A DNA stretch of 64,000 nt, taken from NCBI RefSeq assembly GCF_001865575.2, contig NZ_CP017562.2, positions 682,001 to 746,000 of the forward strand. The letters are read 5' to 3'. Below the pieces are notes generated by a model. That model searched no databases. It had not been told where the DNA came from and saw only the letters and a program-made list of their open reading frames with translations. This document shows, in pieces, positions 1 to 64,000 of this stretch. Source of the stretch: Paraburkholderia sprentiae WSM5005 (GTDB lineage Bacteria; Pseudomonadota; Gammaproteobacteria; Burkholderiales; Burkholderiaceae). The position numbers were made by a program, and so were the translations under genes. How positions within the stretch are numbered: the stretch's first letter is position 1; each line of letters begins with the position of its first letter.

Positions 1-233
1 TCGATGAACACGATCAGTTCGCGGTCGCGGAATTCGTTGATCTGGTTCTGGACCGAGGTGTGATTGCTACCGATGCGCCACGCGAGCCAGCGCACGCCAG
101 CATGGAACACGCGGTCCCCATCGATGATCTCGCAGAGAATCTCGAACAGGGCGCGGCGCACCGGACCGCGCAGTGGATGTTCCCGTGCCCACTTGCGCGC
201 CTTCGCGCGTTCGCTGAATTCGCGGCCGCTCAT
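1..233 (-). CDS. Helix-turn-helix protein of integrative element, partial (5' end only)
   Basis: The reading frame starts at ATG 233-231 and runs off the left edge, giving 77 residues. The start codon overlaps the stop of the gene upstream in an ATGA, which indicates translational coupling. The visible part is basic at the N-terminus and then has a winged-helix-like pattern (segments ALFEILCEII, WLAWRIGSNHTSVQ, RELIVFI). This resembles DNA-binding proteins of plasmids and satellites. It lies directly downstream of four iteron-like repeats, so it could bind them, but that is inference. The function beyond DNA binding is not known. Confidence 0.6.
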   Translation of the reverse strand, partial: MSGREFSERAKARKWAREHPLRGPVRRALFEILCEIIDGDRVFHAGVRWLAWRIGSNHTSVQNQINEFRDRELIVFI

Positions 234-985
234 GACGGGCCTCCGTCGCGATAACGGTTATCAGTGTCGACCAAAGTGGACATTCCGGCGACGTTGCTAA
301 CGGCTATCCGTGTCCGGAATTCCGCTGGTCCGCTATCGGCTATCCGCACCAACAATTGGCGCTCTCTTGATGCGCTAACGGTTATCCGGGGAAACTTTAT
401 TTTCCGGTTTGCATTCGGCCAGTCGCTGCGCCACTCGCTCATGCCGTAGCGGTCGATTGCGTCAGGACGCCGCCATGTCGGGATGCGGTCGAGCCATTCG
501 ATGGCGTGCGCCGGCAGCGACAGCGCGAGCAGATCGCGCACCCTGTCCAGACTGCGGCGCTCGCCGGGTCGAACGCAGAACACGTCGAGCGCGATGTCGA
601 GGCCGGCAGGCGCGAACTCGCAGGCAGCGCCCACGTCGATACCGGCACCGGTGAGCAGGTAGAAGCCTTCGAGTGGAACCGTCAGCAGCCCTCGCTGAAC
701 AAGGCGCTTGAGCGCGCGCAGCGTTGACGCCTTCGCGGACAGGTAGGCGGCCGAATGGTAGAACGCCCCGCGCCGCATGAACGGGTCGGGCGCGATGCCG
801 TGGACGGCCCATATCGCGAGCGGCGCGCAGACATCGCAGCCGCGCGGCCACGTAAGATACGGCTTGCCTTCGAACGAGTACCACTCGCCCATCTGTACGC
901 GCAGCGAGCCGGTCTGCGTCGCGCGATTGACGGCGCAGGCAAGGCCGAGGATGGCCCGCTGTTCGGGTGAGAGTCCGCGTCCCAT
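230..985 (-). CDS. Hypothetical winged-helix-like protein of integrative element
   Basis: This 251-residue protein starts at ATG 985, just downstream of the AlpA-like gene. Residues 1-120 have a replication- or regulator-like layout: an opening helix (LSPEQRAILGLA) and later a helix-turn-helix-like segment around STLRALKRLVQRGLL. I do not recognise a named family. The last ~50 residues are unusual because they are encoded by four copies of an iteron-like repeat, and the peptide repeats accordingly (RIADSG, RIAVSN, DNRYRD). The stop overlaps the start of the next gene. It is likely part of the replication or maintenance module of the element; this is inferred from position. Confidence 0.6.
   Translation of the reverse strand: MGRGLSPEQRAILGLACAVNRATQTGSLRVQMGEWYSFEGKPYLTWPRGCDVCAPLAIWAVHGIAPDPFMRRGAFYHSAAYLSAKASTLRALKRLVQRGLLTVPLEGFYLLTGAGIDVGAACEFAPAGLDIALDVFCVRPGERRSLDRVRDLLALSLPAHAIEWLDRIPTWRRPDAIDRYGMSEWRSDWPNANRKIKFPRITVSASRERQLLVRIADSGPAEFRTRIAVSNVAGMSTLVDTDNRYRDGGPS
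250..388. repeat. Four iteron-like direct repeats, candidate element origin
   Basis: Copies lie at 250-264, 296-310, 332-346 and 374-388. The shared core is GCTAACGGYTATCCG with one to three mismatches per copy; the first copy reads GATAACGGTTATCAG. Inside each copy is a short inverted repeat around TAAC-G-GTTA. Start-to-start spacing is 46, 36 and 42 bases. An AT-rich patch (GAAACTTTATTTTCC, 390-404) follows the fourth copy. Direct repeats next to an HTH gene and an AT-rich patch are the classic look of an iteron origin. They are embedded in the 3' coding end of the 251-residue gene. A role as operator or origin is inferred. Confidence 0.6.
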
Positions 986-997
986 GGCAGCCCCCGC

Positions 998-1255
998 TCA
1001 GGCCGGTTCTTCTTCGGTCGTGGGCTTCGCTTCGGCGGCGCGCACCGTGTGCCGCTCCAGCCACTCGCGCACGGCTTGCGGCGTGATGATGATAACGTGA
1101 CGTCCGACGCGCACCTCGTCAGGGCCGAGACCAAGCCGGCGGTTGTTGAAATAGCTGGTTCTCGACTGACGCATCAGCTCGCAGAACTCACGGATGGTGA
1201 GATTGCGCGTCAGTTCGGTGATTTCGGCGACGTTGAGATTGCGCTCCTGTTCCAT
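998..1255 (-). CDS. AlpA/excisionase-like DNA-binding protein
   Basis: This 85-residue protein starts at ATG 1255 with GGGAGA seven to eight bases upstream. The segment LTIREFCELMRQSRTSYFNNRRLGL followed by GRHVIIITPQAVREWLERH has the MerR/AlpA-type winged-helix pattern: a helix-turn-helix that picks a site, a short hairpin and a wing helix. Such proteins act as excisionases or activators of the integrase in P4-like satellites and genomic islands. It lies 12 bases upstream of the 251-residue gene and is probably co-transcribed with it. A 12-base perfect palindrome sits just upstream of its RBS and may be its own operator. Confidence 0.75.
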   Translation of the reverse strand: MEQERNLNVAEITELTRNLTIREFCELMRQSRTSYFNNRRLGLGPDEVRVGRHVIIITPQAVREWLERHTVRAAEAKPTTEEEPA

Positions 1256-1265
1256 TCCCGATCTC

Positions 1266-1277
1266 CCTGATATCAGG
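1266..1277. promoter_or_regulatory. Perfect palindrome upstream of AlpA-like gene
   Basis: CCTGATATCAGG is a perfect 12-base palindrome ending about 10 bases before the start codon of the AlpA-like gene. Its last bases run into the ribosome binding site. Position and symmetry suggest an operator for autoregulation; no protein partner can be read from the sequence. Confidence 0.35.
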
Positions 1278-1348
1278 CGGCTCCGAATGAACCGCGATCA
1301 GTGGAAATCTAGACGGGGATGAAGCGTCTGAAAACGAACACGAAGGGC

Positions 1349-1365
1349 CACGCAAAATCTGCGTG
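1349..1365 (-). terminator. Hairpin after hypothetical gene
   Basis: CACGCA (1349-1354) pairs with TGCGTG (1360-1365) around a five-base loop, 20 bases after the stop of the minus-strand gene ending at 1385. There is no U-run after the stem on the minus strand, so termination strength is doubtful. Confidence 0.25.
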
Positions 1366-1384
1366 CCTTGAATTTTTCGTGGGG

Positions 1385-1978
1385 TTATCCCTGATGACCG
1401 CTGTAAGCGCGAGCCAGTTGCCGCATCAGTTCGACGGCCTGCCGGTTCTCGTCGTAAGCCTTTTCAACAGCACGCACACCCAGATGGAAGTGCGGGGCGA
1501 CTTCCCTGATGGCCTCCTTGCGAGGCGCTTCCTCGTGCGCTGCCGTTCTCCGTTCGATGGATTCGCAGACGGCATTGCAGATACGGATGGCCTTCTCGCG
1601 GCTGCGCCGTTGCTGCTGGCTCGGGGGTCGGGGAAGCAGGCACGGGAACGAGACCCGCCAGTTCTTCAGGTCGTCGCCGTCGCGCGGCGGTGTCATGAAG
1701 CGCTGAGCGACCTCGATGGCCGCGCGCTGCGAGAGCATCAGCGACTCGCCCGAACGGATCGCGGCCTGCGCGTCGTGGTAGAAAATCCACTCGGACAGCA
1801 CGCCGATGTCATCGTCGAGCATGTCGAGAAAGTCCGTTGCCTGCCTCGGGCTGCACGGCCATGTCCAGCAGCCGGTCGCCAGTTCGCCTTCCATCATCTG
1901 GCGGAAGTGGTCGCGCATCGCGAGCCTGTCGGCCAGTTCGGCGCTGTAGCGCTGATACGGCGAATCGTCGGCGTTCAT
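1385..1978 (-). CDS. Hypothetical protein of integrative element
   Basis: This 197-residue protein starts at ATG 1978. It is mostly helical in composition with several Trp and Met residues in the first half (residues 35-75) and a basic centre (RSREKAIRI). The C-terminal third (HFHLGVRAVEKAYDENRQ) looks like a helix-turn-helix or coiled segment, but I do not recognise a family. It lies between the integrase and the AlpA-like regulator, a slot usually filled by poorly conserved island genes. No signal peptide or membrane segment is seen. Confidence 0.6.
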   Translation of the reverse strand: MNADDSPYQRYSAELADRLAMRDHFRQMMEGELATGCWTWPCSPRQATDFLDMLDDDIGVLSEWIFYHDAQAAIRSGESLMLSQRAAIEVAQRFMTPPRDGDDLKNWRVSFPCLLPRPPSQQQRRSREKAIRICNAVCESIERRTAAHEEAPRKEAIREVAPHFHLGVRAVEKAYDENRQAVELMRQLARAYSGHQG

Positions 1979-2060
1979 CCTTGTCCCTGTTGAACCACAA
2001 GGGATTCAGATTAACACCGGCGAACGATGACGCATTAACCAGTTCGCCGCAGGCACAGCG

Positions 2061-2084
2061 AAAAAAAAGCCCCCATGCGGGGGC
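2061..2084 (-). terminator. Intrinsic terminator of the integrase gene
   Basis: On the plus strand A8 (2061-2068) precedes GCCCCC (2069-2074), a four-base loop and GGGGGC (2079-2084). Read on the minus strand this is a strong GC stem followed by U8, 25 bases after the integrase stop. It is a textbook intrinsic terminator. Confidence 0.85.
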
Positions 2085-2109
2085 TTCGTGGCAGGGCATC
2101 GGCAGTTGA

Positions 2110-3432
2110 TCAGGCAGCCTGGGCGCTGTCGTCGACGATCCCAGTTGTACGTGGCCGGTCGAGCAGCGCCAGCGCTTCGGCCAGCTTCGTCTCGCGTGCC
2201 TTCAGATATCGCTGCGTCATGCGCCCGTCGCGATGACCGAGAATCTTCTGCACGTGATACGGTGACGCGCCCTCGTTGATCAGACGCGTAGCCATGTGAT
2301 GCCTGCAATCCATGAACCTGAAGCCCTCGATCTGCGCGGCCTGCTTGACCGCATCCCAGTCGCGGACCTCGCGCAGCGGCTCGCCGATCTCGTTCGTAAA
2401 GATGAATTCGAACCGTCTGAACGTCTGGTCGCGCCACGCCTTCAGCGTCGCGAGCGCTTCGGCGTTCAACGGGATCACGCGCGAGCGTTTGACCTTTGAT
2501 GTCGATGCCTCGACGGTGAACGTTTTCGCCTTCCAGTCGACCGCCGTCCAACGCGCGCGCAGCAGTTCACTACGCCTCAATCCGGTATTGATCGCGACGA
2601 TGATCGCGGGCTTCACGTGGTCGACGTACGCGTGATGCTCTCCCGGCACCTCAGCCAGCTTGCGACCGTCATGACGCGCCGCCGCTTCCGCCCGGATACG
2701 CGTCTCGCGCGCATCGAGCGCAGCACGCAGCCGCGCTTCCTCACCGGCCGTCAGTTCGCGGCCGTGCTCGTCCTCTTCAGGATCGACCTTGCAGCGCAGC
2801 CGCGCGCACGGACTAGCCGTGACGATCTCGTGCCCGACGGCGTGCGAGAACAGACCGCCGAGCGCGCCGAGCGTGCGGTTGATGCCGGAAGGCTTGTGGC
2901 CCGCCGCGATGCGCGCCTCGATCCATTTCTTCACCATCGGCCGGCTGACTTCATCGATTCGCTTTGACATCAGGTCGGGGAAGTCGCGCCGAATATTCCG
3001 CAGGCTCTGTTCCGGCGTTTCTGACTTCGTCGTGCCGAGCCAGTACGTCCGGTAGTCGCCATCGAGATACTGGCCCACGGTCGGCATCGCGCAGTGCTTC
3101 GCGTCGGCCACGCGTTTCTGGTGCTTGGCAACGCGCGCGGCGGGCGTGTCGGCCTTGTGATCGGTGGTAGCGGTGAATGCGCGTACTGCTGCGCGCGCTT
3201 CCTCGACGGTCATCGCCGGCCAGCGGCCGAGCGCCTTCTTCTGCTGGCCGGCCGGCGATGACCAGCGATAGACGAAACTCGTGCTGCCGTTCGGCCGCAT
3301 CCGCAGACCGAAGCCGGTCAGCTGGTCGTCATAGATATCGCGCAGTTTCGGCGCGCCGCCGTTCGCGATGGTGGCCGCACGCTCGCTTTCGAGCCGGCGG
3401 ATCAGTTCGCGGTTGATTCGTTGCTTCGCCAT
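2110..3432 (-). CDS. Tyrosine recombinase / site-specific integrase
   Basis: This 440-residue protein is a P4-type tyrosine integrase that would integrate and excise the element to its left. Residues 1-110 are the arm-binding domain (LTGFGLRMRPNGS, ALGRWPAMTVEEAR), ~115-215 the core-binding domain, and ~230-410 the catalytic domain. Catalytic residues are Arg286 (NTGLRRSEL), a Lys near 313-315, Arg377, His400 (LGHRD) and the nucleophile Tyr409 (MTQRYL). The first His of the HxxR box is Met374 here (FMDCRH), a variation from the usual FHDLRH. It carries its own terminator. The attachment site should lie on its upstream side, between it and the DsbA-like gene, but I could not find a repeat because the other end is outside the window. 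Confidence 0.93.
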   Translation of the reverse strand: MAKQRINRELIRRLESERAATIANGGAPKLRDIYDDQLTGFGLRMRPNGSTSFVYRWSSPAGQQKKALGRWPAMTVEEARAAVRAFTATTDHKADTPAARVAKHQKRVADAKHCAMPTVGQYLDGDYRTYWLGTTKSETPEQSLRNIRRDFPDLMSKRIDEVSRPMVKKWIEARIAAGHKPSGINRTLGALGGLFSHAVGHEIVTASPCARLRCKVDPEEDEHGRELTAGEEARLRAALDARETRIRAEAAARHDGRKLAEVPGEHHAYVDHVKPAIIVAINTGLRRSELLRARWTAVDWKAKTFTVEASTSKVKRSRVIPLNAEALATLKAWRDQTFRRFEFIFTNEIGEPLREVRDWDAVKQAAQIEGFRFMDCRHHMATRLINEGASPYHVQKILGHRDGRMTQRYLKARETKLAEALALLDRPRTTGIVDDSAQAA

Positions 3433-3686
3433 TTTCCTGTCCTCAAGTGACGGTTCGCGGCGCGAGGACTGAAAGAGGACAATCCACGCCGCGGACTCTG
3501 CTGGACTCAGCTGTGCTGAGTTGAACTTAAGGTCTTGATTTTGCTAGGATTTTCTGACGAAGATGAACTCTAGTACACGGCTTGAAACTGTCAAGCAGCC
3601 CCGCACAGGGGCAACGCCAATAGACCGACAAGTCAACAAGAAAAGGCCAACCCCTCAAAAACAGAGAAAAAAAGCAAAGGCGGACC
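3433..3686. other. Integrase upstream region, presumed element boundary
   Basis: This 254-base gap separates the integrase from the chromosomal DsbA-like gene. It contains no tRNA that I can fold. It contains a perfect inverted repeat, ACTCAGC-TGT-GCTGAGT (3505-3521), which could be an integrase arm site or a promoter operator. Base composition falls towards AT on the right (3530-3680). The attachment site should be here, but cannot be fixed without the other end of the element. Confidence 0.4.
3505..3521. repeat. Perfect inverted repeat upstream of integrase
   Basis: ACTCAGC and GCTGAGT flank a TGT loop, about 75 bases upstream of the integrase start. It is a candidate binding site for the integrase or excisionase, or an operator; this is position-based inference. 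Confidence 0.4.
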
Positions 3687-4334
3687 TTACGCCGCCTCCT
3701 TCCCCACAATCTCCTCAATCACCTGCACGAATTGCTCGACCGGCTGCCCGCCGGTCACCAGATACCGACGGTTGAAAATGATCGACGGCACCGATTGAAT
3801 GCCCATTTCCTGATTGTTCTTTTCCGCTGCGCGCACTTCGCCGGCATACGCGCCGCTCGTCAGCACCTCGCGCGCTTCGTCGGCGTCGAGTCCGACCGAC
3901 TCCGCAGCTTCCACCAGCACGTCATGATTGCCCGGATTCTTCCCATCGGAGTGATACGCGCGCAGTAGCGCGAGCTTGAGCGGCAACTGTTGGCCCTTCA
4001 ACCCGGCCCAATGCAGCAGGCGATGCGCGTCGAATGTGTTGTAGGTGCGTGTGCGCGGTCCGAACTCGAAGCCGACGCTCGCGCCGCGTTCACGGATCAT
4101 CGCCTGGGTTTCGGCGATTTGCGCGGCCGTGCGGCCGTATTTCTTGCCCAGATACTCGACGATGTCTTCGCCGTCAGATCCCATTTGGGGATTCAGTTCG
4201 AATGGATGCACGACGATATGCGCGTCGATCGTGTCCTGAAGCTGCGCGAGCGCGAGCTGCAGCGACGACAGGCCGATCGCGCACCACGGGCAGGCGATGT
4301 CGGAAACGAAATCGATGGTGAGTTGCGGCTTCAT
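3687..4334 (-). CDS. DsbA family oxidoreductase (FrnE-like)
   Basis: This 215-residue protein starts at ATG 4334 behind an AGGGA site; the frame is open further upstream but without a better start. It has the thioredoxin fold with an inserted helical domain: the CPWC active site at Cys15-Cys18 right after strand one, a helical insert ~60-160, and the cis-Pro loop (QSVPSIIF) near residue 185. No signal peptide is present, so it is cytoplasmic, as FrnE proteins are. FrnE-type proteins are thiol-disulfide oxidoreductases related to 2-hydroxychromene-2-carboxylate isomerases; the substrate is unknown. It is the first chromosomal gene beyond the integrase. Confidence 0.88.
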   Translation of the reverse strand: MKPQLTIDFVSDIACPWCAIGLSSLQLALAQLQDTIDAHIVVHPFELNPQMGSDGEDIVEYLGKKYGRTAAQIAETQAMIRERGASVGFEFGPRTRTYNTFDAHRLLHWAGLKGQQLPLKLALLRAYHSDGKNPGNHDVLVEAAESVGLDADEAREVLTSGAYAGEVRAAEKNNQEMGIQSVPSIIFNRRYLVTGGQPVEQFVQVIEEIVGKEAA

Positions 4335-4541
4335 GGTTGTCCCTGGCGAAATGAACGGCGATGCGGCCTGAAAAATGCGCCGCCACAATGCCCACAGCGT
4401 AGCGTGAATCGTCCGCCCGTGCAGTCCAGCCGAATTTGACCGCAAGACCCGGCGTGTTTTCCCGGCACCACACTCGTACACTAAGGCCATCGAGCCACTT
4501 TCACGGCGCGGGCAACGAGCCCGCCCGCCCATTGATCGACG

Positions 4542-5270
4542 ATGAACGCAATCGCTCCCACCCAAACAATCGACCAACGCGTCGACGCACTCGACTGGCC
4601 GCGGATCGAGCACGATCTCGACCAGTACGGGTGCGCCGCCGTGCCGCAACTGTTGACGCCGCGCGAATGCGACGCGTTGCGCGCACTCTATGCAACCGAC
4701 GCGCTTTATCGCAGCCGCATCGTGATGGCGCGCCATGGCTTCGGCCGCGGCGAATACAAGTACTTTGCGTATCCGCTGCCGCCGCTCATCGATGGCCTGC
4801 GCGGCGCCTTGTATCCGCACCTGGTGCCGGTCGCGAACCGCTGGAACGGGGCGATGGGCATCGACGTGCGCTATCCGCCGAAGCACGCGGATTTCATTCG
4901 ACGTTGCCACGACGCCGGCCAGATGCGTCCGACGCCGCTGATCCTGCAATACGGCGAGGGCGATTACAACTGTCTGCATCAGGATCTGTACGGTGAACAC
5001 GTGTTCCCGCTGCAGGTTGCGGTGCTGCTGTCAGAGCCGGGGCGCGACTTCACCGGCGGCGAGTTCGTGATGACCGAGCAGCGTCCGCGCATGCAGTCGC
5101 GCGCCGAAGTCGTGCCGCTCGGCAAGGGCGACGCGGTCGTGTTCACCGTGAACAGCCGGCCCGTGCAGGGCACGCGCGGGCCGTATCGCGTGAATCTGCG
5201 GCATGGCGTGAGCCGCCTGCGCTCGGGGCATCGGCACACGGTCGGCATCATCTTTCACGATGCGTTGTGA
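4542..5270 (+). CDS. 2OG-Fe(II) oxygenase family protein
   Basis: This 242-residue protein has the double-stranded beta-helix fold of Fe(II)/2-oxoglutarate oxygenases. Metal ligands are read as His146 and Asp148 (NCLHQDLYGEH) and His221 (NLRHGVS), with Arg231 as the likely 2-oxoglutarate anchor. The C-terminal part also has the FTGGEF and GDAVVF strands typical of prolyl-hydroxylase-like members. No signal peptide is seen, so it should be cytosolic. The substrate is unknown; relatives of this size are annotated only by fold. It lies alone between oppositely oriented genes, so there is no operon clue. Confidence 0.82.
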   Translation: MNAIAPTQTIDQRVDALDWPRIEHDLDQYGCAAVPQLLTPRECDALRALYATDALYRSRIVMARHGFGRGEYKYFAYPLPPLIDGLRGALYPHLVPVANRWNGAMGIDVRYPPKHADFIRRCHDAGQMRPTPLILQYGEGDYNCLHQDLYGEHVFPLQVAVLLSEPGRDFTGGEFVMTEQRPRMQSRAEVVPLGKGDAVVFTVNSRPVQGTRGPYRVNLRHGVSRLRSGHRHTVGIIFHDAL

Positions 5271-5373
5271 GCATCGCTGCCGGGGCAATGGCGCGACACT
5301 GCGCGTCGTGAGACGATAGCGGCCACGCTTCAGCGATCTGCCGTTATGGTCGCAAGACCCTTCGCCTCGTCCC

Positions 5374-6276
5374 ATGGAAAACCTGCTCAAGAAACTCGAT
5401 CTCACGTCGCTGCGCCTGTTCGTCGCCGTGTGCCAGGAGCGCAATATCGCGCGCGCGGCGCAGCGCGAGTTCATCGCGTCGTCGGCCGTGAGCCGGCGCA
5501 TTGCCGAGATCGAGGCACTGATCGGCCTGCCGGTGATTCAGCGGCAGTCGCGCGGCATTACCGTGACGCCGGTCGGCGAGACCGTGCTGCGCTATGCGCT
5601 TGCGATCATCGGCAACATCGAGCAGATGAGCGCGGAGCTGTCGCGCTTTTCGGCGGGCGTCAAAGGGCGCGTGCGGGTGGTCGCGAATCTGTCGTCGATC
5701 GTGCAGTTCCTGCCTGAAGACGTCGCCGCGTTCGGCCGCGCGTTTCCGGATGTATCGATCGAACTCGAAGAAGAAAGCAGCGCCGACGTGCTGCGTATCG
5801 TCGACGAACACGGCGCGGACTTCGGCATCTGCAATCCGGTCGCGGGCAGCGAGGCGTTCGAGCAGCTGCCGTACCGGCAGGACCGGCTCGCGGTGCTCGT
5901 GCCGGGCGGGCATCGGCTCGCCGGCGCGGCGCGGGTGAATTTCGACGATCTGCTGCACGACGGCTTCGTCGGCTTGCGCAGCGAAAGCGCGCTCACGCGT
6001 CTGCTTGTGCAGCAGGCGGCGAGCGCGGGCCGGCAGCTCGACGTGCGGATGCGCGTGAGCAGTCTCGATGCGCTGTGCCGGATGGTGCATGCGGGGCTCG
6101 GCATCGCGATCGTGCCCGAGCCAGTCGGCCTGCTGTACGTGAACACGCTCGACGTGCGGTTGCTGCCGCTTGCCGATGCATGGGCGGAGCGCCATCTGAT
6201 CATCGTCTTCAAGGCGCGCGAACAGTTGAGCGCGAGCGCGGCCGTGCTGGTGTCGTTCCTCGGCAGTCAGCCTTAG
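5374..6276 (+). CDS. LysR family transcriptional regulator
   Basis: This 300-residue protein has the LysR layout: a winged HTH at residues 8-67 (RLFVAVCQERNIARAAQREFI, with AVSRRIAEIEALIG as recognition helix) and a substrate-binding domain from ~90 to 300 (KGRVRVVANLSSIVQFLPED onwards). It precedes the aconitase and MFS genes in the same direction by ~140 bases and probably regulates them. The small-molecule inducer is not readable from sequence; by context it may be a tricarboxylate or related organic acid. Confidence 0.88.
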   Translation: MENLLKKLDLTSLRLFVAVCQERNIARAAQREFIASSAVSRRIAEIEALIGLPVIQRQSRGITVTPVGETVLRYALAIIGNIEQMSAELSRFSAGVKGRVRVVANLSSIVQFLPEDVAAFGRAFPDVSIELEEESSADVLRIVDEHGADFGICNPVAGSEAFEQLPYRQDRLAVLVPGGHRLAGAARVNFDDLLHDGFVGLRSESALTRLLVQQAASAGRQLDVRMRVSSLDALCRMVHAGLGIAIVPEPVGLLYVNTLDVRLLPLADAWAERHLIIVFKAREQLSASAAVLVSFLGSQP

Positions 6277-6417
6277 ACGGTCGCACCTACACGCGCACAC
6301 GCACGTCGCACCGCCGCGCAACCTCGAGCATTCGTGAAACGAGACGGCAGCGTTGCCGCACCGGCACTTCGGCAGCGGCCTTGCGCGCCTTATAGTGGGC
6401 GCAAGGAGAATGCAGCG

Positions 6418-8373
6418 ATGAGCGATACGATTCGTTTGGACGGCCGTGTGCTGTACCTGTCGCAGGACCCGGCCGTGATCGATGCGCAACTGGCCGGCGA
6501 CAATTTCACGCGCGAGACGGCGGGGCCGTTACGCGACAACGTGTCGACGGACGAGATCACGCCCGTCACCGTGATGCTCAGCTACGACGAGCGTCTCGGT
6601 CAGTACCCGTACGTCGGCTTCAAGGCCGGCGAGCGTTTGCCGATCGGCCGCAATGCGGTGAAGGACGGCGGCTTTCGCGTGACGGTGGCGGGCAAGCGCT
6701 ACGGCAAGGGCTCGTCGCGTGAATCGAGCCCGCTCGCGGAGTTGTCGGCTGGCATCCGGCTGATCGTCGCGGAGAGCTTCGAGCGTATCTATCAGCAGAA
6801 CTGCGACAACATCGGCATTCTGACCACGTCGGATTTTTCCGTGCTCGATCGACTGCTCGCGGGCGAAGCGGTGCCGATCGACGAATTCCTGAAGGGCCGC
6901 GACGCGCTCACGCAGCAGATCATCCGCAGCGGCGGGCTGCTCGCGTACAGCCGCTTTGCGGATTGGCCCGCGCCCGGCGAGCGGGCGAGCGATGCCACAG
7001 ACGACGTGCCGAGCGCGGAGCCGAAAACGCTGGTCGAGAAAATCATCGATCGTCACTTGCACCCGGGTACTGCAAGCGCGCAGCGCGGCGACGGTGTATT
7101 CATCGCCGCCGATTGGCGCTTCAGTCACGACTATTTCACCGGCATGTGCGCGCACTTGATGCATCGCGCGTTCGGCAAGCCAGCGCCGCTGCATGCGCCC
7201 GATCACATCATCGCGTTCCAGGACCATCTGGTGCTCGCGCCGCAGAGCATTCCGCACGTGCGCGACGGACTGCTGCCGGGCGTCGCGAATCTGATGGAGG
7301 GGCACACGTCGTTTTCGCGCGACTACCCGGTGCGCTCGCACGGCGCGCTCGACGGCGTGCCCGGCTCAGAGGGCATCTGTCATGCGTTGATGGCCGAGCA
7401 ATACGCGCTGCCGGGGCAGGTCGCGTGCGGCACCGATTCGCACACGCCGCATTCGGGCGCGCTCGGCTGCCTCGCTTTCGGCGCGGGCGCGACCGAAATC
7501 GCCAATAGCTGGGTCACGGGCTACGTGCGCTGCAAGGTGCCGCAGACGCTGCGCATCGAGATCGACGGCCAGTTGCGCGATGGCGTGACCGCGAAGGACC
7601 TCGTGCTGCATCTGCTGCGGATGGACGCGATCCGCTCGGGCGGCGCGATCGGCCTCGTGTTCGAATACGGCGGCGCGGCGGTGCGCGCGATGTCGATCGA
7701 CGAACGCGCGACGCTGACCAACATGGTCGCGGAACTCGGCGGCTTCACCGGCATCGTCGAGCCGGACGAACGCACGGTCGCGTTCTTGAAGGAGCGGCGC
7801 GGCATCGATTTCGTGCTGGAACGCTGGATGAAAAGCGACCCGGGCGCGACCCATCACGACACGATCCAAATCGACGCGAACGCGATCGAGCCGATGCTCG
7901 CACGTCCGGGCGACCCCGGCAACGGCGTGCCGGCGCCCCAGCTGGAACAGGACGTCGCGATCGATATCGCTTATGGCGGCTCGTGCACCGCGGGCAAGCG
8001 CGAGGACTTCGATTTCTATCACGAGGTGTTGCGTTGGGGCGTCGAGCACGGCCTGCGGGTGCCAGCGCGCACGCATCTCTTCCTGCAATTCGGCACGATG
8101 GCGGTGCGCGGGTATTGCGAGGAGCAGGGCTATCTGCCGGTGTTCGAACGCGCGGGCGTGACGCTCGTGATGCCCGGCTGCGGCTCGTGCGCGAACTGCG
8201 GGCCGGGACAATCGGCCAACGCCGGCGACGTGACGATCAGCGCGATCAACCGGAATTTCCCCGGCCGTTCGGGGCCGGGCGACGTGTGGCTCGCGAGCCC
8301 ATACACGGTCGCGGCGAGCGCGCTGGCCGGAAAAATCACGACGTTCGAACAATTGCGACGCGTGCACGGCTAG
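6418..8373 (+). CDS. Aconitase family hydro-lyase with swivel domain first
   Basis: This 651-residue protein starts at ATG 6418 behind AAGGAGA; the frame is open upstream but that stretch lacks an RBS. Residues ~35-190 form the LeuD-like swivel domain (DNVSTDEITP, YGKGSSRESSP). Residues ~205-650 form the LeuC-like catalytic part (CGTDSHTPHSGALG). The [4Fe-4S] cluster ligands are Cys523 (GGSCTAG) and Cys588 and Cys591 (PGCGSC). Swivel-first order is as in AcnB, but the AcnB N-terminal HEAT-like domain is absent. It should be a cytosolic dehydratase/isomerase of a hydroxy-tricarboxylate or similar acid. The MFS gene lies ~130 bases downstream. The exact substrate is unknown. Confidence 0.85.
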   Translation: MSDTIRLDGRVLYLSQDPAVIDAQLAGDNFTRETAGPLRDNVSTDEITPVTVMLSYDERLGQYPYVGFKAGERLPIGRNAVKDGGFRVTVAGKRYGKGSSRESSPLAELSAGIRLIVAESFERIYQQNCDNIGILTTSDFSVLDRLLAGEAVPIDEFLKGRDALTQQIIRSGGLLAYSRFADWPAPGERASDATDDVPSAEPKTLVEKIIDRHLHPGTASAQRGDGVFIAADWRFSHDYFTGMCAHLMHRAFGKPAPLHAPDHIIAFQDHLVLAPQSIPHVRDGLLPGVANLMEGHTSFSRDYPVRSHGALDGVPGSEGICHALMAEQYALPGQVACGTDSHTPHSGALGCLAFGAGATEIANSWVTGYVRCKVPQTLRIEIDGQLRDGVTAKDLVLHLLRMDAIRSGGAIGLVFEYGGAAVRAMSIDERATLTNMVAELGGFTGIVEPDERTVAFLKERRGIDFVLERWMKSDPGATHHDTIQIDANAIEPMLARPGDPGNGVPAPQLEQDVAIDIAYGGSCTAGKREDFDFYHEVLRWGVEHGLRVPARTHLFLQFGTMAVRGYCEEQGYLPVFERAGVTLVMPGCGSCANCGPGQSANAGDVTISAINRNFPGRSGPGDVWLASPYTVAASALAGKITTFEQLRRVHG

Positions 8374-8378
8374 AATTC

Positions 8379-8395
8379 CGGCCGGACTCCGGCCG
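8379..8395. other. GC-rich hairpin in aconitase-MFS gap
   Basis: CGGCCGGA and TCCGGCCG form a nearly perfect inverted repeat just after the aconitase stop. No U-run follows, so it may attenuate or stabilise mRNA rather than terminate it. Confidence 0.35.
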
Positions 8396-8506
8396 AGGCA
8401 TCGTGGCGCGTGCGACGCGCGACTGTACGAAGGCCGGCATCGAACCGGCCGCGGCGAGCTATCAGCGTTGCGGCAAAAGCAGTCGCAACGGAAGGAGACA
8501 GACAAT

Positions 8507-9994
8507 ATGGCATCCCCCGATCACGCGGGGTCCGTCGCGCGCAGCGGCGGCAACCCGGCGCATTCCATCGACGCGGCCGGCAGCACCGCCCGCGGCACCG
8601 CCGCCCACGCGTCGGCCCACGCGTCGCTCGACGCCGGCAGCATTTCGGCGCGCCTCGACCGGTTGCCGGCCACGCGGTCCATCTGGAAGCTCGTGGTGCT
8701 GCTGAGCCTCGGCTTCTTCTTCGAACTCTACGACCTGCTGTACTCCGGCTATGTCGCGCCGGGCCTCGTGAAAAGCGGCATACTGAGCGCGACCACGCAT
8801 GGCCTGTTCGGCTCGACAGGCGTCGCGAGTTTCATCGCTGCGCTGTTCAGCGGCCTGTTCATCGGCACGATCGCGTGCGGTTTTCTCGCGGATCGCTTCG
8901 GGCGGCGCGCGGTTTTCACTTATTCGCTGCTGTGGTACACCGCGGCGAACATCGTGATGGCGCTTCAGGAAACCGCGACCGGCCTCAACTTGTGGCGCTT
9001 CGTCGCTGGAGTCGGCATCGGCGTCGAGCTGGTGACGATCGGCACCTACATCTCCGAGCTGGTGCCGAAGCAGATCCGCGGCCGCGCGTTCGCGTGCGAG
9101 CAGGCGGTCGGCTTCACGGCCGTGCCGGTGGTTGCCTTTCTGTCGTTCCTGCTGGTGCCGCGCACGCTGTTCGGTCTGGACGGCTGGCGCTGGGTCGTGC
9201 TGATCGGCGCGCATGGCGCGTTATTCGTCTGGTGGATTCGCCGCGCGTTGCCGGAAAGTCCGCGTTGGCTCGCGCAACAAGGTCGGCTTGCCGAAGCCGA
9301 TCGTGTGATGAACGCGCTCGAGGCGAAGGTGCGCAACGAGTACGGCCGCGAGTTGCCGCCGCCGGCACCGCCGGCGCCGGTCGCGCCGCGCGGCAGCTTC
9401 CGCGACATGTGGGTGCCGCCGTACCGCCGTCGTACGCTGATGATGACGATCTTCAACGTATTCCAGACGGTGGGCTTCTATGGCTTCGCGAACTGGGTGC
9501 CGACGCTGCTGATCAAGCAAGGCATCACGATCACGACGAGCCTGATGTATTCGAGCGTGATCGCATTGGCCGCGCCGCTGGGTCCGATCATCGGGCTATT
9601 TATCGGCGACCGTTTCGAGCGCAAGACCGTGATCGTCGTGATGGCTGGCGTCAATATCGTATGCGGGCTATGGTTCAGTCAGGCATCGGGCGCGGTACTG
9701 CTCGTGAGCCTCGGAGTGTGCCTGACGCTTGCCGGCAACATCATTTCGTACAGTTATCACGCATATCAGACCGAGCTGTTTCCGACCGGCATCCGGGCGC
9801 GCGCGGTCGGCTTCGTCTACTCGTGGAGCCGTTTTTCCGCGATTTTCACGGCCTTTCTGATCGCGGCCGTGTTGCGCTACTTCGGCACGACCGGCGTGTT
9901 CATGTTCATCGCGGGCGCGATGCTGATCGTGATGCTGGCGATTGGCCTGATGGGGCCGAAGACGAAAGGGCTCGAACTCGAGAAGATTTCTTAA
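8507..9994 (+). CDS. MFS transporter
   Basis: This 495-residue protein starts at ATG 8507 behind AAGGAGA. A Gly/Ala/Ser/His-rich hydrophilic leader of ~55 residues precedes twelve predicted membrane helices. The MFS signature between TM2 and TM3 is ADRFGRRAVF, and the N-terminal half ends with PESPRWLAQQGR, as in sugar-porter-like and aromatic-acid/niacin-type MFS carriers. A Pro-rich linker (PPPAPPAPVAP) lies in the central cytoplasmic loop. Its place behind the aconitase suggests uptake of the acid that enzyme uses; this is inference. It could equally transport an aromatic acid. Confidence 0.85.
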   Translation: MASPDHAGSVARSGGNPAHSIDAAGSTARGTAAHASAHASLDAGSISARLDRLPATRSIWKLVVLLSLGFFFELYDLLYSGYVAPGLVKSGILSATTHGLFGSTGVASFIAALFSGLFIGTIACGFLADRFGRRAVFTYSLLWYTAANIVMALQETATGLNLWRFVAGVGIGVELVTIGTYISELVPKQIRGRAFACEQAVGFTAVPVVAFLSFLLVPRTLFGLDGWRWVVLIGAHGALFVWWIRRALPESPRWLAQQGRLAEADRVMNALEAKVRNEYGRELPPPAPPAPVAPRGSFRDMWVPPYRRRTLMMTIFNVFQTVGFYGFANWVPTLLIKQGITITTSLMYSSVIALAAPLGPIIGLFIGDRFERKTVIVVMAGVNIVCGLWFSQASGAVLLVSLGVCLTLAGNIISYSYHAYQTELFPTGIRARAVGFVYSWSRFSAIFTAFLIAAVLRYFGTTGVFMFIAGAMLIVMLAIGLMGPKTKGLELEKIS

Positions 9995-10002
9995 TAGCGA
10001 CG

Positions 10003-10020
10003 GCCGGCTTTCGAGCCGGC
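10003..10020 (+). terminator. Hairpin after the MFS gene
   Basis: GCCGGCT (10003-10009) and AGCCGGC (10014-10020) close a UUCG tetraloop, nine bases after the MFS stop. This is a very stable stem, but there is no U-run, so it is either a factor-assisted terminator or an mRNA-stabilising structure. Confidence 0.5.
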
Positions 10021-10107
10021 ACGCCGCCATGTGCGCATTGGCTATGCCGTCAATGGAACGCACGGTCAGAGCGCCGGCCTTCCTGCAAAGCGGGGTCCGG
10101 GACCGCT

Positions 10108-10479
10108 TCAGGTCCCGACAGGACGGATCGACAGCGCGTTCTTGACCGAAACTACGCCAGGTACCCCTTTCGCCACCTCGGTTGCCCGGTCGCTTTGTGC
10201 CTGAAGCGGTACGCTGCCCTGCAGCGTGACAGCACCATCGCGGGCGCGAACTGTGATATTGGCCGTCGAGATGTTCCGGTCTTTCACCAGCGCATTTCGA
10301 ACCTGACGTTGGAGCGCCCGGTTCGCTGCTTTCATCGACTTGTAATGCTGTCGGGCTTCGGGCGTCGTGGTCGGGGCAGACTCAGGGGCGTTAGCGTTGC
10401 TCGCCTGCGCATAGGCGTGAATCGAACCCGAAATCAGAAGGGCGGCGCTGACCAGTCTGGCGGCGTGGATTGCTTTCAT
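10108..10479 (-). CDS. BON domain protein, secreted
   Basis: This 123-residue protein starts at ATG 10479 behind AGGAGA; a longer frame exists upstream but the signal peptide begins here (AARLVSAALLISGSIHAYA). A Pro/Thr-rich linker follows, then one BON domain from ~residue 50 (LQRQVRNALV, ISTANITVRARDGAVTLQGSVP, VSVKNALSI). BON domains bind phospholipid or stabilise the envelope, as in OsmY-like proteins. It should be periplasmic. It stands alone with no clear operon partners. Confidence 0.85.
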   Translation of the reverse strand: MKAIHAARLVSAALLISGSIHAYAQASNANAPESAPTTTPEARQHYKSMKAANRALQRQVRNALVKDRNISTANITVRARDGAVTLQGSVPLQAQSDRATEVAKGVPGVVSVKNALSIRPVGT

Positions 10480-10830
10480 GCATCTTCTCCTGTCGTTGCA
10501 GATCGTTGGGCTACAGACTCGGGGATATCGCACAGCGCCTCGGTAGTCTTTCTGAGGCCGATCAAATGGCACTATAGGACAATAAAGGGTGAGGTCAAGC
10601 AACAACGCAAACCGGGCCAATTGCGCGGACAACCGAAAATATCAGAATACTTCAGGGTTACGATGGTGCTCTAATCCCGTTAATGGCATTGCAAATCAAA
10701 ATTACCGATTAGTTTTTTTCCGCCTTTTAACCTTCGCCATGCCAAAGCGTCGTCTGATAAAGACGCTGCGGCATTCCGTGGTGAAGTAGGCAATTCGTCC
10801 ATGGCCGCGGCCGCGCGGTAGCCGCCACAA
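10480..10830. other. Intergenic region without recognised gene
   Basis: This stretch between the BON gene and polB is richer in A and T than its flanks (10600-10740) and includes a T7 run near 10710. A short inverted repeat, AGCGTC...GACGCT (10746-10767), lies 60 bases from the end of polB and may be part of a terminator. No reading frame is convincing. Confidence 0.5.
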
Positions 10831-13215
10831 TCAGAACAGCTGCTTCTGCCCCGACATTAGCGTCGTGAAATCGTCGCGCAGCATAGGCAGTATTGCGTCG
10901 GCTACCGGCTGCAATTGCCGCGTCACATAATGTTCGTAGTCGATCGCCGAGCGCAGCGTTTCGAGCGGCTCGGGGCCGGCCACCGTCATCACGTAGCTGA
11001 TCCAGCCGCCGTTCTGATATTGCAGCGGACGTCCCCGCTGGCGATTGAACTCATCGGCGACGCGTGCCGCGCGCACGTGCGGCGGCACGTTGCGCTCGTA
11101 AGCATCGATCGGTCTGCGCAACCGCTTGCGATAGACCAGTTGATCGTCGAGCCGGCCCGCGAGCGTATCGCGCACATAGTCGCGTACGTAATCCTGATAC
11201 GGCTGCTGCTTGAAGATGCGCCGATACAGTTCCTGCTGGAACTGCTGTGCAAGCGGCGTCCAATCGGTGCGCACGGTTTCGAGCCCTTTGTAGACCACGT
11301 CCTCGCGGCCGTCCGGCAATACCGTCAGGCCTGCGTAGCGTTTCTTGCTGCCTTCCTCGGCGCCGCGCACGGTCGGCATGAAAAAACGCCGGTAGTGCCG
11401 CTCGAATTGCAGCTCCAACGCATTGTCGAGGCGAAAGCGCGCCTGCAGCTCCTGCCGCCACGCTGCGTTGATCTGTTCGACGAGCGCGCGGCCGATGCGC
11501 GCGGCGTCTTCCTCGTCGTGCGCGTGCTTGAGCCAGACGAAGGTCGAGTCGGTGTCGCCGTAAATCACTTCGTAGCCTTGCGCCTCGATCAGCTCGCGCG
11601 TCGTGTGCATGATCTCGTGGCCGCGCATCGTGATCGACGACGCGAGCCGCGGATCGAAGAAGCGGCAGCCGGTCGAGCCGAGTACCCCATAGAACGCGTT
11701 CATGATGATCTTCAGCGCCTGCGACAGCGGCTTGTTGTGCTCGCGCTTGGCTGCTTCGCGTGCCTGCCACACCTGCGCGACGATCGACGGCAAGCAGTGA
11801 CGCGTGCGCGAAAAGCGTGCGCCGAGAAAGCCGGGCACCGAGTGCGCGTCGTCGGGACGCAGCATGCCTTCGACGAGACCGACCGGGTCGATCAGAAACG
11901 TGCGGATGATCGACGGATAGAGGCTCTTGTAGTCGAGCACGAGCACCGAATCGTAGAGGCCGGGCCGCGAATCCATCACGAAGCCGCCGGGGCTCGCGGC
12001 GCCGGCCACGTCGCCGAGATTCGGCGCGACATAGCCCTGCCGATGCATGCGCGGCATGTACAGATGCGTGAACGCCGCGACCGAGCCGCCGCTGCGATCG
12101 GCGGGCAGGCCGGTCACGGTCGCGCGTTCGAGCAGGAACGCCAGCAGCTCGGTTTTCGCGAAGATGCGCGTGACGAGCTCGCAGTCTTTGAGGTTGTAGC
12201 GCGCGAGCGCGGGCTTGTCTTCGTCGAAGCGGCGCTGGATTTCGTCCATGCGCTGGTAGGGATTGTCGATCGCCTTGCCAACGCCGAGCACTGAGCGTGA
12301 CACGTATTCGAGGCTGAACGACGGGAAGCTCCACGTCGCCGAACGCAATGCTTCGATGCCGTCGATGACCCAACGACCCGCGACGCCCGCAAAGAAGTGA
12401 TTGCGCGTGACGCCGTGTTCGCGCCACTCCATCACTGCGCCGCCGCGGCCGATGCGCAGCGGCACGCGATACTGCTCGGCATGCTGTTGCAGAACCTTCA
12501 GATCGAACTGCACGAGATTCCAGCCGATGATCGCATCGGGATCGTGCCGCTCCATCCACTCGATCAGTTTCTCGAGCAGCTGCGCGCGGGTTGCGCAGTA
12601 TTCGAGCTTGAAGTCGAGGGCGCCTGCGTCGGTGAGGTGGCCGTCGTTGCCATTAGGCGGCCCGAGCATATACACCTGCCGCTCGCCGCAGCCTTCGAGC
12701 GCGATCGAATACAGCTCGGCGTGCGCGCTCGTTTCGATGTCGAGCGACACGAGCTTCAACGGCGGCCGATAATCGTTGGCGGGTTTGAGTTCGCCATCGA
12801 GCCCCGGGCCATTCCGCTGCGGCTCGCCGCTGAACCACACCGGCGCGGTGATGAAGCGCTCCATCATGTAGCGCTCGGGCGGCTGGATATCGGCTTCGTA
12901 GACATCGACACCGCCTTCTCGGAGGCGCTTCTCGAAGCCCTTCAATTGCCGGTATTGCGCACAGTAAAGCCCGCTGACCGGCCGATGCTGGAAGTCGCGC
13001 AATTCGAGCGGCCGCAGATCGAGCGGCGCGTCGCGGCGCAGGATCGTTTCGGCGCGCTCACGGTGTTCGGCTGGAATGAAGGCGACGGACGGCTGAGGGC
13101 GCAGACGGACGTGGCGCGGCCCGTTGTCCGTGGCCAGCCAGAACTCGATTTCCGTGCCGGCGGGCGTGTCCCGCCAATGTCGGGTCAAAATGAAACCCTG
13201 TTCGAACTCAGTCAA
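10831..13215 (-). CDS. polB: DNA polymerase II (family B)
   Basis: This is a 794-residue family B polymerase, close to the 783 of E. coli Pol II. The 3'-5' exonuclease domain shows Exo I (LVSLDIETSAH) and the following acidic motifs. The polymerase domain shows DYKSLYPSIIRTF (motif A), the Kx3NSxYG-like region (KIIMNAFYGVLGS) and YGDTDSTF (motif C with the catalytic Asp pair). The start is not ATG: TTG 13215 follows AAGGTGGA and gives the family's usual N-terminus, while another TTG eight codons upstream has no RBS. Pol II carries out translesion and replication-restart synthesis; no SOS box was identified. Confidence 0.93.
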   Translation of the reverse strand: MTEFEQGFILTRHWRDTPAGTEIEFWLATDNGPRHVRLRPQPSVAFIPAEHRERAETILRRDAPLDLRPLELRDFQHRPVSGLYCAQYRQLKGFEKRLREGGVDVYEADIQPPERYMMERFITAPVWFSGEPQRNGPGLDGELKPANDYRPPLKLVSLDIETSAHAELYSIALEGCGERQVYMLGPPNGNDGHLTDAGALDFKLEYCATRAQLLEKLIEWMERHDPDAIIGWNLVQFDLKVLQQHAEQYRVPLRIGRGGAVMEWREHGVTRNHFFAGVAGRWVIDGIEALRSATWSFPSFSLEYVSRSVLGVGKAIDNPYQRMDEIQRRFDEDKPALARYNLKDCELVTRIFAKTELLAFLLERATVTGLPADRSGGSVAAFTHLYMPRMHRQGYVAPNLGDVAGAASPGGFVMDSRPGLYDSVLVLDYKSLYPSIIRTFLIDPVGLVEGMLRPDDAHSVPGFLGARFSRTRHCLPSIVAQVWQAREAAKREHNKPLSQALKIIMNAFYGVLGSTGCRFFDPRLASSITMRGHEIMHTTRELIEAQGYEVIYGDTDSTFVWLKHAHDEEDAARIGRALVEQINAAWRQELQARFRLDNALELQFERHYRRFFMPTVRGAEEGSKKRYAGLTVLPDGREDVVYKGLETVRTDWTPLAQQFQQELYRRIFKQQPYQDYVRDYVRDTLAGRLDDQLVYRKRLRRPIDAYERNVPPHVRAARVADEFNRQRGRPLQYQNGGWISYVMTVAGPEPLETLRSAIDYEHYVTRQLQPVADAILPMLRDDFTTLMSGQKQLF

Positions 13216-13312
13216 ACTTCCACCTTTAAAGCGGCGCAATCGCCTTGCGCGATTTTACCGCCGCGGGCAGGGACTATTGAACGGGCGATCGCTCCGCGTT
13301 CGCTGCTGGTTC

Positions 13313-14323
13313 TCAAGCTTCGAGCGCCAGCGTCGCGAACGTGGCGAGCCAGTGCTCGCCCATGTAGTCGCCGGCCACGTGCGGCAGCGCGCTGTGCAGA
13401 TGACGCTCGGCCGCATCGAACAGCACGGTGCGACGCACGTCGCCGGCGGGCAGCGCGCGCGCGAGCCCACGCTGGCACCAGGCGCGGCTCAGATTGAGGC
13501 CGTCCAGATGCGCGATCTTGCCGTCGCTGCGATCGGTGACGGTGACGGGCTCGAACAGCGTCGCCGGCGTTTTCGCGCCGAGGTCCGGCAGAAAGCGCCC
13601 GAACCAGTCGGTGAACTGGGCGGACGGCAACACGCGCCGCATCAACTCCGCTTCCATCAGCGACGGCGACAGGAACTCGTCGCCGGCCGGCTCCCACGCC
13701 TGGCATGCAACGTCGTCCAGATACCAGCGCTCGGCGGTGCTGACGATCAGCGCCTCGATCGATTCGCGCGAGGTTTGCCGCGCGAAATCGAGCGTCAACG
13801 CAAGCGCGAACGCCATGTTGAAGTGGGTGCCGACGCGCAGCGGATAGGTCGCTTTCGGCAGAAACTCCTCGAAGCGCTCGACGAATGATTCGGTGAGCGG
13901 CGCGAACGTCTTTGCCCAGCGCGCGGCTTCCGAGATTTTCAGCGACTGCAGCTGCGCGCCGAGCGCGAGCAGCCATGCCCAGCCATACGGTCGCTCGAAG
14001 CCGCGGTTGTGCGGCAGGTCCAGATACGCGAGCTCGCCGGCGACGTTCGCCTCGGTGAAATGCTGGTCGACCACCGCGACGATGCGCGCGGCCTCGGGCA
14101 GATCGGGGAAGCGTTCGAGTAGATGCAGGATCAGCCAGTAGCCGTGCACGCACGAGTGCCAGTCGTAGCTGCCGTAGAAGATCGGATGCAACGCGCGCGG
14201 GCCCTTTACGTCCTGCGGGCCTGCGAGCGAGTGCGTGAGCTTGTTCGGGTATTCGCGCGTGAGGTGGGCGAGCGCGACATTGGCGAATTTCGACGCGAAT
14301 TCGCGGGTAAGCTGGGTGGTCAT
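13313..14323 (-). CDS. DUF2891 domain protein
   Basis: This 336-residue protein starts at ATG 14323 with GGAG upstream. It matches the DUF2891 family over its whole length (HPIFYGSYDWHSCVHGYW near residue 50, RGFERPYGWAWLLAL, HFNMAFALAL). The fold is expected to be an alpha/alpha toroid of helical hairpins, as in sugar-modifying enzymes, but activity is not established. In related genomes it follows DUF969 and DUF979 membrane genes; here only the tail of a DUF979-like gene survives immediately upstream, so this gene may have lost its transport partners. Confidence 0.85.
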   Translation of the reverse strand: MTTQLTREFASKFANVALAHLTREYPNKLTHSLAGPQDVKGPRALHPIFYGSYDWHSCVHGYWLILHLLERFPDLPEAARIVAVVDQHFTEANVAGELAYLDLPHNRGFERPYGWAWLLALGAQLQSLKISEAARWAKTFAPLTESFVERFEEFLPKATYPLRVGTHFNMAFALALTLDFARQTSRESIEALIVSTAERWYLDDVACQAWEPAGDEFLSPSLMEAELMRRVLPSAQFTDWFGRFLPDLGAKTPATLFEPVTVTDRSDGKIAHLDGLNLSRAWCQRGLARALPAGDVRRTVLFDAAERHLHSALPHVAGDYMGEHWLATFATLALEA

Positions 14324-14333
14324 CGGCGGCTCC

Positions 14334-14396
14334 TCAGAAGCGGAATGCGAGCAGATACATCAGTATGGAGTTGACGATCAGCAGTAGTAAAGCGCT
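14334..14396 (-). pseudogene. C-terminal remnant of a DUF979-like membrane protein
   Basis: The last ~20 codons of a membrane protein are readable (SALLLLIVNSILMYLLAFRF then stop), ending ten bases before the DUF2891 start. The frame is closed by stops just upstream, so the rest is deleted. DUF979 proteins end in a similar membrane helix and usually sit directly before DUF2891. Only the position and the helix support the family name. Confidence 0.5.
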
Positions 14397-14542
14397 CGGC
14401 CATCGGCGTCATCAACGAGCTGGCGGCGGGTGCCCGAAAGCATCAACCGTCGGTCATTCCTTCCGCCGTCAGGCTCGACCGAGCTGCCGATGTTCCGCGA
14501 TTTGCCCGTGGATTTCCGCTACGTGCTGGGTCTTCGGGGCTA

Positions 14543-15274
14543 TCAACCTCCCCGAATGTAATCCGGCAACGCCACGGCGTTCGCGGCCGGATCGCCGGCC
14601 GCATTGGTCGGTAGATACTGCGTCTGAAATGCGGTGAACATCGCGGCGAATCCATCGGCGCGCTGCACGATCACCGCGCCGTCCTGGAACGCGCCGTTTT
14701 CGTTGTAGTGCGGGCCGCGCGGATTGCCTTGATTCATGTGGGTCTCGTGAAGACCGTCCTTCTTCGGCAGAAACAGAAAGCCGAACCCATAGACCACGAT
14801 GCCCGCTGCCGTCGGTGTCCAGAAATCGCGGTTATGCAACTGACCGCTGCCGTTGTCGAAGGGCAAGCTTTGCGACGGCTGCGTCTCGTCGATGCTCAGG
14901 ATTTCGTCGATGATGTCGTTCACGTCAGCGCGATTGCCGTTTTGATCCTCGTACGGAATCGGCCGCATGCGGTGAATGTCGAGCAGGCTGCTGTCCTGAA
15001 AGTAATCGAGCCGCGGAAAGCCGCTGGTGTACAAGCCGAGGTTCAGTGGCTGAAGTTTGGCGGTTAGCGGATCGGCGAAGTTTAGATCGGCATAGAAGTA
15101 GACGTCGTCGTTACCGCTTGCGCCCGGTTGTGTCGACGCCGAATTGACGACGATGTTGAATGGCGTATCGTCGTTGTCCGCAACCGTAATCACATAATGT
15201 GGACTGCCTATATACGAATCTTTAAAAGGCGCCGCGCGCAGCAGTTTTCCCTTGAACATGCAGTATTCGTTCAT
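14543..15274 (-). CDS. DUF2278 family protein
   Basis: This 243-residue protein matches the DUF2278 (YukJ-like) family: an N-terminal beta region (SPHYVITVADNDDTPFNIVV), FDNGSGQLHNRD, and the signature GLHETHMNQGNP with QDGAVIVQ in the second half. No signal peptide or membrane helix is seen, so it is probably cytosolic. The biochemical role is unknown. It is intact among fragments of other genes, which suggests it arrived or was left by rearrangement. The start at ATG 15274 has only a weak RBS; Met6 is an alternative. Confidence 0.8.
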   Translation of the reverse strand: MNEYCMFKGKLLRAAPFKDSYIGSPHYVITVADNDDTPFNIVVNSASTQPGASGNDDVYFYADLNFADPLTAKLQPLNLGLYTSGFPRLDYFQDSSLLDIHRMRPIPYEDQNGNRADVNDIIDEILSIDETQPSQSLPFDNGSGQLHNRDFWTPTAAGIVVYGFGFLFLPKKDGLHETHMNQGNPRGPHYNENGAFQDGAVIVQRADGFAAMFTAFQTQYLPTNAAGDPAANAVALPDYIRGG

Positions 15275-15540
15275 GACGGAAGGACCTTCTCAAAGTTGAC
15301 GAACGGAAAGCGACTCGCATCCAAGCATACGGTGTGACTCGTCGATCAACAACCGCGTCGGCTGTCACACGGTTTCCATGTTGATGCGGGCGATCGCCGC
15401 CGACGGCAACGCGAACGCCGCTCAGATCAGCGAGCCGTTCCGAACCCGGCCTCCCATCGGGGACATTCGACCAGCACGTCGGCGGTTGGTCCTTCCGTTT
15501 CTGTTTGCCTTACCTCAGAGTAAGGAGCATTGGGGGCATT
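15275..15540. other. Intergenic region without recognised gene
   Basis: No convincing reading frame, repeat or RNA was seen between the DUF2278 start and the AbrB fragment. It belongs to the rearranged 14.3-18.2 kb zone. Confidence 0.5.
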
Positions 15541-15603
15541 ATGACAGCAGCAACTATCACCTCGAAGGGCCAGGTCACGATCCCCGTGGACGTGCGTAAC
15601 CAG
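15541..15603 (+). pseudogene. Truncated AbrB/VapB-type antitoxin fragment
   Basis: An ATG with AAGGAG upstream opens a frame reading MTAATITSKGQVTIPVDVRN, the classic N-terminus of SpoVT/AbrB swapped-hairpin antitoxins. After VDVRN the sequence no longer fits the family, and no toxin gene follows. It is therefore the 5' stub of an antitoxin gene cut by rearrangement. The preceding ribosome binding site is intact. Confidence 0.7.
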
Positions 15604-15772
15604 GGTCCGCAGAGTGCGGCGTGGGCTGCATTCTGCCAGGGCAACGGGAAAAGGCCAAATATGCGGGTCCCGGACCGTAACTCTTTCATTGTTAGCTCAT
15701 CACGCTGGCTGCGCCGGGGCAGTACACTACCGGTCTAGAAAGCCAGCTAATCCCATCCACGTCAGACAGTCC

Positions 15773-16735
15773 ATGGACTACTTCGCCGCAGCACGTGCCT
15801 TCGTTTGCGCAGCGGAACTGCAGAGCTTCAGCAAGACGGCCAACGCACTGTCCGTCAAAACCTCGACTGTCTCCCGCTACGTGAGCGAACTCGAAAGAGA
15901 TCTGGGCATCGCCCTATTCAACCGGTCGACGCGCGGCCTCGTCCTGACAGAAGGCGGCCGGCTGTTTCGTGAACACGCCTTGTTAGCGTTGCAAGCACTC
16001 GATGACGCGCGCGAAGTGACGTCGTCGCTAAATCGCACGCCACAAGGCGTGCTGCGCGTGACAATGCCACCGGCATTCGGCCGCCTGCACATCGTGCCGC
16101 ATCTGCCGGCCTTCATGGCGCGCTATCCTGATATCGACTTCGACATCGTCTCTACGGACGAAACGCTCAACATGATCGACGCGGGCATTGATGTGGCGAT
16201 CCGTACCGGAGTGCTGCCCGATTCGTCACTGATGGCGAGGCGCCTGGCACCGCATCGTCGTATCGTCTGTGGCAGCCCGGCGTATTTCGCGCGTAGCGGC
16301 ACACCGCGTGTCCCTGGCGATCTGGCCGCGCGCGATGCGCTTCGCGTGCCCCTGGTTCAGGACGACAAATGGTATTTCACGCAGGTCACGGCAGACGCGC
16401 GGGCGTCGCAAGTACAGGAACAGGTGCTGGTGGAGTTGCAGGGACGCTTGCGCGTTGACGACTCCGAAGCCGTGCTCGCGCTCGCCGTGGCCGGTTGTGG
16501 CGTGGCGCTGCTGCCGACATGGCTCACCTCTACTGCCCTGCGAGAAGGGCGCTTGCAGCACGTGCTGCCGGAATGGGAAGCACGCACCGGACGAGCCGAA
16601 CCCGCGGTCCGGGCGGTCTACCCACCGAAGAAGATCGTCTCGTCGAAGGTGCGCGCCTTCGTGGATTTCTATGCCGAGGCGTTTGGCGAGCCGCCGTACT
16701 GGGACGACGGTCTCGCACTGGAGCCTCAGCCTTAA
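15773..16735 (+). CDS. LysR family transcriptional regulator
   Basis: This 320-residue regulator starts at ATG 15773 (MDYFAAARAF). The HTH is at residues ~5-60 (ELQSFSKTANALSVKTSTVSRYVSELERDLG) and the effector domain at ~90-300. The type is the CrgA/PA-like LysR subgroup (LNRTPQGVLRVTMPPAFGRLHI). It converges on the bicupin gene, and the two stop codons overlap by three bases in TTAA. Regulation of that neighbour is possible but not shown. Confidence 0.87.
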   Translation: MDYFAAARAFVCAAELQSFSKTANALSVKTSTVSRYVSELERDLGIALFNRSTRGLVLTEGGRLFREHALLALQALDDAREVTSSLNRTPQGVLRVTMPPAFGRLHIVPHLPAFMARYPDIDFDIVSTDETLNMIDAGIDVAIRTGVLPDSSLMARRLAPHRRIVCGSPAYFARSGTPRVPGDLAARDALRVPLVQDDKWYFTQVTADARASQVQEQVLVELQGRLRVDDSEAVLALAVAGCGVALLPTWLTSTALREGRLQHVLPEWEARTGRAEPAVRAVYPPKKIVSSKVRAFVDFYAEAFGEPPYWDDGLALEPQP

Positions 16736-17676
16736 TGGACGAAGCGGATGTCTAGCGTGCGCAGGTAAGTCTGCAAGCCTGCATCCTGGATCGGAATCAC
16801 ATAGGCGTTCTCGTTCGTTTCATTGAAATGCGCATGCCAGTGTCCGGGCGGCGTGACGAATGCCATCCCCGCTTCCCAATCGACGCGGGTCGGATTCACG
16901 ATATTGCCATCCCTGTCGAGTTCGGTTCCAACCAGCGTATAGACACCCGGCTTGCCACTGGCGATGAAGTCAAGTGCAATCGATTGGTGCCGGTGCGGCT
17001 TCTGCACCGAGTTGGGTGGCACGATGCCGAACATTGCCCACAACACATGCGTGACCGTGCGCGTCTGCGGAAAGTTGGCGTTGCCCATCAGTACGCTGAT
17101 GCGGTTGCGACGACCTGCGTTCGCTTGTTCCGCGACCGCGCGCAATGCTGCCTGCGCCTCGGCGGCCGGATAGTGTGTCGGCGCAAAGCGCGCATGCACC
17201 CCGGTGGTACCGAGATAGGTGAGCAGTGGCGCGTCATTGACGTAATACAGCGTGGTCGTCGCAGCAGCGGACAGCACAGTGGCATGGCCGCCCGGGAATG
17301 TGAAGAAATCGCCCACCGAAAAGGAGAAGTTCGTTTCGGATTGCTTCACGCTACCCGCTCCGCTAATGACGTAGCAGACCTGCGAGGTCGCATTGGGATC
17401 GAGTGTCAACGCATCGCCCGCATTGATGCGCAGGAAGTTGGCGCTCAAGCCGGGACCCGTCGCGGGACCCGGGCAGCCCAACTCCGCAGACAGGTCGAGC
17501 GGCACGACTCGGGTTGCGCCGTCTGCATAAAGCGATGGCGCAAAGTTACGGAAAGGCACGCGCGAGATGAGCTTCGCACCAATCGGATTGGCGGACGAGG
17601 TGTATTCGAAGTATCGCGCGTCTACCGTGGCGACATTCGGTTCGGTGCAAAGCGCGGGGGATGTCCTGGTCAGCAT
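16732..17676 (-). CDS. Bicupin protein, gentisate-dioxygenase-like
   Basis: This 314-residue protein starts at ATG 17676 behind AAAAGGAG. It has two cupin domains: one at ~85-150 (YVISGAGSVKQSE, GDFFTFPGG) and one at ~220-300 (KPHRHQSIALDFIASGK, FVTPPGHWHAHFNE). The second has the His-x-His and later His residues that bind Fe or Mn. The arrangement resembles ring-cleaving gentisate and 1-hydroxy-2-naphthoate dioxygenases, but no other aromatic-degradation genes are nearby. The enzymatic substrate is unknown. It has no signal peptide. Confidence 0.75.
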   Translation of the reverse strand: MLTRTSPALCTEPNVATVDARYFEYTSSANPIGAKLISRVPFRNFAPSLYADGATRVVPLDLSAELGCPGPATGPGLSANFLRINAGDALTLDPNATSQVCYVISGAGSVKQSETNFSFSVGDFFTFPGGHATVLSAAATTTLYYVNDAPLLTYLGTTGVHARFAPTHYPAAEAQAALRAVAEQANAGRRNRISVLMGNANFPQTRTVTHVLWAMFGIVPPNSVQKPHRHQSIALDFIASGKPGVYTLVGTELDRDGNIVNPTRVDWEAGMAFVTPPGHWHAHFNETNENAYVIPIQDAGLQTYLRTLDIRFVH

Positions 17677-17866
17677 GGTTTTGCTCCTTTTAAGTTTTGA
17701 GGGGGCTTCACGCGGGTCAATTTATGAGGATCCGCGTCCGAAGGCTGACCTGACTTTAGGCGCGTGGCGTTTGCGGCAGAAGTGCCGGACATCGAAATCA
17801 CCTTTGCGCAAAAGGAACACCCTGCGACGGTTTCGAGGCACGGCGGGTTTTTCGTGCCGGGCCGCT

Positions 17867-18004
17867 ATGCAGTTCATCATCGGCCGGGCGGATCCCGTCG
17901 TGAATCCTCTCGATACGATTGCCTACTACGATAAAGTGAACGCCCTTCAAGGCTCCCAGGCGACCACGGACAGCTTTTTCAGGCTGTTCATGGTTCCGGG
18001 AATG
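17867..18004 (+). pseudogene. C-terminal fragment of a tannase/feruloyl esterase
   Basis: This ~46-codon stretch reads FIIGRADPVVNPLDTIAYYD and FFRLFMVPGM. It matches the Asp-containing C-terminal block of the tannase family (HGxxDPVVxPxxTIxYY and FFRLFMVPGMxHC), but the catalytic His is lost after PGM. It has no start and no N-terminal half. The intact tannase at 48.9-50.7 kb has a different sequence in this block, so this is a separate gene. Confidence 0.75.
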
Positions 18005-18014
18005 CGCGACCGAC

Positions 18015-18092
18015 CGACTCAACGCTCTCGCCACCGAGCTGCGTTATTCGCACGGTGTCGCGATCAAGGTGATCACCGCCGACCTGATCGCG
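18015..18092 (+). pseudogene. Fragment of a short-chain dehydrogenase-like gene
   Basis: Directly after the tannase fragment, in another frame, is a readable stretch with LNALATELR and VITADL. This resembles the region between the Rossmann glycine motif and the Asp-x-x-V position of short-chain dehydrogenases. Neither the glycine motif nor the catalytic Tyr-Lys is present. It is short, so the family call is tentative. Confidence 0.4.
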
Positions 18093-18196
18093 TCGGGCCA
18101 CTCGTCGACGCCCGGTATGGCCATGATTTGGGAAAACGCCAACTACCCCCGCTACCGTTGCGTAGCGCATGGACAGCGCAGCCGCACCACGCAGCG

Positions 18197-19651
18197 CTAT
18201 AGCACGCCAACCTCCCGCGCGGTGGCATCGATCGCCGCCTTCGCCTTCGAGACGATTTCGTCGATTTCCGGCCTGCTGATCACGAGCGGCGGCGATAGCA
18301 ACATGCGGTCGCCACTGGCGCGCATGATCAGATTGCCCTCGAAGCACAAATCGCGGCACAACGTACCGACCTCGCCGCCATTCGCAAAGCGCTTGCGCTC
18401 GAGCGGCGCCTCGGCGAGTTGCACGCCCGCGACGAGACCGGCGCCGCTGATCTCGCCAACGATAGGATGACCCGCGAACGTCTCACGCAGCTTGTTCTGA
18501 AAGTACGGACCTGTATCCGCTTTGACGCGCGCGACGATCTTCTCGTCACGCAGCAGTGTCAGATTGGCAAGCGCGACGGCCGCCGCCACCGGATGCCCAG
18601 AGTAGGTGAGACCATGATTGAAATCGCCGTTGTCGATCAACGCAAGCGCGACGCGATCATGTAAGCCAACCGCCCCCATCGGCACATAACCGCTCGTCAG
18701 TCCCTTCGCGAGCGTGATCAGATCCGGCTCGAAGCCGAAGTGCTGATGCGCGAACCATTCGCCGGTTCGGCCGAAGCCGCCGATCACTTCGTCCGCGACG
18801 AGCAGCACGTCGTACTTACGGCAAATCCGCTGGATTTCCGGCCAATAAGTGTCCGCCGGAAAGATCACGCCGCCCGCTCCCTGGAAAGGCTCACCGATAA
18901 ATGCGGCGACATGGTCCGCACCGAGTTCCAGAATCTTCGCTTCGAGCTGCCGCGCGCGCGCCAGCGCGAATTCTTCCGGCGTCTGATCGCTTGTCGCTTC
19001 GCCGAAGAAATAGGGCTGGTCGATATGCACGACGTTCTCGACTTTCGACGGCATCTGTTCATGCATATAAGCCATGCCGCCGAGCGTGCCTGCGGCGATC
19101 GTCGAGCCGTGATAAGCGTTTTTGCGCGCGATGACGAACTTCTTCGCGGGCTGGCGTTGCGTCGCCCAGTATCGATGGACGATGCGCAGCACGGTGTCGG
19201 TCCCTTCCGAGCCGCTGTTGCAGTAGAAAAAGTGATTGAATGGCGCAGGCATCAGTTCGGCAAGCAGCGCGGACAGTTCAATCACCGGCGGATGCGTGGT
19301 CTTGAAGAACGTGTTGTAGTACGGCAGTGCCAGCATCTGCCGGAATGCGGCGTCGGCGAGTTCCTTGCGGCCATAGCCGACCTGCACGCACCAGAGTCCC
19401 GCCATGCCGTCGATCATCTTGTTGCCGTCCGAGTCCCACAGGTACACGCCGTGCGCGTTGACGATCACGCGAGAACCCGCGCGATTGAGCGAGCCCATAT
19501 CCGAGAATGGGTGGATGTGATGCGCGGCATCGAGCGCGCGGAATTCGGCGGTGCTGCGCGATGTGGCTGGCGATGTCAGTGCGTCTATCGTGCCGCCCAA
19601 TGCGGGCGCTCCCTTTTCCGCAAACGTCACTTCTTCGGTCTTATCGCTCAT
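18197..19651 (-). CDS. Class III aminotransferase (putrescine/polyamine type)
   Basis: This 484-residue PLP enzyme starts at ATG 19651 behind GGAGG. It shows the fold-type I layout: GSEGTDTVLRIVHRYW in the PLP-phosphate region, DEVIGGFGRTGEWFAH, and the PLP Lys at 316 (LITLAKGLTSGY). It resembles SpuC-like putrescine or omega-amino acid:pyruvate aminotransferases. It sits 50 bases downstream of a PuuA-like glutamine synthetase in the same direction, a pairing seen in polyamine catabolic loci. Cytosolic. The exact donor amine cannot be decided from sequence. Confidence 0.87.
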   Translation of the reverse strand: MSDKTEEVTFAEKGAPALGGTIDALTSPATSRSTAEFRALDAAHHIHPFSDMGSLNRAGSRVIVNAHGVYLWDSDGNKMIDGMAGLWCVQVGYGRKELADAAFRQMLALPYYNTFFKTTHPPVIELSALLAELMPAPFNHFFYCNSGSEGTDTVLRIVHRYWATQRQPAKKFVIARKNAYHGSTIAAGTLGGMAYMHEQMPSKVENVVHIDQPYFFGEATSDQTPEEFALARARQLEAKILELGADHVAAFIGEPFQGAGGVIFPADTYWPEIQRICRKYDVLLVADEVIGGFGRTGEWFAHQHFGFEPDLITLAKGLTSGYVPMGAVGLHDRVALALIDNGDFNHGLTYSGHPVAAAVALANLTLLRDEKIVARVKADTGPYFQNKLRETFAGHPIVGEISGAGLVAGVQLAEAPLERKRFANGGEVGTLCRDLCFEGNLIMRASGDRMLLSPPLVISRPEIDEIVSKAKAAIDATAREVGVL

Positions 19652-19701
19652 ACTGCCCTCCGAGTTTGCAAAGTTCTCATTGACCGCTTGGCCGGCGGCA
19701 T

Positions 19702-21036
19702 TCAGACGTGAAGTAGCAAATGCCGGCGTTCCCACGAACTGATCACGCGGAAAAACGCTTCGTATTCGGTTTCTTTCAGCGCGAGATACGCGCGGACGAA
19801 CCGCTCGCCGAGTACTTCGGCAATCGGCTCGCATGCACTCATCAACGTCAGGCCTTCTTCGAGATTGCGCGGCAATTGATAGGGCAATGCATAACCGTCG
19901 CTCGCCAGCGGTTCGGTCGCGGCGAGCCGCTGCGTCATGCCCAGGTAGCCCGCCGCCAAAGTCGCGGCAATCGCCAGATACGGATTGCAATCGACACCCG
20001 GAATGCGGTTCTCGATGCGTCGCGCGACCGGTGCCGAATGCGGAACCCGAAAGCCGACCGTGCGATTGTCGTAACCCCATGCGACGTTGATCGGCGCGGC
20101 CATGAAGCGCGACAGGCGCCGGTACGAATTGATGTACGGCGCGAAGATCGGCATCAGCGCCGGCGTGTATTTCTGCAAGCCAGCGATATAGCCGGTGAAA
20201 AGCGACGTCGGTTCGCCATCCGCGGCGGTAAACAGGTTGCGGCCGGTCTCCGCGTCGACGAGGCTCTGATGCATGTGCATTGCCGAGCCCGGTTCGGCTT
20301 CCATCGGTTTCGCCATGAAGGTCGCGTACATCTTGTGACGCAACGCCGCTTCGCGCACAGTGCGCTTGAAAAGAAACACACTGTCCGCGAGTTTGAGCGG
20401 ATCGCCGTGCATGAAATTGATTTCCATCTGCGCGGCACCGACTTCGTGAATCAGCGTGTCGACTTCGAGCTCCTGCACGTCGCAGTACTCGTAGATGTCT
20501 TCGAACAGCGGGTCGAATTCGTTGACCGCTTCGATCGAATACGCCTGGCGTCCGGTTTCCGCACGACCCGTGCGGCCGACCGGCGGTTGCAACGGCAAGT
20601 CGGGGTCGCGATTCATATCGACCAGATAGAACTCGAGCTCCGGCGCGATCACGGCTTTCCAGCCGCGTGCCCTGTAAAGATCGAGCACGCGGCGCAACAC
20701 GCAGCGCGGCGAGATTTCGAGCGGAGTGCCGTCGAAATGAACGCAGTCGTGAATCACCTGCGCAGTCGGGTCGACCGCCCACGGAATCATCCGGATCGTG
20801 CTCGCGTCGGGTACGCACACCATGTCGGGGTCGGTGACGCCGGTCAGCGAATCGATTGGCGGATAGTCGCCCGTCACGGTCTGAATCATCACCGCCTGCG
20901 GCAACCGCATCGATTCCCCCGATTCGAACTTGCTGCGCGGAATGATCTTGCCGCGGGCGATGCCGGCCATGTCCGGAATGATGGCTTCGATTTCGGTGAC
21001 GCGATGCTTTTTCAGAAATTCGTCGATGTCATGCAT
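19702..21036 (-). CDS. Glutamine synthetase family protein (gamma-glutamylpolyamine synthetase type)
   Basis: This 444-residue protein starts at ATG 21036 (MHDIDEFL). It has the GS beta-grasp N-terminus and catalytic domain, with PELEFYLV and EVGAAQMEINF in the metal site, MHMHQSL in the ATP/glutamate region, and SAPVARRIENRIPGVDCNPY near the end. Length and sequence fit the PuuA/SpuI-type enzymes that attach glutamate to putrescine or other amines rather than biosynthetic GlnA. The following aminotransferase gene supports polyamine use. An upstream Met in the same frame is possible but has no better RBS. Confidence 0.87.
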   Translation of the reverse strand: MHDIDEFLKKHRVTEIEAIIPDMAGIARGKIIPRSKFESGESMRLPQAVMIQTVTGDYPPIDSLTGVTDPDMVCVPDASTIRMIPWAVDPTAQVIHDCVHFDGTPLEISPRCVLRRVLDLYRARGWKAVIAPELEFYLVDMNRDPDLPLQPPVGRTGRAETGRQAYSIEAVNEFDPLFEDIYEYCDVQELEVDTLIHEVGAAQMEINFMHGDPLKLADSVFLFKRTVREAALRHKMYATFMAKPMEAEPGSAMHMHQSLVDAETGRNLFTAADGEPTSLFTGYIAGLQKYTPALMPIFAPYINSYRRLSRFMAAPINVAWGYDNRTVGFRVPHSAPVARRIENRIPGVDCNPYLAIAATLAAGYLGMTQRLAATEPLASDGYALPYQLPRNLEEGLTLMSACEPIAEVLGERFVRAYLALKETEYEAFFRVISSWERRHLLLHV

Positions 21037-21761
21037 GATTGTGTTCTCTGTTTTGACGAGGGGTTTGATCCGCATAACGGACGGACGTGTCGATCCCACG
21101 CGCACATCGGATGAGCGGCGTTAAACAGGGCGCGCGGCGATATGGGAAAACGCAAAGGCGAGTCGACGCCAAAGCGAATCCGCGCGATCACGCGCAGCGC
21201 TTTTTCGATTGGAAGCGGTTCGATCGAATCCGCCGCGATGCGCGGCAATCGGTCAGCGCCGCGCGGACGCGAGCAGACAGCTCGCGGAAAACGCGTGCAA
21301 ACAGATGCAGCGAGCAGCGAAAAGAGACTAAAGAAGAGAGGCGCTACGGCAGCAGCGAAGCGACTTCGTCTGTGCGCACCGCGATGAACGCGCGTGCGGA
21401 GAGGACGTTGCGACGTCGAACGCAACGACGCGACAGGACTGTGATGACGGACAGAAAGCGGCTAAACGCAAGGCTGCCGTTGCTGCCGTCGGCGTTGGCA
21501 CCGTCAGCGCAAGTACAACGCGCCTGACTGCAATTCCAATTCACCAAAGGGCCTCGGACTCTCACGATGACACTCGACTGGCGTAGTTGAGGGTATTGAA
21601 CGGCCGGTTTCGATTTCCGCAGCGGACATTCAAGAAACAGGACACGGGTCGATCCAAAGGAAGCGATACTGACGGTACGAACCGACTTCGCAGCGCCGCT
21701 AATGCGATCGCCCAATAGCAAGCATAGACGAGCTGAACACGCCGTCAATTCGTTTTTTCGA
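21037..21761. other. Long intergenic region upstream of glutamine synthetase gene
   Basis: This is 725 bases without a supported gene. Several reading frames are open, but their composition (long Arg/Ser runs) marks them as chance frames of GC-rich DNA. It probably carries the promoter of the glutamine synthetase-aminotransferase pair; no clear operator was seen. Confidence 0.5.
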
Positions 21762-22184
21762 TTACGGCAAAGCATCCTCGGACGGATCATATGGAACGAC
21801 CCGCTCGTGTTCGTCCGCGTGGTTGCGCGCGACGATCGCGCGCGCCGCGACGTTCGCGTCCAGATTGAATGGCTGATGCGGCACGCCTGGCGGAATAAAC
21901 AGGAAGTCGCCCGGCTCGGTGATGACCGACTCGCGCAGGCCCGGGCCATAGCGCGTCTCGATCTTGCCTTCGAGCATATAGATCGCGGTCTCATAGTCGG
22001 CGTGATAGTGCGGCTGCGCATGGCCGCCAGGCGGGACCACGACCATGTACATCGACAGGCCGGCGGCGCCGGCGGTGCCCGCCGAAATGCCGACGAAGTA
22101 GGGCAGCCGCTGGCTCGTCGCCATTTCCCGGTCCGGGCGCACCTTGACCACTGAGGCGCGTGCGTCGTGCGTAACGTTTGACAT
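21762..22184 (-). CDS. Single-domain cupin protein
   Basis: This 140-residue protein starts at ATG 22184 behind AAAGGAG. A single cupin barrel is clear: PPGGHAQPHYHADYETAIYMLEGKIETRYG (motif 1, with two His and Glu) and PGDFLFIPPGVPHQPFN (motif 2, with the last His). These four residues bind a metal. Such small cupins act as regulators, isomerases or dioxygenases; no substrate can be named. It points the same way as the glutamine synthetase gene but is 725 bases away. Confidence 0.82.
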   Translation of the reverse strand: MSNVTHDARASVVKVRPDREMATSQRLPYFVGISAGTAGAAGLSMYMVVVPPGGHAQPHYHADYETAIYMLEGKIETRYGPGLRESVITEPGDFLFIPPGVPHQPFNLDANVAARAIVARNHADEHERVVPYDPSEDALP

Positions 22185-22362
22185 GGTCGCTCCTTTCGTC
22201 GCCGCCGTGCGGGGCGGCTTCACGCATGCCGAACTGAAAGTCTAGACCATACCGGCGGCAATATCGGACCTGATCGAGCAGGCGTGATGAAGCGCGGGCG
22301 GCCGCGAAAACGCGTTGCTACAATGGTCGGCATACCCCCGACAGAGATCTCGGAGACAGCGC

Positions 22363-22968
22363 ATGGCTATGCTTGAGCCCATCAGCCGCTACCCGGTTCC
22401 CGAACCGAGCGAGTGGCCCGAAGACATCAGCGCCCGCATTCTCGAGGTGCAGCAAAAAGCGGGTTTCGTGCCGAACGTGTTTCTGACGCTCGCGCATCGG
22501 CCCGACGAATTCCGTGCGTTCTTCGCTTATCACGATGCGTTGATGCTGAAAGAGGGCGGTCTTACGAAAGGCGAGCGCGAGATGATCGTGGTCGCGACGA
22601 GCGCGCTCAACGATTGCCTTTACTGCGTGGTCGCGCACGGCGCGATTCTGCGCATCTACGAAAAAGCGCCGCTGCTCGCCGACCAGGTCGCGGTCAATCA
22701 TCGCAAGGCCGACATCACCGAGCGCCAGAAAGCGATGCTCGATTTCGCGCTGAAGGTGTGCCGCGCCTCCGGCACGGTCGACGAAGAAGATTTCCAGACG
22801 CTGCGCGGCCACGGCTTCACCGACGAAGACATCTGGGACATCGCGGCCATCACCGCGTTTTTCGGGCTGTCGAACCGGATGGCGAACGTGATTTCGATGC
22901 GTCCGAACGACGAGTTCTATCTGATGGGGCGTGTGCCGAAAGCCGCGGCGGATACGCCGACCAAGTAG
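22363..22968 (+). CDS. Peroxidase-related CMD/AhpD-like protein
   Basis: This 201-residue all-helical protein starts at ATG 22363 behind CGGAGA. It contains the carboxymuconolactone-decarboxylase fold with the redox motif of AhpD relatives: Cys-x-x-Cys-x-x-x-His (CLYCVVAHG, near residue 87-95) after TKGEREMIVVATSA. Proteins of this length are annotated as uncharacterised peroxidase-related enzymes and are likely cytosolic thiol peroxidase partners. It is divergent from the cupin gene, with no operon partner. Confidence 0.85.
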   Translation: MAMLEPISRYPVPEPSEWPEDISARILEVQQKAGFVPNVFLTLAHRPDEFRAFFAYHDALMLKEGGLTKGEREMIVVATSALNDCLYCVVAHGAILRIYEKAPLLADQVAVNHRKADITERQKAMLDFALKVCRASGTVDEEDFQTLRGHGFTDEDIWDIAAITAFFGLSNRMANVISMRPNDEFYLMGRVPKAAADTPTK

Positions 22969-23010
22969 CCGCAAGGGGAGCGGCTTCGGCATTCCGATCG
23001 GCAATTTGCT

Positions 23011-24288
23011 TCACGCCTGCGCGGGGCCGGATGAACGCAGTGCAGGCGTCGTCACCACCGTGTCGTCGATCGGGAAATGCAGCAGTGCCGCGATCAATCC
23101 CGCCGCGACCGTCGCTACCCAAAGCAGTGAATAAGAGCCGGTCAGATCGAACACGAGGCCGCCGAGCCACGCGCCGAGAAACGAGCCGATCTGATGGCTC
23201 AGAAAGCACAGGCCGAACAGGCTGCCCAGATGACGCGTGCCGAACACCTTGGCGACGAGCCCGCTCGTCAGCGGTACGGTGCCGAGCCACGTGAGGCCCA
23301 TCACGGCCGCGAAAATCACCACGGAAACAGGGCTTTTCGGCAGCGCGAAGAACGCGGCGATCGTTGCGCTGCGAATCAGATAAAGCCAGCCGAGCACGTG
23401 ATGCTGCCGGTACCGGCCGCCGAGCCAACCGCATGCCCAACTGCCCGCCATGTTGAACAGACCGATCAGCGCAAGCGCGGTGGCGCCCAGCCCGATCGGC
23501 ATATGACACAGCGTCAGATACTCGGGCAGATGCGTCGCGATGAACGCGAGCTGGAAGCCGCAGGTGAAGAAACCGAGCGTCAGCAGGCGGTAGCCGCGAT
23601 GGCGCGTCGCTTGTGACAGAACCTCGCGCAGCGGCGCCGGTGGCGTGTCCGCGAAGCCGGCCTGAGCCGCCGAATTCTGCGCGCGCCGGTCGAGCACGAT
23701 GCCGAGCGGCGCGATCAGCAGCATCAGGAAAGCGAGCACGAACAGCGATGTCGCGATGCCCGCGTGCAGCCGGACGCCTTGCACGAGCGGCACCATCAGC
23801 ACCTGTCCGGCGGAGCCGCCGGCGCTGACGAGCCCCATCGCGACGCTGCGCTTGTGCGGCGACGCAATGCGGCCGACCGCCGGCAGCACCACGCCGAAGG
23901 TCGTGCAGCTCACGCCGATGCCGACCAGCAGTCCCATGCCGATGACGAGCAGCGCGCCGCTGGGCGCGATCGCCGACAGCGCGAGGCCGGCCGCGAACGT
24001 CGACGCCCCGAACGCGACGACCGGCGCCGAGCCGTAGCGATCCGCGGCCGCGCCCGCGAACGGCTGCGCGAAGCCCCACACGAGGTTGTGCAGCGCGATC
24101 GCGAACGCAATCAGCGTGACCGGCAGACCGCGGTCGAACGAGAACGGGCCGATGAAAAGGCCGAAGGTCTGGCGGATGCCCATCGCGGCGCTGAGGATCA
24201 GCGCACCTGCGACGATGACGAGCGTCGTGGTGGCGGTCGTCGCCGGAGCGGGAGCGGGAACGGATTGCTTGCTGCGGGTGGTCGACAT
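23011..24288 (-). CDS. MFS transporter
   Basis: This 425-residue, twelve-helix carrier starts at ATG 24288 behind AGGAGA. The TM2-TM3 loop has GAAADRYGSAPVVAFG and the sequence begins TTTLVIVAGALILSAAMGIRQTFGLF, as in the YbfB/OxlT-like MFS group (monocarboxylate- or cyanate-like porters). It lies 96 bases downstream of a LysR gene in the same direction, so the LysR may control it. The transported substance is unknown. Confidence 0.85.
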   Translation of the reverse strand: MSTTRSKQSVPAPAPATTATTTLVIVAGALILSAAMGIRQTFGLFIGPFSFDRGLPVTLIAFAIALHNLVWGFAQPFAGAAADRYGSAPVVAFGASTFAAGLALSAIAPSGALLVIGMGLLVGIGVSCTTFGVVLPAVGRIASPHKRSVAMGLVSAGGSAGQVLMVPLVQGVRLHAGIATSLFVLAFLMLLIAPLGIVLDRRAQNSAAQAGFADTPPAPLREVLSQATRHRGYRLLTLGFFTCGFQLAFIATHLPEYLTLCHMPIGLGATALALIGLFNMAGSWACGWLGGRYRQHHVLGWLYLIRSATIAAFFALPKSPVSVVIFAAVMGLTWLGTVPLTSGLVAKVFGTRHLGSLFGLCFLSHQIGSFLGAWLGGLVFDLTGSYSLLWVATVAAGLIAALLHFPIDDTVVTTPALRSSGPAQA

Positions 24289-24384
24289 GGCGGCTTCTCC
24301 TAGGCCACCATCGTCGCAGCCCACCGCGCAGCCGGCAAAGGAAAAGATTTCGCTATCAGGTGAGCGCGGCTCATCTGTGCGTTT

Positions 24385-25317
24385 CTACGTGGTCGTCGGC
24401 GCCGCGTCGGCATGGGTGTCCAAGCGTGTCGCCTCGTCGACGAGCCAGCCCTTGAAATCGGCCAGTTCGGGCCGTTGGATTGCGCTGTCCGCATGCTCCG
24501 CGCTGACCAACCAGTAGGCGGTGCTCGCTGTGACGGTCTGCTTGCAAGCCTCGACCAGCGCGCCGCTCGCCAGATCGCCGTCGACCAGCGGCTTGCGGCC
24601 GAGCGCGACGCCGAGGCCCATGCTGGCCGCCTCGAAGGCGAGCTGGATCGTGTCGACGTGCAAGCCGCCGCTCGTATCGATGCCGGCGCTGCCGGTTGCC
24701 TCGAGCCACGCCTGCCAGTCTTCGCTCGCGGCGTTGACGTGAATCAGCGTCGCGCGTTGCAGGTCCGGGACGCCACGCTCGTCACGCAGCGTGGCCAGAT
24801 ACGCCGGGCTGCACACGGGCACGAAGCGCTCCCCGAACAGGCGTGTCCACGCGCTGCCGGCGACCGGTGCGCGGCTCATGCGAATCGCGAAATCGAAGCC
24901 GTCGACCGGAAAGCCCACCTGGCGATGCGACGTATCCACGCTGACGTCTAGGTTCGGCCAGCGCGCGCGAAAACCGGCGAGGCGCGGCAGCAGCCAGCGC
25001 GACGCGAAGGTGGGCGCGCAACTGAGCGCAATTGGCCGATCCGCGCGATGATTGGGCAGACGCTGCGTGCCGATCGCAATCAGCGAAAACGCCTCGGAGA
25101 CGTACGACAGATAATCCACGCCAATCGCCGTCAGCGAGATGCCGCGCGGCTCGCGGATGAACAGCGCGACGCCGAGCGCCTGCTCGAGTCCGACGATGCC
25201 ATGGCTGATTGCGCTCGGCGTGACGTTCAGCTCGGCGGCGGCGAGCTTGAAACTTTGATGCCTGCCGGCCGCTTCGAAAAAACGAAGCGCGGGCAGAGGT
25301 GGCAGACGAAGCGGCAT
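24385..25317 (-). CDS. LysR family transcriptional regulator (GcvA-like)
   Basis: This 310-residue regulator starts at ATG 25317 (MPLRLPPLPALRFFEAAGRH). The HTH covers residues ~10-65 (FKLAAAELNVTPSAISHGIVGLEQALG) and the effector domain ~90-300. The N-terminal signature (LPALRFFEAAGR) is typical of the GcvA-like LysR subgroup. It is divergent from the DUF899 gene, with a perfect inverted repeat in the shared region that fits a LysR operator, and it also precedes the MFS gene. Confidence 0.88.
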   Translation of the reverse strand: MPLRLPPLPALRFFEAAGRHQSFKLAAAELNVTPSAISHGIVGLEQALGVALFIREPRGISLTAIGVDYLSYVSEAFSLIAIGTQRLPNHRADRPIALSCAPTFASRWLLPRLAGFRARWPNLDVSVDTSHRQVGFPVDGFDFAIRMSRAPVAGSAWTRLFGERFVPVCSPAYLATLRDERGVPDLQRATLIHVNAASEDWQAWLEATGSAGIDTSGGLHVDTIQLAFEAASMGLGVALGRKPLVDGDLASGALVEACKQTVTASTAYWLVSAEHADSAIQRPELADFKGWLVDEATRLDTHADAAPTTT

Positions 25318-25407
25318 GTGCGTTCCCCATGGCGGCCGCGTGGTGCGTGGACGCACGCGCCGCGTGGTGTTGGCGGGTGTGATGGGCGTGACGGCGAGTC
25401 ATGCGGT

Positions 25408-25422
25408 GCAAGCATAGCTTGC
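25408..25422. promoter_or_regulatory. Candidate LysR operator (perfect inverted repeat)
   Basis: GCAAGC-ATA-GCTTGC is a perfect inverted repeat in the intergenic region between the divergent LysR and DUF899 genes. It lies 91 bases from the LysR start and 190 from the DUF899 start. LysR proteins bind short, interrupted dyads in such divergent regions. Binding is inferred. Confidence 0.45.
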
Positions 25423-25611
25423 GGTGGCGCCTGGCGAGTGCGTCGCCAACTGCTGGCAAAACCGCCTTGACGAACCGCGGCGCACGATTCATCGCGAGGC
25501 CTGTCGATTTTCCGCCGCCTCATTCGTCGTCGCTACAGGAAGGGCGGGAAGTGCAGTCGGCCGCCCGTCTTCCGTCCGTTTTGCTCACGATTTCTCACCA
25601 GGAGATGGCTG

Positions 25612-26325
25612 ATGAACGACGCAAACCCTTCGATGCAGACGCTGAAACCGGCCCGCGAACTGGCCGATCTGCCCTCGCGCTTTCCCGGCGAGAGCGCCGA
25701 ATATCGACGCGCGCGCAACGCGTTGCTCGCCGAGGAGATCGAGCTGCGCCGCCATATCGAGCGCGTCGCCGCGCAGCGTCGCGCGCTGCCGCCGGGCGGC
25801 ATCGTGTCCGAGGATTACCGCTTCGATGGCGAAACCGGCCCGGTCACGCTGTCGCAGATGTTTGGCGCGCACGACACGCTCGTGACCTACAACTTTATGT
25901 TCGGTCCGCAACGCGCGCGGCCGTGCCCGATGTGCACCTCGCTGCTGAGCGCGTGGGACGGCGAAACGCCCGATATTCTGCAGCGCGTCGCCTTCGCGGT
26001 GATCGGACGCTCGCCGCTCGACAAACTCGTCGCGTTCAAGCAGGAGCGCGGCTGGCGGCATCTGCGGCTCTATTCGTCGGGCGGCAACACGTTCAATCGC
26101 GATTACGCGGGCGAAGATCCGGCGGGCGACGACGTTCCGGCGCTCAACGTATTCACGCGCGCGGGCGGCGTCGTGCGGCACTTCTGGGCCGAGGAGATGG
26201 GACCGTCGACGTCGGACCCCGGTCAGGACCCGCGCGGCGCGCCCGATCCGATGCCGCTATGGACGATCCTCGATATGACGCCGGGCGGCCGCGGCAGCGA
26301 CTGGTATCCGAAGCTGTCGTATTGA
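25612..26325 (+). CDS. DUF899 thioredoxin-like protein
   Basis: This 237-residue protein starts at ATG 25612 behind CCAGGAG. It belongs to the DUF899 family of thioredoxin-fold proteins: LADLPSRFPGESAEYRRARNALLAEEIELR at the N-terminus, VTLSQMFG, and the Cys pair in GPQRARPCPMCTSLL (CPMC). The CPMC placement fits a redox-active thioredoxin-like site. Role and partner are unknown. It is divergent from the GcvA-like regulator. Confidence 0.82.
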   Translation: MNDANPSMQTLKPARELADLPSRFPGESAEYRRARNALLAEEIELRRHIERVAAQRRALPPGGIVSEDYRFDGETGPVTLSQMFGAHDTLVTYNFMFGPQRARPCPMCTSLLSAWDGETPDILQRVAFAVIGRSPLDKLVAFKQERGWRHLRLYSSGGNTFNRDYAGEDPAGDDVPALNVFTRAGGVVRHFWAEEMGPSTSDPGQDPRGAPDPMPLWTILDMTPGGRGSDWYPKLSY

Positions 26326-26352
26326 GCGGCGCCGCGGTGGCGCGCCCGGGCG

Positions 26353-28326
26353 CTACGGATGCGTCTGTGCCGCATGGCTCTGAGCGAGCGCAGCCCACAG
26401 AAAGGTGTCGATGGCGCTCGCCCGCATCGGCAGGCTGAACAGATAGCCTTGCACCGCGCGCGCGCCGAGTGCCTGCACGACCTTGGCCTGCAACGGCGTT
26501 TCGAGTCCTTCCACCACGCATTCGAGCCCGAGGTTGCGGCACAGGTCGATCACGGATTTGACGATCTTCTTCGACGCGCTGTTGGTATCGACATCGGTCA
26601 CGAAGCTGCGGTCGATCTTGATCGCATCGAATGGCAGCCGATGCACGTAGCTGAGGCTCGAATAGCCGGTGCCGAAATCGTCCAGCGACATCCGGCAGCC
26701 GGCCTGTTTCAGCATCGTCATCGCGCTGTGTGCCTGCTCGAAATCGCGCGTCAACGCGGTTTCGGTGATCTCGAAGGTCACGCGATGCGGCGACACGCCG
26801 CTCGCCGCGACGATGTCGATCAGGCGGCGCGCGCGCGCCGACGTCGAGATGTCGATCGCGGACAGGTTGAACGACAGATACAGATCGGCCGGCCAGTGCG
26901 CGACTTGCGCGAGCGCCTGGCGCAGCAGCACGTCGGTGATGCCGAGGATCAGCTCGGTACGCTCTGCGATCCGAATGAATTCCTCTGGCCTGACCATGCC
27001 GAGCCGCGCGTTGTGCCAGCGGCCGAGCGCTTCGAGTCCGATCGGCCGGCGCGTGAGCAGATCGTAGATCGGCTGGAACTCGAGGAACAGCTCGGTTTCG
27101 AGGTCCGCGTGGCGCAGCTCCTGCGTGACGAGGCTCAGACGCCGCATCTGCGTTTCGTGATCGGTCGAGAAAATCACCGGCTTGCCGCGGCGGTTTTCCT
27201 TGCCGACGTACAGCGCCGCATCGGCGCGTTCGAACACCTGCGCGACCGTCGAGCCCGCCTCGGGAAACGCGGCCCAGCCGATCGTGCCCGACAGCTCCGC
27301 GATATTGTCGGCGACATGGTACGGCTGACTGAGCGCGTCGCAAATGCGCTGCCCCAACTCGACCAGCGCTTCGTTCGACAGCTTGTGACGCACGATCGCC
27401 CCGAATTCATCGCCGCCCAGACGCGCGAACATCAGGCCGGTTTCGCCGATCGACAGGAGCCGCGTGCCGACCTCCTGCAGCACGAAGTCGCCGCTCGCGT
27501 GACCGTAGATGTCGTTGACCTGCTTGAAACCGTCCAGATCGATGAGCCCGACGTTGAAACCCCCGCCGGTTTCGAGCGCCTGCTCGGAGATCGCGCGCAG
27601 CGACGAGAAGAAGCTGCGCCGATTCGGCAGGCCGGTCAGACTGTCGAGGTTCGCGAGCCGGTAGTTGTCGTCACTGAGCCGTTGGGTGTTTCGCTGGCTC
27701 GCCTGCAGTTCGCGTTGCGCGTTCACCGCGTCCGCGAATGTGCGCCAGTAAAGCTGGATGACCACCGCGAGCGCGACGCCGACCAGCGTCATGTCGACGG
27801 CCATCGCGAAGAACACGGGCGAGCCGCTGGATACGAGGAACCCGGAGAAGCTTAGGATGACGATGCAAAGCAGCAGGAGCGCGGCCTTGCGCAGATGAAT
27901 CAGGCAGAACATGCTGCCCACCAGCGTGGTCGCCATATAGAACGCGACCTGCGCCTGCTGGTACGCGCTGCCGTACGGGAACAGCAGCAGCGACCAGCCG
28001 CTGAACGCGACGCCGAACAGGCCGACCAGCCATGTCACGCTGCGCAATTCTTTGATCGCCTGCGTGTCCGTCATCGTACGGTTGCGCCTGCGCCACCAGC
28101 GCACGCAGCGGAGCATGCACAGCACGCCGAGCGCCGCGGGTATGTAAAAGGACAGCCACGCCGGCGCGCTGTCCAGATGCGTCGCCGCGACTGCCGCCGT
28201 GTTGACGAGCAGGATGAAATAGAGCAGCGGTACCTGGCGGCTGAAAGCGTGCAACTGCGCACGCATGAGCTCCCGGTCGCCCTCGACGACGGATAGCATC
28301 TTTTTCGATCTCGCTAGCCAAACCAT
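26353..28326 (-). CDS. GGDEF-EAL membrane protein
   Basis: This 657-residue c-di-GMP protein starts at ATG 28326; Met10 is an alternative. Residues ~30-190 carry about six membrane helices and form an uncharacterised sensor. A GGDEF domain follows, with an intact GGDEF at 304-308 (RLGGDEFGAIV), so cyclase activity is possible. The EAL domain has EAL at 432-434, NLSAIDIS and DDFGTGYSS, as required for phosphodiesterase activity. Both catalytic motifs look competent. It stands alone on its strand. Confidence 0.92.
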   Translation of the reverse strand: MVWLARSKKMLSVVEGDRELMRAQLHAFSRQVPLLYFILLVNTAAVAATHLDSAPAWLSFYIPAALGVLCMLRCVRWWRRRNRTMTDTQAIKELRSVTWLVGLFGVAFSGWSLLLFPYGSAYQQAQVAFYMATTLVGSMFCLIHLRKAALLLLCIVILSFSGFLVSSGSPVFFAMAVDMTLVGVALAVVIQLYWRTFADAVNAQRELQASQRNTQRLSDDNYRLANLDSLTGLPNRRSFFSSLRAISEQALETGGGFNVGLIDLDGFKQVNDIYGHASGDFVLQEVGTRLLSIGETGLMFARLGGDEFGAIVRHKLSNEALVELGQRICDALSQPYHVADNIAELSGTIGWAAFPEAGSTVAQVFERADAALYVGKENRRGKPVIFSTDHETQMRRLSLVTQELRHADLETELFLEFQPIYDLLTRRPIGLEALGRWHNARLGMVRPEEFIRIAERTELILGITDVLLRQALAQVAHWPADLYLSFNLSAIDISTSARARRLIDIVAASGVSPHRVTFEITETALTRDFEQAHSAMTMLKQAGCRMSLDDFGTGYSSLSYVHRLPFDAIKIDRSFVTDVDTNSASKKIVKSVIDLCRNLGLECVVEGLETPLQAKVVQALGARAVQGYLFSLPMRASAIDTFLWAALAQSHAAQTHP

Positions 28327-28515
28327 TACCGTCCCTTTAACGTTTGCGCGCTAAACGCAGCTGTTTATATCGGCGCGAGGCTGATTAACTTGAGCGCAAC
28401 GAGCGGTAATGGAGCATCGCAGGCAAAACGTCTATGAATCCGACGGCCCGCTTACCAATTGGAGGCGGTAAGTACTACCTGGCGGCGCGCGTTCGTGCAC
28501 CGGGACCAGACAGGC

Positions 28516-28899
28516 TCAAAGCATGGGGCACGACAGAACCCGCTGCGGCCGCAGAGCGGTGCCCGGCTGGCCGGCCGGGGCGGGTGTGCCCCGCGGGGCG
28601 GACGAGACGAGCCGCACGGCGTCGGCGCCCGCATTCGCAAGCACGTATTTTTCCGGGCTGTTGTCCGGCTGCCAGTACGCGCGATAGACGTCGCCGTCGC
28701 TGAACACCAGCAGCTTGCCGTGCACCGTTCTGCCGCCGCGGATGAAGTCGACCGGTTCTCCGTCGCGTAACGCGAAGCCCTGCGCAGCGCCGGGATTCGC
28801 CGCGCCGACGAGGGTCGCGCATACGTTGTCGTCGGCCGCGGCAGCCGCCGACCAGAGCAGGGCGAGCAGCGCCCATGTTGCAAAGTGGCGAATTCTCAC
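28516..28899 (-). CDS. Small secreted hypothetical protein
   Basis: This 127-residue protein begins with a clear signal peptide (residues 1-22, FATWALLALLWSAAAA). The start codon is GTG 28899 with a weak RBS. The mature part is ~105 residues with two Cys, probably a disulfide. No family is recognised. The section with GEPVDFIRGGRTVHGKLLVFSDGDVYRAYWQP looks like a small beta-barrel. It lies alone in a ~900-base region otherwise without genes. Confidence 0.65.
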   Translation of the reverse strand: MRIRHFATWALLALLWSAAAAADDNVCATLVGAANPGAAQGFALRDGEPVDFIRGGRTVHGKLLVFSDGDVYRAYWQPDNSPEKYVLANAGADAVRLVSSAPRGTPAPAGQPGTALRPQRVLSCPML

Positions 28900-29249
28900 T
28901 CTTTTATGTCTTCCCGAAAGTTAACTTGTGAGGTGTCTCGCAAATGCCGCGCCCACGCTTCGAGAAAAGGGCTATCGTCGTCTGAAACGCCGCGCGCGCT
29001 TGCGTATCGCGTGCTAAAGCACTGAAATTGCAACGGATTGTGATGCGCGGCGAACCTTCGCGAGCTGGCGCGCGCGCATAAGCCCGCGATTCTTATGGCA
29101 GTTTGGGGCGGGAAAACGTCAAATCGGCGCCCCGGCCTTGATACAAGCCTTACACCAAGGGTTTGCGCGAAAGTGCGCCTATGCGTTAGTGTGTCGGTCC
29201 CGGCGCCTCAGAGGGGCGCCGGTTCCATGATTACCATACGGGAAGTGCT
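28900..29249. other. Intergenic region upstream of the HU gene
   Basis: About 350 bases hold no gene. Near the HU start is a stable hairpin, CCGGCGCC-TCAGAGG-GGCGCCGG (29200-29222), in the expected 5' leader of the mRNA. It may control translation or mRNA stability. No clear promoter was read. Confidence 0.5.
29200..29222 (+). other. GC-rich hairpin in HU mRNA leader
   Basis: CCGGCGCC (29200-29207) pairs with GGCGCCGG (29215-29222) around a seven-base loop, 27 bases upstream of the HU start. A role in leader stability or as an upstream terminator is inference. Confidence 0.45.
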
Positions 29250-29528
29250 ATGAACAAACAGGAACTGATTGATGCAGTCGCCGCAGCGACGGGCGAAAGC
29301 AAAGCGGCAACCGGCCAGACCATCGACGCGATCGTCGAGGCAGTGACCAAGGCGGTGGTGAGCGGCGATACGGTGCAACTGGTCGGTTTCGGTTCGTTCT
29401 CGACCGGCGCGCGCGCGGCACGCGTGGGCCGCAATCCGTCGACGGGCCAAGAGATCCAGATCGCCGCGGCCAAGACGGTGAAGTTCACCGCAGGCAAGGC
29501 GTTCAAAGAAGCCGTCAACGCGTCGTAA
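29250..29528 (+). CDS. hupB: HU family nucleoid protein
   Basis: This 92-residue protein starts at ATG 29250 ([11 protein letters not shown]). It is full length and matches HU-beta: dimerising helices, then the beta arm with [28 protein letters not shown], which carries the conserved Arg/Asn-Pro tip that kinks DNA. It binds DNA non-specifically and is a core nucleoid protein. A hairpin lies in its leader. Confidence 0.95.
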
Positions 29529-29690
29529 GCAACGCGCTTCGCGCCGGAGCATTCGCGGTGCGCTCTGCAGCCGTGCTGTGAGGCGCGCGCGAGCGCGATG
29601 CGTCGGGCGTGAGGATCACGCGCCGCTCAGCCCGGCCACGCGGTTCACCCGGCGGCTGGCGCGGCGCGTGTGTCCGGCTCGTTGGCGCAG

Positions 29691-30809
29691 TCAGCCCGCG
29701 CGACGCTTGCCCGCTGCCTCGGCGAGCGTGGCGAGCACCGGTTCGGTCTGCGCCCAGCTCACGCAGGCGTCCGTGATCGACACGCCGTAACGCAACGGCA
29801 CCCCGGCCTTCAGATCTTGACGGCCTTCTTCCAGGTGACTTTCGAGCATCACACCGATGATGCGGCGCTCGCGCTCCGACAGTTGCCGCGCGATATCCTC
29901 CGCGACTTCGATCTGCCGCAGGTGCGACTTGTTCGAGTTCGCATGCGAGCAGTCGATCATCACCTGCTCGCGCAGCCCCGCTGAACTCAGCGCTTCACAG
30001 GTGGCCTGTACCGACGCGCTGTCGTAGTTCGGCCCTTTCTTGCCGCCGCGCAGGATCACGTGCGCGTCGTCGTTGCCGCGCGTTTCGAAGATCGCGGCCA
30101 TACCCATTTTGGTCATGCCCATGAACGCGTGGCTCGCGCCCGCCGCGACGATCGCGTCGGCGGCGATCTGCACGCCGCCGTCGGTGCCGTTCTTGAAACC
30201 GATCGGGCAGCTCAGTCCCGACGCGAGCTGGCGATGACTCTGGCTCTCAGTCGTGCGCGCACCGATTGCACCCCACGCGATCAGATCGGCGATGTATTGC
30301 GGGCTCAGCAGGTCGAGAAACTCGGTCGCGGTGGGCAGCCCCAGACCGTTGATGTCGATCAGCAACTGCCGCGCGAGACGCAGCCCCTCGTTGATGCGGA
30401 AGCTGCCGTCCAGACGCGGATCGTTGATATAGCCTTTCCAGCCCACCGTCGTGCGCGGCTTCTCGAAGTACACGCGCATCACGATCAGCAGATCGTCCTT
30501 GTAGTGATCGGCGGCGGCCTTCAACTTGCGCGCGTAGTCGATCGCCTGGTCGTGATCGTGAATCGAGCACGGACCGACGATCAGCACGAGCCGGTCGTCC
30601 CGGCCGTGCAGAATGTCGGCGATTTCGACGCGGGTCTTCTCGACCAGCGTCTGCACCGCGGGCGGCACCGGCAGTTCGTCCTGCAGCAGCGCGGGGGAAA
30701 TCAGTGGGCGCACCGCGCCGATGCGCACGTCGTCGATGCGCGTGGTGTCCTGGGTGGCGTCGGCCGAGCCGACTTCCTGATCGTGCAAGGGATTGTCGAG
30801 GGCGCTCAA
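29691..30809 (-). CDS. aroG: 3-deoxy-7-phosphoheptulonate synthase (DAHP synthase, class I)
   Basis: This 372-residue enzyme joins phosphoenolpyruvate and erythrose 4-phosphate at the start of the shikimate pathway. The (beta/alpha)8 fold shows GPCSIHDHDQAIDYA, MRVYFEKPRTTVGWKG, the substrate region IGARTTESQSHRQLASGLSCPIGFKNGTDG, and DCSHANSNK. It is the Phe/Tyr-sensitive AroG/F class; the N-terminal regulatory extension is present. The start is TTG 30809 with GGAGAAC upstream; no ATG is available in frame without adding unrelated sequence. It stands alone on the minus strand. Confidence 0.92.
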   Translation of the reverse strand: MSALDNPLHDQEVGSADATQDTTRIDDVRIGAVRPLISPALLQDELPVPPAVQTLVEKTRVEIADILHGRDDRLVLIVGPCSIHDHDQAIDYARKLKAAADHYKDDLLIVMRVYFEKPRTTVGWKGYINDPRLDGSFRINEGLRLARQLLIDINGLGLPTATEFLDLLSPQYIADLIAWGAIGARTTESQSHRQLASGLSCPIGFKNGTDGGVQIAADAIVAAGASHAFMGMTKMGMAAIFETRGNDDAHVILRGGKKGPNYDSASVQATCEALSSAGLREQVMIDCSHANSNKSHLRQIEVAEDIARQLSERERRIIGVMLESHLEEGRQDLKAGVPLRYGVSITDACVSWAQTEPVLATLAEAAGKRRAG

Positions 30810-31062
30810 GATGTTCTCCGCAATCGGTTGATGAGGCGGCCTTGCCGCCCGATTATGCGAGCGCCGCCGCGAAGAGGCGTGCAGGCGCTGCGTGGGTTTG
30901 CTGTGGACCGTGCGGGTTCGGGTTGCTGCGGGCCTCGGGCGAGGTTGGACGCAAGGTCTTCGTGGACTTGACGTGAGGCCGACACTACCGCGCACGGATG
31001 CGCTGGCGCGATTATGACACCCGCGCGGCCCTGCTGGCAGGCGGGCAGGCGGCGCGGCGTAG

Positions 31063-31986
31063 TCAGAGCTTCTGGAGCAACGCCATCGCGGCGGCCGGAT
31101 TGCGCTCCTTGAAGCCGCTGATCACATACAGATAGACGTCACGGGTGGCGGCTTTTGCGGGCGGCGCCGCGCAGGTCTCCAGATCGTCCGGCGCGATGCC
31201 CGCGGCGAGCTGGCGCACGCGCTCGGCCCATGCGTCGAGCGCTTTCGTCGAATAGCCCTTGGCCTGCTTGTCGCTCGTGCCCATGATGCGCGCGTAGACG
31301 AATGGCGCGGTGATGTCGGCGATCTGCGGATACTCGCTATCGGCCGCGAGCACGACCGCGACCTCGTACTTGCGTGCGAGGGCGATGAATTCCGCTGTCC
31401 TGAACGAGTCGTGACGAACCTCGACCGCATGCCGCAACGTCTGTCCTTCGATGCTCGCGGGTAGCAGCTTCAGAAAGGCCTCGAAATCGTCGGCGTCGAA
31501 TTTCTTGGTCGGTGCGAACTGCCAGTTGATGGGCCCGAGCTTCTGCTTGAGCAGCAGCACGCCGCTTGCGAAGAAGCGCTCGATCGTGTCGCCCGCTTCG
31601 GCGAGCACCTTGCGGTTGGTCGCGTAACGCGGCGCTTTTAGCGAGAACACGAAATCGTCGGGCGTTTCCTGATACCACTTCTCGTAGCTGGCCGGCTTCT
31701 GCAAACCATAGAACGTGCCGTTGATTTCGATCGACGTCAGATGCCGGCTCGCATATTCGAGTTCGCGGCTTTGCGTGAGGTCGTCCGGATAAAACGGCCC
31801 GCGCCACGGCGCGTAGGTCCAGCCGCCGATGCCGATGCGAATGCGTGCGGTGGACGTGGATTGGGAGGGCCGGCTGGTTGGGGTTTTCGTTGGCGCTTTC
31901 CTGGTGGCTTCAGGCTTGTCGCCGTGTTCCTCGCCAGACTTTCCGGTTCGCTTGTTGCTTTGCTTCGCGCTTTTTGCTGCGGGCAC
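31063..31986 (-). CDS. DUF72 domain protein
   Basis: This 307-residue protein starts at GTG 31986 behind AAGGAG. A basic, Ser/Thr/Pro-rich N-terminal extension of ~48 residues precedes the DUF72 TIM barrel (RIRIGIGGWTYAPWRGPFYP, SIEINGTFYG, YERWYxxTPDDFVFSLKAPR type core, AVEVRHDSFR). The biochemical role of DUF72 is not established; it is often placed near DNA metabolism genes. The extension resembles tails of DNA-associated proteins. Confidence 0.82.
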   Translation of the reverse strand: MPAAKSAKQSNKRTGKSGEEHGDKPEATRKAPTKTPTSRPSQSTSTARIRIGIGGWTYAPWRGPFYPDDLTQSRELEYASRHLTSIEINGTFYGLQKPASYEKWYQETPDDFVFSLKAPRYATNRKVLAEAGDTIERFFASGVLLLKQKLGPINWQFAPTKKFDADDFEAFLKLLPASIEGQTLRHAVEVRHDSFRTAEFIALARKYEVAVVLAADSEYPQIADITAPFVYARIMGTSDKQAKGYSTKALDAWAERVRQLAAGIAPDDLETCAAPPAKAATRDVYLYVISGFKERNPAAAMALLQKL

Positions 31987-32025
31987 TTGGGCTCTCCTTC
32001 GGGCGGCGGCGGGAAAGCTCGTAGA

Positions 32026-32763
32026 TTAGCCGCTTTTGTCGCGGCGCGCGGCGCTGGCTTCATCGAAACGACGGCTCGCTTCGGCCACTTCCACGCGAAA
32101 GCGCTGCAATGCGCTGAGCGCGAGGTCGGGCGGTGTCAGCGCGGCCCACAGCACGTCGATGAGTTGGTCGGCGGTGGCTTCGATATCGATCTGCCGGTTC
32201 GCCAGCGTCGCGTCCCATAGCACGTGCTCCATCGGTCCGAACACCATCGAGCGCAACAAGCGCAGCGGCATGTCGGCGCGAATCTCGCCGCTTTGCTGGC
32301 CTTGCGCGAGCACGCGCATCAACGGCGCAGTGTAGCGGCGCTGCAGTTCGGTCAGCGCTTCGCTCAGTTCGTGATGCCGCGCGCGGCCTTCGGAGAGCAC
32401 CAGCGCGCACAGGTCGGTGCCGTTCACGAGCATCAGCCGTAGATGCATGCGCACGATGAACGCGAACTGCTGGCGCACGTTGCCGTCGCGCGGCAGACCG
32501 GACTCGATCGCGTCGATGATGTCGTCGTACCAGTCGCCGATGACACGCGCGCATAGCTCGCGCTTGCCGCGAAAGTAGCTGAACACCGTTGCCTCGGAAA
32601 TGCCGAGGCGCTGCGCGATTTCCGCGGTGGTCGCGCGTTCGTAGCCCTTCTGGGAGAACACCTCGCGCCCCGCCTGAAGAATCTCCTTCACGCGCTGCTG
32701 CGACTTCCGCCCGGCCGGCTGGCGACGCGAAATGGGTAATCCGGCCTTCTCGGCAACCGTCAT
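32026..32763 (-). CDS. TetR family regulator (LiuQ-like, by context)
   Basis: This 245-residue regulator starts at ATG 32763. The TetR HTH is at ~22-65 ([41 protein letters not shown]), followed by a helical ligand domain. It is divergent from liuABCD, and a perfect dyad lies in the shared region before liuA. TetR regulators of branched-chain and fatty acid degradation bind such TTGACG...CGTCAA-like sites, often with an acyl-CoA as effector. LiuQ is one betaproteobacterial name for such a regulator; that match is inferred from position. Confidence 0.85.
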
Positions 32764-32910
32764 ATGAGTAAGATTCAGATTTGTGATGCGGACCGGCGCT
32801 TGAACGGCGTTTCGAACGCCGCGCACGCGTCATATGGACGGAATCGTAGCGCACAATTCGCCGGATGGCGCAGGTTTGTGGAGCTTCTGAGTAACACTCA
32901 AAAATACCTA

Positions 32911-32926
32911 TTGACGCTTACGTCAA
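32911..32926. promoter_or_regulatory. Candidate TetR operator before liuA
   Basis: TTGACGCTTACGTCAA has perfect TTGACG/CGTCAA arms around CTTA, ~84 bases before liuA. TTGACG also fits a -35 box; 17 bases on is TGAAAT as a possible -10, which would place the operator over the promoter and favour repression. The regulator and the strength of the promoter are inferred. Confidence 0.65.
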
Positions 32927-33009
32927 TCTGGCGTGAAATGCGCGTTGACACGTTTTCGCGCCGCTTCGCGTTGCATGAGCGGCCGCCCACGAACTCAGGA
33001 GACACCGCA

Positions 33010-34191
33010 ATGCCCAACCTGCCCGGTTTGCAGTTCCCGCTCGGCGAAGAGATCGAAATGCTGCGCGACAGCATTGCGTCGTTCGCCGCCAAAGAAATCG
33101 CGCCGCGCGCGGGGGAAATCGATCGCACCGATCAGTTTCCGATGGATCTGTGGCGCAAGTTCGGCGACCTCGGCGTGCTCGGCATGACGGTGTCCGAGGA
33201 GTACGGCGGCGCCAACATGGGCTATACCGCGCACATGGTCGCGATGGAGGAAATTTCGCGCGCATCGGCCTCGGTGGGCCTCTCGTATGGCGCGCATTCG
33301 AATCTCTGCGTGAACCAGATTCATCGCAACGGCACCGACGCGCAGAAGCGCAAGTATTTGCCCAAGCTCGTCTCGGGCGAGCACGTCGGCGCGCTCGCGA
33401 TGAGCGAGCCGAACGCGGGCTCGGACGTGGTCAGCATGAAGTTGCGCGCCGAAAAGAAGGGCGATCGCTACGTGCTGAACGGCACCAAGATGTGGATCAC
33501 CAACGGCCCCGATTGCGACACCCTGGTCGTCTATGCGAAGACCGATCCCGAAGCGAAGTCGCGCGGCATTACCGCGTTCATCGTCGAGAAGGGCATGAAG
33601 GGTTTTTCGGTCGCGCAGAAGCTCGACAAGCTGGGCATGCGCGGCTCGCACACCGGCGAACTCGTGTTCCAGGACGTCGAAGTGCCGGAGGAAAACATTC
33701 TTGGGGCATTGAACGGCGGCGTCGAAGTGCTGATGAGCGGTCTCGACTACGAGCGCGCGGTGCTCGCTGGCGGCCCGACCGGCATCATGGTCGCGGTGAT
33801 GGACGCGGTCGTGCCGTACATCCACGACCGCAAGCAGTTTGGCCAGTCGATCGGCGAATTCCAGCTGATCCAGGGCAAGGTCGCCGATCTGTACACGACC
33901 TTGCAGGCGTGCCGCGCGTATCTGTACGCGGTCGGCCGGCAGCTCGATACGATCGGCCGCGACCACGTTCGCCAGGTCCGCAAGGACTGCGCGGGCGTCA
34001 TTCTGTACACGGCCGAAAAGGCGACGTGGATGGCTGGCGAGGCGATCCAGATTCTCGGCGGCAATGGCTATATCAATGAGTATCCGGTGGGACGTCTATG
34101 GCGCGATGCGAAGCTCTACGAAATCGGCGCGGGCACCAGTGAGATCCGCCGGATGCTGATCGGCCGGGAGCTGTTTGCCGAAACCATGTGA
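33010..34191 (+). CDS. liuA: Isovaleryl-CoA dehydrogenase
   Basis: This 393-residue flavoenzyme oxidises isovaleryl-CoA to 3-methylcrotonyl-CoA in leucine degradation. The start is ATG 33010 behind AGGAGA. The acyl-CoA dehydrogenase domains are intact: [13 protein letters not shown] and [10 protein letters not shown] in the FAD-binding barrel, and the catalytic Glu248 ([13 protein letters not shown]) in the helix position used by isovaleryl-CoA dehydrogenases. [22 protein letters not shown] follows. It is first in the Liu operon, with TetR divergent upstream. Confidence 0.93.
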
Positions 34192-34257
34192 CGTGAGCAC
34201 GAGCCGTTTTAAAGCATCAAGCGCTTCTGAAAAACGCCAATCTGGACAAGCCACGTC

Positions 34258-35865
34258 ATGCCGATCATCGAATCGAAACTGAACCCGCGCTCGGATGACT
34301 TCCGCGCTAACGCGGCGGCGCTCGAAGCGCTCGTCGCCGATCTGCGCGCGAAGGTCGAGCAGCTCGCGCAGGGCGGCGGTCAGGCCGCCCGCGACAAGCA
34401 CACGAGCCGCGGCAAACTGCTGCCGCGCGAGCGCATCGCGCAACTGCTCGATCCGGGCACACCGTTTCTCGAACTGTCGCAACTCGCCGCGTACGGCATG
34501 TACAACGACGACGCGCCGGGCGCCGGCGTGATCACCGGCATCGGCCGCATCGCGGGACAGGAGTGCGTGATCGTCTGCAACGACGCGACCGTGAAGGGCG
34601 GCACCTACTATCCGGTCACCGTGAAGAAGCACGTGCGCGCGCAGGAAATCGCCAGCGAAAACCGTTTGCCGTGCGTGTACCTCGTCGACTCCGGCGGCGC
34701 GAATCTACCGAATCAGGACGACGTGTTTCCCGATCGCGATCACTTCGGCCGGATCTTCTACAACCAGGCGAATCTGTCGGCCGCGGGTATTCCGCAGATC
34801 GCGGTGGTGATGGGCTCGTGCACCGCGGGCGGCGCATATGTGCCGGCAATGAGCGACGAGTCGATCATCGTCAGGAACCAGGGGACGATTTTTCTCGGCG
34901 GCCCGCCGCTCGTCAAAGCCGCGACCGGCGAAGTGGTCAGCGCCGAGGATCTCGGCGGCGGTGACGTGCATACGCGTCTGTCGGGCGTCGTCGATTATCT
35001 CGCGCAGAACGATGCGCATGCGCTCGGGATCGCGCGCAGCATCGTCGGCAATCTGAACCGCGTGAAGCCGGCGCCGCTCGCGTTACAGGAGCCGAAGCCA
35101 CCGCGCTACGAGACCGCGAGCATCTACGGCGTGATTCCGGTCGACACGCGCAAGCCGTTCGATATCCGCGAGGTGATCGCGCGCATCGTCGACGATTCGG
35201 CCTTCGACGAATTCAAGGCGCGCTACGGCACCACGCTCGTGACCGGCTTCGCGCATATCTGGGGGCATCCGGTCGGTATCGTCGCGAACAACGGCATTCT
35301 GTTTTCGGAGTCGGCGCTCAAGGGTACGCACTTCATCGAGCTGTGCTGCCAGCGCAAGATCCCGCTCGTGTTCCTGCAGAACATCACGGGCTTCATGGTC
35401 GGGCGCAAGTACGAAAACGAAGGCATTGCGAGGAACGGCGCGAAGATGGTCACCGCGGTCGCGACCGCGAAGGTGCCCAAGTTCACGGTGATCATCGGCG
35501 GCTCGTTCGGCGCGGGCAACTATGGCATGTGCGGCCGCGCATATTCGCCGCGCTTCCTGTGGATGTGGCCGAACGCGCGCATCTCGGTGATGGGCGGCGA
35601 GCAGGCCGCGTCGGTGCTCGCCACCATCAAGCGCGACGGCATCGAAGCGAAGGGCGGCAGTTGGAGCGCGGAGGAAGAAGAGGCGTTCAAGCAGCCGATC
35701 CGCGAGCAATACGAGCATCAGGGCCATCCGTACTACGCGAGCGCGCGACTGTGGGACGACGGCGTGATCGACCCCGCGCAAACCCGCGACGTGCTCGGGC
35801 TCGGCCTGTCGGCGGCGATGAACGCGCCGATCGAAGACACGCGCTTCGGCGTGTTCAGAATGTGA
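34258..35865 (+). CDS. liuB: Methylcrotonyl-CoA carboxylase, beta (carboxyltransferase) subunit
   Basis: This 535-residue subunit transfers CO2 from biotin to 3-methylcrotonyl-CoA. It has the two crotonase-fold halves of acyl-CoA carboxyltransferases: [44 protein letters not shown] in the first, and [55 protein letters not shown] in the second. It follows liuA by ~65 bases and is required together with LiuD. Confidence 0.94.
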
Positions 35866-35914
35866 CGGCCCACGGCACCGCGATGCGACGACGCAAGGCG
35901 AAGGAGTGCTACGC

Positions 35915-36700
35915 ATGCAATACGAAACGCTGAAGGTCGAGCTTGCCGGCCAGATCGCGACGGTCACGCTCGATCGTCCGGACGTTCGCAACGCGTTCAA
36001 CGAAACGATGATCGCCGAGCTAACGGCAGCATTTACTGCGCTCGACGCGCGCGACGACGTGCGCGCGGTGGTGCTCGCCGCGAACGGCAAGGCGTTCTGC
36101 GCGGGCGCCGACCTGAACTGGATGAAAAAAATGGCCGGCTACTCGGACGACGAGAACCGCGCCGATGCGATGCGGCTCGCGGGCATGCTCTCGGCGGTGT
36201 ATCGCTGCAACAAGCCGGTGATCGCGCGCGTGAACGGCGACGCATACGCGGGCGGCATGGGCCTGATTGCCGCGTGCGACGTCGTCGTCGCGGTCGACAG
36301 CGCGCATTTCTGCCTGTCCGAAGCGCGGCTCGGGCTGATTCCCGCGACGATCGCGCCGTATGTGATTCGCGCGCTCGGCGAGCAGGCGTCGCGGCGCTAC
36401 TTCGTCACCGCCGAGGCGTTCGACTGCGCGACCGCCTCGCGGCTGGGATTGGTCAGCGAAGCGGTGAGCGCCGAGCGGCTCGATGCGACGGTCGCGCAGC
36501 TCGCGCAGACGCTGTGCGCGAACGGCCCGCAAGCGGTGCGCGCCTGCAAGCGGCTCGTGCAGGACATCGCGGGTCGCGAGCTCAGCGACGCGCTGATCGA
36601 GGACACGGCCGTACGAATTGCGAAAACGCGGGCCGGCGCCGAAGGCCGCGAAGGGGTCGCGTCGTTCCTCGAAAAACGCCCGCCGGGCTGGCGCCACTGA
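35915..36700 (+). CDS. liuC: Methylglutaconyl-CoA hydratase (enoyl-CoA hydratase family)
   Basis: This 261-residue crotonase-fold enzyme hydrates 3-methylglutaconyl-CoA to HMG-CoA. It starts at ATG 35915 behind AAGGAG. It has the CoA-binding motif AFCAGADLNWM and the oxyanion-hole segment YAGGMGLIAACD; the family Glu lies in the helix near SEARLGLIP. It follows LiuB by ~50 bases in the same operon. The assignment relies on operon context because the fold is shared by many hydratases. Confidence 0.9.
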   Translation: MQYETLKVELAGQIATVTLDRPDVRNAFNETMIAELTAAFTALDARDDVRAVVLAANGKAFCAGADLNWMKKMAGYSDDENRADAMRLAGMLSAVYRCNKPVIARVNGDAYAGGMGLIAACDVVVAVDSAHFCLSEARLGLIPATIAPYVIRALGEQASRRYFVTAEAFDCATASRLGLVSEAVSAERLDATVAQLAQTLCANGPQAVRACKRLVQDIAGRELSDALIEDTAVRIAKTRAGAEGREGVASFLEKRPPGWRH

Positions 36701-36752
36701 GATGCGCCGCTAACAACCCTCGCCTCGCACCGCCTTTTTCATCGAGACACTC

Positions 36753-38822
36753 ATGTTCAACAAGATCCTGATCGCCAACCGGGGTGAGATCGCGTGCCGC
36801 GTCGCGGCGACCTGCAAGCGGCTCGGCATCGCGAGCGTCGCCGTCTATTCCGACGCCGACGCCAACGCGAAACACGTCGCCGCCTGCGACGAAGCGGTGC
36901 ATATCGGCGGCTCGACGGCGGCGCAAAGCTATCTGCGCATCGAGCGCATCATCGACGCCGCGCGCGCGAGCGGCGCGCAGGCCGTGCATCCGGGCTACGG
37001 CTTTCTTTCGGAAAACGAAGACTTCGCGCACGCGTGCGAGGCAGCCGGCATCGCTTTTATCGGACCGCCGGTGGAAGCGATTGCCGCGATGGGCTCGAAG
37101 GCCGCCGCGAAAGCGCTGATGCACGCGGCCGCGGTGCCGCTCGTGCCCGGCTATCACGGCGACGACCAGGACCCGCAGCTGTTGCAGCGCGAGGCGGACA
37201 CGATCGGTTATCCGGTGCTGCTGAAGGCGAGCGCGGGCGGTGGCGGCAAGGGCATGCGGGTGGTCGAGCGCAGTGCCGACTTCGCGGCCGCGCTGCTGTC
37301 GTGCAAGCGTGAGGCGGCGAGCAGCTTCGGCAACGATCGCGTGCTGATCGAGAAGTATCTGACACGGCCGCGTCACGTCGAAGTCCAGGTGTTCGCCGAT
37401 CGGCACGGCGGCGCGGTCTATCTGTTCGATCGCGACTGCTCGGTGCAGCGGCGTCATCAGAAAGTGCTGGAGGAAGCGCCGGCGCCGGGGCTTTCGGCCG
37501 AAGTCAAGCGCGCGATGGGCGAAGCGGCCGTGGCGGCGGCGCGCGCCGTCAACTACGTCGGCGCGGGTACGGTCGAGTTCATCATGACGCCGGCCCGCGA
37601 GTTCTATTTCATGGAGATGAACACGCGGCTGCAGGTCGAGCATCCGGTCACCGAGATGGTGACGGGGCAGGACCTCGTCGAATGGCAGCTGCGCGTTGCC
37701 GCGGGCGAGGCGCTGCCGCTCACGCAGCAGCAGTTGAAGCTCGACGGCCATGCGATCGAGGCGCGCATTTACGCCGAGCATCCGGCGCGCGGCTTTTTGC
37801 CGTCCACGGGCACGCTCAAGCATCTGCGCATGCCGGACGGTGTCGAGTTCGCGATCGACGCGGCCGGTCTCGGCGAGCCGGGCCGCAAGGCGCCGGTGCG
37901 GATCGACAGCGGCGTGCGCGAGGGCGACACGATCACGCCGTTCTACGATCCGATGATCGCGAAGCTGATCGTGCACGGCGCGACGCGCGACGAGGCGTTG
38001 GCGCGCCTCGCGCGTGCGCTGCATGCCTGCGAGGTCGTCGGTCCGCATACGAACGTGGAGTTTCTGCGGCGCATCGTCGCGAGCGAACCGTTCGCGAGCG
38101 GCGATCTCGATACGGGTTTGATCGAACGTCATCGCGACGCGCTGTTCGCGCCGGCAAAGAAGCCGTTCAAGGAAGCGCTCGCGCTCGCGTGCGCCGCATT
38201 GCTGACACGCGAGGGCGGCACCGCGCACGGCGCGTCGCCGTGGGATGCGCTGTCGCACTGGCGGCTCAATAGCGGTTACACGCAAACGCTCGGCTGGCGC
38301 GTGATCGACGACGCCGCCAACGACGATAGCGACGACGCTTTCACGGTCGTGTTCGCGCGCAACGGGGGAACACGGGCCTTCGTGCAAACACTCGAACACG
38401 ACGGCGTGCGCGAGGATTTCACATGGTCGCTCGGCGCGGGCGCGCACGAATTCCGCGCGACGATCGGCGATGCGCGCGTGACGGGGCGCGTGTTCGTCGA
38501 CGGCGACAGGTTCCACGTGTTCTGCCTGGGCGAGACGCTTGCCTTCGAATGGCAGAACCTGCTCGCGCATGCCGCGGATGCCGAGCATGGCGAGGGCCGT
38601 CTGACCGCGCCGATGCCGGGCAAGGTGATCGCGGTGCTGGTCGAGCCGGGCGCGGTGGTCGAGAAAGGCGCGCCGCTGATCGTGATGGAAGCGATGAAAA
38701 TGGAGCATACGATCGGCGCACCGGCGGCCGGCACGGTCGCCGAGGTGCTGTATGCGGTCGGTGACCAGGTCTCCGACGGCGCGCAGCTGCTGGTGCTGGA
38801 CGTGCAGCAGGCGGGGGAATAA
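36753..38822 (+). CDS. liuD: Methylcrotonyl-CoA carboxylase, alpha (biotin) subunit
   Basis: This 689-residue protein starts at ATG 36753. The biotin carboxylase part (residues 1-450) has the ATP-grasp loop GGGGKGMRVV and the active-site region EMNTRLQVEHPVTEMVTG. A methylcrotonyl-CoA-specific middle region follows, then the biotinyl domain with the biotin Lys649 (EAMKMEH). It is the last Liu gene here. LiuE (HMG-CoA lyase), which usually follows in related operons, is not next; a minus-strand gene comes instead. Confidence 0.93.
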   Translation: MFNKILIANRGEIACRVAATCKRLGIASVAVYSDADANAKHVAACDEAVHIGGSTAAQSYLRIERIIDAARASGAQAVHPGYGFLSENEDFAHACEAAGIAFIGPPVEAIAAMGSKAAAKALMHAAAVPLVPGYHGDDQDPQLLQREADTIGYPVLLKASAGGGGKGMRVVERSADFAAALLSCKREAASSFGNDRVLIEKYLTRPRHVEVQVFADRHGGAVYLFDRDCSVQRRHQKVLEEAPAPGLSAEVKRAMGEAAVAAARAVNYVGAGTVEFIMTPAREFYFMEMNTRLQVEHPVTEMVTGQDLVEWQLRVAAGEALPLTQQQLKLDGHAIEARIYAEHPARGFLPSTGTLKHLRMPDGVEFAIDAAGLGEPGRKAPVRIDSGVREGDTITPFYDPMIAKLIVHGATRDEALARLARALHACEVVGPHTNVEFLRRIVASEPFASGDLDTGLIERHRDALFAPAKKPFKEALALACAALLTREGGTAHGASPWDALSHWRLNSGYTQTLGWRVIDDAANDDSDDAFTVVFARNGGTRAFVQTLEHDGVREDFTWSLGAGAHEFRATIGDARVTGRVFVDGDRFHVFCLGETLAFEWQNLLAHAADAEHGEGRLTAPMPGKVIAVLVEPGAVVEKGAPLIVMEAMKMEHTIGAPAAGTVAEVLYAVGDQVSDGAQLLVLDVQQAGE

Positions 38823-38835
38823 GCGCCGGAATCGA

Positions 38836-39627
38836 TCAGCCGAGGCGCGCGTAGCCAGCCGCGCGCGCCTCGCTTTCGAGCTCGCCGATGCGCGCGTAGT
38901 CGGTCAGCGGCAGCGTCGAAAAGCCCGTCAAACGCAGGCGTTTTGCGCGCGCGGGGCGGCTCGTCAGCGTCTCGTTCAGCGCGTTGCGCAACGCGGCGAT
39001 GGTGGCGGGCGGCACATTGGCCGAGGCGATCAGCGGCAAGCCCGGCGAGGCGGCGGTCGTGCCGATCGCGCGCACGCGCCGCGCCAGTTCCGGCAGCACG
39101 TCGCAAACGAAGGCGAACGTCACGCAGTCGATCGCGGCGACGTCCGCGCGATTGTCGGCGACCGCGCGCAGCGAGCCCAGATGCGAGCCCGTGCGCAGCA
39201 CCGCACCGAAGAACATGCCAGCGCGCGCGAGCGGCGCGACCGCGTGACGAAACGCGTTCATGCCGCTGTTCGAATCGTCCTGGTTATAGACGGCGCGCGC
39301 GCCGCGGCACGAGGCGAGCGAGTCGAAACGCGCGTCGGCGCGCGTGACCAGTACGCTCGAGTAATGCGCGCCGTCGCAGCCGGGCGCATCGAAGCAGGGT
39401 GTCGCGATCAATTGCACCTGCGCGTGCAGCCCCTGCATCAGCGGATAACCGCAGGTCTGCGAGATCAGCAGATTCGGGCGGCGCCAGAAGCCGTGCAGTT
39501 CCTCGTCCGGTTCGACGATGCGGCACGCGGGCTTGATCCGGCGCAGCACGTCGTCGAGCCACTCGCGCCATTCGAGGTCGAGCGCGGGTGTCACGTTGTA
39601 CATCGGCAAGGCGGCGATCCAGCTCAT
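38836..39627 (-). CDS. PhnD-like substrate-binding protein
   Basis: This 263-residue protein starts at ATG 39627 and has no signal peptide, unlike periplasmic binding proteins. Features seen are ISQTCGYPLMQG in the first lobe, YNQDDSNSGMNAFRH in the binding cleft and GSHLGSLRAVADNRADVAAID. This is the phosphate/phosphite/phosphonate-binding PhnD type. No ABC permease is adjacent. It could be a stand-alone cytosolic binding protein. Convergent with the Liu operon, 14 bases after its end. Confidence 0.8.
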   Translation of the reverse strand: MSWIAALPMYNVTPALDLEWREWLDDVLRRIKPACRIVEPDEELHGFWRRPNLLISQTCGYPLMQGLHAQVQLIATPCFDAPGCDGAHYSSVLVTRADARFDSLASCRGARAVYNQDDSNSGMNAFRHAVAPLARAGMFFGAVLRTGSHLGSLRAVADNRADVAAIDCVTFAFVCDVLPELARRVRAIGTTAASPGLPLIASANVPPATIAALRNALNETLTSRPARAKRLRLTGFSTLPLTDYARIGELESEARAAGYARLG

Positions 39628-39646
39628 GAGGGCGTTGCTCGCACGC

Positions 39647-39925
39647 CTAATGTCTGACCAATTTAAATTCGTCGAGACCGAGCCGCACCGGCTCGCTCGG
39701 CGTGAACTGCCACCGCTGCGCGGCTACGCTGAGGATCTCGTCCTGCGCATCCTCGAACGCAACCAGTAGGTCCTGCTTGCGACGGCTGACGGCGCCGCAG
39801 AACTCAATCAACGCGTCGGCGCTGACTTCAAAAACCTGCGCGCGATCGTCGCAGCACACGCGGAACGCGACCGTCGCGCATTCCGTCACGCAGGGCCGGA
39901 ACCCTTCATCGACATAGACCGACAT
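39647..39925 (-). CDS. DUF1488-like small protein
   Basis: This 92-residue protein starts at ATG 39925 (MSVYVDEGFRP). The sequence (ATVAFRVCCDDRAQVFEVSADALIEFCG, then a helical end with ILSVAAQR) resembles the DUF1488 family of short beta-alpha proteins of unknown function in Burkholderia and related genomes. It is upstream of and on the same strand as the PhnD-like gene, 19 bases away, so probably co-transcribed with it. Confidence 0.6.
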   Translation of the reverse strand: MSVYVDEGFRPCVTECATVAFRVCCDDRAQVFEVSADALIEFCGAVSRRKQDLLVAFEDAQDEILSVAAQRWQFTPSEPVRLGLDEFKLVRH

Positions 39926-40232
39926 GGCGAACTCCTTCGGACGCCTGAATCGACAGGATGACAAACCGCGCCTGCCAGGTATGTGGGAGAACCGGCATTG
40001 ACGGCAAATATGCCCGGCACCGCAACCGGCGCGACACGGCGGGCACTGCTCAGAAAACGCTTAAATCGGGCACGCCAATCCAGCGTCGAATTCGACGCGC
40101 GAACGGCTCGCGCCCGTCTCAAACTGTCTTTGGGATTTTCTCACCAAGCTCGTGCCAGAGGTATCGCTCCCGCGCTCCGTCGGTTCGCGTTCGCGATCCG
40201 GCTGCCGATCGGCGCAGGTATCCACTTTACGA
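39926..40232. other. Intergenic region without recognised gene
   Basis: About 307 bases between the small DUF1488-like gene and the antiporter end carry no reading frame that stands out, and no repeat or terminator that I can support. Confidence 0.5.
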
Positions 40233-41525
40233 TTACCGCGCGTTTCTTGCAGAGGATGAATCCAGCGGAACAAGCGGGGCTGTGTGAGCGTCCGAGAAAT
40301 TGAGCCGGCGGATCAGCGCGCCTAGTGTCGTCGCCTGAATCAGCAGGCTGAACACCACGACCAGATATGTGACGCCGATGAACGTTTCGCGCCCGTGAAA
40401 CTCCGGCAGCGACAGCGCGAGCGCTATCGAAATTCCGCCGCGCAGCCCGCCCCACGTCAGCACGACAGCGGAATGCGGATTGAGACGCCGGAACTTCTGC
40501 AGCGCGAGCAACGGCACCGCGACGCTGACGCCGCGCGCGAGCAGCACGACGGGAATCGCGGCGAGCCCGAGCCACACGATCTCGACCCGCAGCGACAGCG
40601 CAATGATCTCGAGCCCGATCAGCCCGAACAGCACCAGATTGAGCAACTCGTCGAGCAGGTCCCAAAAGTTGAACAGATGCTCGCGCGTTTTCTCCGACAT
40701 CGACGTCGACGCGCCGTGGTTGCCGATCACGAGCCCCATGATGACGACCGCGAGCGGCGCCGATACGTGCAGCGCTTCGGCGAGACTATAGCCGCCGGTC
40801 GCGAGCGCGAGTGTGATGAGGATCTCGACCGGATAGCTGTCGATGCCGCGCAGCAGCAGCGACGCGCCGAAGCCGAGTGCAGCACCGAGCACGAGCGCGC
40901 CGGCGACTTCGCGCAGCAGATCGAATGCAATCGCGCCCGCGGAAAACTCCTGCGCGCCGGTCGCGAGCCCGACTAGCGTGACGAACGCGACGACGGCCGT
41001 GCCGTCGTTGAACAGCGATTCGCCGGTGATCTTGGTTTCGAGGCTCTCGGGCGCCGCCGCGCGCTTGAGCACGCTCAGCACCGCGATCGGATCGGTCGGC
41101 GAGATCAGCGCGCCGAAAACGAGACACCACAGCAGGCTGACCGGATGGCCGAGCCAGTGTGCGGCGTAGTAAAACCCGAAGCCGACCACCGCGATGGAAA
41201 TCAGTACGCCGATCGTCGCAAGCATCAGCACCGCGCGCCGCTGCGTGCGCATCTTCGACAGATCGACGTGCAGCGCGCCGGCGAACAGCAGCAGGCTGAG
41301 CAGGCCGTGAAACACGATGTCCGCAAAATCGATCTGCACGACGATCTTGCGCGCGGCGATCGCCATTGCCGGATAGTAGAAGCCGAGCGCCGAAATACCG
41401 ACGCAGACGACGAGTCCCACCGCGGTGATGCCGAGGGTGTCGGGCAATCTGATGAACCGATAATTGACGATGCCGAACAGCGCGACGATGGCGAATAGCG
41501 CGCCGGTCATCTGGAATACGCTCAT
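40233..41525 (-). CDS. Na+/H+ antiporter (CPA1 family)
   Basis: This 430-residue, twelve-helix transporter starts at ATG 41525 (MSVFQMTGALFAIVALFGI). CPA1 motifs are present: GALISPTDPIAVLSVLKR in the third domain with the Asp of the ion site, and ESLFNDGTAVVAFVT (the Asn-Asp pair of the antiporter centre). RGISLAVPLLALQKFRR and TWGGLRGGISIALALSLP follow. It is likely to exchange cytosolic Na+ or K+ for protons. It stands alone on its strand. Confidence 0.9.
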   Translation of the reverse strand: MSVFQMTGALFAIVALFGIVNYRFIRLPDTLGITAVGLVVCVGISALGFYYPAMAIAARKIVVQIDFADIVFHGLLSLLLFAGALHVDLSKMRTQRRAVLMLATIGVLISIAVVGFGFYYAAHWLGHPVSLLWCLVFGALISPTDPIAVLSVLKRAAAPESLETKITGESLFNDGTAVVAFVTLVGLATGAQEFSAGAIAFDLLREVAGALVLGAALGFGASLLLRGIDSYPVEILITLALATGGYSLAEALHVSAPLAVVIMGLVIGNHGASTSMSEKTREHLFNFWDLLDELLNLVLFGLIGLEIIALSLRVEIVWLGLAAIPVVLLARGVSVAVPLLALQKFRRLNPHSAVVLTWGGLRGGISIALALSLPEFHGRETFIGVTYLVVVFSLLIQATTLGALIRRLNFSDAHTAPLVPLDSSSARNAR

Positions 41526-42035
41526 CGTGCATGCCCCCCAGCTTCGGGGCGGCGCGAACGCGTGATCACGGTGGCACCGAGGTAACTCGCGCAACGAGGG
41601 ATAAAACAGACAGGCGGAGAGAGCCGCCGCGATGGCGACATCGAACCAGCGAGATATTTCACCAGCAATTCCTTATTCAAACTCATTCGATCTGACAAGC
41701 GATCTGCAATCTATAAAAACACGATCGTTGCCGCTGGCGATAGAGCGACGTACCGGTACGAACGCTTTGTTCAAACACGACAGTGCTCGGACTACTGGAG
41801 CACCGGGTGAGTTCCGGTCTTTATTTCGAGATATAGGTTTTCTATTTCGAGATATTCCGCACAGCTTGTTTCATCACGGATTATTCAATTGGATCTGAAT
41901 AGACTTTTATGCGGACACTTCTGCATAATTGTTCTTGAAGGTTGACAATTTTTGACAAAAATGGGTCGAGAATAATGCAGCATAAATGTGTGGCGAAATG
42001 CTGTTGTGTCGCAACGGCAGAAGACGGAGAAGAGC
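41526..42035. other. AT-rich intergenic region
   Basis: This 510-base region is clearly richer in A and T than its neighbours, especially 41640-41990. It contains a 13-base direct repeat (listed separately) and no gene I can support. It may be an upstream regulatory region for the small gene at 42036, or a site of foreign DNA. Confidence 0.5.
41822..41855. repeat. Direct repeat TATTTCGAGATAT, two copies 21 bases apart
   Basis: TATTTCGAGATAT occurs at 41822-41834 and 41843-41855, starting 21 bases apart, which is two helical turns. It is in the AT-rich region upstream of the small gene at 42036. Paired identical sites on one helix face suggest a dimer-of-dimers binding site. No protein can be named. 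Confidence 0.45.
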
Positions 42036-42332
42036 ATGAAGCAAATCTATCGTTATCGGGGTTTCGACATCGTGGTCAACGCATTGCGTGGCACTGATTC
42101 GGTCGCGCATGTCAGCGATCCCACGGCGCGGCGCGCGTATGCGGCGAGCGTCACGTTGAAGACACGGCTGATCGGCGGCGAGTGGTCGACTGCCTTTCGC
42201 GTGGGTCCGGTGCCCGTTGGTTCGTCGACGGATCTGAGCGAAGTGCTCGCGGCGGGATTCGCGGCCGCGACGCGGGTTGTCGATGACGTAGTGAGCGTGA
42301 TGGGCGAAGGTGTCGCGCGCAAGGCGGCCTGA
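42036..42332 (+). CDS. Small hypothetical protein
   Basis: This 98-residue protein starts at ATG 42036 with GGAG upstream. It begins MKQIYRYRGFDIVVN, a basic hydrophobic patch, then a mixed alpha/beta body. No signal peptide, membrane helix or known family is recognised. Similar short proteins beginning KQIYRYRGFDI are common uncharacterised Burkholderia genes; the role is unknown. Confidence 0.65.
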   Translation: MKQIYRYRGFDIVVNALRGTDSVAHVSDPTARRAYAASVTLKTRLIGGEWSTAFRVGPVPVGSSTDLSEVLAAGFAAATRVVDDVVSVMGEGVARKAA

Positions 42333-42676
42333 CATATACACGGACGATTGGCGCCTCGATAGCAACAGAAATAACCGCGCGTAGCTGTCAGGTGCGTGTG
42401 AATTTGGGACGGGACGTGCTCGTCTCCTCAGCGTCCTGTCGTTTGAATCCCGCTCCCCCCTGTTTGTGTGCGGCTTTTTGCCTTTTCTGGAGATAGAGAA
42501 AATGAGGCTTGGCGCAAATGTCGCCTACGTGCGCGGATACCTCGGATGGATGCGAAACCGAGTTCACGTATCGTTTCGCGCCCGCCACGTTCGACCACAA
42601 TAGCAGGAAGCGATGCTATGACAAACTTCGTTCGCCCGAAGTACGAAAGCAGCATTCGTCAGAATCGCTGTCGTGA
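42333..42676. other. Intergenic region without recognised gene
   Basis: Short frames exist on both strands, but none has an RBS or family resemblance. The composition is mixed. No RNA or repeat was recognised. Confidence 0.45.
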
Positions 42677-42988
42677 ATGGAACCTGTGCTGAGAATCAGC
42701 GCCGCCGTGTTGCAGACCGACGACCTGACGGGACTCTTGCCTGACGCGCTGTCGTCATTGCGCGCCCGGTATGCCGGTCCGCCGATGGATGCGCTTACTG
42801 TGGTGGTGAACCGGTGCTGTGATGGCGTCGAGGCGACGCCCGACGAACATCGGGCCGCTATGGAACGGGCGGATAAAGTCGGCAAGCGCAAAGAGGTGTT
42901 GCAACTGCTGGAGAAGATCGCAGCAGAACGGCGCAAGTGGCACCGCGAGGGAGTGCCCCAACGCGTCAATCGGTGGCATCAGGCATAA
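42677..42988 (+). CDS. Small hypothetical protein
   Basis: This 103-residue reading frame starts at ATG 42677 without a clear RBS, so the start is uncertain. It is helical and charged at the C-terminus (KRKEVLQLLEKIAAERRKWHREG). It is followed within five bases by a strong terminator, which supports that it is a real gene. Family and function are unknown. Confidence 0.5.
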   Translation: MEPVLRISAAVLQTDDLTGLLPDALSSLRARYAGPPMDALTVVVNRCCDGVEATPDEHRAAMERADKVGKRKEVLQLLEKIAAERRKWHREGVPQRVNRWHQA

Positions 42989-42993
42989 CACTG

Positions 42994-43020
42994 AAAAGGC
43001 CCGAACGGAGCGGGCCTTTT
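42994..43020 (+). terminator. Intrinsic terminator
   Basis: AAAAGGCCCG (42994-43003) pairs with CGGGCCTTTT (43011-43020) around AACGGAG. The stem ends in a U4 tract on either strand, so it may be bidirectional. It follows the small gene ending at 42988. Confidence 0.85.
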
Positions 43021-43223
43021 CCCGTTTACGGGTACCAACCGAACGTCTAGTTCGCGGGCGGTTGTTCCTTTGGAGGCGATTCCGTATTGCACCGATGACC
43101 TCCCCTCGGAGGACAGGTTGGCGCAACGATGATTTCTATTGCGAGGTAGTCGTCGGAATTTCCCCTCGCGTAGCGCAACGATGAATCCGGATAGTGTCGC
43201 GGTCCCCGTCTGCCACTGGTCGA

Positions 43224-43832
43224 TCAAACATTGGCACCCCCCGGATGGTTAGCACAAAGCTTTCGTACAGCCGCCGCTCGTGCGTCGTGTGTTGACGCTT
43301 CGCTCTTTAGCAACATCGAACGACACACAGGCTCATAACGCCCCCAGGCATCGGGAAATAACTCACGCACAGCGTCAATCTCTTTTTCCGAAATACCAAA
43401 GGGTAATTCGCCAGGTGTTTCGAAATAGTACCGACCGCACAAATGGAGTGCCCTGGTAAACTGCGTCCGCTGGAACTCATCTAGCGGACGCAGCCATTGC
43501 ACTACCGTGCAGACACTACGCCACTCCGATCTCACCATTCCTCCCCACAATTGCCGTCGCAACCACGGCATCCTGCCCGCTTTCGCGCGACCGGTTAGCG
43601 CGGCTTCGTTTAGGTCAAGTGCGCGCCATTCACCGAAAATTGAAAGAATATTGCCCATCGTCTCGGGGAATATCTCGATCCAGAAGATGCGCTCCAGTGT
43701 TGCATCGTCATAACCCGACTCGGCGCAACTGCGCGCGACGAATGGTATCTCCCAACGCGTCTCGGTATCGAGAAACAGGTCACTCATTGCCGCCCAAACT
43801 GGTCGGCGACGTGCAAGATTTTCGGGGGTCAC
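43224..43832 (-). CDS. Candidate immunity protein (DUF7079-like)
   Basis: This protein is ~202 residues if the GTG at 43832 is the start (VTPENLARRRPVWAAMSDLFLDTE); a TTG at 43877 is less likely. The sequence has the RRPVWxAMSDLFLDTE and SGYDDATLERIFWIEIFP pattern of the DUF7079 family, which appears beside secreted toxins. No membrane helix is seen. It ends the five-gene minus-strand cluster, 72 bases after the glycine-rich gene, and is a candidate immunity protein to it. That is inference from position; a pore toxin would more often have a membrane immunity protein. Confidence 0.55.
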   Translation of the reverse strand: MTPENLARRRPVWAAMSDLFLDTETRWEIPFVARSCAESGYDDATLERIFWIEIFPETMGNILSIFGEWRALDLNEAALTGRAKAGRMPWLRRQLWGGMVRSEWRSVCTVVQWLRPLDEFQRTQFTRALHLCGRYYFETPGELPFGISEKEIDAVRELFPDAWGRYEPVCRSMLLKSEASTHDARAAAVRKLCANHPGGANV

Positions 43833-43904
43833 GATACGACACTCTGGCAAAATTTGACAATAAAGATTGGCTCGCAATGGTCTATTGCAAGCCGGCTATG
43901 AGAT

Positions 43905-44705
43905 TTAATTGGCAATAATGCTCTTAAAGCTGGTTAGGGCCGAATCATACCAGTCCTGTATGTGCTCGCCGACCTGACCGCCCATAGCCGCGCCGATAGA
44001 CACCGTGGCTGCTGCGCATACCGGCTCTGCGGGGCCACACAAGAACGAAACCGCACCACCAGCAATAGCGCCACCAATGAAACCTGCGGCAATGATATCG
44101 CCTTGTTTTGCCGCCTCCCTAATTTTATCTTTTGCATTAATAATTGCGCCAACTGCATAGATGGCAACTACGATTATGGCCGTAACGCCAAGACCTTTTT
44201 GTATTTTTGTTCCTTTGGTGACTTTTACGTTATCGCGACCAGCCGAAAGAATTGTTTCGAAATAAACCGTAGCTCGCTGATCGGCATTTAGAAACTTAAA
44301 GTCAACGCGATATTTCGCGTTTGCGTATTTATTAAGGTAATATTCAAACCCCCTTGATTTCATCTTTATAGCTTCCGCTCCCGCGATGCCAATGGCCGAT
44401 GTATATTTACGATATTCAACGAATAATTGGTCTCGAACTTGGCTGCAATATTCAGCTGCCTCCTTTACGGACAAGTTTCCGTTTTCAACAGCCTGCCTAA
44501 CCGAAGTGGAAATTCGCTTGATATGTGCCTTGTATTGCTGCCTTACAAATTCATCGGTAATAATGCCATGAGATACAAATAGCGCAGCCGCCTCAAAGGC
44601 ATCTAATTGCGCTTTGAGAAAGTCCACACCTATTTCATGACTTTGCCTGGTTCGGAATTGCCCATCGACTACGACGCTTTTTTTATCTCCTTGAATTTCT
44701 GACAT
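43905..44705 (-). CDS. Candidate T6SS effector with glycine-rich hydrophobic C-terminus
   Basis: This 266-residue protein starts at ATG 44705, two bases after the previous PAAR stop. Residues 1-155 are helical and charged with no named domain. Residues ~172-190 form a hydrophobic helix (VTAIIVVAIYAVGAII), and ~205-250 a Gly/Ala-rich stretch (IAAGFIGGAIAGGAVSFLCG, SIGAAMGGQVG) that looks like a glycine-zipper membrane segment. Such C-termini occur in membrane-permeabilising toxins. The gene is AT-rich relative to flanks, a sign of recent acquisition. A role as PAAR-loaded effector is inferred from coupling with two PAAR genes; no enzymatic motif is seen. Confidence 0.6.
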   Translation of the reverse strand: MSEIQGDKKSVVVDGQFRTRQSHEIGVDFLKAQLDAFEAAALFVSHGIITDEFVRQQYKAHIKRISTSVRQAVENGNLSVKEAAEYCSQVRDQLFVEYRKYTSAIGIAGAEAIKMKSRGFEYYLNKYANAKYRVDFKFLNADQRATVYFETILSAGRDNVKVTKGTKIQKGLGVTAIIVVAIYAVGAIINAKDKIREAAKQGDIIAAGFIGGAIAGGAVSFLCGPAEPVCAAATVSIGAAMGGQVGEHIQDWYDSALTSFKSIIAN

Positions 44706-44707
44706 AT

Positions 44708-45322
44708 TTACCCCGCAATTGATGCAAGAATTGATTCGGTTACTGAGCCGGAAGCCTCCGCGCTATCGTCTAATACCACCTCTACGCGTGCGCATGGGCT
44801 ACCATTGTTGGCGCGCTCGAATCGCACCGTGTTGCTTGCGTTGAACGTTCCGTACTCTTTGGAGCCGTCCGCGAAGTGCGCGACACAGCGCATACCTTCG
44901 CAGTTTCCCTGCTCTCTTAGGGCGAAGCTGATCCAATGATTAACAAACGGCGCTAACGTGGCATGCTTGCTAGTTGTCCGCTTGTCATCCCGATCATGGA
45001 TGATCCACCTACGGCCGTATATCGCGATGATCCGGGGAGGGTCGGCACACTTGCATAGAACGATATCCCCGCCCACGGCTTGACGTCGCCCGCCGTTCAC
45101 GCGATCAATCAGGCGATGCCCATCGCCCAGGCCCGAACCGTATGTAATCAGCCCCGTGCTATCGCACTTGGCGCAATACGCGGTGTCTCCAATGAAGGCT
45201 AGGCGGCGGCGCTTGCCATCCTCGCCCATGATCGTGCCGCACTGCTTGTCGGAAAAAACACGGCTTCCTTTGCCGCTTGTCAGTGGATCGTCTTCGACCG
45301 CTGCATAATAAGTTTCAGTCAT
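44708..45322 (-). CDS. PAAR domain protein with conserved C-terminal extension (second copy)
   Basis: This 204-residue protein starts at ATG 45322, two bases after the first PAAR stop. Residues 1-~105 are a PAAR spike: repeated short beta turns with Cys pairs (CAKCDSTGLITYGSG, CKCADPPRIIAIYG) that bind Zn at the tip. A linker leads to an extension from ~130 (HWISFALREQGN, GMRCVAHFADGSKEYGTFN) ending SVTESILASIAG. The same extension is in the other PAAR protein here. PAAR proteins cap the VgrG spike of the T6SS; the extension probably holds the cargo. No VgrG is in the window. Confidence 0.85.
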   Translation of the reverse strand: MTETYYAAVEDDPLTSGKGSRVFSDKQCGTIMGEDGKRRRLAFIGDTAYCAKCDSTGLITYGSGLGDGHRLIDRVNGGRRQAVGGDIVLCKCADPPRIIAIYGRRWIIHDRDDKRTTSKHATLAPFVNHWISFALREQGNCEGMRCVAHFADGSKEYGTFNASNTVRFERANNGSPCARVEVVLDDSAEASGSVTESILASIAG

Positions 45323-45324
45323 GC

Positions 45325-45906
45325 TTACCCTGCGATCGCTGAGAGTAGGGATTCGGTTACTGAGCCTGATCCGTTCGCGTTGTCGCCTGGTAATATCTCA
45401 AGGCGCGAACATGCACTGTCATTGTCAAAGCGCTCGAAGCGCACTGTATTATCTGCACTGAACGTGCCGTATACTTCTGAATCGTCATTGAAGTGCGCAA
45501 CGCAGCGCAGACCCGCGCAATTTCCGCGCTCCCGTAGCGCAAAGGAAATCCAGTGACTGGCAACATCGTTCGTGCGTGCGGTGTTCGCCGTATCACTCGC
45601 CCTCGTACTGTCCGAGCCGGTGTTGAGATGAATGAACATTCCTGCATCTGCACCCGCGATTACCCGGTTCTTTCCGCAAGGACATAGCACGTTGTCACCG
45701 TGTACAACGGCATTCCTGTTATTTTCTGACACGCCGTCACCGGTGCCGATGATCTTGAACACGCCCTTGCAGTTGCCACACGTCGCTTCCTCACCATGCA
45801 AGGCAATATGTTTTCCGCCATCAAACATCGTGGACGAAAGCGCGATAACGAATCCTCTGGTGGTTGTCGGGTCGCCATGTCGAACCAGTGCAAGCCTCAT
45901 AGTCAT
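45325..45906 (-). CDS. PAAR domain protein with conserved C-terminal extension (first copy)
   Basis: This 193-residue protein starts at ATG 45906; ATG 45900 is a better-spaced alternative from its RBS. Residues 1-~95 are PAAR-type (GDPTTTRGFV, ATCGNCKGVFKIIGTG, VLCPCGKNRVIAG), with Cys pairs for Zn. The extension (HWISFALRERGN, GLRCVAHFNDDSEVYGTFS, SVTESLLSAIAG) is clearly paralogous to the second copy. It would sit at the tip of a T6SS spike. It lies 27 bases after the first gene of the cluster. Confidence 0.85.
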   Translation of the reverse strand: MTMRLALVRHGDPTTTRGFVIALSSTMFDGGKHIALHGEEATCGNCKGVFKIIGTGDGVSENNRNAVVHGDNVLCPCGKNRVIAGADAGMFIHLNTGSDSTRASDTANTARTNDVASHWISFALRERGNCAGLRCVAHFNDDSEVYGTFSADNTVRFERFDNDSACSRLEILPGDNANGSGSVTESLLSAIAG

Positions 45907-45933
45907 TTTCCCTGTTGAAAGTTTCTGGATTAA

Positions 45934-46602
45934 TCAAAAATCGACAAAGTGCCAGTCACCCGATTCTGGGTCATAGATTGCGCACTGGTCCATAGAGGAC
46001 TTGCCAAGTTCTTCCGCCGCAATGGTCGGCGGCATCCTGGCTATTGCCTCTTCAGCTGCATCGTGAATCTGCGCAGTTGACCAGCCATCCATTGCTTCGA
46101 GCGTTTCGGCGAAGTTTGACAAGCCTGCTTTCGCGAAGATGTCTTCAATTCGGTCGACGACGCGCCCGGTAAACCGGATGGAAAAGTGGTCCCATTGGTC
46201 ACGCGAAATCTCAAACGAGTCACCGGTGTAGACCATGATGGGCTGCGCGTGCTTGCCGACGACAATCCGGCCGCGATCCGCAGCGAAAGCGTAGTTAACC
46301 GATACGTTCAGGCTTCCGTTCTGCTCAAGAAAATGACGCGTATCGACGCACCTGAAATCAATCGGCCAGAAGTGATCTTCGTCATCGTGCAGGTCCATTG
46401 AACCCAAGATCGCATCGAGCGGACTCAGATAGGTACAGATCATGCGCCGGTGGTCTGCGCGGTGGCAAAGCATCTGCATGTCACCGCAGTAGTGACTGCC
46501 GGGCGAGACGGATGGAGCATCAAGTGGCTTGTTCACCATCGCATACAGGCGAAGCGAAGAATGTAACTGGTAGGGACAGGCTTCATGTGTATCGGCAGAC
46601 AA
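45934..46602 (-). CDS. Hypothetical protein at head of PAAR cluster
   Basis: This 222-residue protein has a start at TTG 46602, eight bases after AAGGAG. No known domain is recognised and no signal peptide or membrane helix is seen. The centre is beta-rich with aromatic residues (HFWPIDFRC, QWDHFSIRFTG); the C-terminal third is helical and ends SGDWHFVDF. First-position genes of PAAR-effector clusters are often chaperones or adaptors (DUF2169 or DUF4123), but no resemblance to those is seen. Its role is unknown; co-transcription with the PAAR genes is inferred from spacing. Confidence 0.6.
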   Translation of the reverse strand: MSADTHEACPYQLHSSLRLYAMVNKPLDAPSVSPGSHYCGDMQMLCHRADHRRMICTYLSPLDAILGSMDLHDDEDHFWPIDFRCVDTRHFLEQNGSLNVSVNYAFAADRGRIVVGKHAQPIMVYTGDSFEISRDQWDHFSIRFTGRVVDRIEDIFAKAGLSNFAETLEAMDGWSTAQIHDAAEEAIARMPPTIAAEELGKSSMDQCAIYDPESGDWHFVDF

Positions 46603-46882
46603 ACGGACATCTCCTTGAAGTCAGGACGCGTCGGCAAAAGGAACCTAACGCCCTCCGGTCAATGCCGGACTGCGTAATCCCTTTTCCTGAATCAGTTCGC
46701 AAAACCGATAACTGACCATTTAAATTCGAGCCGGTCAACGAAATTAAATCGAGATAACCTAGAATTAACAATCATTAACAGATAGATGCACGATGCAATC
46801 GATTCACGATGCATGGTTCTCCATCGACGTCCATCAAAAAAAGGCGGCATTGAGCCGCCTTCTCCTAAGTGATCGGCGCCAG
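46603..46882. other. Intergenic region upstream of the PAAR cluster
   Basis: About 280 bases, AT-rich in the middle (46710-46790), likely contain the promoter of the PAAR cluster on the minus strand. The terminator of the gene on the right lies in its right end (46836-46861). No other structure was recognised. Confidence 0.45.
46836..46861 (-). terminator. Intrinsic terminator of gene at 46883-47284
   Basis: A7 (46836-46842) precedes AAGGCGGC (46841-46848), a five-base loop and GCCGCCTT (46854-46861) on the plus strand. Read on the minus strand this is a GC stem followed by a U-run, 22 bases after the stop of the gene on the right. Confidence 0.82.
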
Positions 46883-47284
46883 TTAGTGCTTTGTCCACGA
46901 AGCGTCCATAGCCGCCAGTTTCCCGTTCGCGCCGTGCGCAGCGTCAGCGAGAATCGCTGCCGCGTCCCCCGGTGTCAGTTGGCGGTTAGGAAGCCCCTTG
47001 GCGTCGAGCGCAAGCACCGTGAACAGTTCCTGATCGCAGCGGTTGGTCGAGTGATAGTTCTCGCCGATCTGGATCATCAGTTCCAGCAGGTTGCGGTGTT
47101 CGTGTCTTTCCTCGACAGTCACAGCAGGACTCCTGAATATCGAGGTCGCCAGTGTAATCAGATGTCGGAGTTGCTGCCCCTGCCGGTCGCAAAGATGGAA
47201 GGCGGCCAGCGCGAGCTGTTCATACCGGAGAGCGTCTACAGGGGGGCGGGATGGAGATTGCTGCTTTCTGGTGGGTTTGGTCAT
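46883..47284 (-). CDS. Hypothetical phage-type protein
   Basis: This 133-residue protein starts at ATG 47284 (MTKPTRKQQSPSRPP). A basic Pro-rich start leads to a helical body (LALAAFHLCDRQGQQLRHLITLA) and an acidic end. No family is recognised with confidence. It is followed by a strong terminator and overlapped upstream by an Ash-like leader frame, an arrangement typical of small phage and satellite genes. Function unknown. Confidence 0.6.
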   Translation of the reverse strand: MTKPTRKQQSPSRPPVDALRYEQLALAAFHLCDRQGQQLRHLITLATSIFRSPAVTVEERHEHRNLLELMIQIGENYHSTNRCDQELFTVLALDAKGLPNRQLTPGDAAAILADAAHGANGKLAAMDASWTKH

Positions 47285-47552
47285 GCGCGGTCCCGGTTAT
47301 CGTGAAGGATCGCCCGGACACATAGGGAGCTGGTGAGCGGGCACAGTGACAGGGTTGGCAGACCGGACTTGAAGACCAACGACCGGCAGGCGCGAGCGCC
47401 TCCCTGCCAAGGCCCGCCCATAGAAAACAGACGTGCAGAGGCAGAGGCATCGCCTGCGGGGCAGGCGTGCCGGTCTTCAAATTTTTCAGGCTGCCAAGCC
47501 CGATCCGTCGCTGTTTCAACGGCATTCCGATTATAAACAGATGCCGGACCAT
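47220..47552 (-). CDS. Possible Ash-like leader reading frame
   Basis: A 110-residue frame (LGSLKNLKTGTPAPQAMPLP, FTITGTAHDQTHQKAAISIPP) overlaps the start of the phage-type gene at 47284 in another frame. Its Cys-, Ser- and Pro-rich, low-complexity composition and its end overlapping the next gene's start recall the Ash-family leader frames found upstream of genes in P4-like satellites. A second open frame overlaps it, so its reality is not certain. It is included as a low-confidence call. Confidence 0.3.
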   Translation of the reverse strand: MVRHLFIIGMPLKQRRIGLGSLKNLKTGTPAPQAMPLPLHVCFLWAGLGREALAPAGRWSSSPVCQPCHCARSPAPYVSGRSFTITGTAHDQTHQKAAISIPPPCRRSPV

Positions 47553-47722
47553 TGACGATTATTGGGATTGTGCGCTGTCGCGAAGGTTGACGGGACTTTC
47601 GCCGTGCCCGTATGACCTTCAATGCCGTTCACGGCGTTTGCGTTGCCTTCGATGTGAATCACGGTGCGGGCCGCGAGCATTGCGACCACGAGAACGAGCA
47701 GGATCAGTGCAAAGCGTCGCAT
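47531..47722 (-). CDS. Small membrane or secreted protein
   Basis: This 63-residue protein starts at ATG 47722 with GGGAGAA upstream. It begins with a single hydrophobic helix (FALILLVLVVAMLAARTVI), after which the sequence is polar. It could be a signal anchor. No family is recognised. It belongs to the phage-remnant-like stretch 46.9-48.1 kb. Small proteins of this type sometimes act in lysis or defence, but nothing shows this here. Confidence 0.5.
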   Translation of the reverse strand: MRRFALILLVLVVAMLAARTVIHIEGNANAVNGIEGHTGTAKVPSTFATAHNPNNRQWSGICL

Positions 47723-48250
47723 GATGGGGTTCTCCCGCGCTACAGGTAGACCTCTACCGCGCTGCGGGCAGGATCAACTGTATTCACGCATGACCAGCAG
47801 CCCGTCGCTGCCACGGCCAGGGCCGTGAACGACCCGGAACTACCAAGTCCGCCCCGACCGCCTGCTCAACGACCAGAGCCATCACGGAAGGGCGTCGCCC
47901 CGTACGGACCAGGCGCCGCACATACCGCCAATGCCGAGCATGGATTTCCCGCCCGAGGTGTAGTTCGCCACCGTCGTGCTGACAACCGGCGGGGAACCCT
48001 ATCCGCATAGCAAGGTGCAAAGAAAAAAGCCTCGAACGCGGGGAGCGATCGAGGCTGCTGAAGGACAGGCTCAATGCCTGTCTGGCAAGGTCGATCGGAC
48101 CCGTGATCGACCACTGCCAATATAGCGAGTTATCCGCCGAATAATTGTGAACAAATGTCGCGTCGTATTGGCCAGTGAATGCGCCAATTAATCGGAATTG
48201 CGGCGCCGTAATGGCGCGCAGTGTGGCCCACGATTGAGTGGGCCGCCGAC
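47723..48250. other. Phage-remnant-like region without intact gene
   Basis: This ~530-base stretch has overlapping short frames on the minus strand. One near 47790-47830 reads like the lipobox end of a small lipoprotein (FTALAVAATGC, then VNTVDPARSAVEVYL before a stop), but it has no start codon. A terminator lies at 48028-48056. I call no gene here. The stretch is probably decayed phage DNA. Confidence 0.4.
48028..48056 (-). terminator. Candidate intrinsic terminator
   Basis: AGCCTCGA (48028-48035) and TCGAGGCT (48049-48056) form a stem with a 13-base loop, preceded by A6 on the plus strand. On the minus strand it gives a U-run after the stem. It may end transcription from the ParB-like gene or a lost gene. 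Confidence 0.6.
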
Positions 48251-48844
48251 TTAATCCGCGCGACCGAGATAGCCCGGCAGTCCCAATGCGGCGTCGCTCT
48301 TTGCCAGCTTCAAGGCTTCCTCGAGCAAAGCTGTGAACTTTTCGTCGCTATCCGGTCGCGGCAACGTCGCGCGAAAGAAATCGGTCCAGCGAAATTCTTC
48401 TAGCGGGACGTTGGTTTTTTCATAGCCGCCGGCATCGCGGACCGCTGCCGCGAGACTTCGGTATTCGTCGTCTCTCAGTTCCCATACGTGCGCCGGCAAT
48501 TCGGAAAACGGCCGGCGCAGGCCTTCAGGGTCGTACGGAAAGGTCCATCGTTGGTTTTCCATGCTGAGCCAGAACGACGCCCACGTGTACGAGGAAAGAT
48601 CCCGCACCAGCACGACCGGGACCGAGCGCACGCCAACGTACCACAGCGCTGCGGCCACATGATGATGATCGATCGCGAACGGTATCGTGCCCGGTCCGCA
48701 GACGACCGGTATCGGCTTTTCGGCGATGGCCATCTCCAGGTCATGGGCGCTCAGTGACCTGTATTGGCGGACTTTTTCGCGGACCTCCCGAGCGCCGTGG
48801 CTCAATTGCGTGGGACGGAGTTTTTCGATTTGCCGCGTATCCAT
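48251..48844 (-). CDS. ParB-like family protein
   Basis: This 197-residue protein starts at ATG 48844 behind AAGGAGA; a longer frame upstream lacks an RBS. It has the ParB/Srx-like nuclease fold: LRPTQLSHGAREVREKVRQYR, the pocket with VVCGPGTIPFAIDHHHVAAAL near residue 55-70 (conserved Asp-His-His), and VVLVRDLSS. This is the ParB-like single-domain class found in isolation, not the chromosome-partition protein, which is longer. Role unknown; cytosolic. Confidence 0.8.
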   Translation of the reverse strand: MDTRQIEKLRPTQLSHGAREVREKVRQYRSLSAHDLEMAIAEKPIPVVCGPGTIPFAIDHHHVAAALWYVGVRSVPVVLVRDLSSYTWASFWLSMENQRWTFPYDPEGLRRPFSELPAHVWELRDDEYRSLAAAVRDAGGYEKTNVPLEEFRWTDFFRATLPRPDSDEKFTALLEEALKLAKSDAALGLPGYLGRAD

Positions 48845-48949
48845 GTCGGTCTCCTTCTCTGGATGCGATGACGCGGCTTCCGCAACTTTCATGCCCCCGC
48901 GCGCGAGCACGGTTCAATGAAGAGGCGGCAAGCCTCTCCATGAGCGCTT

Positions 48950-50710
48950 TCACTGCACGCAGGTGAACGACGCCGCGCTATTCACATCGCCCGCGCCGTT
49001 ATAGCTGGGCCACGCCGGATACTGGCAAAGCGGCCGCGTGCGTCCCGGCACGCCCTCCGTATCGGTGACCACCTGATGCACCGGCGGCGTGCCGTGCTCG
49101 ACCCAGTTCTCCAGCGTCGTCAGCGAGTCCCACGACGCATTGAACTCGGTGCCGACCGCGTGCTGGAGCCCCGGAATCTCATAGAAGCGCGCGAACGACC
49201 CGACTGCGCCAAAGCCCATCGTCACCAGCATGCGCTGATAGTAAATCTCGGTTGCCCGCGTGCTGACGGTCTGATCGACGGTGCCGTGCGCCATCAGCAG
49301 TTTGCCGCCGCGCCGCCTGAAGGGTGTCAGGTCCGCGTTGGTCGCGTCGAGCCCCGACAGCATGCTGACGCGTCCCGACCATCGGCCGGCAAGCGCGGGG
49401 TCGTACCTGAGCGAGTCGGCGTTCGGGTTGTCCATCACCGTATAGCGGACGAAGTCGTCGGCGATCTGACCGTCGAACATCGCGGTGCTTTGCAGCGGAT
49501 ACGACGGCTGCGTCGTGCCGAGCGCGAGCGTCGTGACGATGCCTTCGAGCGGTGAACTGCTGCCCACGCCGAGATCGGCGCCATACACGTTATAGCCGGG
49601 ATACAGCGTTTCGCCGCTGTCGAGCGGATACGCAAACACGAGCGGCGTGTTCATCGTATTCAGTGCCGCGATTTGCCGGTCCGACAGACACGTGTCGCCG
49701 CGCGCAATACCGCCGGCGCAACGCAAAGGCTTACCGTCGACGCGGGCCGTCGCCGGGTCGAACGTCGCATTGCACGCCTGCACATTGCCGATGAGCCCGT
49801 CGACGACGCCATCGAGCCCGTCGCAAGCCTGCATCACCGCTTTGAGCAGCAGCGCGCGCTGTGCGGTATCGGGGTACGCGCCGGGCGCCGCGAAGCCTTC
49901 GGTCACGCGCAATTGCTGAAGGCTCAGCGTCGTGAAGTCGTACGCGGGGTAGAACGCGATAATGCCGTCCCAGTCCTTCGGCCAGCGCTGCGCGACGGTC
50001 AGCGCCTCGCGCCCGCCGGTCGAGCCGCCCGCGAAATACGCCTCGTGCGGATGCGTGCCGTAATGCGCGTCGATGATCACCAGCGAGGCGTCATGCGTTT
50101 TCTTCAGCGCTGCGCCCATGAAGTTGTCGTAGGCTTCGGCGTTGACCGAGAACGCGCCGTTCACCCCACCGTTGGTCGCCTCGTGCCCGGAATCGCTCGC
50201 GAACACCGCGTACCCCCGCGACAACGGTCCCGGCAGATCGGTCGGCGCGCTCGGCACGTTGCCGGTGATCGCGGGAATCGAGCCGTCGAAACCACCGCCG
50301 CCGAGCATCAGGATCTTGCCGTTCCACTGGTCCGGTAATGCGACGTTGAACAGGATGTCAGGCGCGGACGGGTCGACCGGATGAATCGCGCCGGCCACGA
50401 GGCAGTATGGCCCGGTAGCCGTCGCGCCGCTGCCGCTCGCCGCCACCGGTGTCGTCGACGTGACGACGGCGCCTGTCGTCGGCAGGCCGATCGCGCGGGC
50501 AGGGATGGCCAAGCCATTCAGATTCGGGCAGTCGAGTTTCGACCGGCGTGGCGGTTCGTGCTTTGCGCATGCCTCGCCCTCGCATCGGCCCCTGTGCGAA
50601 TCCGCGTACGCGGCGTGGCTCCACAGCGCGCATAGCGCCAGCACACAGCACGCCCCCACCCACGACGGCACGCGCCCGCGCGCGTGCCACAGTCCTCTGC
50701 TCGAGTTCAT
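48950..50710 (-). CDS. Tannase/feruloyl esterase family protein
   Basis: This 586-residue protein starts at ATG 50710 behind AAGGAG and begins with a signal peptide (VGACCVLALCALWSHAAYA), so it is exported. The alpha/beta hydrolase core shows the nucleophile motif GGSTGGREAL (Gly-x-Ser-x-Gly, near residue 235). A pair of Cys residues flanks the Ca2+-binding lid region. FRRRGGKLLMAHGTVDQTVS carries the catalytic Asp and GLQHAVGTEF the His. It hydrolyses ester bonds of plant phenolics such as gallate or ferulate. It stands alone. A fragment of another tannase lies at 17.9 kb. Confidence 0.9.
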   Translation of the reverse strand: MNSSRGLWHARGRVPSWVGACCVLALCALWSHAAYADSHRGRCEGEACAKHEPPRRSKLDCPNLNGLAIPARAIGLPTTGAVVTSTTPVAASGSGATATGPYCLVAGAIHPVDPSAPDILFNVALPDQWNGKILMLGGGGFDGSIPAITGNVPSAPTDLPGPLSRGYAVFASDSGHEATNGGVNGAFSVNAEAYDNFMGAALKKTHDASLVIIDAHYGTHPHEAYFAGGSTGGREALTVAQRWPKDWDGIIAFYPAYDFTTLSLQQLRVTEGFAAPGAYPDTAQRALLLKAVMQACDGLDGVVDGLIGNVQACNATFDPATARVDGKPLRCAGGIARGDTCLSDRQIAALNTMNTPLVFAYPLDSGETLYPGYNVYGADLGVGSSSPLEGIVTTLALGTTQPSYPLQSTAMFDGQIADDFVRYTVMDNPNADSLRYDPALAGRWSGRVSMLSGLDATNADLTPFRRRGGKLLMAHGTVDQTVSTRATEIYYQRMLVTMGFGAVGSFARFYEIPGLQHAVGTEFNASWDSLTTLENWVEHGTPPVHQVVTDTEGVPGRTRPLCQYPAWPSYNGAGDVNSAASFTCVQ

Positions 50711-51222
50711 CGCCGTGTCTCCTTCCAATGAGGGCTGGAGACGGCATCGGACGTCGCGGCATCAGCCCTCTTTGCCGCAACGCACCCATGACCTTTTGAT
50801 CTTCGTTGTTTTAGTCAACAGCGCGGCACCGCGTGTTCAACGCCATGAGCGCGTTGCGCGCCATACCGCCCGACACCGTATAACGGAACTTGTTGGTAGA
50901 AGTCTTTCATCGGCCTGTCGATGTGGTACCGGTCGGCCAAAATCAACCTATTCATCATAGACGCTCAGTCACGCAACACGCGCCGAATTGCCATCGCGGG
51001 CACGCCAGATCGTCGTACTCGCTCGACACTGCGAAGCCGCGTAGGATGGAATCGGGAATAGGCACCGCATCACCGCCGTCGTGCAGGTAAGACTGACGGC
51101 AAAGGGGTGTTCAAAGCTGATCGCGGCGGCGGTTGCCCGTCATACGGCAAGCCCGCGGATATCCAACGAGAAATCTCCGTCTGCCGGATGAGCGCCGCGT
51201 AACACGCACGATTCGACGTTTG
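50711..51222. other. Intergenic region without recognised gene
   Basis: About 510 bases between the tannase and the PAS-GGDEF-EAL gene contain short frames with no family resemblance and no RBS. I see no repeat or terminator that I would support. Confidence 0.5.
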
Positions 51223-53616
51223 TCAGTAGGCGCGGTAGCTGGCTGCTCCCGCTGCGGACAAGGGCACGGAGTTCTCGCAGTGGACCAGATTCTCCGCATT
51301 CATCGGCTTGGTCAAAAGGTACCCTTGCACGTAGTCGCATCCTGCGTCGCGCAGCGCATGCAGCTGTTGATTCGTTTCGACACCTTCAGCGGTCACTTTG
51401 ATGCCGAGTTCGTGCGACATCTGAATGATGCCCCGGACGATCGATGCGGCCGCCGCGTCGCGGCCCAGTCTTGCCGTGAATGAACGGTCGATCTTGACGA
51501 TGTCCGGCGAGAAATCGGCCAGATAACGCAGGCTCGAATACCCGGTTCCAAAATCGTCGATGGCGATGCGCACGCCAAGGCGCTTGAGCGCCATCAGCGT
51601 TGCTTGCGCGAGAGTAGGGTTTTGCATCAACGCGCTTTCGGTCAGTTCGATTTGCAGGCAGCGCGGCGGCACTCGGTGTTTTCGCAGCGCCTGGTCGACT
51701 ATCGCGACAAGCGAGTCATCCCTGAGCTGGCACGCGGACACGTTCACCGACATCGACAGCTCTTTTTTGCCGGCGGCCTGCCAGACGGCCAGTTGAGCGA
51801 GCGCCGCGTCCATGACCCACGCCCCGACTTCGACGATGAACCCGCTTTCTTCCAGGATCGGGATGAAGCTGCCGGGACCCACTAGCCCTCGCGCGGGATG
51901 ATTCCATCGAACCAGTGCTTCGACGCCTTTCACAGCCAAAGATGCCGGCTCATGAATGCCCTGGAAATGGAGGATGAATTGGTCGGACGCGAGCGCGGTT
52001 GGCAGATTGCGCTCCAGTTCGAAATCGCCGAGCACGTCGCTTGACGCTTCGTCGGCGAAGCGGAAGCCGTTGCGGCCGCCTTTTTTCGCCGCATACATCG
52101 CGATATCCGCGCTCGTCAGCAGCGCCTCGTGCTCGCAGCCATGCTCAGGAAAGATCGATATGCCGATCGACGCCGTCACGAATGGCGCGGCGAGGTCCTT
52201 GGCGTCGCTTGAAAACAGGTTGAGAAGAGACTGCGCCAACCTTGCCAACGAGGCCCTGTCGCTGTCGCCCCTGACGATGACCGCGAACTCGTCTCCGCCG
52301 AGGCGCGCGACGCAGGAATCGGGGCGAAGCGCTCCCTGAATGGCTTTGGCGACGTCCTGCAGCAGACGGTCAGCGGCCGTATGGCCCAAGGTATCGTTGA
52401 GGACCTTGAAGCGGTCGAGGTCGACGAACATGAGGCCGAAGGCGACGTTCTGCCTGCAAAGCGTCTTCATGTGGCGGATCAGCGCGCTGCGGTTAGCCAA
52501 GCCGGTCAGCCCATCGGTGTAGGCCAAATGGTCAAGCGCCGCGAGGCGTTCCTGTTCCAGCGTGACGTCCTCGCTGACACCGACGATGCGCACCACGTTT
52601 GCGGCGCCATCGCGCACGGGATAAGCCGTGCTTCTGATCCAGCGCAGGCAACCATCGGGGCGGCGGATGCGGTATTCGAAGCGACCCTCCGCCACTTCGG
52701 ACGCGATGCGGTTCATTTCGGCGAGCACAGGCTCGCGGTCCTCGGGCACCACGAGATCGAGCCACGCTGAAGGCCTGTTGCTGAGCTCTTCAGGCGTAAT
52801 GCCGAACACGCTCTCGACACCCGCGCTGACATGATGACAGCGTTCAAAATGCGAGCTATACGAATAGAACACGAGCCGGACATGCAATTCCATCTCGTGC
52901 ATCAGCTCGTCGCGTTCGCGGAGTGTTTTCAACAGCTCCGATTGTTGCGTGACATCCTCTGACGCACACAGCAGCGCGTCCACCGCGCCGTTCTCTCCTC
53001 TCACCGGCGTGAGTGTGGAGTTCCACCATTTGGTGCGCCCCTTCGTCGTCGCGCAGCTTCCAGTGAAAGACGAACTGCTTCCAGACAGGGCGTCCGCCAA
53101 CGCTTTCTCGGCCGCCGTGCGGTCCTCACCGGTCCAGAACTCGAGCCAGTCCGCGCCGGCGAGTTGCTCTGGTGACTCCGCCTCCATCAACACGGCGCCA
53201 TGCTCCGACACGCGCAGCATTTTTCCGTCTTTCGAGAGCACTTTCAGGCAGTCGCGATTCGCATGCAGAAGCCCGCCTGCCAGTGCGATGGCGGCACTGT
53301 GCTGGGCGTGATCAAAGGCGAGTTTTCGACGAACCAGCGCAAGGCCGGCGACACCTGACACCATCGACAGCGCGAGACGAACGGTAATCGGCGCTTCGCT
53401 GACTGCCTGGTTCACGAGAGCGCCTATGCCAACGCCGGCAGACGTGGCAATCAGCAGACTCGTTACCGGTACGGCCCTGCGTTGACCGAACCGCGACAGG
53501 AAATAGGAAAGAAACTGCTGGTTGCGCGCTGACCAACCATTGGCGTGTGCGTCGCTATCGACCCGGGACTCGATCGGGTTGGTCTTCTTTGGCCGCCATG
53601 CCGCTTTGGATCTCAC
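51223..53616 (-). CDS. PAS-GGDEF-EAL signalling protein
   Basis: This 797-residue protein starts at GTG 53616 behind CGGAGAA. The order is: ~35-95 two membrane helices (VTSLLIATSAGVGIGALV, LALSMVSGVAGLALV); two PAS domains at ~115-365 (WLEFWTGEDRTAAEKALADAL, RFEYRIRRPDGCLRWIRSTA); GGDEF at 440-444 (RLGGDEFAVIV), EAL at 566-568 (VEALVRWNHP), with DDFGTGYSS near 690. Both motifs are intact, so dual cyclase and phosphodiesterase capacity is possible. It makes or breaks c-di-GMP at the membrane in response to a signal. Confidence 0.92.
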   Translation of the reverse strand: MRSKAAWRPKKTNPIESRVDSDAHANGWSARNQQFLSYFLSRFGQRRAVPVTSLLIATSAGVGIGALVNQAVSEAPITVRLALSMVSGVAGLALVRRKLAFDHAQHSAAIALAGGLLHANRDCLKVLSKDGKMLRVSEHGAVLMEAESPEQLAGADWLEFWTGEDRTAAEKALADALSGSSSSFTGSCATTKGRTKWWNSTLTPVRGENGAVDALLCASEDVTQQSELLKTLRERDELMHEMELHVRLVFYSYSSHFERCHHVSAGVESVFGITPEELSNRPSAWLDLVVPEDREPVLAEMNRIASEVAEGRFEYRIRRPDGCLRWIRSTAYPVRDGAANVVRIVGVSEDVTLEQERLAALDHLAYTDGLTGLANRSALIRHMKTLCRQNVAFGLMFVDLDRFKVLNDTLGHTAADRLLQDVAKAIQGALRPDSCVARLGGDEFAVIVRGDSDRASLARLAQSLLNLFSSDAKDLAAPFVTASIGISIFPEHGCEHEALLTSADIAMYAAKKGGRNGFRFADEASSDVLGDFELERNLPTALASDQFILHFQGIHEPASLAVKGVEALVRWNHPARGLVGPGSFIPILEESGFIVEVGAWVMDAALAQLAVWQAAGKKELSMSVNVSACQLRDDSLVAIVDQALRKHRVPPRCLQIELTESALMQNPTLAQATLMALKRLGVRIAIDDFGTGYSSLRYLADFSPDIVKIDRSFTARLGRDAAAASIVRGIIQMSHELGIKVTAEGVETNQQLHALRDAGCDYVQGYLLTKPMNAENLVHCENSVPLSAAGAASYRAY

Positions 53617-53773
53617 GCTGTTCTCCGACTGCCTGGTTAAGCGGCAGCCCGAACGCTAGTTGCCGCCCCATCTTGCATATTACGGTATGAATCCCTGAAT
53701 CTTTAACGCATGGAGCGACGACGGAAGCGCGCAGCGCTACAGATGGGGTGTCGGAATGCGCGCCTATCAGCGT

Positions 53774-55135
53774 TCAGCCTTTGCGAGGCTTGACCTGCGC
53801 GAACTGACGAATGCTGTCCGCCAGAGCGGGTAGGCCGAAGTCGCGAGCGACGTAGTGAGCCACCTGCCGGGTGGCCAGATCGATAGTCACGTGATCGTCG
53901 GGTGCTTTGGTGTTGGGCCCGTCAACGGCGGAATGGTATTCGATACGCAACTGTCTGGCGTTGGCGATGAGCCGTAAATAGCCGAAGTTGCGGTCGTCGT
54001 AGTTTTCGAGGACGACGGCGTCCGTGTCTTTCGATGCTGCCTGCATCAGCTGCGGCGCGCGAAGGGGCGGCTGTCCGTTGGTGGTGAGTCGTTGCACCGC
54101 ATGACCGCCGTTGCCACACACGATGTAAGGGATGTGGGTGCCATCCGAACGGGTTCGCGTAAAGCGCTGATAGTTGTGCGCGTGTCCCGCGAGGTCCGCA
54201 TGCGGCCATATGCCGACCTCGTTGCAGACGGTATCGATCTGCTGTTGCATGTCGACGCTCCAGCCATGACGGCCGCGCGCCACATAGGGAGGATGATGAT
54301 GCGCGAAAAGCAGGGCGCCTCGATAGTTCTCTTTCTTCACCCGTAATAACGCCGCTTTCAGGAACTTCAACTGGCTATTGCCGATGTGACGGTCTGCGAT
54401 CACACCGGGATCCTCGAGCGTATTGCTGTACAACGCAATGATGCGCACGAACGGCGCCTCGAACGTAAAGAAAACGCCCGGCTGAATTTGTGCCGTGCGT
54501 GACAGATGGCCGGCATCAGGAGAGACCTGGAAGCAGTCGGAGCAGAAGTTCCTAAGAAACGCCTGCAGGCTTTTCTCGTGCTTCAACGGCGAAACCATGC
54601 CGTCGTGGTTGCCGGCGGCGGCGAGAATCGGCGCATGATAGTCCCGATACGGCTCATAGAACTGATCGTAGTAGTACTGCGCTTCGCCAAAGCTGTAGAC
54701 GATGTCGCCCAGCAGAAAGTTGAATTGCGGCACCTCCGCGGGATCCGCTTCGTCGAAGTCGCTGACCATCTTGTCCGCTACTTCGTTCTGGGTAGACGGA
54801 CCTTTGGTACTGCCGCAATCGCCGGTGGCGTGAAACACGATCTGTCCGCTCGCGGTGATGCCGTCGACCAGCGTCTGGTTGTTGTCGACCACCTCCGCGA
54901 ACGTCAGCCGGGGCTCGGTGCCGCCGCGCGGCGCGGGAAACGGCAGCGCCTTCAGCTTGTGCTCGCGGTTCAGTTCGTCGATGACCTTGTAGGCGGCCGC
55001 ATCCGATGCATGCCTGACCACGAAAGTTTGCGGATCCGGCGTGGGCTGCGGCTGCGAGAAAACGGGCGCGGCGAGAATCCTGCCGGTGTGGTTGCCGCGT
55101 GCGGCTGTCGAGTCGTCTGAACGCTTCTTCGGCAT
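53774..55135 (-). CDS. Metallophosphoesterase
   Basis: This 453-residue protein starts at ATG 55135 behind AAGGAGG; a longer frame upstream is less likely. The calcineurin-like phosphoesterase core has the five metal motifs: ATGDCGS (Asp), LLGDIVYSFG (Gly-Asp), AAAGNHDG (Gly-Asn-His-Asp), FAHHHPP and AGHAHNYQR (Gly-His-x-His), spanning ~120-340. A basic C-terminal tail follows. No signal peptide is seen. Relatives are purple-acid-phosphatase-like; the substrate is unknown. Confidence 0.88.
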   Translation of the reverse strand: MPKKRSDDSTAARGNHTGRILAAPVFSQPQPTPDPQTFVVRHASDAAAYKVIDELNREHKLKALPFPAPRGGTEPRLTFAEVVDNNQTLVDGITASGQIVFHATGDCGSTKGPSTQNEVADKMVSDFDEADPAEVPQFNFLLGDIVYSFGEAQYYYDQFYEPYRDYHAPILAAAGNHDGMVSPLKHEKSLQAFLRNFCSDCFQVSPDAGHLSRTAQIQPGVFFTFEAPFVRIIALYSNTLEDPGVIADRHIGNSQLKFLKAALLRVKKENYRGALLFAHHHPPYVARGRHGWSVDMQQQIDTVCNEVGIWPHADLAGHAHNYQRFTRTRSDGTHIPYIVCGNGGHAVQRLTTNGQPPLRAPQLMQAASKDTDAVVLENYDDRNFGYLRLIANARQLRIEYHSAVDGPNTKAPDDHVTIDLATRQVAHYVARDFGLPALADSIRQFAQVKPRKG

Positions 55136-55347
55136 GTCCGATCCTCCTTGATCGTCGAACGAGTGCGGCCACGCGGTTGCCGGCACACCATCAGCAGGTG
55201 ACGGCGCCGGCCCTAGCCGGATGCACCGTTCAGACGAACGCAACGCGAGGAAGTTCAGATCCGGTTGCCGTTGTGCAACGCATGCGGCGCGAATTGCGCC
55301 GTACCGCCGTTGCGTGCGAAAGCCGGGTTCGCGGTAGCGCGTATTCG

Positions 55348-56640
55348 TTACGACGGCACGAACACGCCGATTGCCGCCAGCGCCATGGCGAGCGTTGCCA
55401 GCCAGCCTCCCCAGGCCAGTATGCCCTTGACGGCGAACTGTCCCATGACCCGCCGGCTTCGGGCCATCAACATCATGATGATCATGATCGGCACCGCGGT
55501 AACGCCATTGATCACCGCGCTCCAGTACAGCGCGCGGATCGGGTCGAAATGCATGAAGGTGATGGCCACACCGCCGAGGATAGCCAGGGCGATCACCGCA
55601 TAAAATTGCCGCGCCAGCGTCAGATGCAACGCGAGACTGCTGCGCCAGCGAAAGCTGCCCGCCGCGGCGTAGGCGGCCGAGCCCGCGAGGACCGGAAGCG
55701 CGAGCAGGCCGGTGGCGACGATGCCGAGCGCAAACAGCATGTAAGCGAAACGCCCGGCAAAAGGCTCGAGCGCGCGAGCGGCATCAGCGGAGGTTTTGAC
55801 ATCGATGTGATGCGCATGAAGCGTTGCCGCCGCCGTCAACATGATGAAGAATGCGACGAAGTTGGAGACCCCCATGCCGACCCACGTATCGAAACGGATC
55901 CTTCGTAACTGTGCGGGCGCCTGGTACGGTACCTGACGCAACGGAGCCTGCCTCGGTGCCGAGCGCATTTCCTCGACTTCCTGCGACGCCTGCCAGAAGA
56001 ACAGATATGGACTGATCGTCGTGCCCAGCACCGCGACGATCATGGTCAGATAGCCCGACGTGAGGGAAACGCGCGGCAAGACGATGGCGCGTGCAACCTC
56101 ACTCCAGGAAATCGGAACGATGAATGCGACCGCGACGTACGCGAGCAGCGATAGGGCGGTCCACTTCAGCATGCGCGCATACGTGTCGTACGGGACAAAA
56201 ATCTGCAGAACGACGGAAAAGACACCGAGGCCGACCACGTACACGTGCTGCGGCCCTGGCAGCAGCAAACCGACTGCGGCGCCCATCGCCGACAGATCAG
56301 CCGCGATGTTGATCACGTTTGCGATGACGAGCAGGGCGACCGCGCCGTACAGCAGCCATGGCGGGTAGTGCGCGCGCATGTTGGACGCGAGACCTTTGCC
56401 GGTCACCCGGCCGATCTGTGCGCTCACCAGTTGTATCGCGGTCATCAACGGATAGGTGATCAGGACCACCCACAGAAGGTTGAATCCGAACTGCGCGCCG
56501 GCCTGCGAATACGTGCCGATCCCGGACGGATCGTCATCCGCGGCGCCTGTGACGAGGCCAGGGCCTAGCCGTTTGATCCAGGATCGCTCGACGGGGTCGC
56601 GAACTTCCGATTCGGGCTCGATCAATTTTTCGTCGTTCAT
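55348..56640 (-). CDS. NRAMP-related divalent metal transporter
   Basis: This 430-residue membrane protein starts at ATG 56640. It has about eleven helices and the LeuT-fold NRAMP layout, with GPGLVTGAADDDPSGIGTYSQAG in TM1 and TTISPYLFFWQASQEVEE in TM6. Canonical Mn/Fe NRAMPs have Asp-Pro-Gly-Asn in TM1 and Met-Pro-His in TM6; here the Asn is Ser-Gly-Ile and the Met-Pro-His is absent. The metal site therefore differs, as in NRAMP-related magnesium-type carriers. Substrate is inferred to be a hard divalent cation rather than Mn. It has no neighbour clue; no riboswitch is seen upstream. Confidence 0.85.
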   Translation of the reverse strand: MNDEKLIEPESEVRDPVERSWIKRLGPGLVTGAADDDPSGIGTYSQAGAQFGFNLLWVVLITYPLMTAIQLVSAQIGRVTGKGLASNMRAHYPPWLLYGAVALLVIANVINIAADLSAMGAAVGLLLPGPQHVYVVGLGVFSVVLQIFVPYDTYARMLKWTALSLLAYVAVAFIVPISWSEVARAIVLPRVSLTSGYLTMIVAVLGTTISPYLFFWQASQEVEEMRSAPRQAPLRQVPYQAPAQLRRIRFDTWVGMGVSNFVAFFIMLTAAATLHAHHIDVKTSADAARALEPFAGRFAYMLFALGIVATGLLALPVLAGSAAYAAAGSFRWRSSLALHLTLARQFYAVIALAILGGVAITFMHFDPIRALYWSAVINGVTAVPIMIIMMLMARSRRVMGQFAVKGILAWGGWLATLAMALAAIGVFVPS

Positions 56641-56963
56641 GTATGTCTCCTCGCGGCAACGTCAAGCAAATCGCGGGCCCGGTGTCCCTGCCAGCGTTGT
56701 CAGGCTTGGCAAGCGGGAGTCGGCTGCGGATAATGGACGCGCTTGACGGGCGATGCGCAGCCGCCAACCCGGCAACTCCGCGAGCGGCTCGGACAGCGCG
56801 AACAACGCATGTCGCCGGCCCCTGCGCCCGGCGGCTGTAGGACCAAAGTCCGATTGAGGCGGAATCGTTGCGTGTCATCATGGAAGTTTGGCGTTGAAGT
56901 GCTTCAGTGCCGGGGCATCGAGGCGAGCTTGCACCGGCCCAATCCGATAGAGGCAGGACGCAT
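56641..56963. other. Divergent promoter region of NRAMP and narG genes
   Basis: This 323-base region separates the divergent NRAMP gene from narG. The only FNR-like hit is TTGAAGTGCTTCAG (56894-56907), which has one weak half-site and is not convincing. No strong promoter or riboswitch was read. Confidence 0.45.
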
Positions 56964-59900
56964 ATGAGCCACTTTCTGGACAGGTTGCGTTACTTCACGG
57001 CCCCCCGTCCCCAGTTTTCGGATGGTCATGGTGCTGTCACAGACGAAGACCGGCAATGGGAGAATGCTTACCGCCAGCGCTGGCAGCACGACAAGATAGT
57101 TCGCTCAACTCATGGAGTGAATTGCACGGGGTCCTGCTCGTGGAAGATCTATGTGAAGGGCGGCATCGTCACGTGGGAAACGCAGCAGACGGACTATCCT
57201 CGCACCCGGCCGGACATGCCCAATCACGAGCCACGCGGATGCTCGCGCGGCGCATCCTATTCGTGGTACCTCTATAGCGCCAACCGCCTGAAATACCCGC
57301 TCGTGCGCAGTGCGCTCGTCAAGCTCTGGCGCGAGCGCCGCGTTTCGCTGGAACCGGTGCAAGCCTGGCAGTCGATCGTTACCGACGAGGCCGCGCGGCG
57401 CGGCTATCAGAGCCGCCGGGGCCTTGGCGGCTTCATTCGTTCCACATGGGACGAAGTCAACGAAATCGTCGCGGCCGCCAACGTCTATACGGTCAAACAG
57501 CATGGACCCGATCGGGTGGTCGGCTTTTCGCCGATCCCGGCGATGTCGATGGTCTCTTACGCGGCGGGTTCGCGTTACCTTTCGCTGATCGGCGGCGTTT
57601 GCCTGAGCTTCTACGATTGGTATTGCGATCTGCCGCCTGCGTCTCCGCAGACCTGGGGCGAGCAGACCGACGTGCCGGAATCGGCGGACTGGTACAACTC
57701 GACGTTCATCGTGATGTGGGGGTCGAACGTTCCGCAGACGCGCACGCCGGACGCGCATTTCATGACGGAAGTGCGCTACAAGGGCGCCAAGATCGTCTCC
57801 ATCTTTCCCGACTACGCGGAAGGCGCCAAGTTCGGCGACATCTGGCTGCATCCGAAGCAAGGCACCGACGCGGCGCTCGCGCTCGCGATGGGCCACGTAA
57901 TCCTGAAGGAATTCCACCTGACCGGCAAAAGCGACTACTTCGTCGACTACTGCCGGCGTTTCACCGACATGCCGTGTCTGGTGCGCCTCGTGCCGCACGG
58001 CGACGCCTATGTGCCCGAACGGCTCGTGCGCGCGTCGGACTTCGACGACGCGCTCGGTCAGGCCAATAATGCGGAATGGAAGACCGTGATGATCGACGCG
58101 GCGAGCAATGAATTCGTCGTGCCGCTCGGCTCCGTGGGCTTTCGCTGGGGACAAAAGGAAGGCGAGGACCAGGGCAAATGGAACCTGAAATCCGAAGCGG
58201 CCACAGGCGAGCCGCTCATGCCACGGCTTTCGCTCGCCAATGCGCATGATGACGTGGTCGCCGTGCTGTTTCCGTATTTCGGCAATATCGCGCACCCGCA
58301 TTTCCATCACACCACGCATGGGTCGCAACTGTCGCGCAAGATCGGCGTGCGCAGGATCGCGACGCGGAATGGCGAGATGCTCGTCGCTACGGTCCACGAC
58401 CTCTTCGTGGCCAACTATGGGCTCGACCAGGGGCTCGGCGGCGAGCACATCGCGAGGGACTACGACGACGATTTGCCGTACACGCCGGCATGGCAGGAAG
58501 CGATCACGGGTGTCAAGCGCGCGGATGTGATCTCGGTGGCGCGCCAGTTCGCGGAGAACGCGCATAAGACACAGGGCAAGTCGATGGTGATCATCGGCGC
58601 CGGGATCAATCACTGGTTCCACATGGACATGTCGTATCGCGCGATCATCAACATGCTGATCATGTGCGGCTGCGTCGGCAAGTCGGGCGGCGGCTGGTCA
58701 CACTATGTCGGTCAGGAAAAATTGCGCCCGCAAACGGGTTGGACCGCGCTTGCCTTCGCGCTGGACTGGCATCGCCCGCCGCGCCATATGAACGCGACAT
58801 CGTTCTTCTATGCGCATACCGACCAGTGGCGCTACGACCCGATGAACCCTACCGCACTGCTGTCGCCGCTGGCGGACGCGTCCCGCTTTCATGGCGCGCC
58901 GATCGACTACAACGTGCGCGCCGAGCGCATGGGGTGGCTGCCGTCCGCGCCGCAACTGGCCGTCAACCCGCTCGATTACGGGCGCGCGCTGAACGACCCG
59001 GCGCAAGCCGCGGCAACGGTCGTGCGCGATCTGAAGTCCGGCAGCCTGCGCATGGCCTGCGAGGACCCGGACCATCCCGACAATTTCCCGCGCAACCTGT
59101 TCGTCTGGCGCTCGAATCTGCTGGGTTCGTCGGGCAAGGGGCACGAATATTTTCTGAAGCATCTGCTCGGCACGATCAACGGCGTGCAGGGCGAAGAAGT
59201 GGTGAAGTCCGGCCATCCGCGTCCCGAAGAGATCGCCTGGCACGACGAGGCGCCGCGCGGCAAGCTGGACCTGCTCGTCACGCTCGATTTCCGCATGTCG
59301 ACCACCTGCATGTATTCCGACGTCGTGCTGCCTACCGCGACGTGGTACGAAAAGGACGACATGAACACGTCGGACATGCACCCGTTCATTCACCCGCTGT
59401 CGGCGGCCGTCGATCCGGCCTGGCAGTCGAAAAGCGACTGGGAGATCTTCAAGGGCATCGCCAAGCGGTTCTCGGAGCTGAGCGAGGGCCACCTCGGCGT
59501 CGAACGCGACATCGTGCTCGCGCCGATCGCGCATGACAGCCCGGCCGAACTTGCCCAGCCGTTCGACGTGCAGGACTGGAAGCGCGGCGAATGCGAGCCG
59601 GTGCCCGGCAAGACCATGCCCTCGGTGCTGGTGGTCGAGCGCGACTACCCCGCCACGTACGCGAAGTTCACCTCGCTCGGACCGTTGATGGACAAACTCG
59701 GCAACGGCGGCAAAGGCGTCAGTTGGGATACGAAGGACGAGGTCGCGCTGCTCGGGGACCTCAACTACCGGGTCGCCGACGCGGGCTGCGCGAAGGGCCG
59801 TCCGCGCATCGACACGGCGCTCGACGCCGCCGAGGTCATTCTGTCGCTCGCGCCGGAGACCAACGGCGCGGTGGCCGTCAAGGCCTGGAGCGCGGTGACC

Positions 59901-60739
59901 GCGATGACCGGTATCGAACACGCGCATCTGGCCGATGCGCGTGCCGACGAAAAAATCCGCTTTCGCGACATCCAGGCCCAGCCGCGAAGATCATCTCGTC
60001 GCCGACCTGGAGCGGCATCGAATCGGAACACGTGTCGTACAACGCGGGTTATACCAACGTGCACGAGCTGATTCCGTGGCGTACGCTGAGCGGCCGCCAG
60101 CAGCTCTATCAGGATCATCTGTGGATGCGCGCGTTCGGCGAATCGTTGTGTGTCTACAAGCCGCCGATCGAAACCGGCAGCTACGAGCACATGGCAGGGG
60201 CGCGCTCGAACGGCAACCCAGAGATCGTGCTGAATTTCATTACGCCGCACCAGAAGTGGGGCATCCATAGCACCTACACCGACAACCTGCTGATGCTCAC
60301 GCTGTCGCGCGGAGGGCCGATCGTATGGCTCTCGGAAGCCGATGCGCAGGCGATCGGGCTGGTCGATAACGACTGGATCGAGTGCTACAACGCGAACGGC
60401 GCCCTGTGCGCGCGCGCCGTGGTCAGCCAGCGGGTGCCGCGCGGCATGGTGATGATGTATCACGCCCAGGAGAAGATCGTGAACACGCCCGGCTCGGAAA
60501 TCACCGGCACCCGCGGCGGCATTCACAATTCGGTCACCCGCGTGGCGCTGAAGCCGACGCATATGATCGGCGGCTATGCGCAGCTCGCGTATGGCTTCAA
60601 CTACTACGGCACGGTGGGGTCCAACCGTGACGAGTTCCTGATCGTGCGCAAGATGAAGCACATCGACTGGCTCGACGACACGCCGCCTCTCACCATGAGC
60701 CCGCCCGTCCAGCCATTGCGGCAAGGAGAAGCATCATGA
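56964..60739 (+). pseudogene. narG: Nitrate reductase alpha subunit, interrupted by a one-base frameshift
   Basis: This is the molybdenum catalytic subunit of membrane nitrate reductase. The first frame starts at ATG 56964 and keeps the E. coli numbering of the FS0 ligands (His50, Cys54, Cys58, Cys93) and of the Mo ligand Asp222. At codon ~1007 (59982-59987, after QAQP) the frame shifts. The correct continuation, RKIISSPTWSGIESEH, is read from 59987 in another frame and runs to a stop at 60737-60739. One base is missing: CGAAG is found where CGCAAG is expected. Joined, the protein would be ~1258 residues, as normal. As written, the frame ends at 60071 with unrelated residues. It could be a true mutation or a sequence error. 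Confidence 0.93.
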
Positions 60740-62262
60740 AAGTGCGCGCGCAGATCGCGATGGTGCTCAACCTCGACAAGTGCATTGGCTGCCATACGTG
60801 CTCGGTGACTTGCAAGAACGTCTGGACGAGCCGCGAGGGCATGGAATACGCGTGGTTCAACAACGTCGAGACCAAGCCCGGCATCGGCTATCCGAAGGAC
60901 TGGGAGAACCAGGAGCGCTGGCGCGGCGGCTGGACGCGCCGCAGCGACGGCAAGATCGAGCCGCGCCTGGGCAACAAATGGCGGCTGCTTGCCCAGATCT
61001 TCGCCAATCCGCGTTTGCCGGAGATCGACGATTACTACGAGCCCTTCACCTTCGACTACGCGAACCTGCATGAGTCGGGCGATACGAAAGCCATGCCGGT
61101 CGCGCGGCCGCGCTCGCTGATCAGCGGCGAGCGGCTCGAGAAGATCGAATGGGGGCCGAACTGGGAGGAGATTCTCGGCGGCGAGTTCGAGAAGCGCTCG
61201 AAAGACTACAACTTCGAGAACGTGCAGAAGGACATCTACGGGCAGTTCGAAAACACCTTCATGATGTACCTGCCGCGCCTGTGCGAGCACTGCCTGAATC
61301 CGAGCTGTGTCGCGTCGTGCCCGTCGGGGTCGATTTACAAGCGCGAAGAGGACGGCATCGTGCTGATCGATCAGGACAAGTGCCGCGGCTGGCGCATGTG
61401 CGTGTCCGGCTGCCCGTACAAGAAGATCTACTTCAACTGGCAGACCGGCAAGGCGGAGAAGTGCATCTTCTGCTATCCGCGCATCGAAGTCGGGCAGCCG
61501 ACGGTCTGCTCGGAAACCTGCGTCGGCCGCATCCGCTATCTGGGCGTGCTGCTTTACGATGCGGATCGCATCAGCGAGGCCGCCAGCGTCGAAGAGGAAC
61601 ACGATCTGTATGAAGCGCAGCTCTCGCTGTTTCTCGACCCGCACGATCCGCAGGTCGTCGCCCAGGCCGAGCGCGATGGCGTGCCGGCAGCGTGGATCGA
61701 CGGTGCGCGGCGCTCGCCCGTCTACAAGATGGCGATCGACTGGAAAATCGCCTTTCCGCTGCATCCGGAATTCCGCACGCTGCCGATGGTGTGGTACGTG
61801 CCGCCGCTGTCGCCGATCAACGCGGCGGCCAACAGCGGCGAGCTCGGCATGAATGGATATCTGCCCGATGTCGACGCGCTGCGCATCCCGCTGCGTTATC
61901 TGGCCAACCTGTTGACCGCCGGCAAGGAAGAGCCCGTCAAGCTGGCGCTCGAACGGCTGCTGGCCATGCGCGCCTTCATGCGCGCCCGTCATGTCGACCA
62001 GCTCGAGGTGCCTGGCGTGCTGACCCAGGCCGGCTTGACGGTCGCCCAGGTCGAGGACATGTACCGCTATCTGGCGATCGCCAACTACGAAGACCGCTTC
62101 GTGATTCCGACCGCGCATCGCGAGTATGCGGAAGACGCGTTCGACCTGCGTTCGTCATGCGGCTTCTCGTTCGGCAACGGCTGTTCGGACGGCAAGTCGG
62201 AAGCGAGCCTGTTCAGCACGAAGAAGGGCCGTCGCACGATCCCCATCCGGCAGGAGCCTTGA
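60736..62262 (+). CDS. narH: Nitrate reductase beta subunit
   Basis: This 508-residue iron-sulfur protein starts at ATG 60736, overlapping the narG stop in ATGA. It has four cysteine groups. The first group (Cys16, Cys19, Cys22, Cys26 in KCIGCHTCSVTCKN) holds FS1, and later groups (CEHCLNPSCVASCP, CRGWRMCVSGCP, CIFCYPR) hold the others. One cluster is a [3Fe-4S] because the expected Cys is Trp in CRGW. It passes electrons from NarI to NarG. It follows the NarG gene directly, so it is translated even if NarG is broken. Confidence 0.95.
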   Translation: MKVRAQIAMVLNLDKCIGCHTCSVTCKNVWTSREGMEYAWFNNVETKPGIGYPKDWENQERWRGGWTRRSDGKIEPRLGNKWRLLAQIFANPRLPEIDDYYEPFTFDYANLHESGDTKAMPVARPRSLISGERLEKIEWGPNWEEILGGEFEKRSKDYNFENVQKDIYGQFENTFMMYLPRLCEHCLNPSCVASCPSGSIYKREEDGIVLIDQDKCRGWRMCVSGCPYKKIYFNWQTGKAEKCIFCYPRIEVGQPTVCSETCVGRIRYLGVLLYDADRISEAASVEEEHDLYEAQLSLFLDPHDPQVVAQAERDGVPAAWIDGARRSPVYKMAIDWKIAFPLHPEFRTLPMVWYVPPLSPINAAANSGELGMNGYLPDVDALRIPLRYLANLLTAGKEEPVKLALERLLAMRAFMRARHVDQLEVPGVLTQAGLTVAQVEDMYRYLAIANYEDRFVIPTAHREYAEDAFDLRSSCGFSFGNGCSDGKSEASLFSTKKGRRTIPIRQEP

Positions 62263-62263
62263 C

Positions 62264-63016
62264 ATGAAATCGACTGGCGCGACACCGCCCGGAGTCGCTT
62301 ACGCCGTGCTCGGCGCGTTGCTCGACTATCCGGACGAGCAGTTGCTGGCCGCGCTGCCCGAGGCGCGTCTACTGCTCGATGCCGAACGTGCGTTGACGCG
62401 CGAATCGAAGGCCGGACTCGAACGGTTCCTCGACTACTGCGAAGCGCGCGATCTGATGACGCTGCAGGAGAACTATGTCGCGCAGTTCGACCGGGGCAGG
62501 AACACGTCGCTGTATCTGTTCGAGCATGTGCATGGCGAATCGCGCGATCGCGGCCAGGCGATGATCGACCTGTTGCAGATGTACGAGCGGCACGGACTCT
62601 TTCTTGCGTCTGGCGAACTGCCCGACTATCTGCCGGTGTTCCTTGAATATCTGTCGCGCCTGCCGCGCGACGAAGCGCGTGCATTGCTCACGGAAACGGC
62701 GGAGATCCTGCAATCGATCGCGACTCAACTGACGAAGCGGGGCAGTGCCTACGGCTTCGTGGTCGGCGCGCTAGGGACACTCGCGGGCATCCGCGGTGCC
62801 GACACACCGCGCGAACTCAGCGAAGACGATGCGCGGTCGCCGCCTGGCCCGGCTGATTATCACGCGCTCGACGCGGCCTGGGTCGACGAGCCGGTGCGCT
62901 TCGGCGGCGCGCCCGCGCCGGCACAGGAGCCCATCCATTTTTACGACCGGCGTGCAGACGATGGCGCCCGCTCGACCCCGGCACCCAACCGCTCCCAGGA
63001 GAACCGGCATGGATGA
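62264..63016 (+). CDS. narJ: Nitrate reductase assembly chaperone
   Basis: This 250-residue NarJ-type chaperone starts at ATG 62264, one base after narH ends. It is all-helical, with the conserved LGALLDYPDEQLLAALPE and QENYVAQFDR and ERHGLFLASGELPDYLPVFLEYLS segments that bind NarG for Mo-cofactor insertion. The C-terminal ~60 residues are Pro/Ala-rich and poorly conserved. It overlaps the narI start by eight bases. Confidence 0.93.
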   Translation: MKSTGATPPGVAYAVLGALLDYPDEQLLAALPEARLLLDAERALTRESKAGLERFLDYCEARDLMTLQENYVAQFDRGRNTSLYLFEHVHGESRDRGQAMIDLLQMYERHGLFLASGELPDYLPVFLEYLSRLPRDEARALLTETAEILQSIATQLTKRGSAYGFVVGALGTLAGIRGADTPRELSEDDARSPPGPADYHALDAAWVDEPVRFGGAPAPAQEPIHFYDRRADDGARSTPAPNRSQENRHG

Positions 63017-63692
63017 CTACTTCCATCAGTTCCTGTTCGGCATCTATCCGTACATCTGCCTCGTGGTGCTGTTGCTCGGCAGCCTGATCCGCTTCGACCG
63101 CGAGCAGTACACATGGAAGAGCGATTCATCGCAACTGCTGCGGCACGGTCAGCTGCGCCTCGGCAGCAACCTGTTCCACTGGGGCGTGATCGTGGTGGTG
63201 CTCGGCCATTTCATCGGGTTTCTCGCGCCGCACTGGCTGGTGGCGCCGATCCTGAGCGCTTCGGCTCACCAGCTCGCGGCGATGGTGGCCGGCGGCGTGT
63301 CGGGTGCCGTGGCCATCGTCGGCCTGACCATCCTGATTCATCGACGGCTGGTGGACACGCGCATTCGCCGCAACAGCCGCAGGTGGGACATCGCCATCGT
63401 GCTGATGCTGTGGGTGCAGCTCGCGCTCGGTCTCGGCACCGTCGCGCTGTCGATGCGCCACATGGACGGCGTGTTGTTCGAGCAACTGACCGACTATGTC
63501 AAAGGGATCGTCACGTTCCGGCCGGGCGTGGCGGGGCTGCTCGTCGGCGTGCCGCTGACCTATCAGCTACATATCGCGCTGGGCTTCACGATCTTCCTCG
63601 TCTCGCCGTTCACGCGGATGGTCCACATCTGGAGCGGGATCGCTTCGCTCGCCTATCTGATCCGTCCGTACCAGCTGGTACGCAAGCGTTGA
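63009..63692 (+). CDS. narI: Nitrate reductase gamma subunit (cytochrome b)
   Basis: This 227-residue membrane protein starts at ATG 63009 (MDDYFHQFLFGIYPYICL). Five membrane helices carry two b-type haems. The His ligands read as HWGVIVVVLGH (helix 2 region) and the later pair in ALGFTIFLVSPFTRMVH. It oxidises quinol and passes electrons to NarH. It lies in the nar operon with start inside narJ. Confidence 0.94.
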   Translation: MDDYFHQFLFGIYPYICLVVLLLGSLIRFDREQYTWKSDSSQLLRHGQLRLGSNLFHWGVIVVVLGHFIGFLAPHWLVAPILSASAHQLAAMVAGGVSGAVAIVGLTILIHRRLVDTRIRRNSRRWDIAIVLMLWVQLALGLGTVALSMRHMDGVLFEQLTDYVKGIVTFRPGVAGLLVGVPLTYQLHIALGFTIFLVSPFTRMVHIWSGIASLAYLIRPYQLVRKR

Positions 63693-63702
63693 GGCGGCCG
63701 CG

Positions 63703-64000
63703 ATGAACACCATGCCGAGCTCCGGGCTCGCGGCAGGCACGGACGAAGACAGTAACGCGGCTGCCACGCTGAGCGTGAACGGCGTCGCCATCGATGCCGC
63801 GGCGCTCGCCGAGGAAGCGCGCCATCACGCCGACGCCGCCGATCCGCTCGCAGCCAGCCGGCGCGCGCTCGTGGTCCGGGAGTTGCTGAGGCAGCGCGCT
63901 CGCGCACTCGAACTGATCGAGGATGCCGTCGCGCTCGACGACGCCGCGCTCGATCGGCTGTTGCAACGCGAACTGTCGGTGCCGGCGGCGACCCGCGCGG
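63703..64000 (+). CDS. Parvulin-type peptidylprolyl isomerase, partial (5' end)
   Basis: The frame starts at ATG 63703, eleven bases after narI, and runs off the right edge. The visible ~99 residues are helical N-terminal sequence (LSVNGVAIDAAALAEEARHHADA, ALVVRELLRQRARALEL) as in NifM- and SurA-like parvulins. In related nar operons a parvulin gene follows narI and is thought to help fold the enzyme. The catalytic PPIase domain lies outside the window, so the call rests on the N-terminus and position. Confidence 0.75.
   Translation, partial: MNTMPSSGLAAGTDEDSNAAATLSVNGVAIDAAALAEEARHHADAADPLAASRRALVVRELLRQRARALELIEDAVALDDAALDRLLQRELSVPAATRA

What the first reader, a model, noticed from the sequence alone, without database searches (positions are those of the whole stretch)
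43224..46602. Candidate undescribed T6SS PAAR-effector-immunity cassette
Five minus-strand genes are tightly spaced, with gaps of 27, 2, 2 and 72 bases. They are an unknown protein, two paralogous PAAR proteins, a glycine-rich membrane-active candidate and a DUF7079-like candidate immunity gene. The region is partly AT-rich and has no VgrG. Two PAAR tips for one effector is an unusual arrangement.
Basis: partly seen in the sequence, partly recalled or inferred. Interest (0 to 1): 0.8.

Follow-up and report, generated by a model that had tools for sequence, protein, structure and literature searches.

The report
Orphan T6SS tip and toxin cassette
A soil bacterium carries a five-gene weapon cassette in which two different spear tips share the same kind of adaptor tail beside one probable membrane toxin, and its relatives suggest that tips, tails, toxins and protective proteins are traded as separate parts.

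Summary
The five genes exist as described: UP222, PAARa, PAARb, a 266-aa protein (TOX) and a DUF7079 gene, with gaps of 27, 2, 2 and 72 bases. It is most likely an orphan type VI secretion (T6SS) tip/cargo cassette; the genome has 4 TssC and 9 VgrG matches elsewhere. Relatives add three things. (1) The PAARs' ~79-aa tail (CTD) tracks TOX, not the tip: PAARa and PAARb tips are not closest kin (p-AU 2e-6) yet carry 65% identical tails, while PAARa-like tips elsewhere carry transthyretin-like tails beside peptidase genes. (2) All 28 TOX loci examined have, downstream, a small two-TM gene (14), DUF7079 (13) or both (1). The window's TOX lies inside the two-TM clade yet has only DUF7079: an apparent immunity exchange. 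(3) UP222 belongs to an unnamed family found near PAAR or VgrG in 30 of 38 loci, with different cargoes; its confident model has no significant PDB or viral match. Best reading: UP222 helps load the tip, either PAAR presents TOX through its tail, TOX attacks membranes, DUF7079 probably protects. Toxicity, docking and immunity are inferred. The exact five-gene order was not seen elsewhere; one relative has the same gene kinds in another order.

The parts
45934..46602 (-). UP222: 222-aa candidate T6SS tip chaperone/adaptor of an unnamed family (TTG start)
   Evidence: No Pfam/NCBIfam family over cut-off. Family has a PAAR or VgrG match on the same strand within 3 kb in 30 of 38 loci. AF2 model pLDDT 88.4, pTM 0.84. 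No PDB or viral fold match at E<=0.001.
45325..45906 (-). PAARa: PAAR tip plus C-terminal CTD (CTD at about 45328-45564)
   Evidence: PF05488 39.5 bits. Tip half in a clade with L039_3, L079_a, L080_a, L039_1 (100/98).
44708..45322 (-). PAARb: divergent PAAR tip plus C-terminal CTD (CTD at about 44711-44947)
   Evidence: PF05488 13.1 bits, under cut-off. Tip half groups with L048 (99/93); as closest kin of PAARa rejected (p-AU 2e-6). CTD 65% identical to that of PAARa, tips 33%.
43905..44705 (-). TOX: 266-aa candidate membrane-active cargo effector
   Evidence: Relatives in 20 of 249 family genomes at E<=0.01, own genome and weak hits included. Two hydrophobic segments, conserved GxxxG, two invariant Cys. 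AF2 model poor, pLDDT 57.5.
43224..43832 (-). DUF7079 protein, candidate immunity (GTG start at 43832)
   Evidence: PF23296 69.6 bits. 10 of 15 DUF7079 matches in 150 family genomes lie beside a TOX ORF.
46733..48006 (-). Leader block holding orf133 (46886-47284), with copies elsewhere in the genome, two of three in front of T6SS-type genes
   Evidence: 87% identical copy at C2:666383-667649 directly 5' of a vgrG; partial 82% and short 75% matches.

Best explanation
An orphan T6SS tip/cargo cassette. UP222 helps load or assemble the tip. PAARa and PAARb are alternative tips that cap VgrG spikes made elsewhere in the genome. Each tip carries the same kind of C-terminal adaptor domain (CTD), which recruits the separate cargo TOX, probably through TOX's N-terminal G-x-[FY]-x-[TV]-x(3)-H region. 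After injection, TOX's hydrophobic, glycine-rich C-terminal half inserts into the target's inner membrane and permeabilises or depolarises it. DUF7079, with no hydrophobic segment, protects the producer and its kin. Shown here by sequence: the genes, their homology, the modular tip/CTD/cargo association, the two downstream gene types, and UP222's association with tip genes. Inferred: secretion, docking, membrane damage, immunity, chaperone role.
For: CTD-bearing gene upstream of TOX in 19 of 28 loci. A CTD profile matched 14 of 249 genomes; of its 20 matches 19 lie in TOX regions (one of them beside the TOX remnant of L057) and the other is a 29-position remnant. Tip and CTD histories disagree: PAARa and PAARb tips as closest kin rejected, p-AU 2e-6; their CTDs as closest kin not rejected, p 0.47. 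Double dissociation: L215 and L087 have unrelated heads (18%) but 58% identical CTDs and 58% identical lysozyme-family cargoes; L215 and L073 have 58% identical heads but different CTD types and cargoes. A two-TM or DUF7079 gene downstream of TOX in 28 of 28. UP family near PAAR/VgrG in 30 of 38, with TOX, M35 peptidase or lysozyme cargo nearby. Genome has 4 TssC, 9 VgrG and 8 PAAR matches. All 14 aligned TOXs with an upstream CTD gene have the N-terminal motif; the five aligned and one further TOX of tip-less loci (L051, L052, L054-L056, L233) lack it but keep DUF7079.
Against: No experiment. The TOX model is poor, so the membrane mechanism rests on hydropathy, GxxxG and the two-TM partners. 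The CTD has no credible PDB match, and its likeness to TTR is not shown (hhalign probability 5.5%). PAARa-type and PAARb-type tips, though not closest kin, fall on one side of a supported split (97/95). DUF7079 in window and L073 is 77% identical while their TOXs are 52%, and L073 also has the two-TM gene, so DUF7079 here may be a hitch-hiking or orphan immunity. A terminator-like hairpin separates it from TOX. Eight of 38 UP loci have no tip gene within 3 kb. UP222 is missing near most TOX: it lies upstream in the window and L053 and as a remnant in L057. L070 has the motif but no CTD gene was found upstream. The loci are related, not independent.
Confidence: 0.66

Rival explanations
1. Same cassette, but DUF7079 is not the cognate immunity. 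It is an archived or orphan immunity gene kept downstream, and the true partner, a two-TM protein, has been lost, so TOX may be decaying or neutralised otherwise.
For: Closest TOX relatives L038 and L039 have the two-TM gene and L073 has both; the window lies in that clade (99/98). The window's TOX has the longest end branch of that clade (0.8). DUF7079 is far more conserved than TOX between window and L073 (77% against 52%). No two-TM relative found in the genome, though that search had no positive control.
Against: DUF7079 without the two-TM gene accompanies TOX in 13 of 28 loci, overlapping it by 4 bases in three and by 16 in two, so it seems to suffice elsewhere. TOX is an intact ORF with the family's invariant residues.
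Confidence: 0.25
2. The two PAARs are not alternative tips. They are leftovers of cassette shuffling, and only one, probably PAARa, is a working tip; PAARb or its CTD is a passenger.
For: PAARb falls below the PAAR cut-off. The L039 PAARb relative has an in-frame stop. Several related loci are broken or lie by transposase genes.
Against: Both are intact here with 2-base gaps, and both CTDs stay close to the CTDs of L039 (51-61% and 48-58%, pairs compared there). Two PAARs with like tails also occur in L079 with another tail type.
Confidence: 0.3
3. UP222 is an immunity or effector protein rather than a loading factor.
For: Small gene next to effectors; one weak Imm8 hit (E 0.019) in 1 of 24 members.
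Against: It lies 5' of PAAR or next to VgrG, with unrelated cargoes nearby.
Confidence: 0.15
4. TOX carries an as yet unrecognised enzymatic activity and the hydrophobic part only carries it across the membrane, as the glycine zipper of Tde1 does.
For: GxxxG segments permeabilise and translocate in Tde1 (PMC10240207, passages). TOX residues 163-257 match an internal part of a phage 'endolysin' profile (E 3e-5).
Against: The glycine-rich part is C-terminal with little after it; the N-terminal half has no family match over cut-off. Small two-TM partners in relatives suggest a membrane target.
Confidence: 0.2

Closest known systems
VgrG C-terminal TTR domains in cargo delivery (EAEC VgrG1/Tle1; predicted for P. 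aeruginosa VgrG2b and VgrG2a; PMC7376260, passages)
   Same: A small C-terminal domain on a spike part linked to one cargo. In relatives (A4: L079-L088, L104, L105, L107) the PAAR tail matches VgrG2b 6h56 (E 4.6e-10) and 6sjl (E 6e-6).
   Different: The domain is on PAAR or another head, not on VgrG; the window's CTD has no detectable homology to TTR.
DUF2169 and PRK06147 tip chaperones (Tvp; PMC13373197, passages); DUF4123 and DUF1795 adaptors (recalled)
   Same: UP222's gene position near PAAR or VgrG.
   Different: No Pfam match to such families in 24 members at E<=1; no PDB fold match at E<=0.001.
T6SS orphan islands (PMC13098142, passages)
   Same: Tip genes with effector and immunity away from the main cluster; one relative on conjugative plasmid pOLGA2.
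   Different: No vgrG in the cassette; two tips with a shared tail type; undescribed cargo.
Tde1 glycine-zipper effector (PMC10240207, passages) and pore-forming Tke5 (PMC12909789, search listing)
   Same: GxxxG or hydrophobic segments, probable inner-membrane target.
   Different: No Ntox15 or other known toxin domain matched.
Tde5 with Tdi5a and Tdi5b, dual immunity (PMC13392607, abstract and outline)
   Same: Two unlike candidate immunity genes beside one toxin, as in L073.
   Different: Here the two types mostly replace each other across the family; immunity untested.

Membership tests
PAAR tip protein (PF05488) | Match to the PAAR profile over its gathering score (PAARa) | tested here: met
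   39.5 bits against 27
PAAR tip protein (PF05488) | Same, for PAARb | tested here: not met
   13.1 bits against 27; divergent PAAR kin by tree and phrog_5348
TTR-domain adaptor | Homology of the window CTD to TTR domains | tested here: inconclusive
   hhalign probability 5.5%; no credible PDB hit
Known T6SS adaptors (DUF4123, DUF2169, DUF1795) | Profile match of UP222 | tested here: not met
   0 of 24 members at E<=1
Known T6SS adaptors (DUF4123, DUF2169, DUF1795) | Shared fold in solved structures | tested here: inconclusive
   No PDB match at E<=0.001; no positive control run, AlphaFold DB not on hand
DUF7079 (PF23296) | Profile match over cut-off | tested here: met
   69.6 bits against 27
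T6SS effector | T6SS-dependent secretion and toxicity | not testable with these tools
   Needs bench work
T6SS effector-immunity pair | Conserved neighbourhood of effector and candidate immunity gene | tested here: met
   28 of 28 TOX loci have a two-TM or DUF7079 gene downstream; 10 of 15 DUF7079 matches beside TOX
T6SS effector-immunity pair | Neutralisation by the partner | not testable with these tools
   Needs bench work
Tde1/Ntox15 effectors | Ntox15 domain | tested here: not met
   No such match at E<=0.1 in 19 TOX members

The most novel reading that the evidence does not exclude
The cassette exposes a plug-in logic of T6SS loading in Burkholderiaceae. A cargo-specific tail (CTD or TTR) is fused to interchangeable tip heads, including a head with no Pfam family, so one toxin can ride on several spikes. 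A dedicated chaperone family with a possibly new fold (UP222) serves these tips whatever their cargo. Meanwhile one toxin family switches between two unrelated immunity proteins, with an intermediate (L073) carrying both.
Probability: 0.42. Interest if true: 0.75.

Novelty: new variant of a known kind. Interest (0 to 1): 0.58.

Why it matters
How a T6SS decides which cargo rides on which spike is an open question. Here tip heads and cargo-linked tails appear to recombine independently, and two tips with one tail type sit beside one cargo, so 'which part chooses the spike and which part chooses the cargo' becomes directly testable with two gene removals. UP222 is a candidate new loading-factor family that no curated family scanned here covers, and the TOX family offers a natural series for studying how a toxin changes its immunity protein.

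Tried and rejected
TOX structure: AF2 model at pLDDT 57.5, too poor for a fold search. Profile search of TOX in the PDB: nothing credible. UP222 profile in the PDB: hits almost all to designed Kelch-type repeats through its short C-terminal YDPE..W motif, rejected as a motif coincidence. UP222 as a DUF932 or Imm8 protein: sub-threshold hits only. UP222 and TOX beyond the family: 1 of 321 class genomes each, the window's own, with only some first-look candidates scored. Plasmids gave TOX in three records, one of them Eleftheria, and UP222 in none. Phages gave neither UP222 nor the TOX C-terminal part, the only part searched. CTD as TTR: not shown. Concerted evolution of the two window CTDs: suggested by identities (65% within the locus, 56% and 58% to the matching L039 copies), but the CTD tree neither shows nor rejects a clade. 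In L053 the pattern is reversed: tips 43%, tails 34% identical. Spurious short hits ignored: DUF7079 on the opposite strand in L038, and ParBc2 on the L039 TOX.
Full report
What is there. The window is G000:C2:682001-746000 of a 7.84-Mb genome in five contigs. The genus is probably Paraburkholderia, because the same-genus contig G075:C106 has the length and match position of a P. kururiensis contig. The five minus-strand genes are real, at the stated coordinates and gaps. PAARa and DUF7079 pass Pfam; PAARb and the other two do not. The genome has four TssC matches, nine VgrG matches and eight PAAR matches, PAARa among them, so tips from this cassette have spikes to cap. None of the nine VgrG matches is inside the window.

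TOX and its partners. TOX relatives were found in 20 of 249 family genomes at E<=0.01, own genome and weak partial hits included, and in three plasmid records. A TOX profile matched only the window's own genome among 321 class genomes. I examined 28 loci: the window, 20 regions, four new ones and three plasmid records. They are related, and four are near-identical Trinickia copies. On the TOX strand and downstream, each has either a relative of small proteins with two hydrophobic segments (14), a DUF7079 gene (13) or both (1: L073, Burkholderia sp. H160). The reference set for that count included proteins of these loci. In the reverse test, 10 of 15 DUF7079 matches in 150 family genomes lie beside a TOX ORF and five do not. 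In the TOX tree (26 rows) the window sits with L038, L039 and L073 (99/98), inside a clade of 15 whose other members have the two-TM gene. L073's DUF7079 is 77% identical to the window's, while the TOXs are 52% identical; third codon positions differ at 0.24 and 0.64. So DUF7079 and TOX have had different histories here, and L073 looks like an intermediate in an exchange of immunity genes. The direction is inferred.

The adaptor tail. The two PAARs are 33% identical in the tip half and 65% in the last 79 residues. In trees, PAARa's tip groups with L039_3, L079_a, L080_a and L039_1 (100/98), PAARb's with L048 (99/93); the two as closest kin are rejected (p-AU 2e-6), though both clades lie on one side of a supported split (97/95). 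Their tails are not rejected as closest kin (p 0.47) but not shown to be. L079_a and L080_a carry a different tail whose profile matches the VgrG2b chain 6h56 (E 4.6e-10) and 6sjl (E 6e-6), TTR regions by the literature. PAARa-like tips with that tail precede Aspzincin_M35 peptidase genes in L081 and L085; M35-like toxins beside PAAR genes are known (PMC8651086, passages). The window-type tail matched 14 of 249 genomes; 19 of 20 matches are in TOX regions. The cleanest case is outside the window. In the window's own genome, L215 has a head with no Pfam family, a TTR tail and a phage-lysozyme gene. L073 has the same head (58%) with the window-type tail and TOX. L087 has an unrelated PAAR head (18%) but the same tail (58%) and a like lysozyme (58%). 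The tail follows the cargo; the head does not. Against a simple TTR story, the window-type tail shows no significant similarity to TTR. L053 does not fit the 'like tails in one locus' pattern (tips 43%, tails 34%).

How TOX may dock and act. All 14 aligned TOX proteins with an upstream CTD gene have an N-terminal motif G-x-[FY]-x-[TV]-x(3)-H (D for G in L050); the five aligned TOXs of tip-less loci and that of L233 lack it. L070 has it without a CTD gene found upstream. I infer that this is the docking region. The C-terminal half has hydrophobic segments, a GxxxG motif and two invariant cysteines. Residues 163-257 match an internal part of a phage profile labelled endolysin (E 3e-5), which may be a match of hydrophobic composition. 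Glycine zippers permeabilise membranes in Tde1 (PMC10240207, passages). I infer inner-membrane damage; the structure model was too poor to help.

UP222. A profile of UP222 matched 30 of 249 family genomes and none of 320 other class genomes. I fetched 40 regions; 38 had a UP ORF, and 30 of those had a PAAR or VgrG match on the same strand within 3 kb, some of them partial VgrGs. From the window genome's density of such genes I would expect about one in a hundred by chance (my estimate, not a run). Cargo genes nearby differ: TOX, M35 peptidase, phage lysozyme. That fits a tip-loading role, not immunity to one toxin. The AF2 model is confident (pLDDT 88.4, pTM 0.84). Foldseek gave no PDB match at E<=0.001 (best 0.028) and no viral one (best 0.0089). 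No adaptor family matched in 24 members. I ran no positive control with a known adaptor, and cellular predicted structures were not searchable.

Cassette mobility. A 1.27-kb leader upstream of UP222 has an 87% identical copy directly 5' of a vgrG about 60 kb away, an 82% partial copy with no PAAR or VgrG found within 1.5 kb, and a short 75% match 5' of the L215 cassette. One relative sits on a conjugative plasmid beside IS21 genes; others are broken. Orphan islands of this sort are known (PMC13098142, passages).

Literature. DUF7079 is in no paper of the held library. My searches on PAAR with TTR, tandem PAAR, redundant PAAR, glycine-zipper and membrane effectors, and orphan immunity listed nothing that I recognised as this cassette, judged from titles and abstract starts only, in lists cut to the best rows. 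Known parallels: TTR in cargo delivery (PMC7376260), alternative VgrG-PAAR assemblies in one T6SS (PMC4924876), DUF2169 tip chaperones (PMC13373197), toxins beside PAAR genes (PMC8651086), dual immunity (PMC13392607). The first four I saw as passages, the last as abstract and outline.

Verdict. A real, probably functional T6SS tip/cargo cassette of a known kind, with an undescribed cargo family, a candidate new loading factor and an unusually clear modular separation of tip, tail, cargo and immunity. No function has been tested.

Noticed in passing
window 46733-48006; G000:C2:666383-667649 (L064, L213): A 1.27-kb leader with orf133 is duplicated at 87% identity directly 5' of a vgrG island about 60 kb upstream; further partial matches at C2:486484 and C2:1102283.
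   Followed up: partly
L215:1677-2800 (G000:C2, near 1102283): A 174-aa protein with a head of no Pfam family and a TTR tail, followed by a phage-lysozyme gene; the same head carries the window-type tail before TOX in L073.
   Followed up: yes
L039:9685-11450: Three CTD-bearing PAAR-type ORFs in a row before TOX in a Caballeronia; the PAARb relative has an in-frame stop.
   Followed up: partly
L057:9366-9995 (also L166): A UP222-like start fused to a TOX end, apparently by an internal deletion, with a gene nearby that looks to me like a transposase (by eye).
   Followed up: no
G000:C2:1645189-1645464 (L230): A second, orphan DUF7079 gene in the same genome with no TOX beside it.
   Followed up: partly
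L231:4980-5549 (plasmid pOLGA2): PAAR-TOX pair on a conjugative plasmid with TOX in two ORF pieces next to IS21 genes.
   Followed up: partly
window 43893-43869: Terminator-like 10-pair hairpin between TOX and DUF7079; may uncouple their transcription, but within chance expectation.
   Followed up: no
L040:10177-10842, L041:7705-8373: A ~221-aa protein downstream of TOX and its two-TM partner in Trinickia; the L041 copy scores very weakly with the UP222 profile (17 bits).
   Followed up: no
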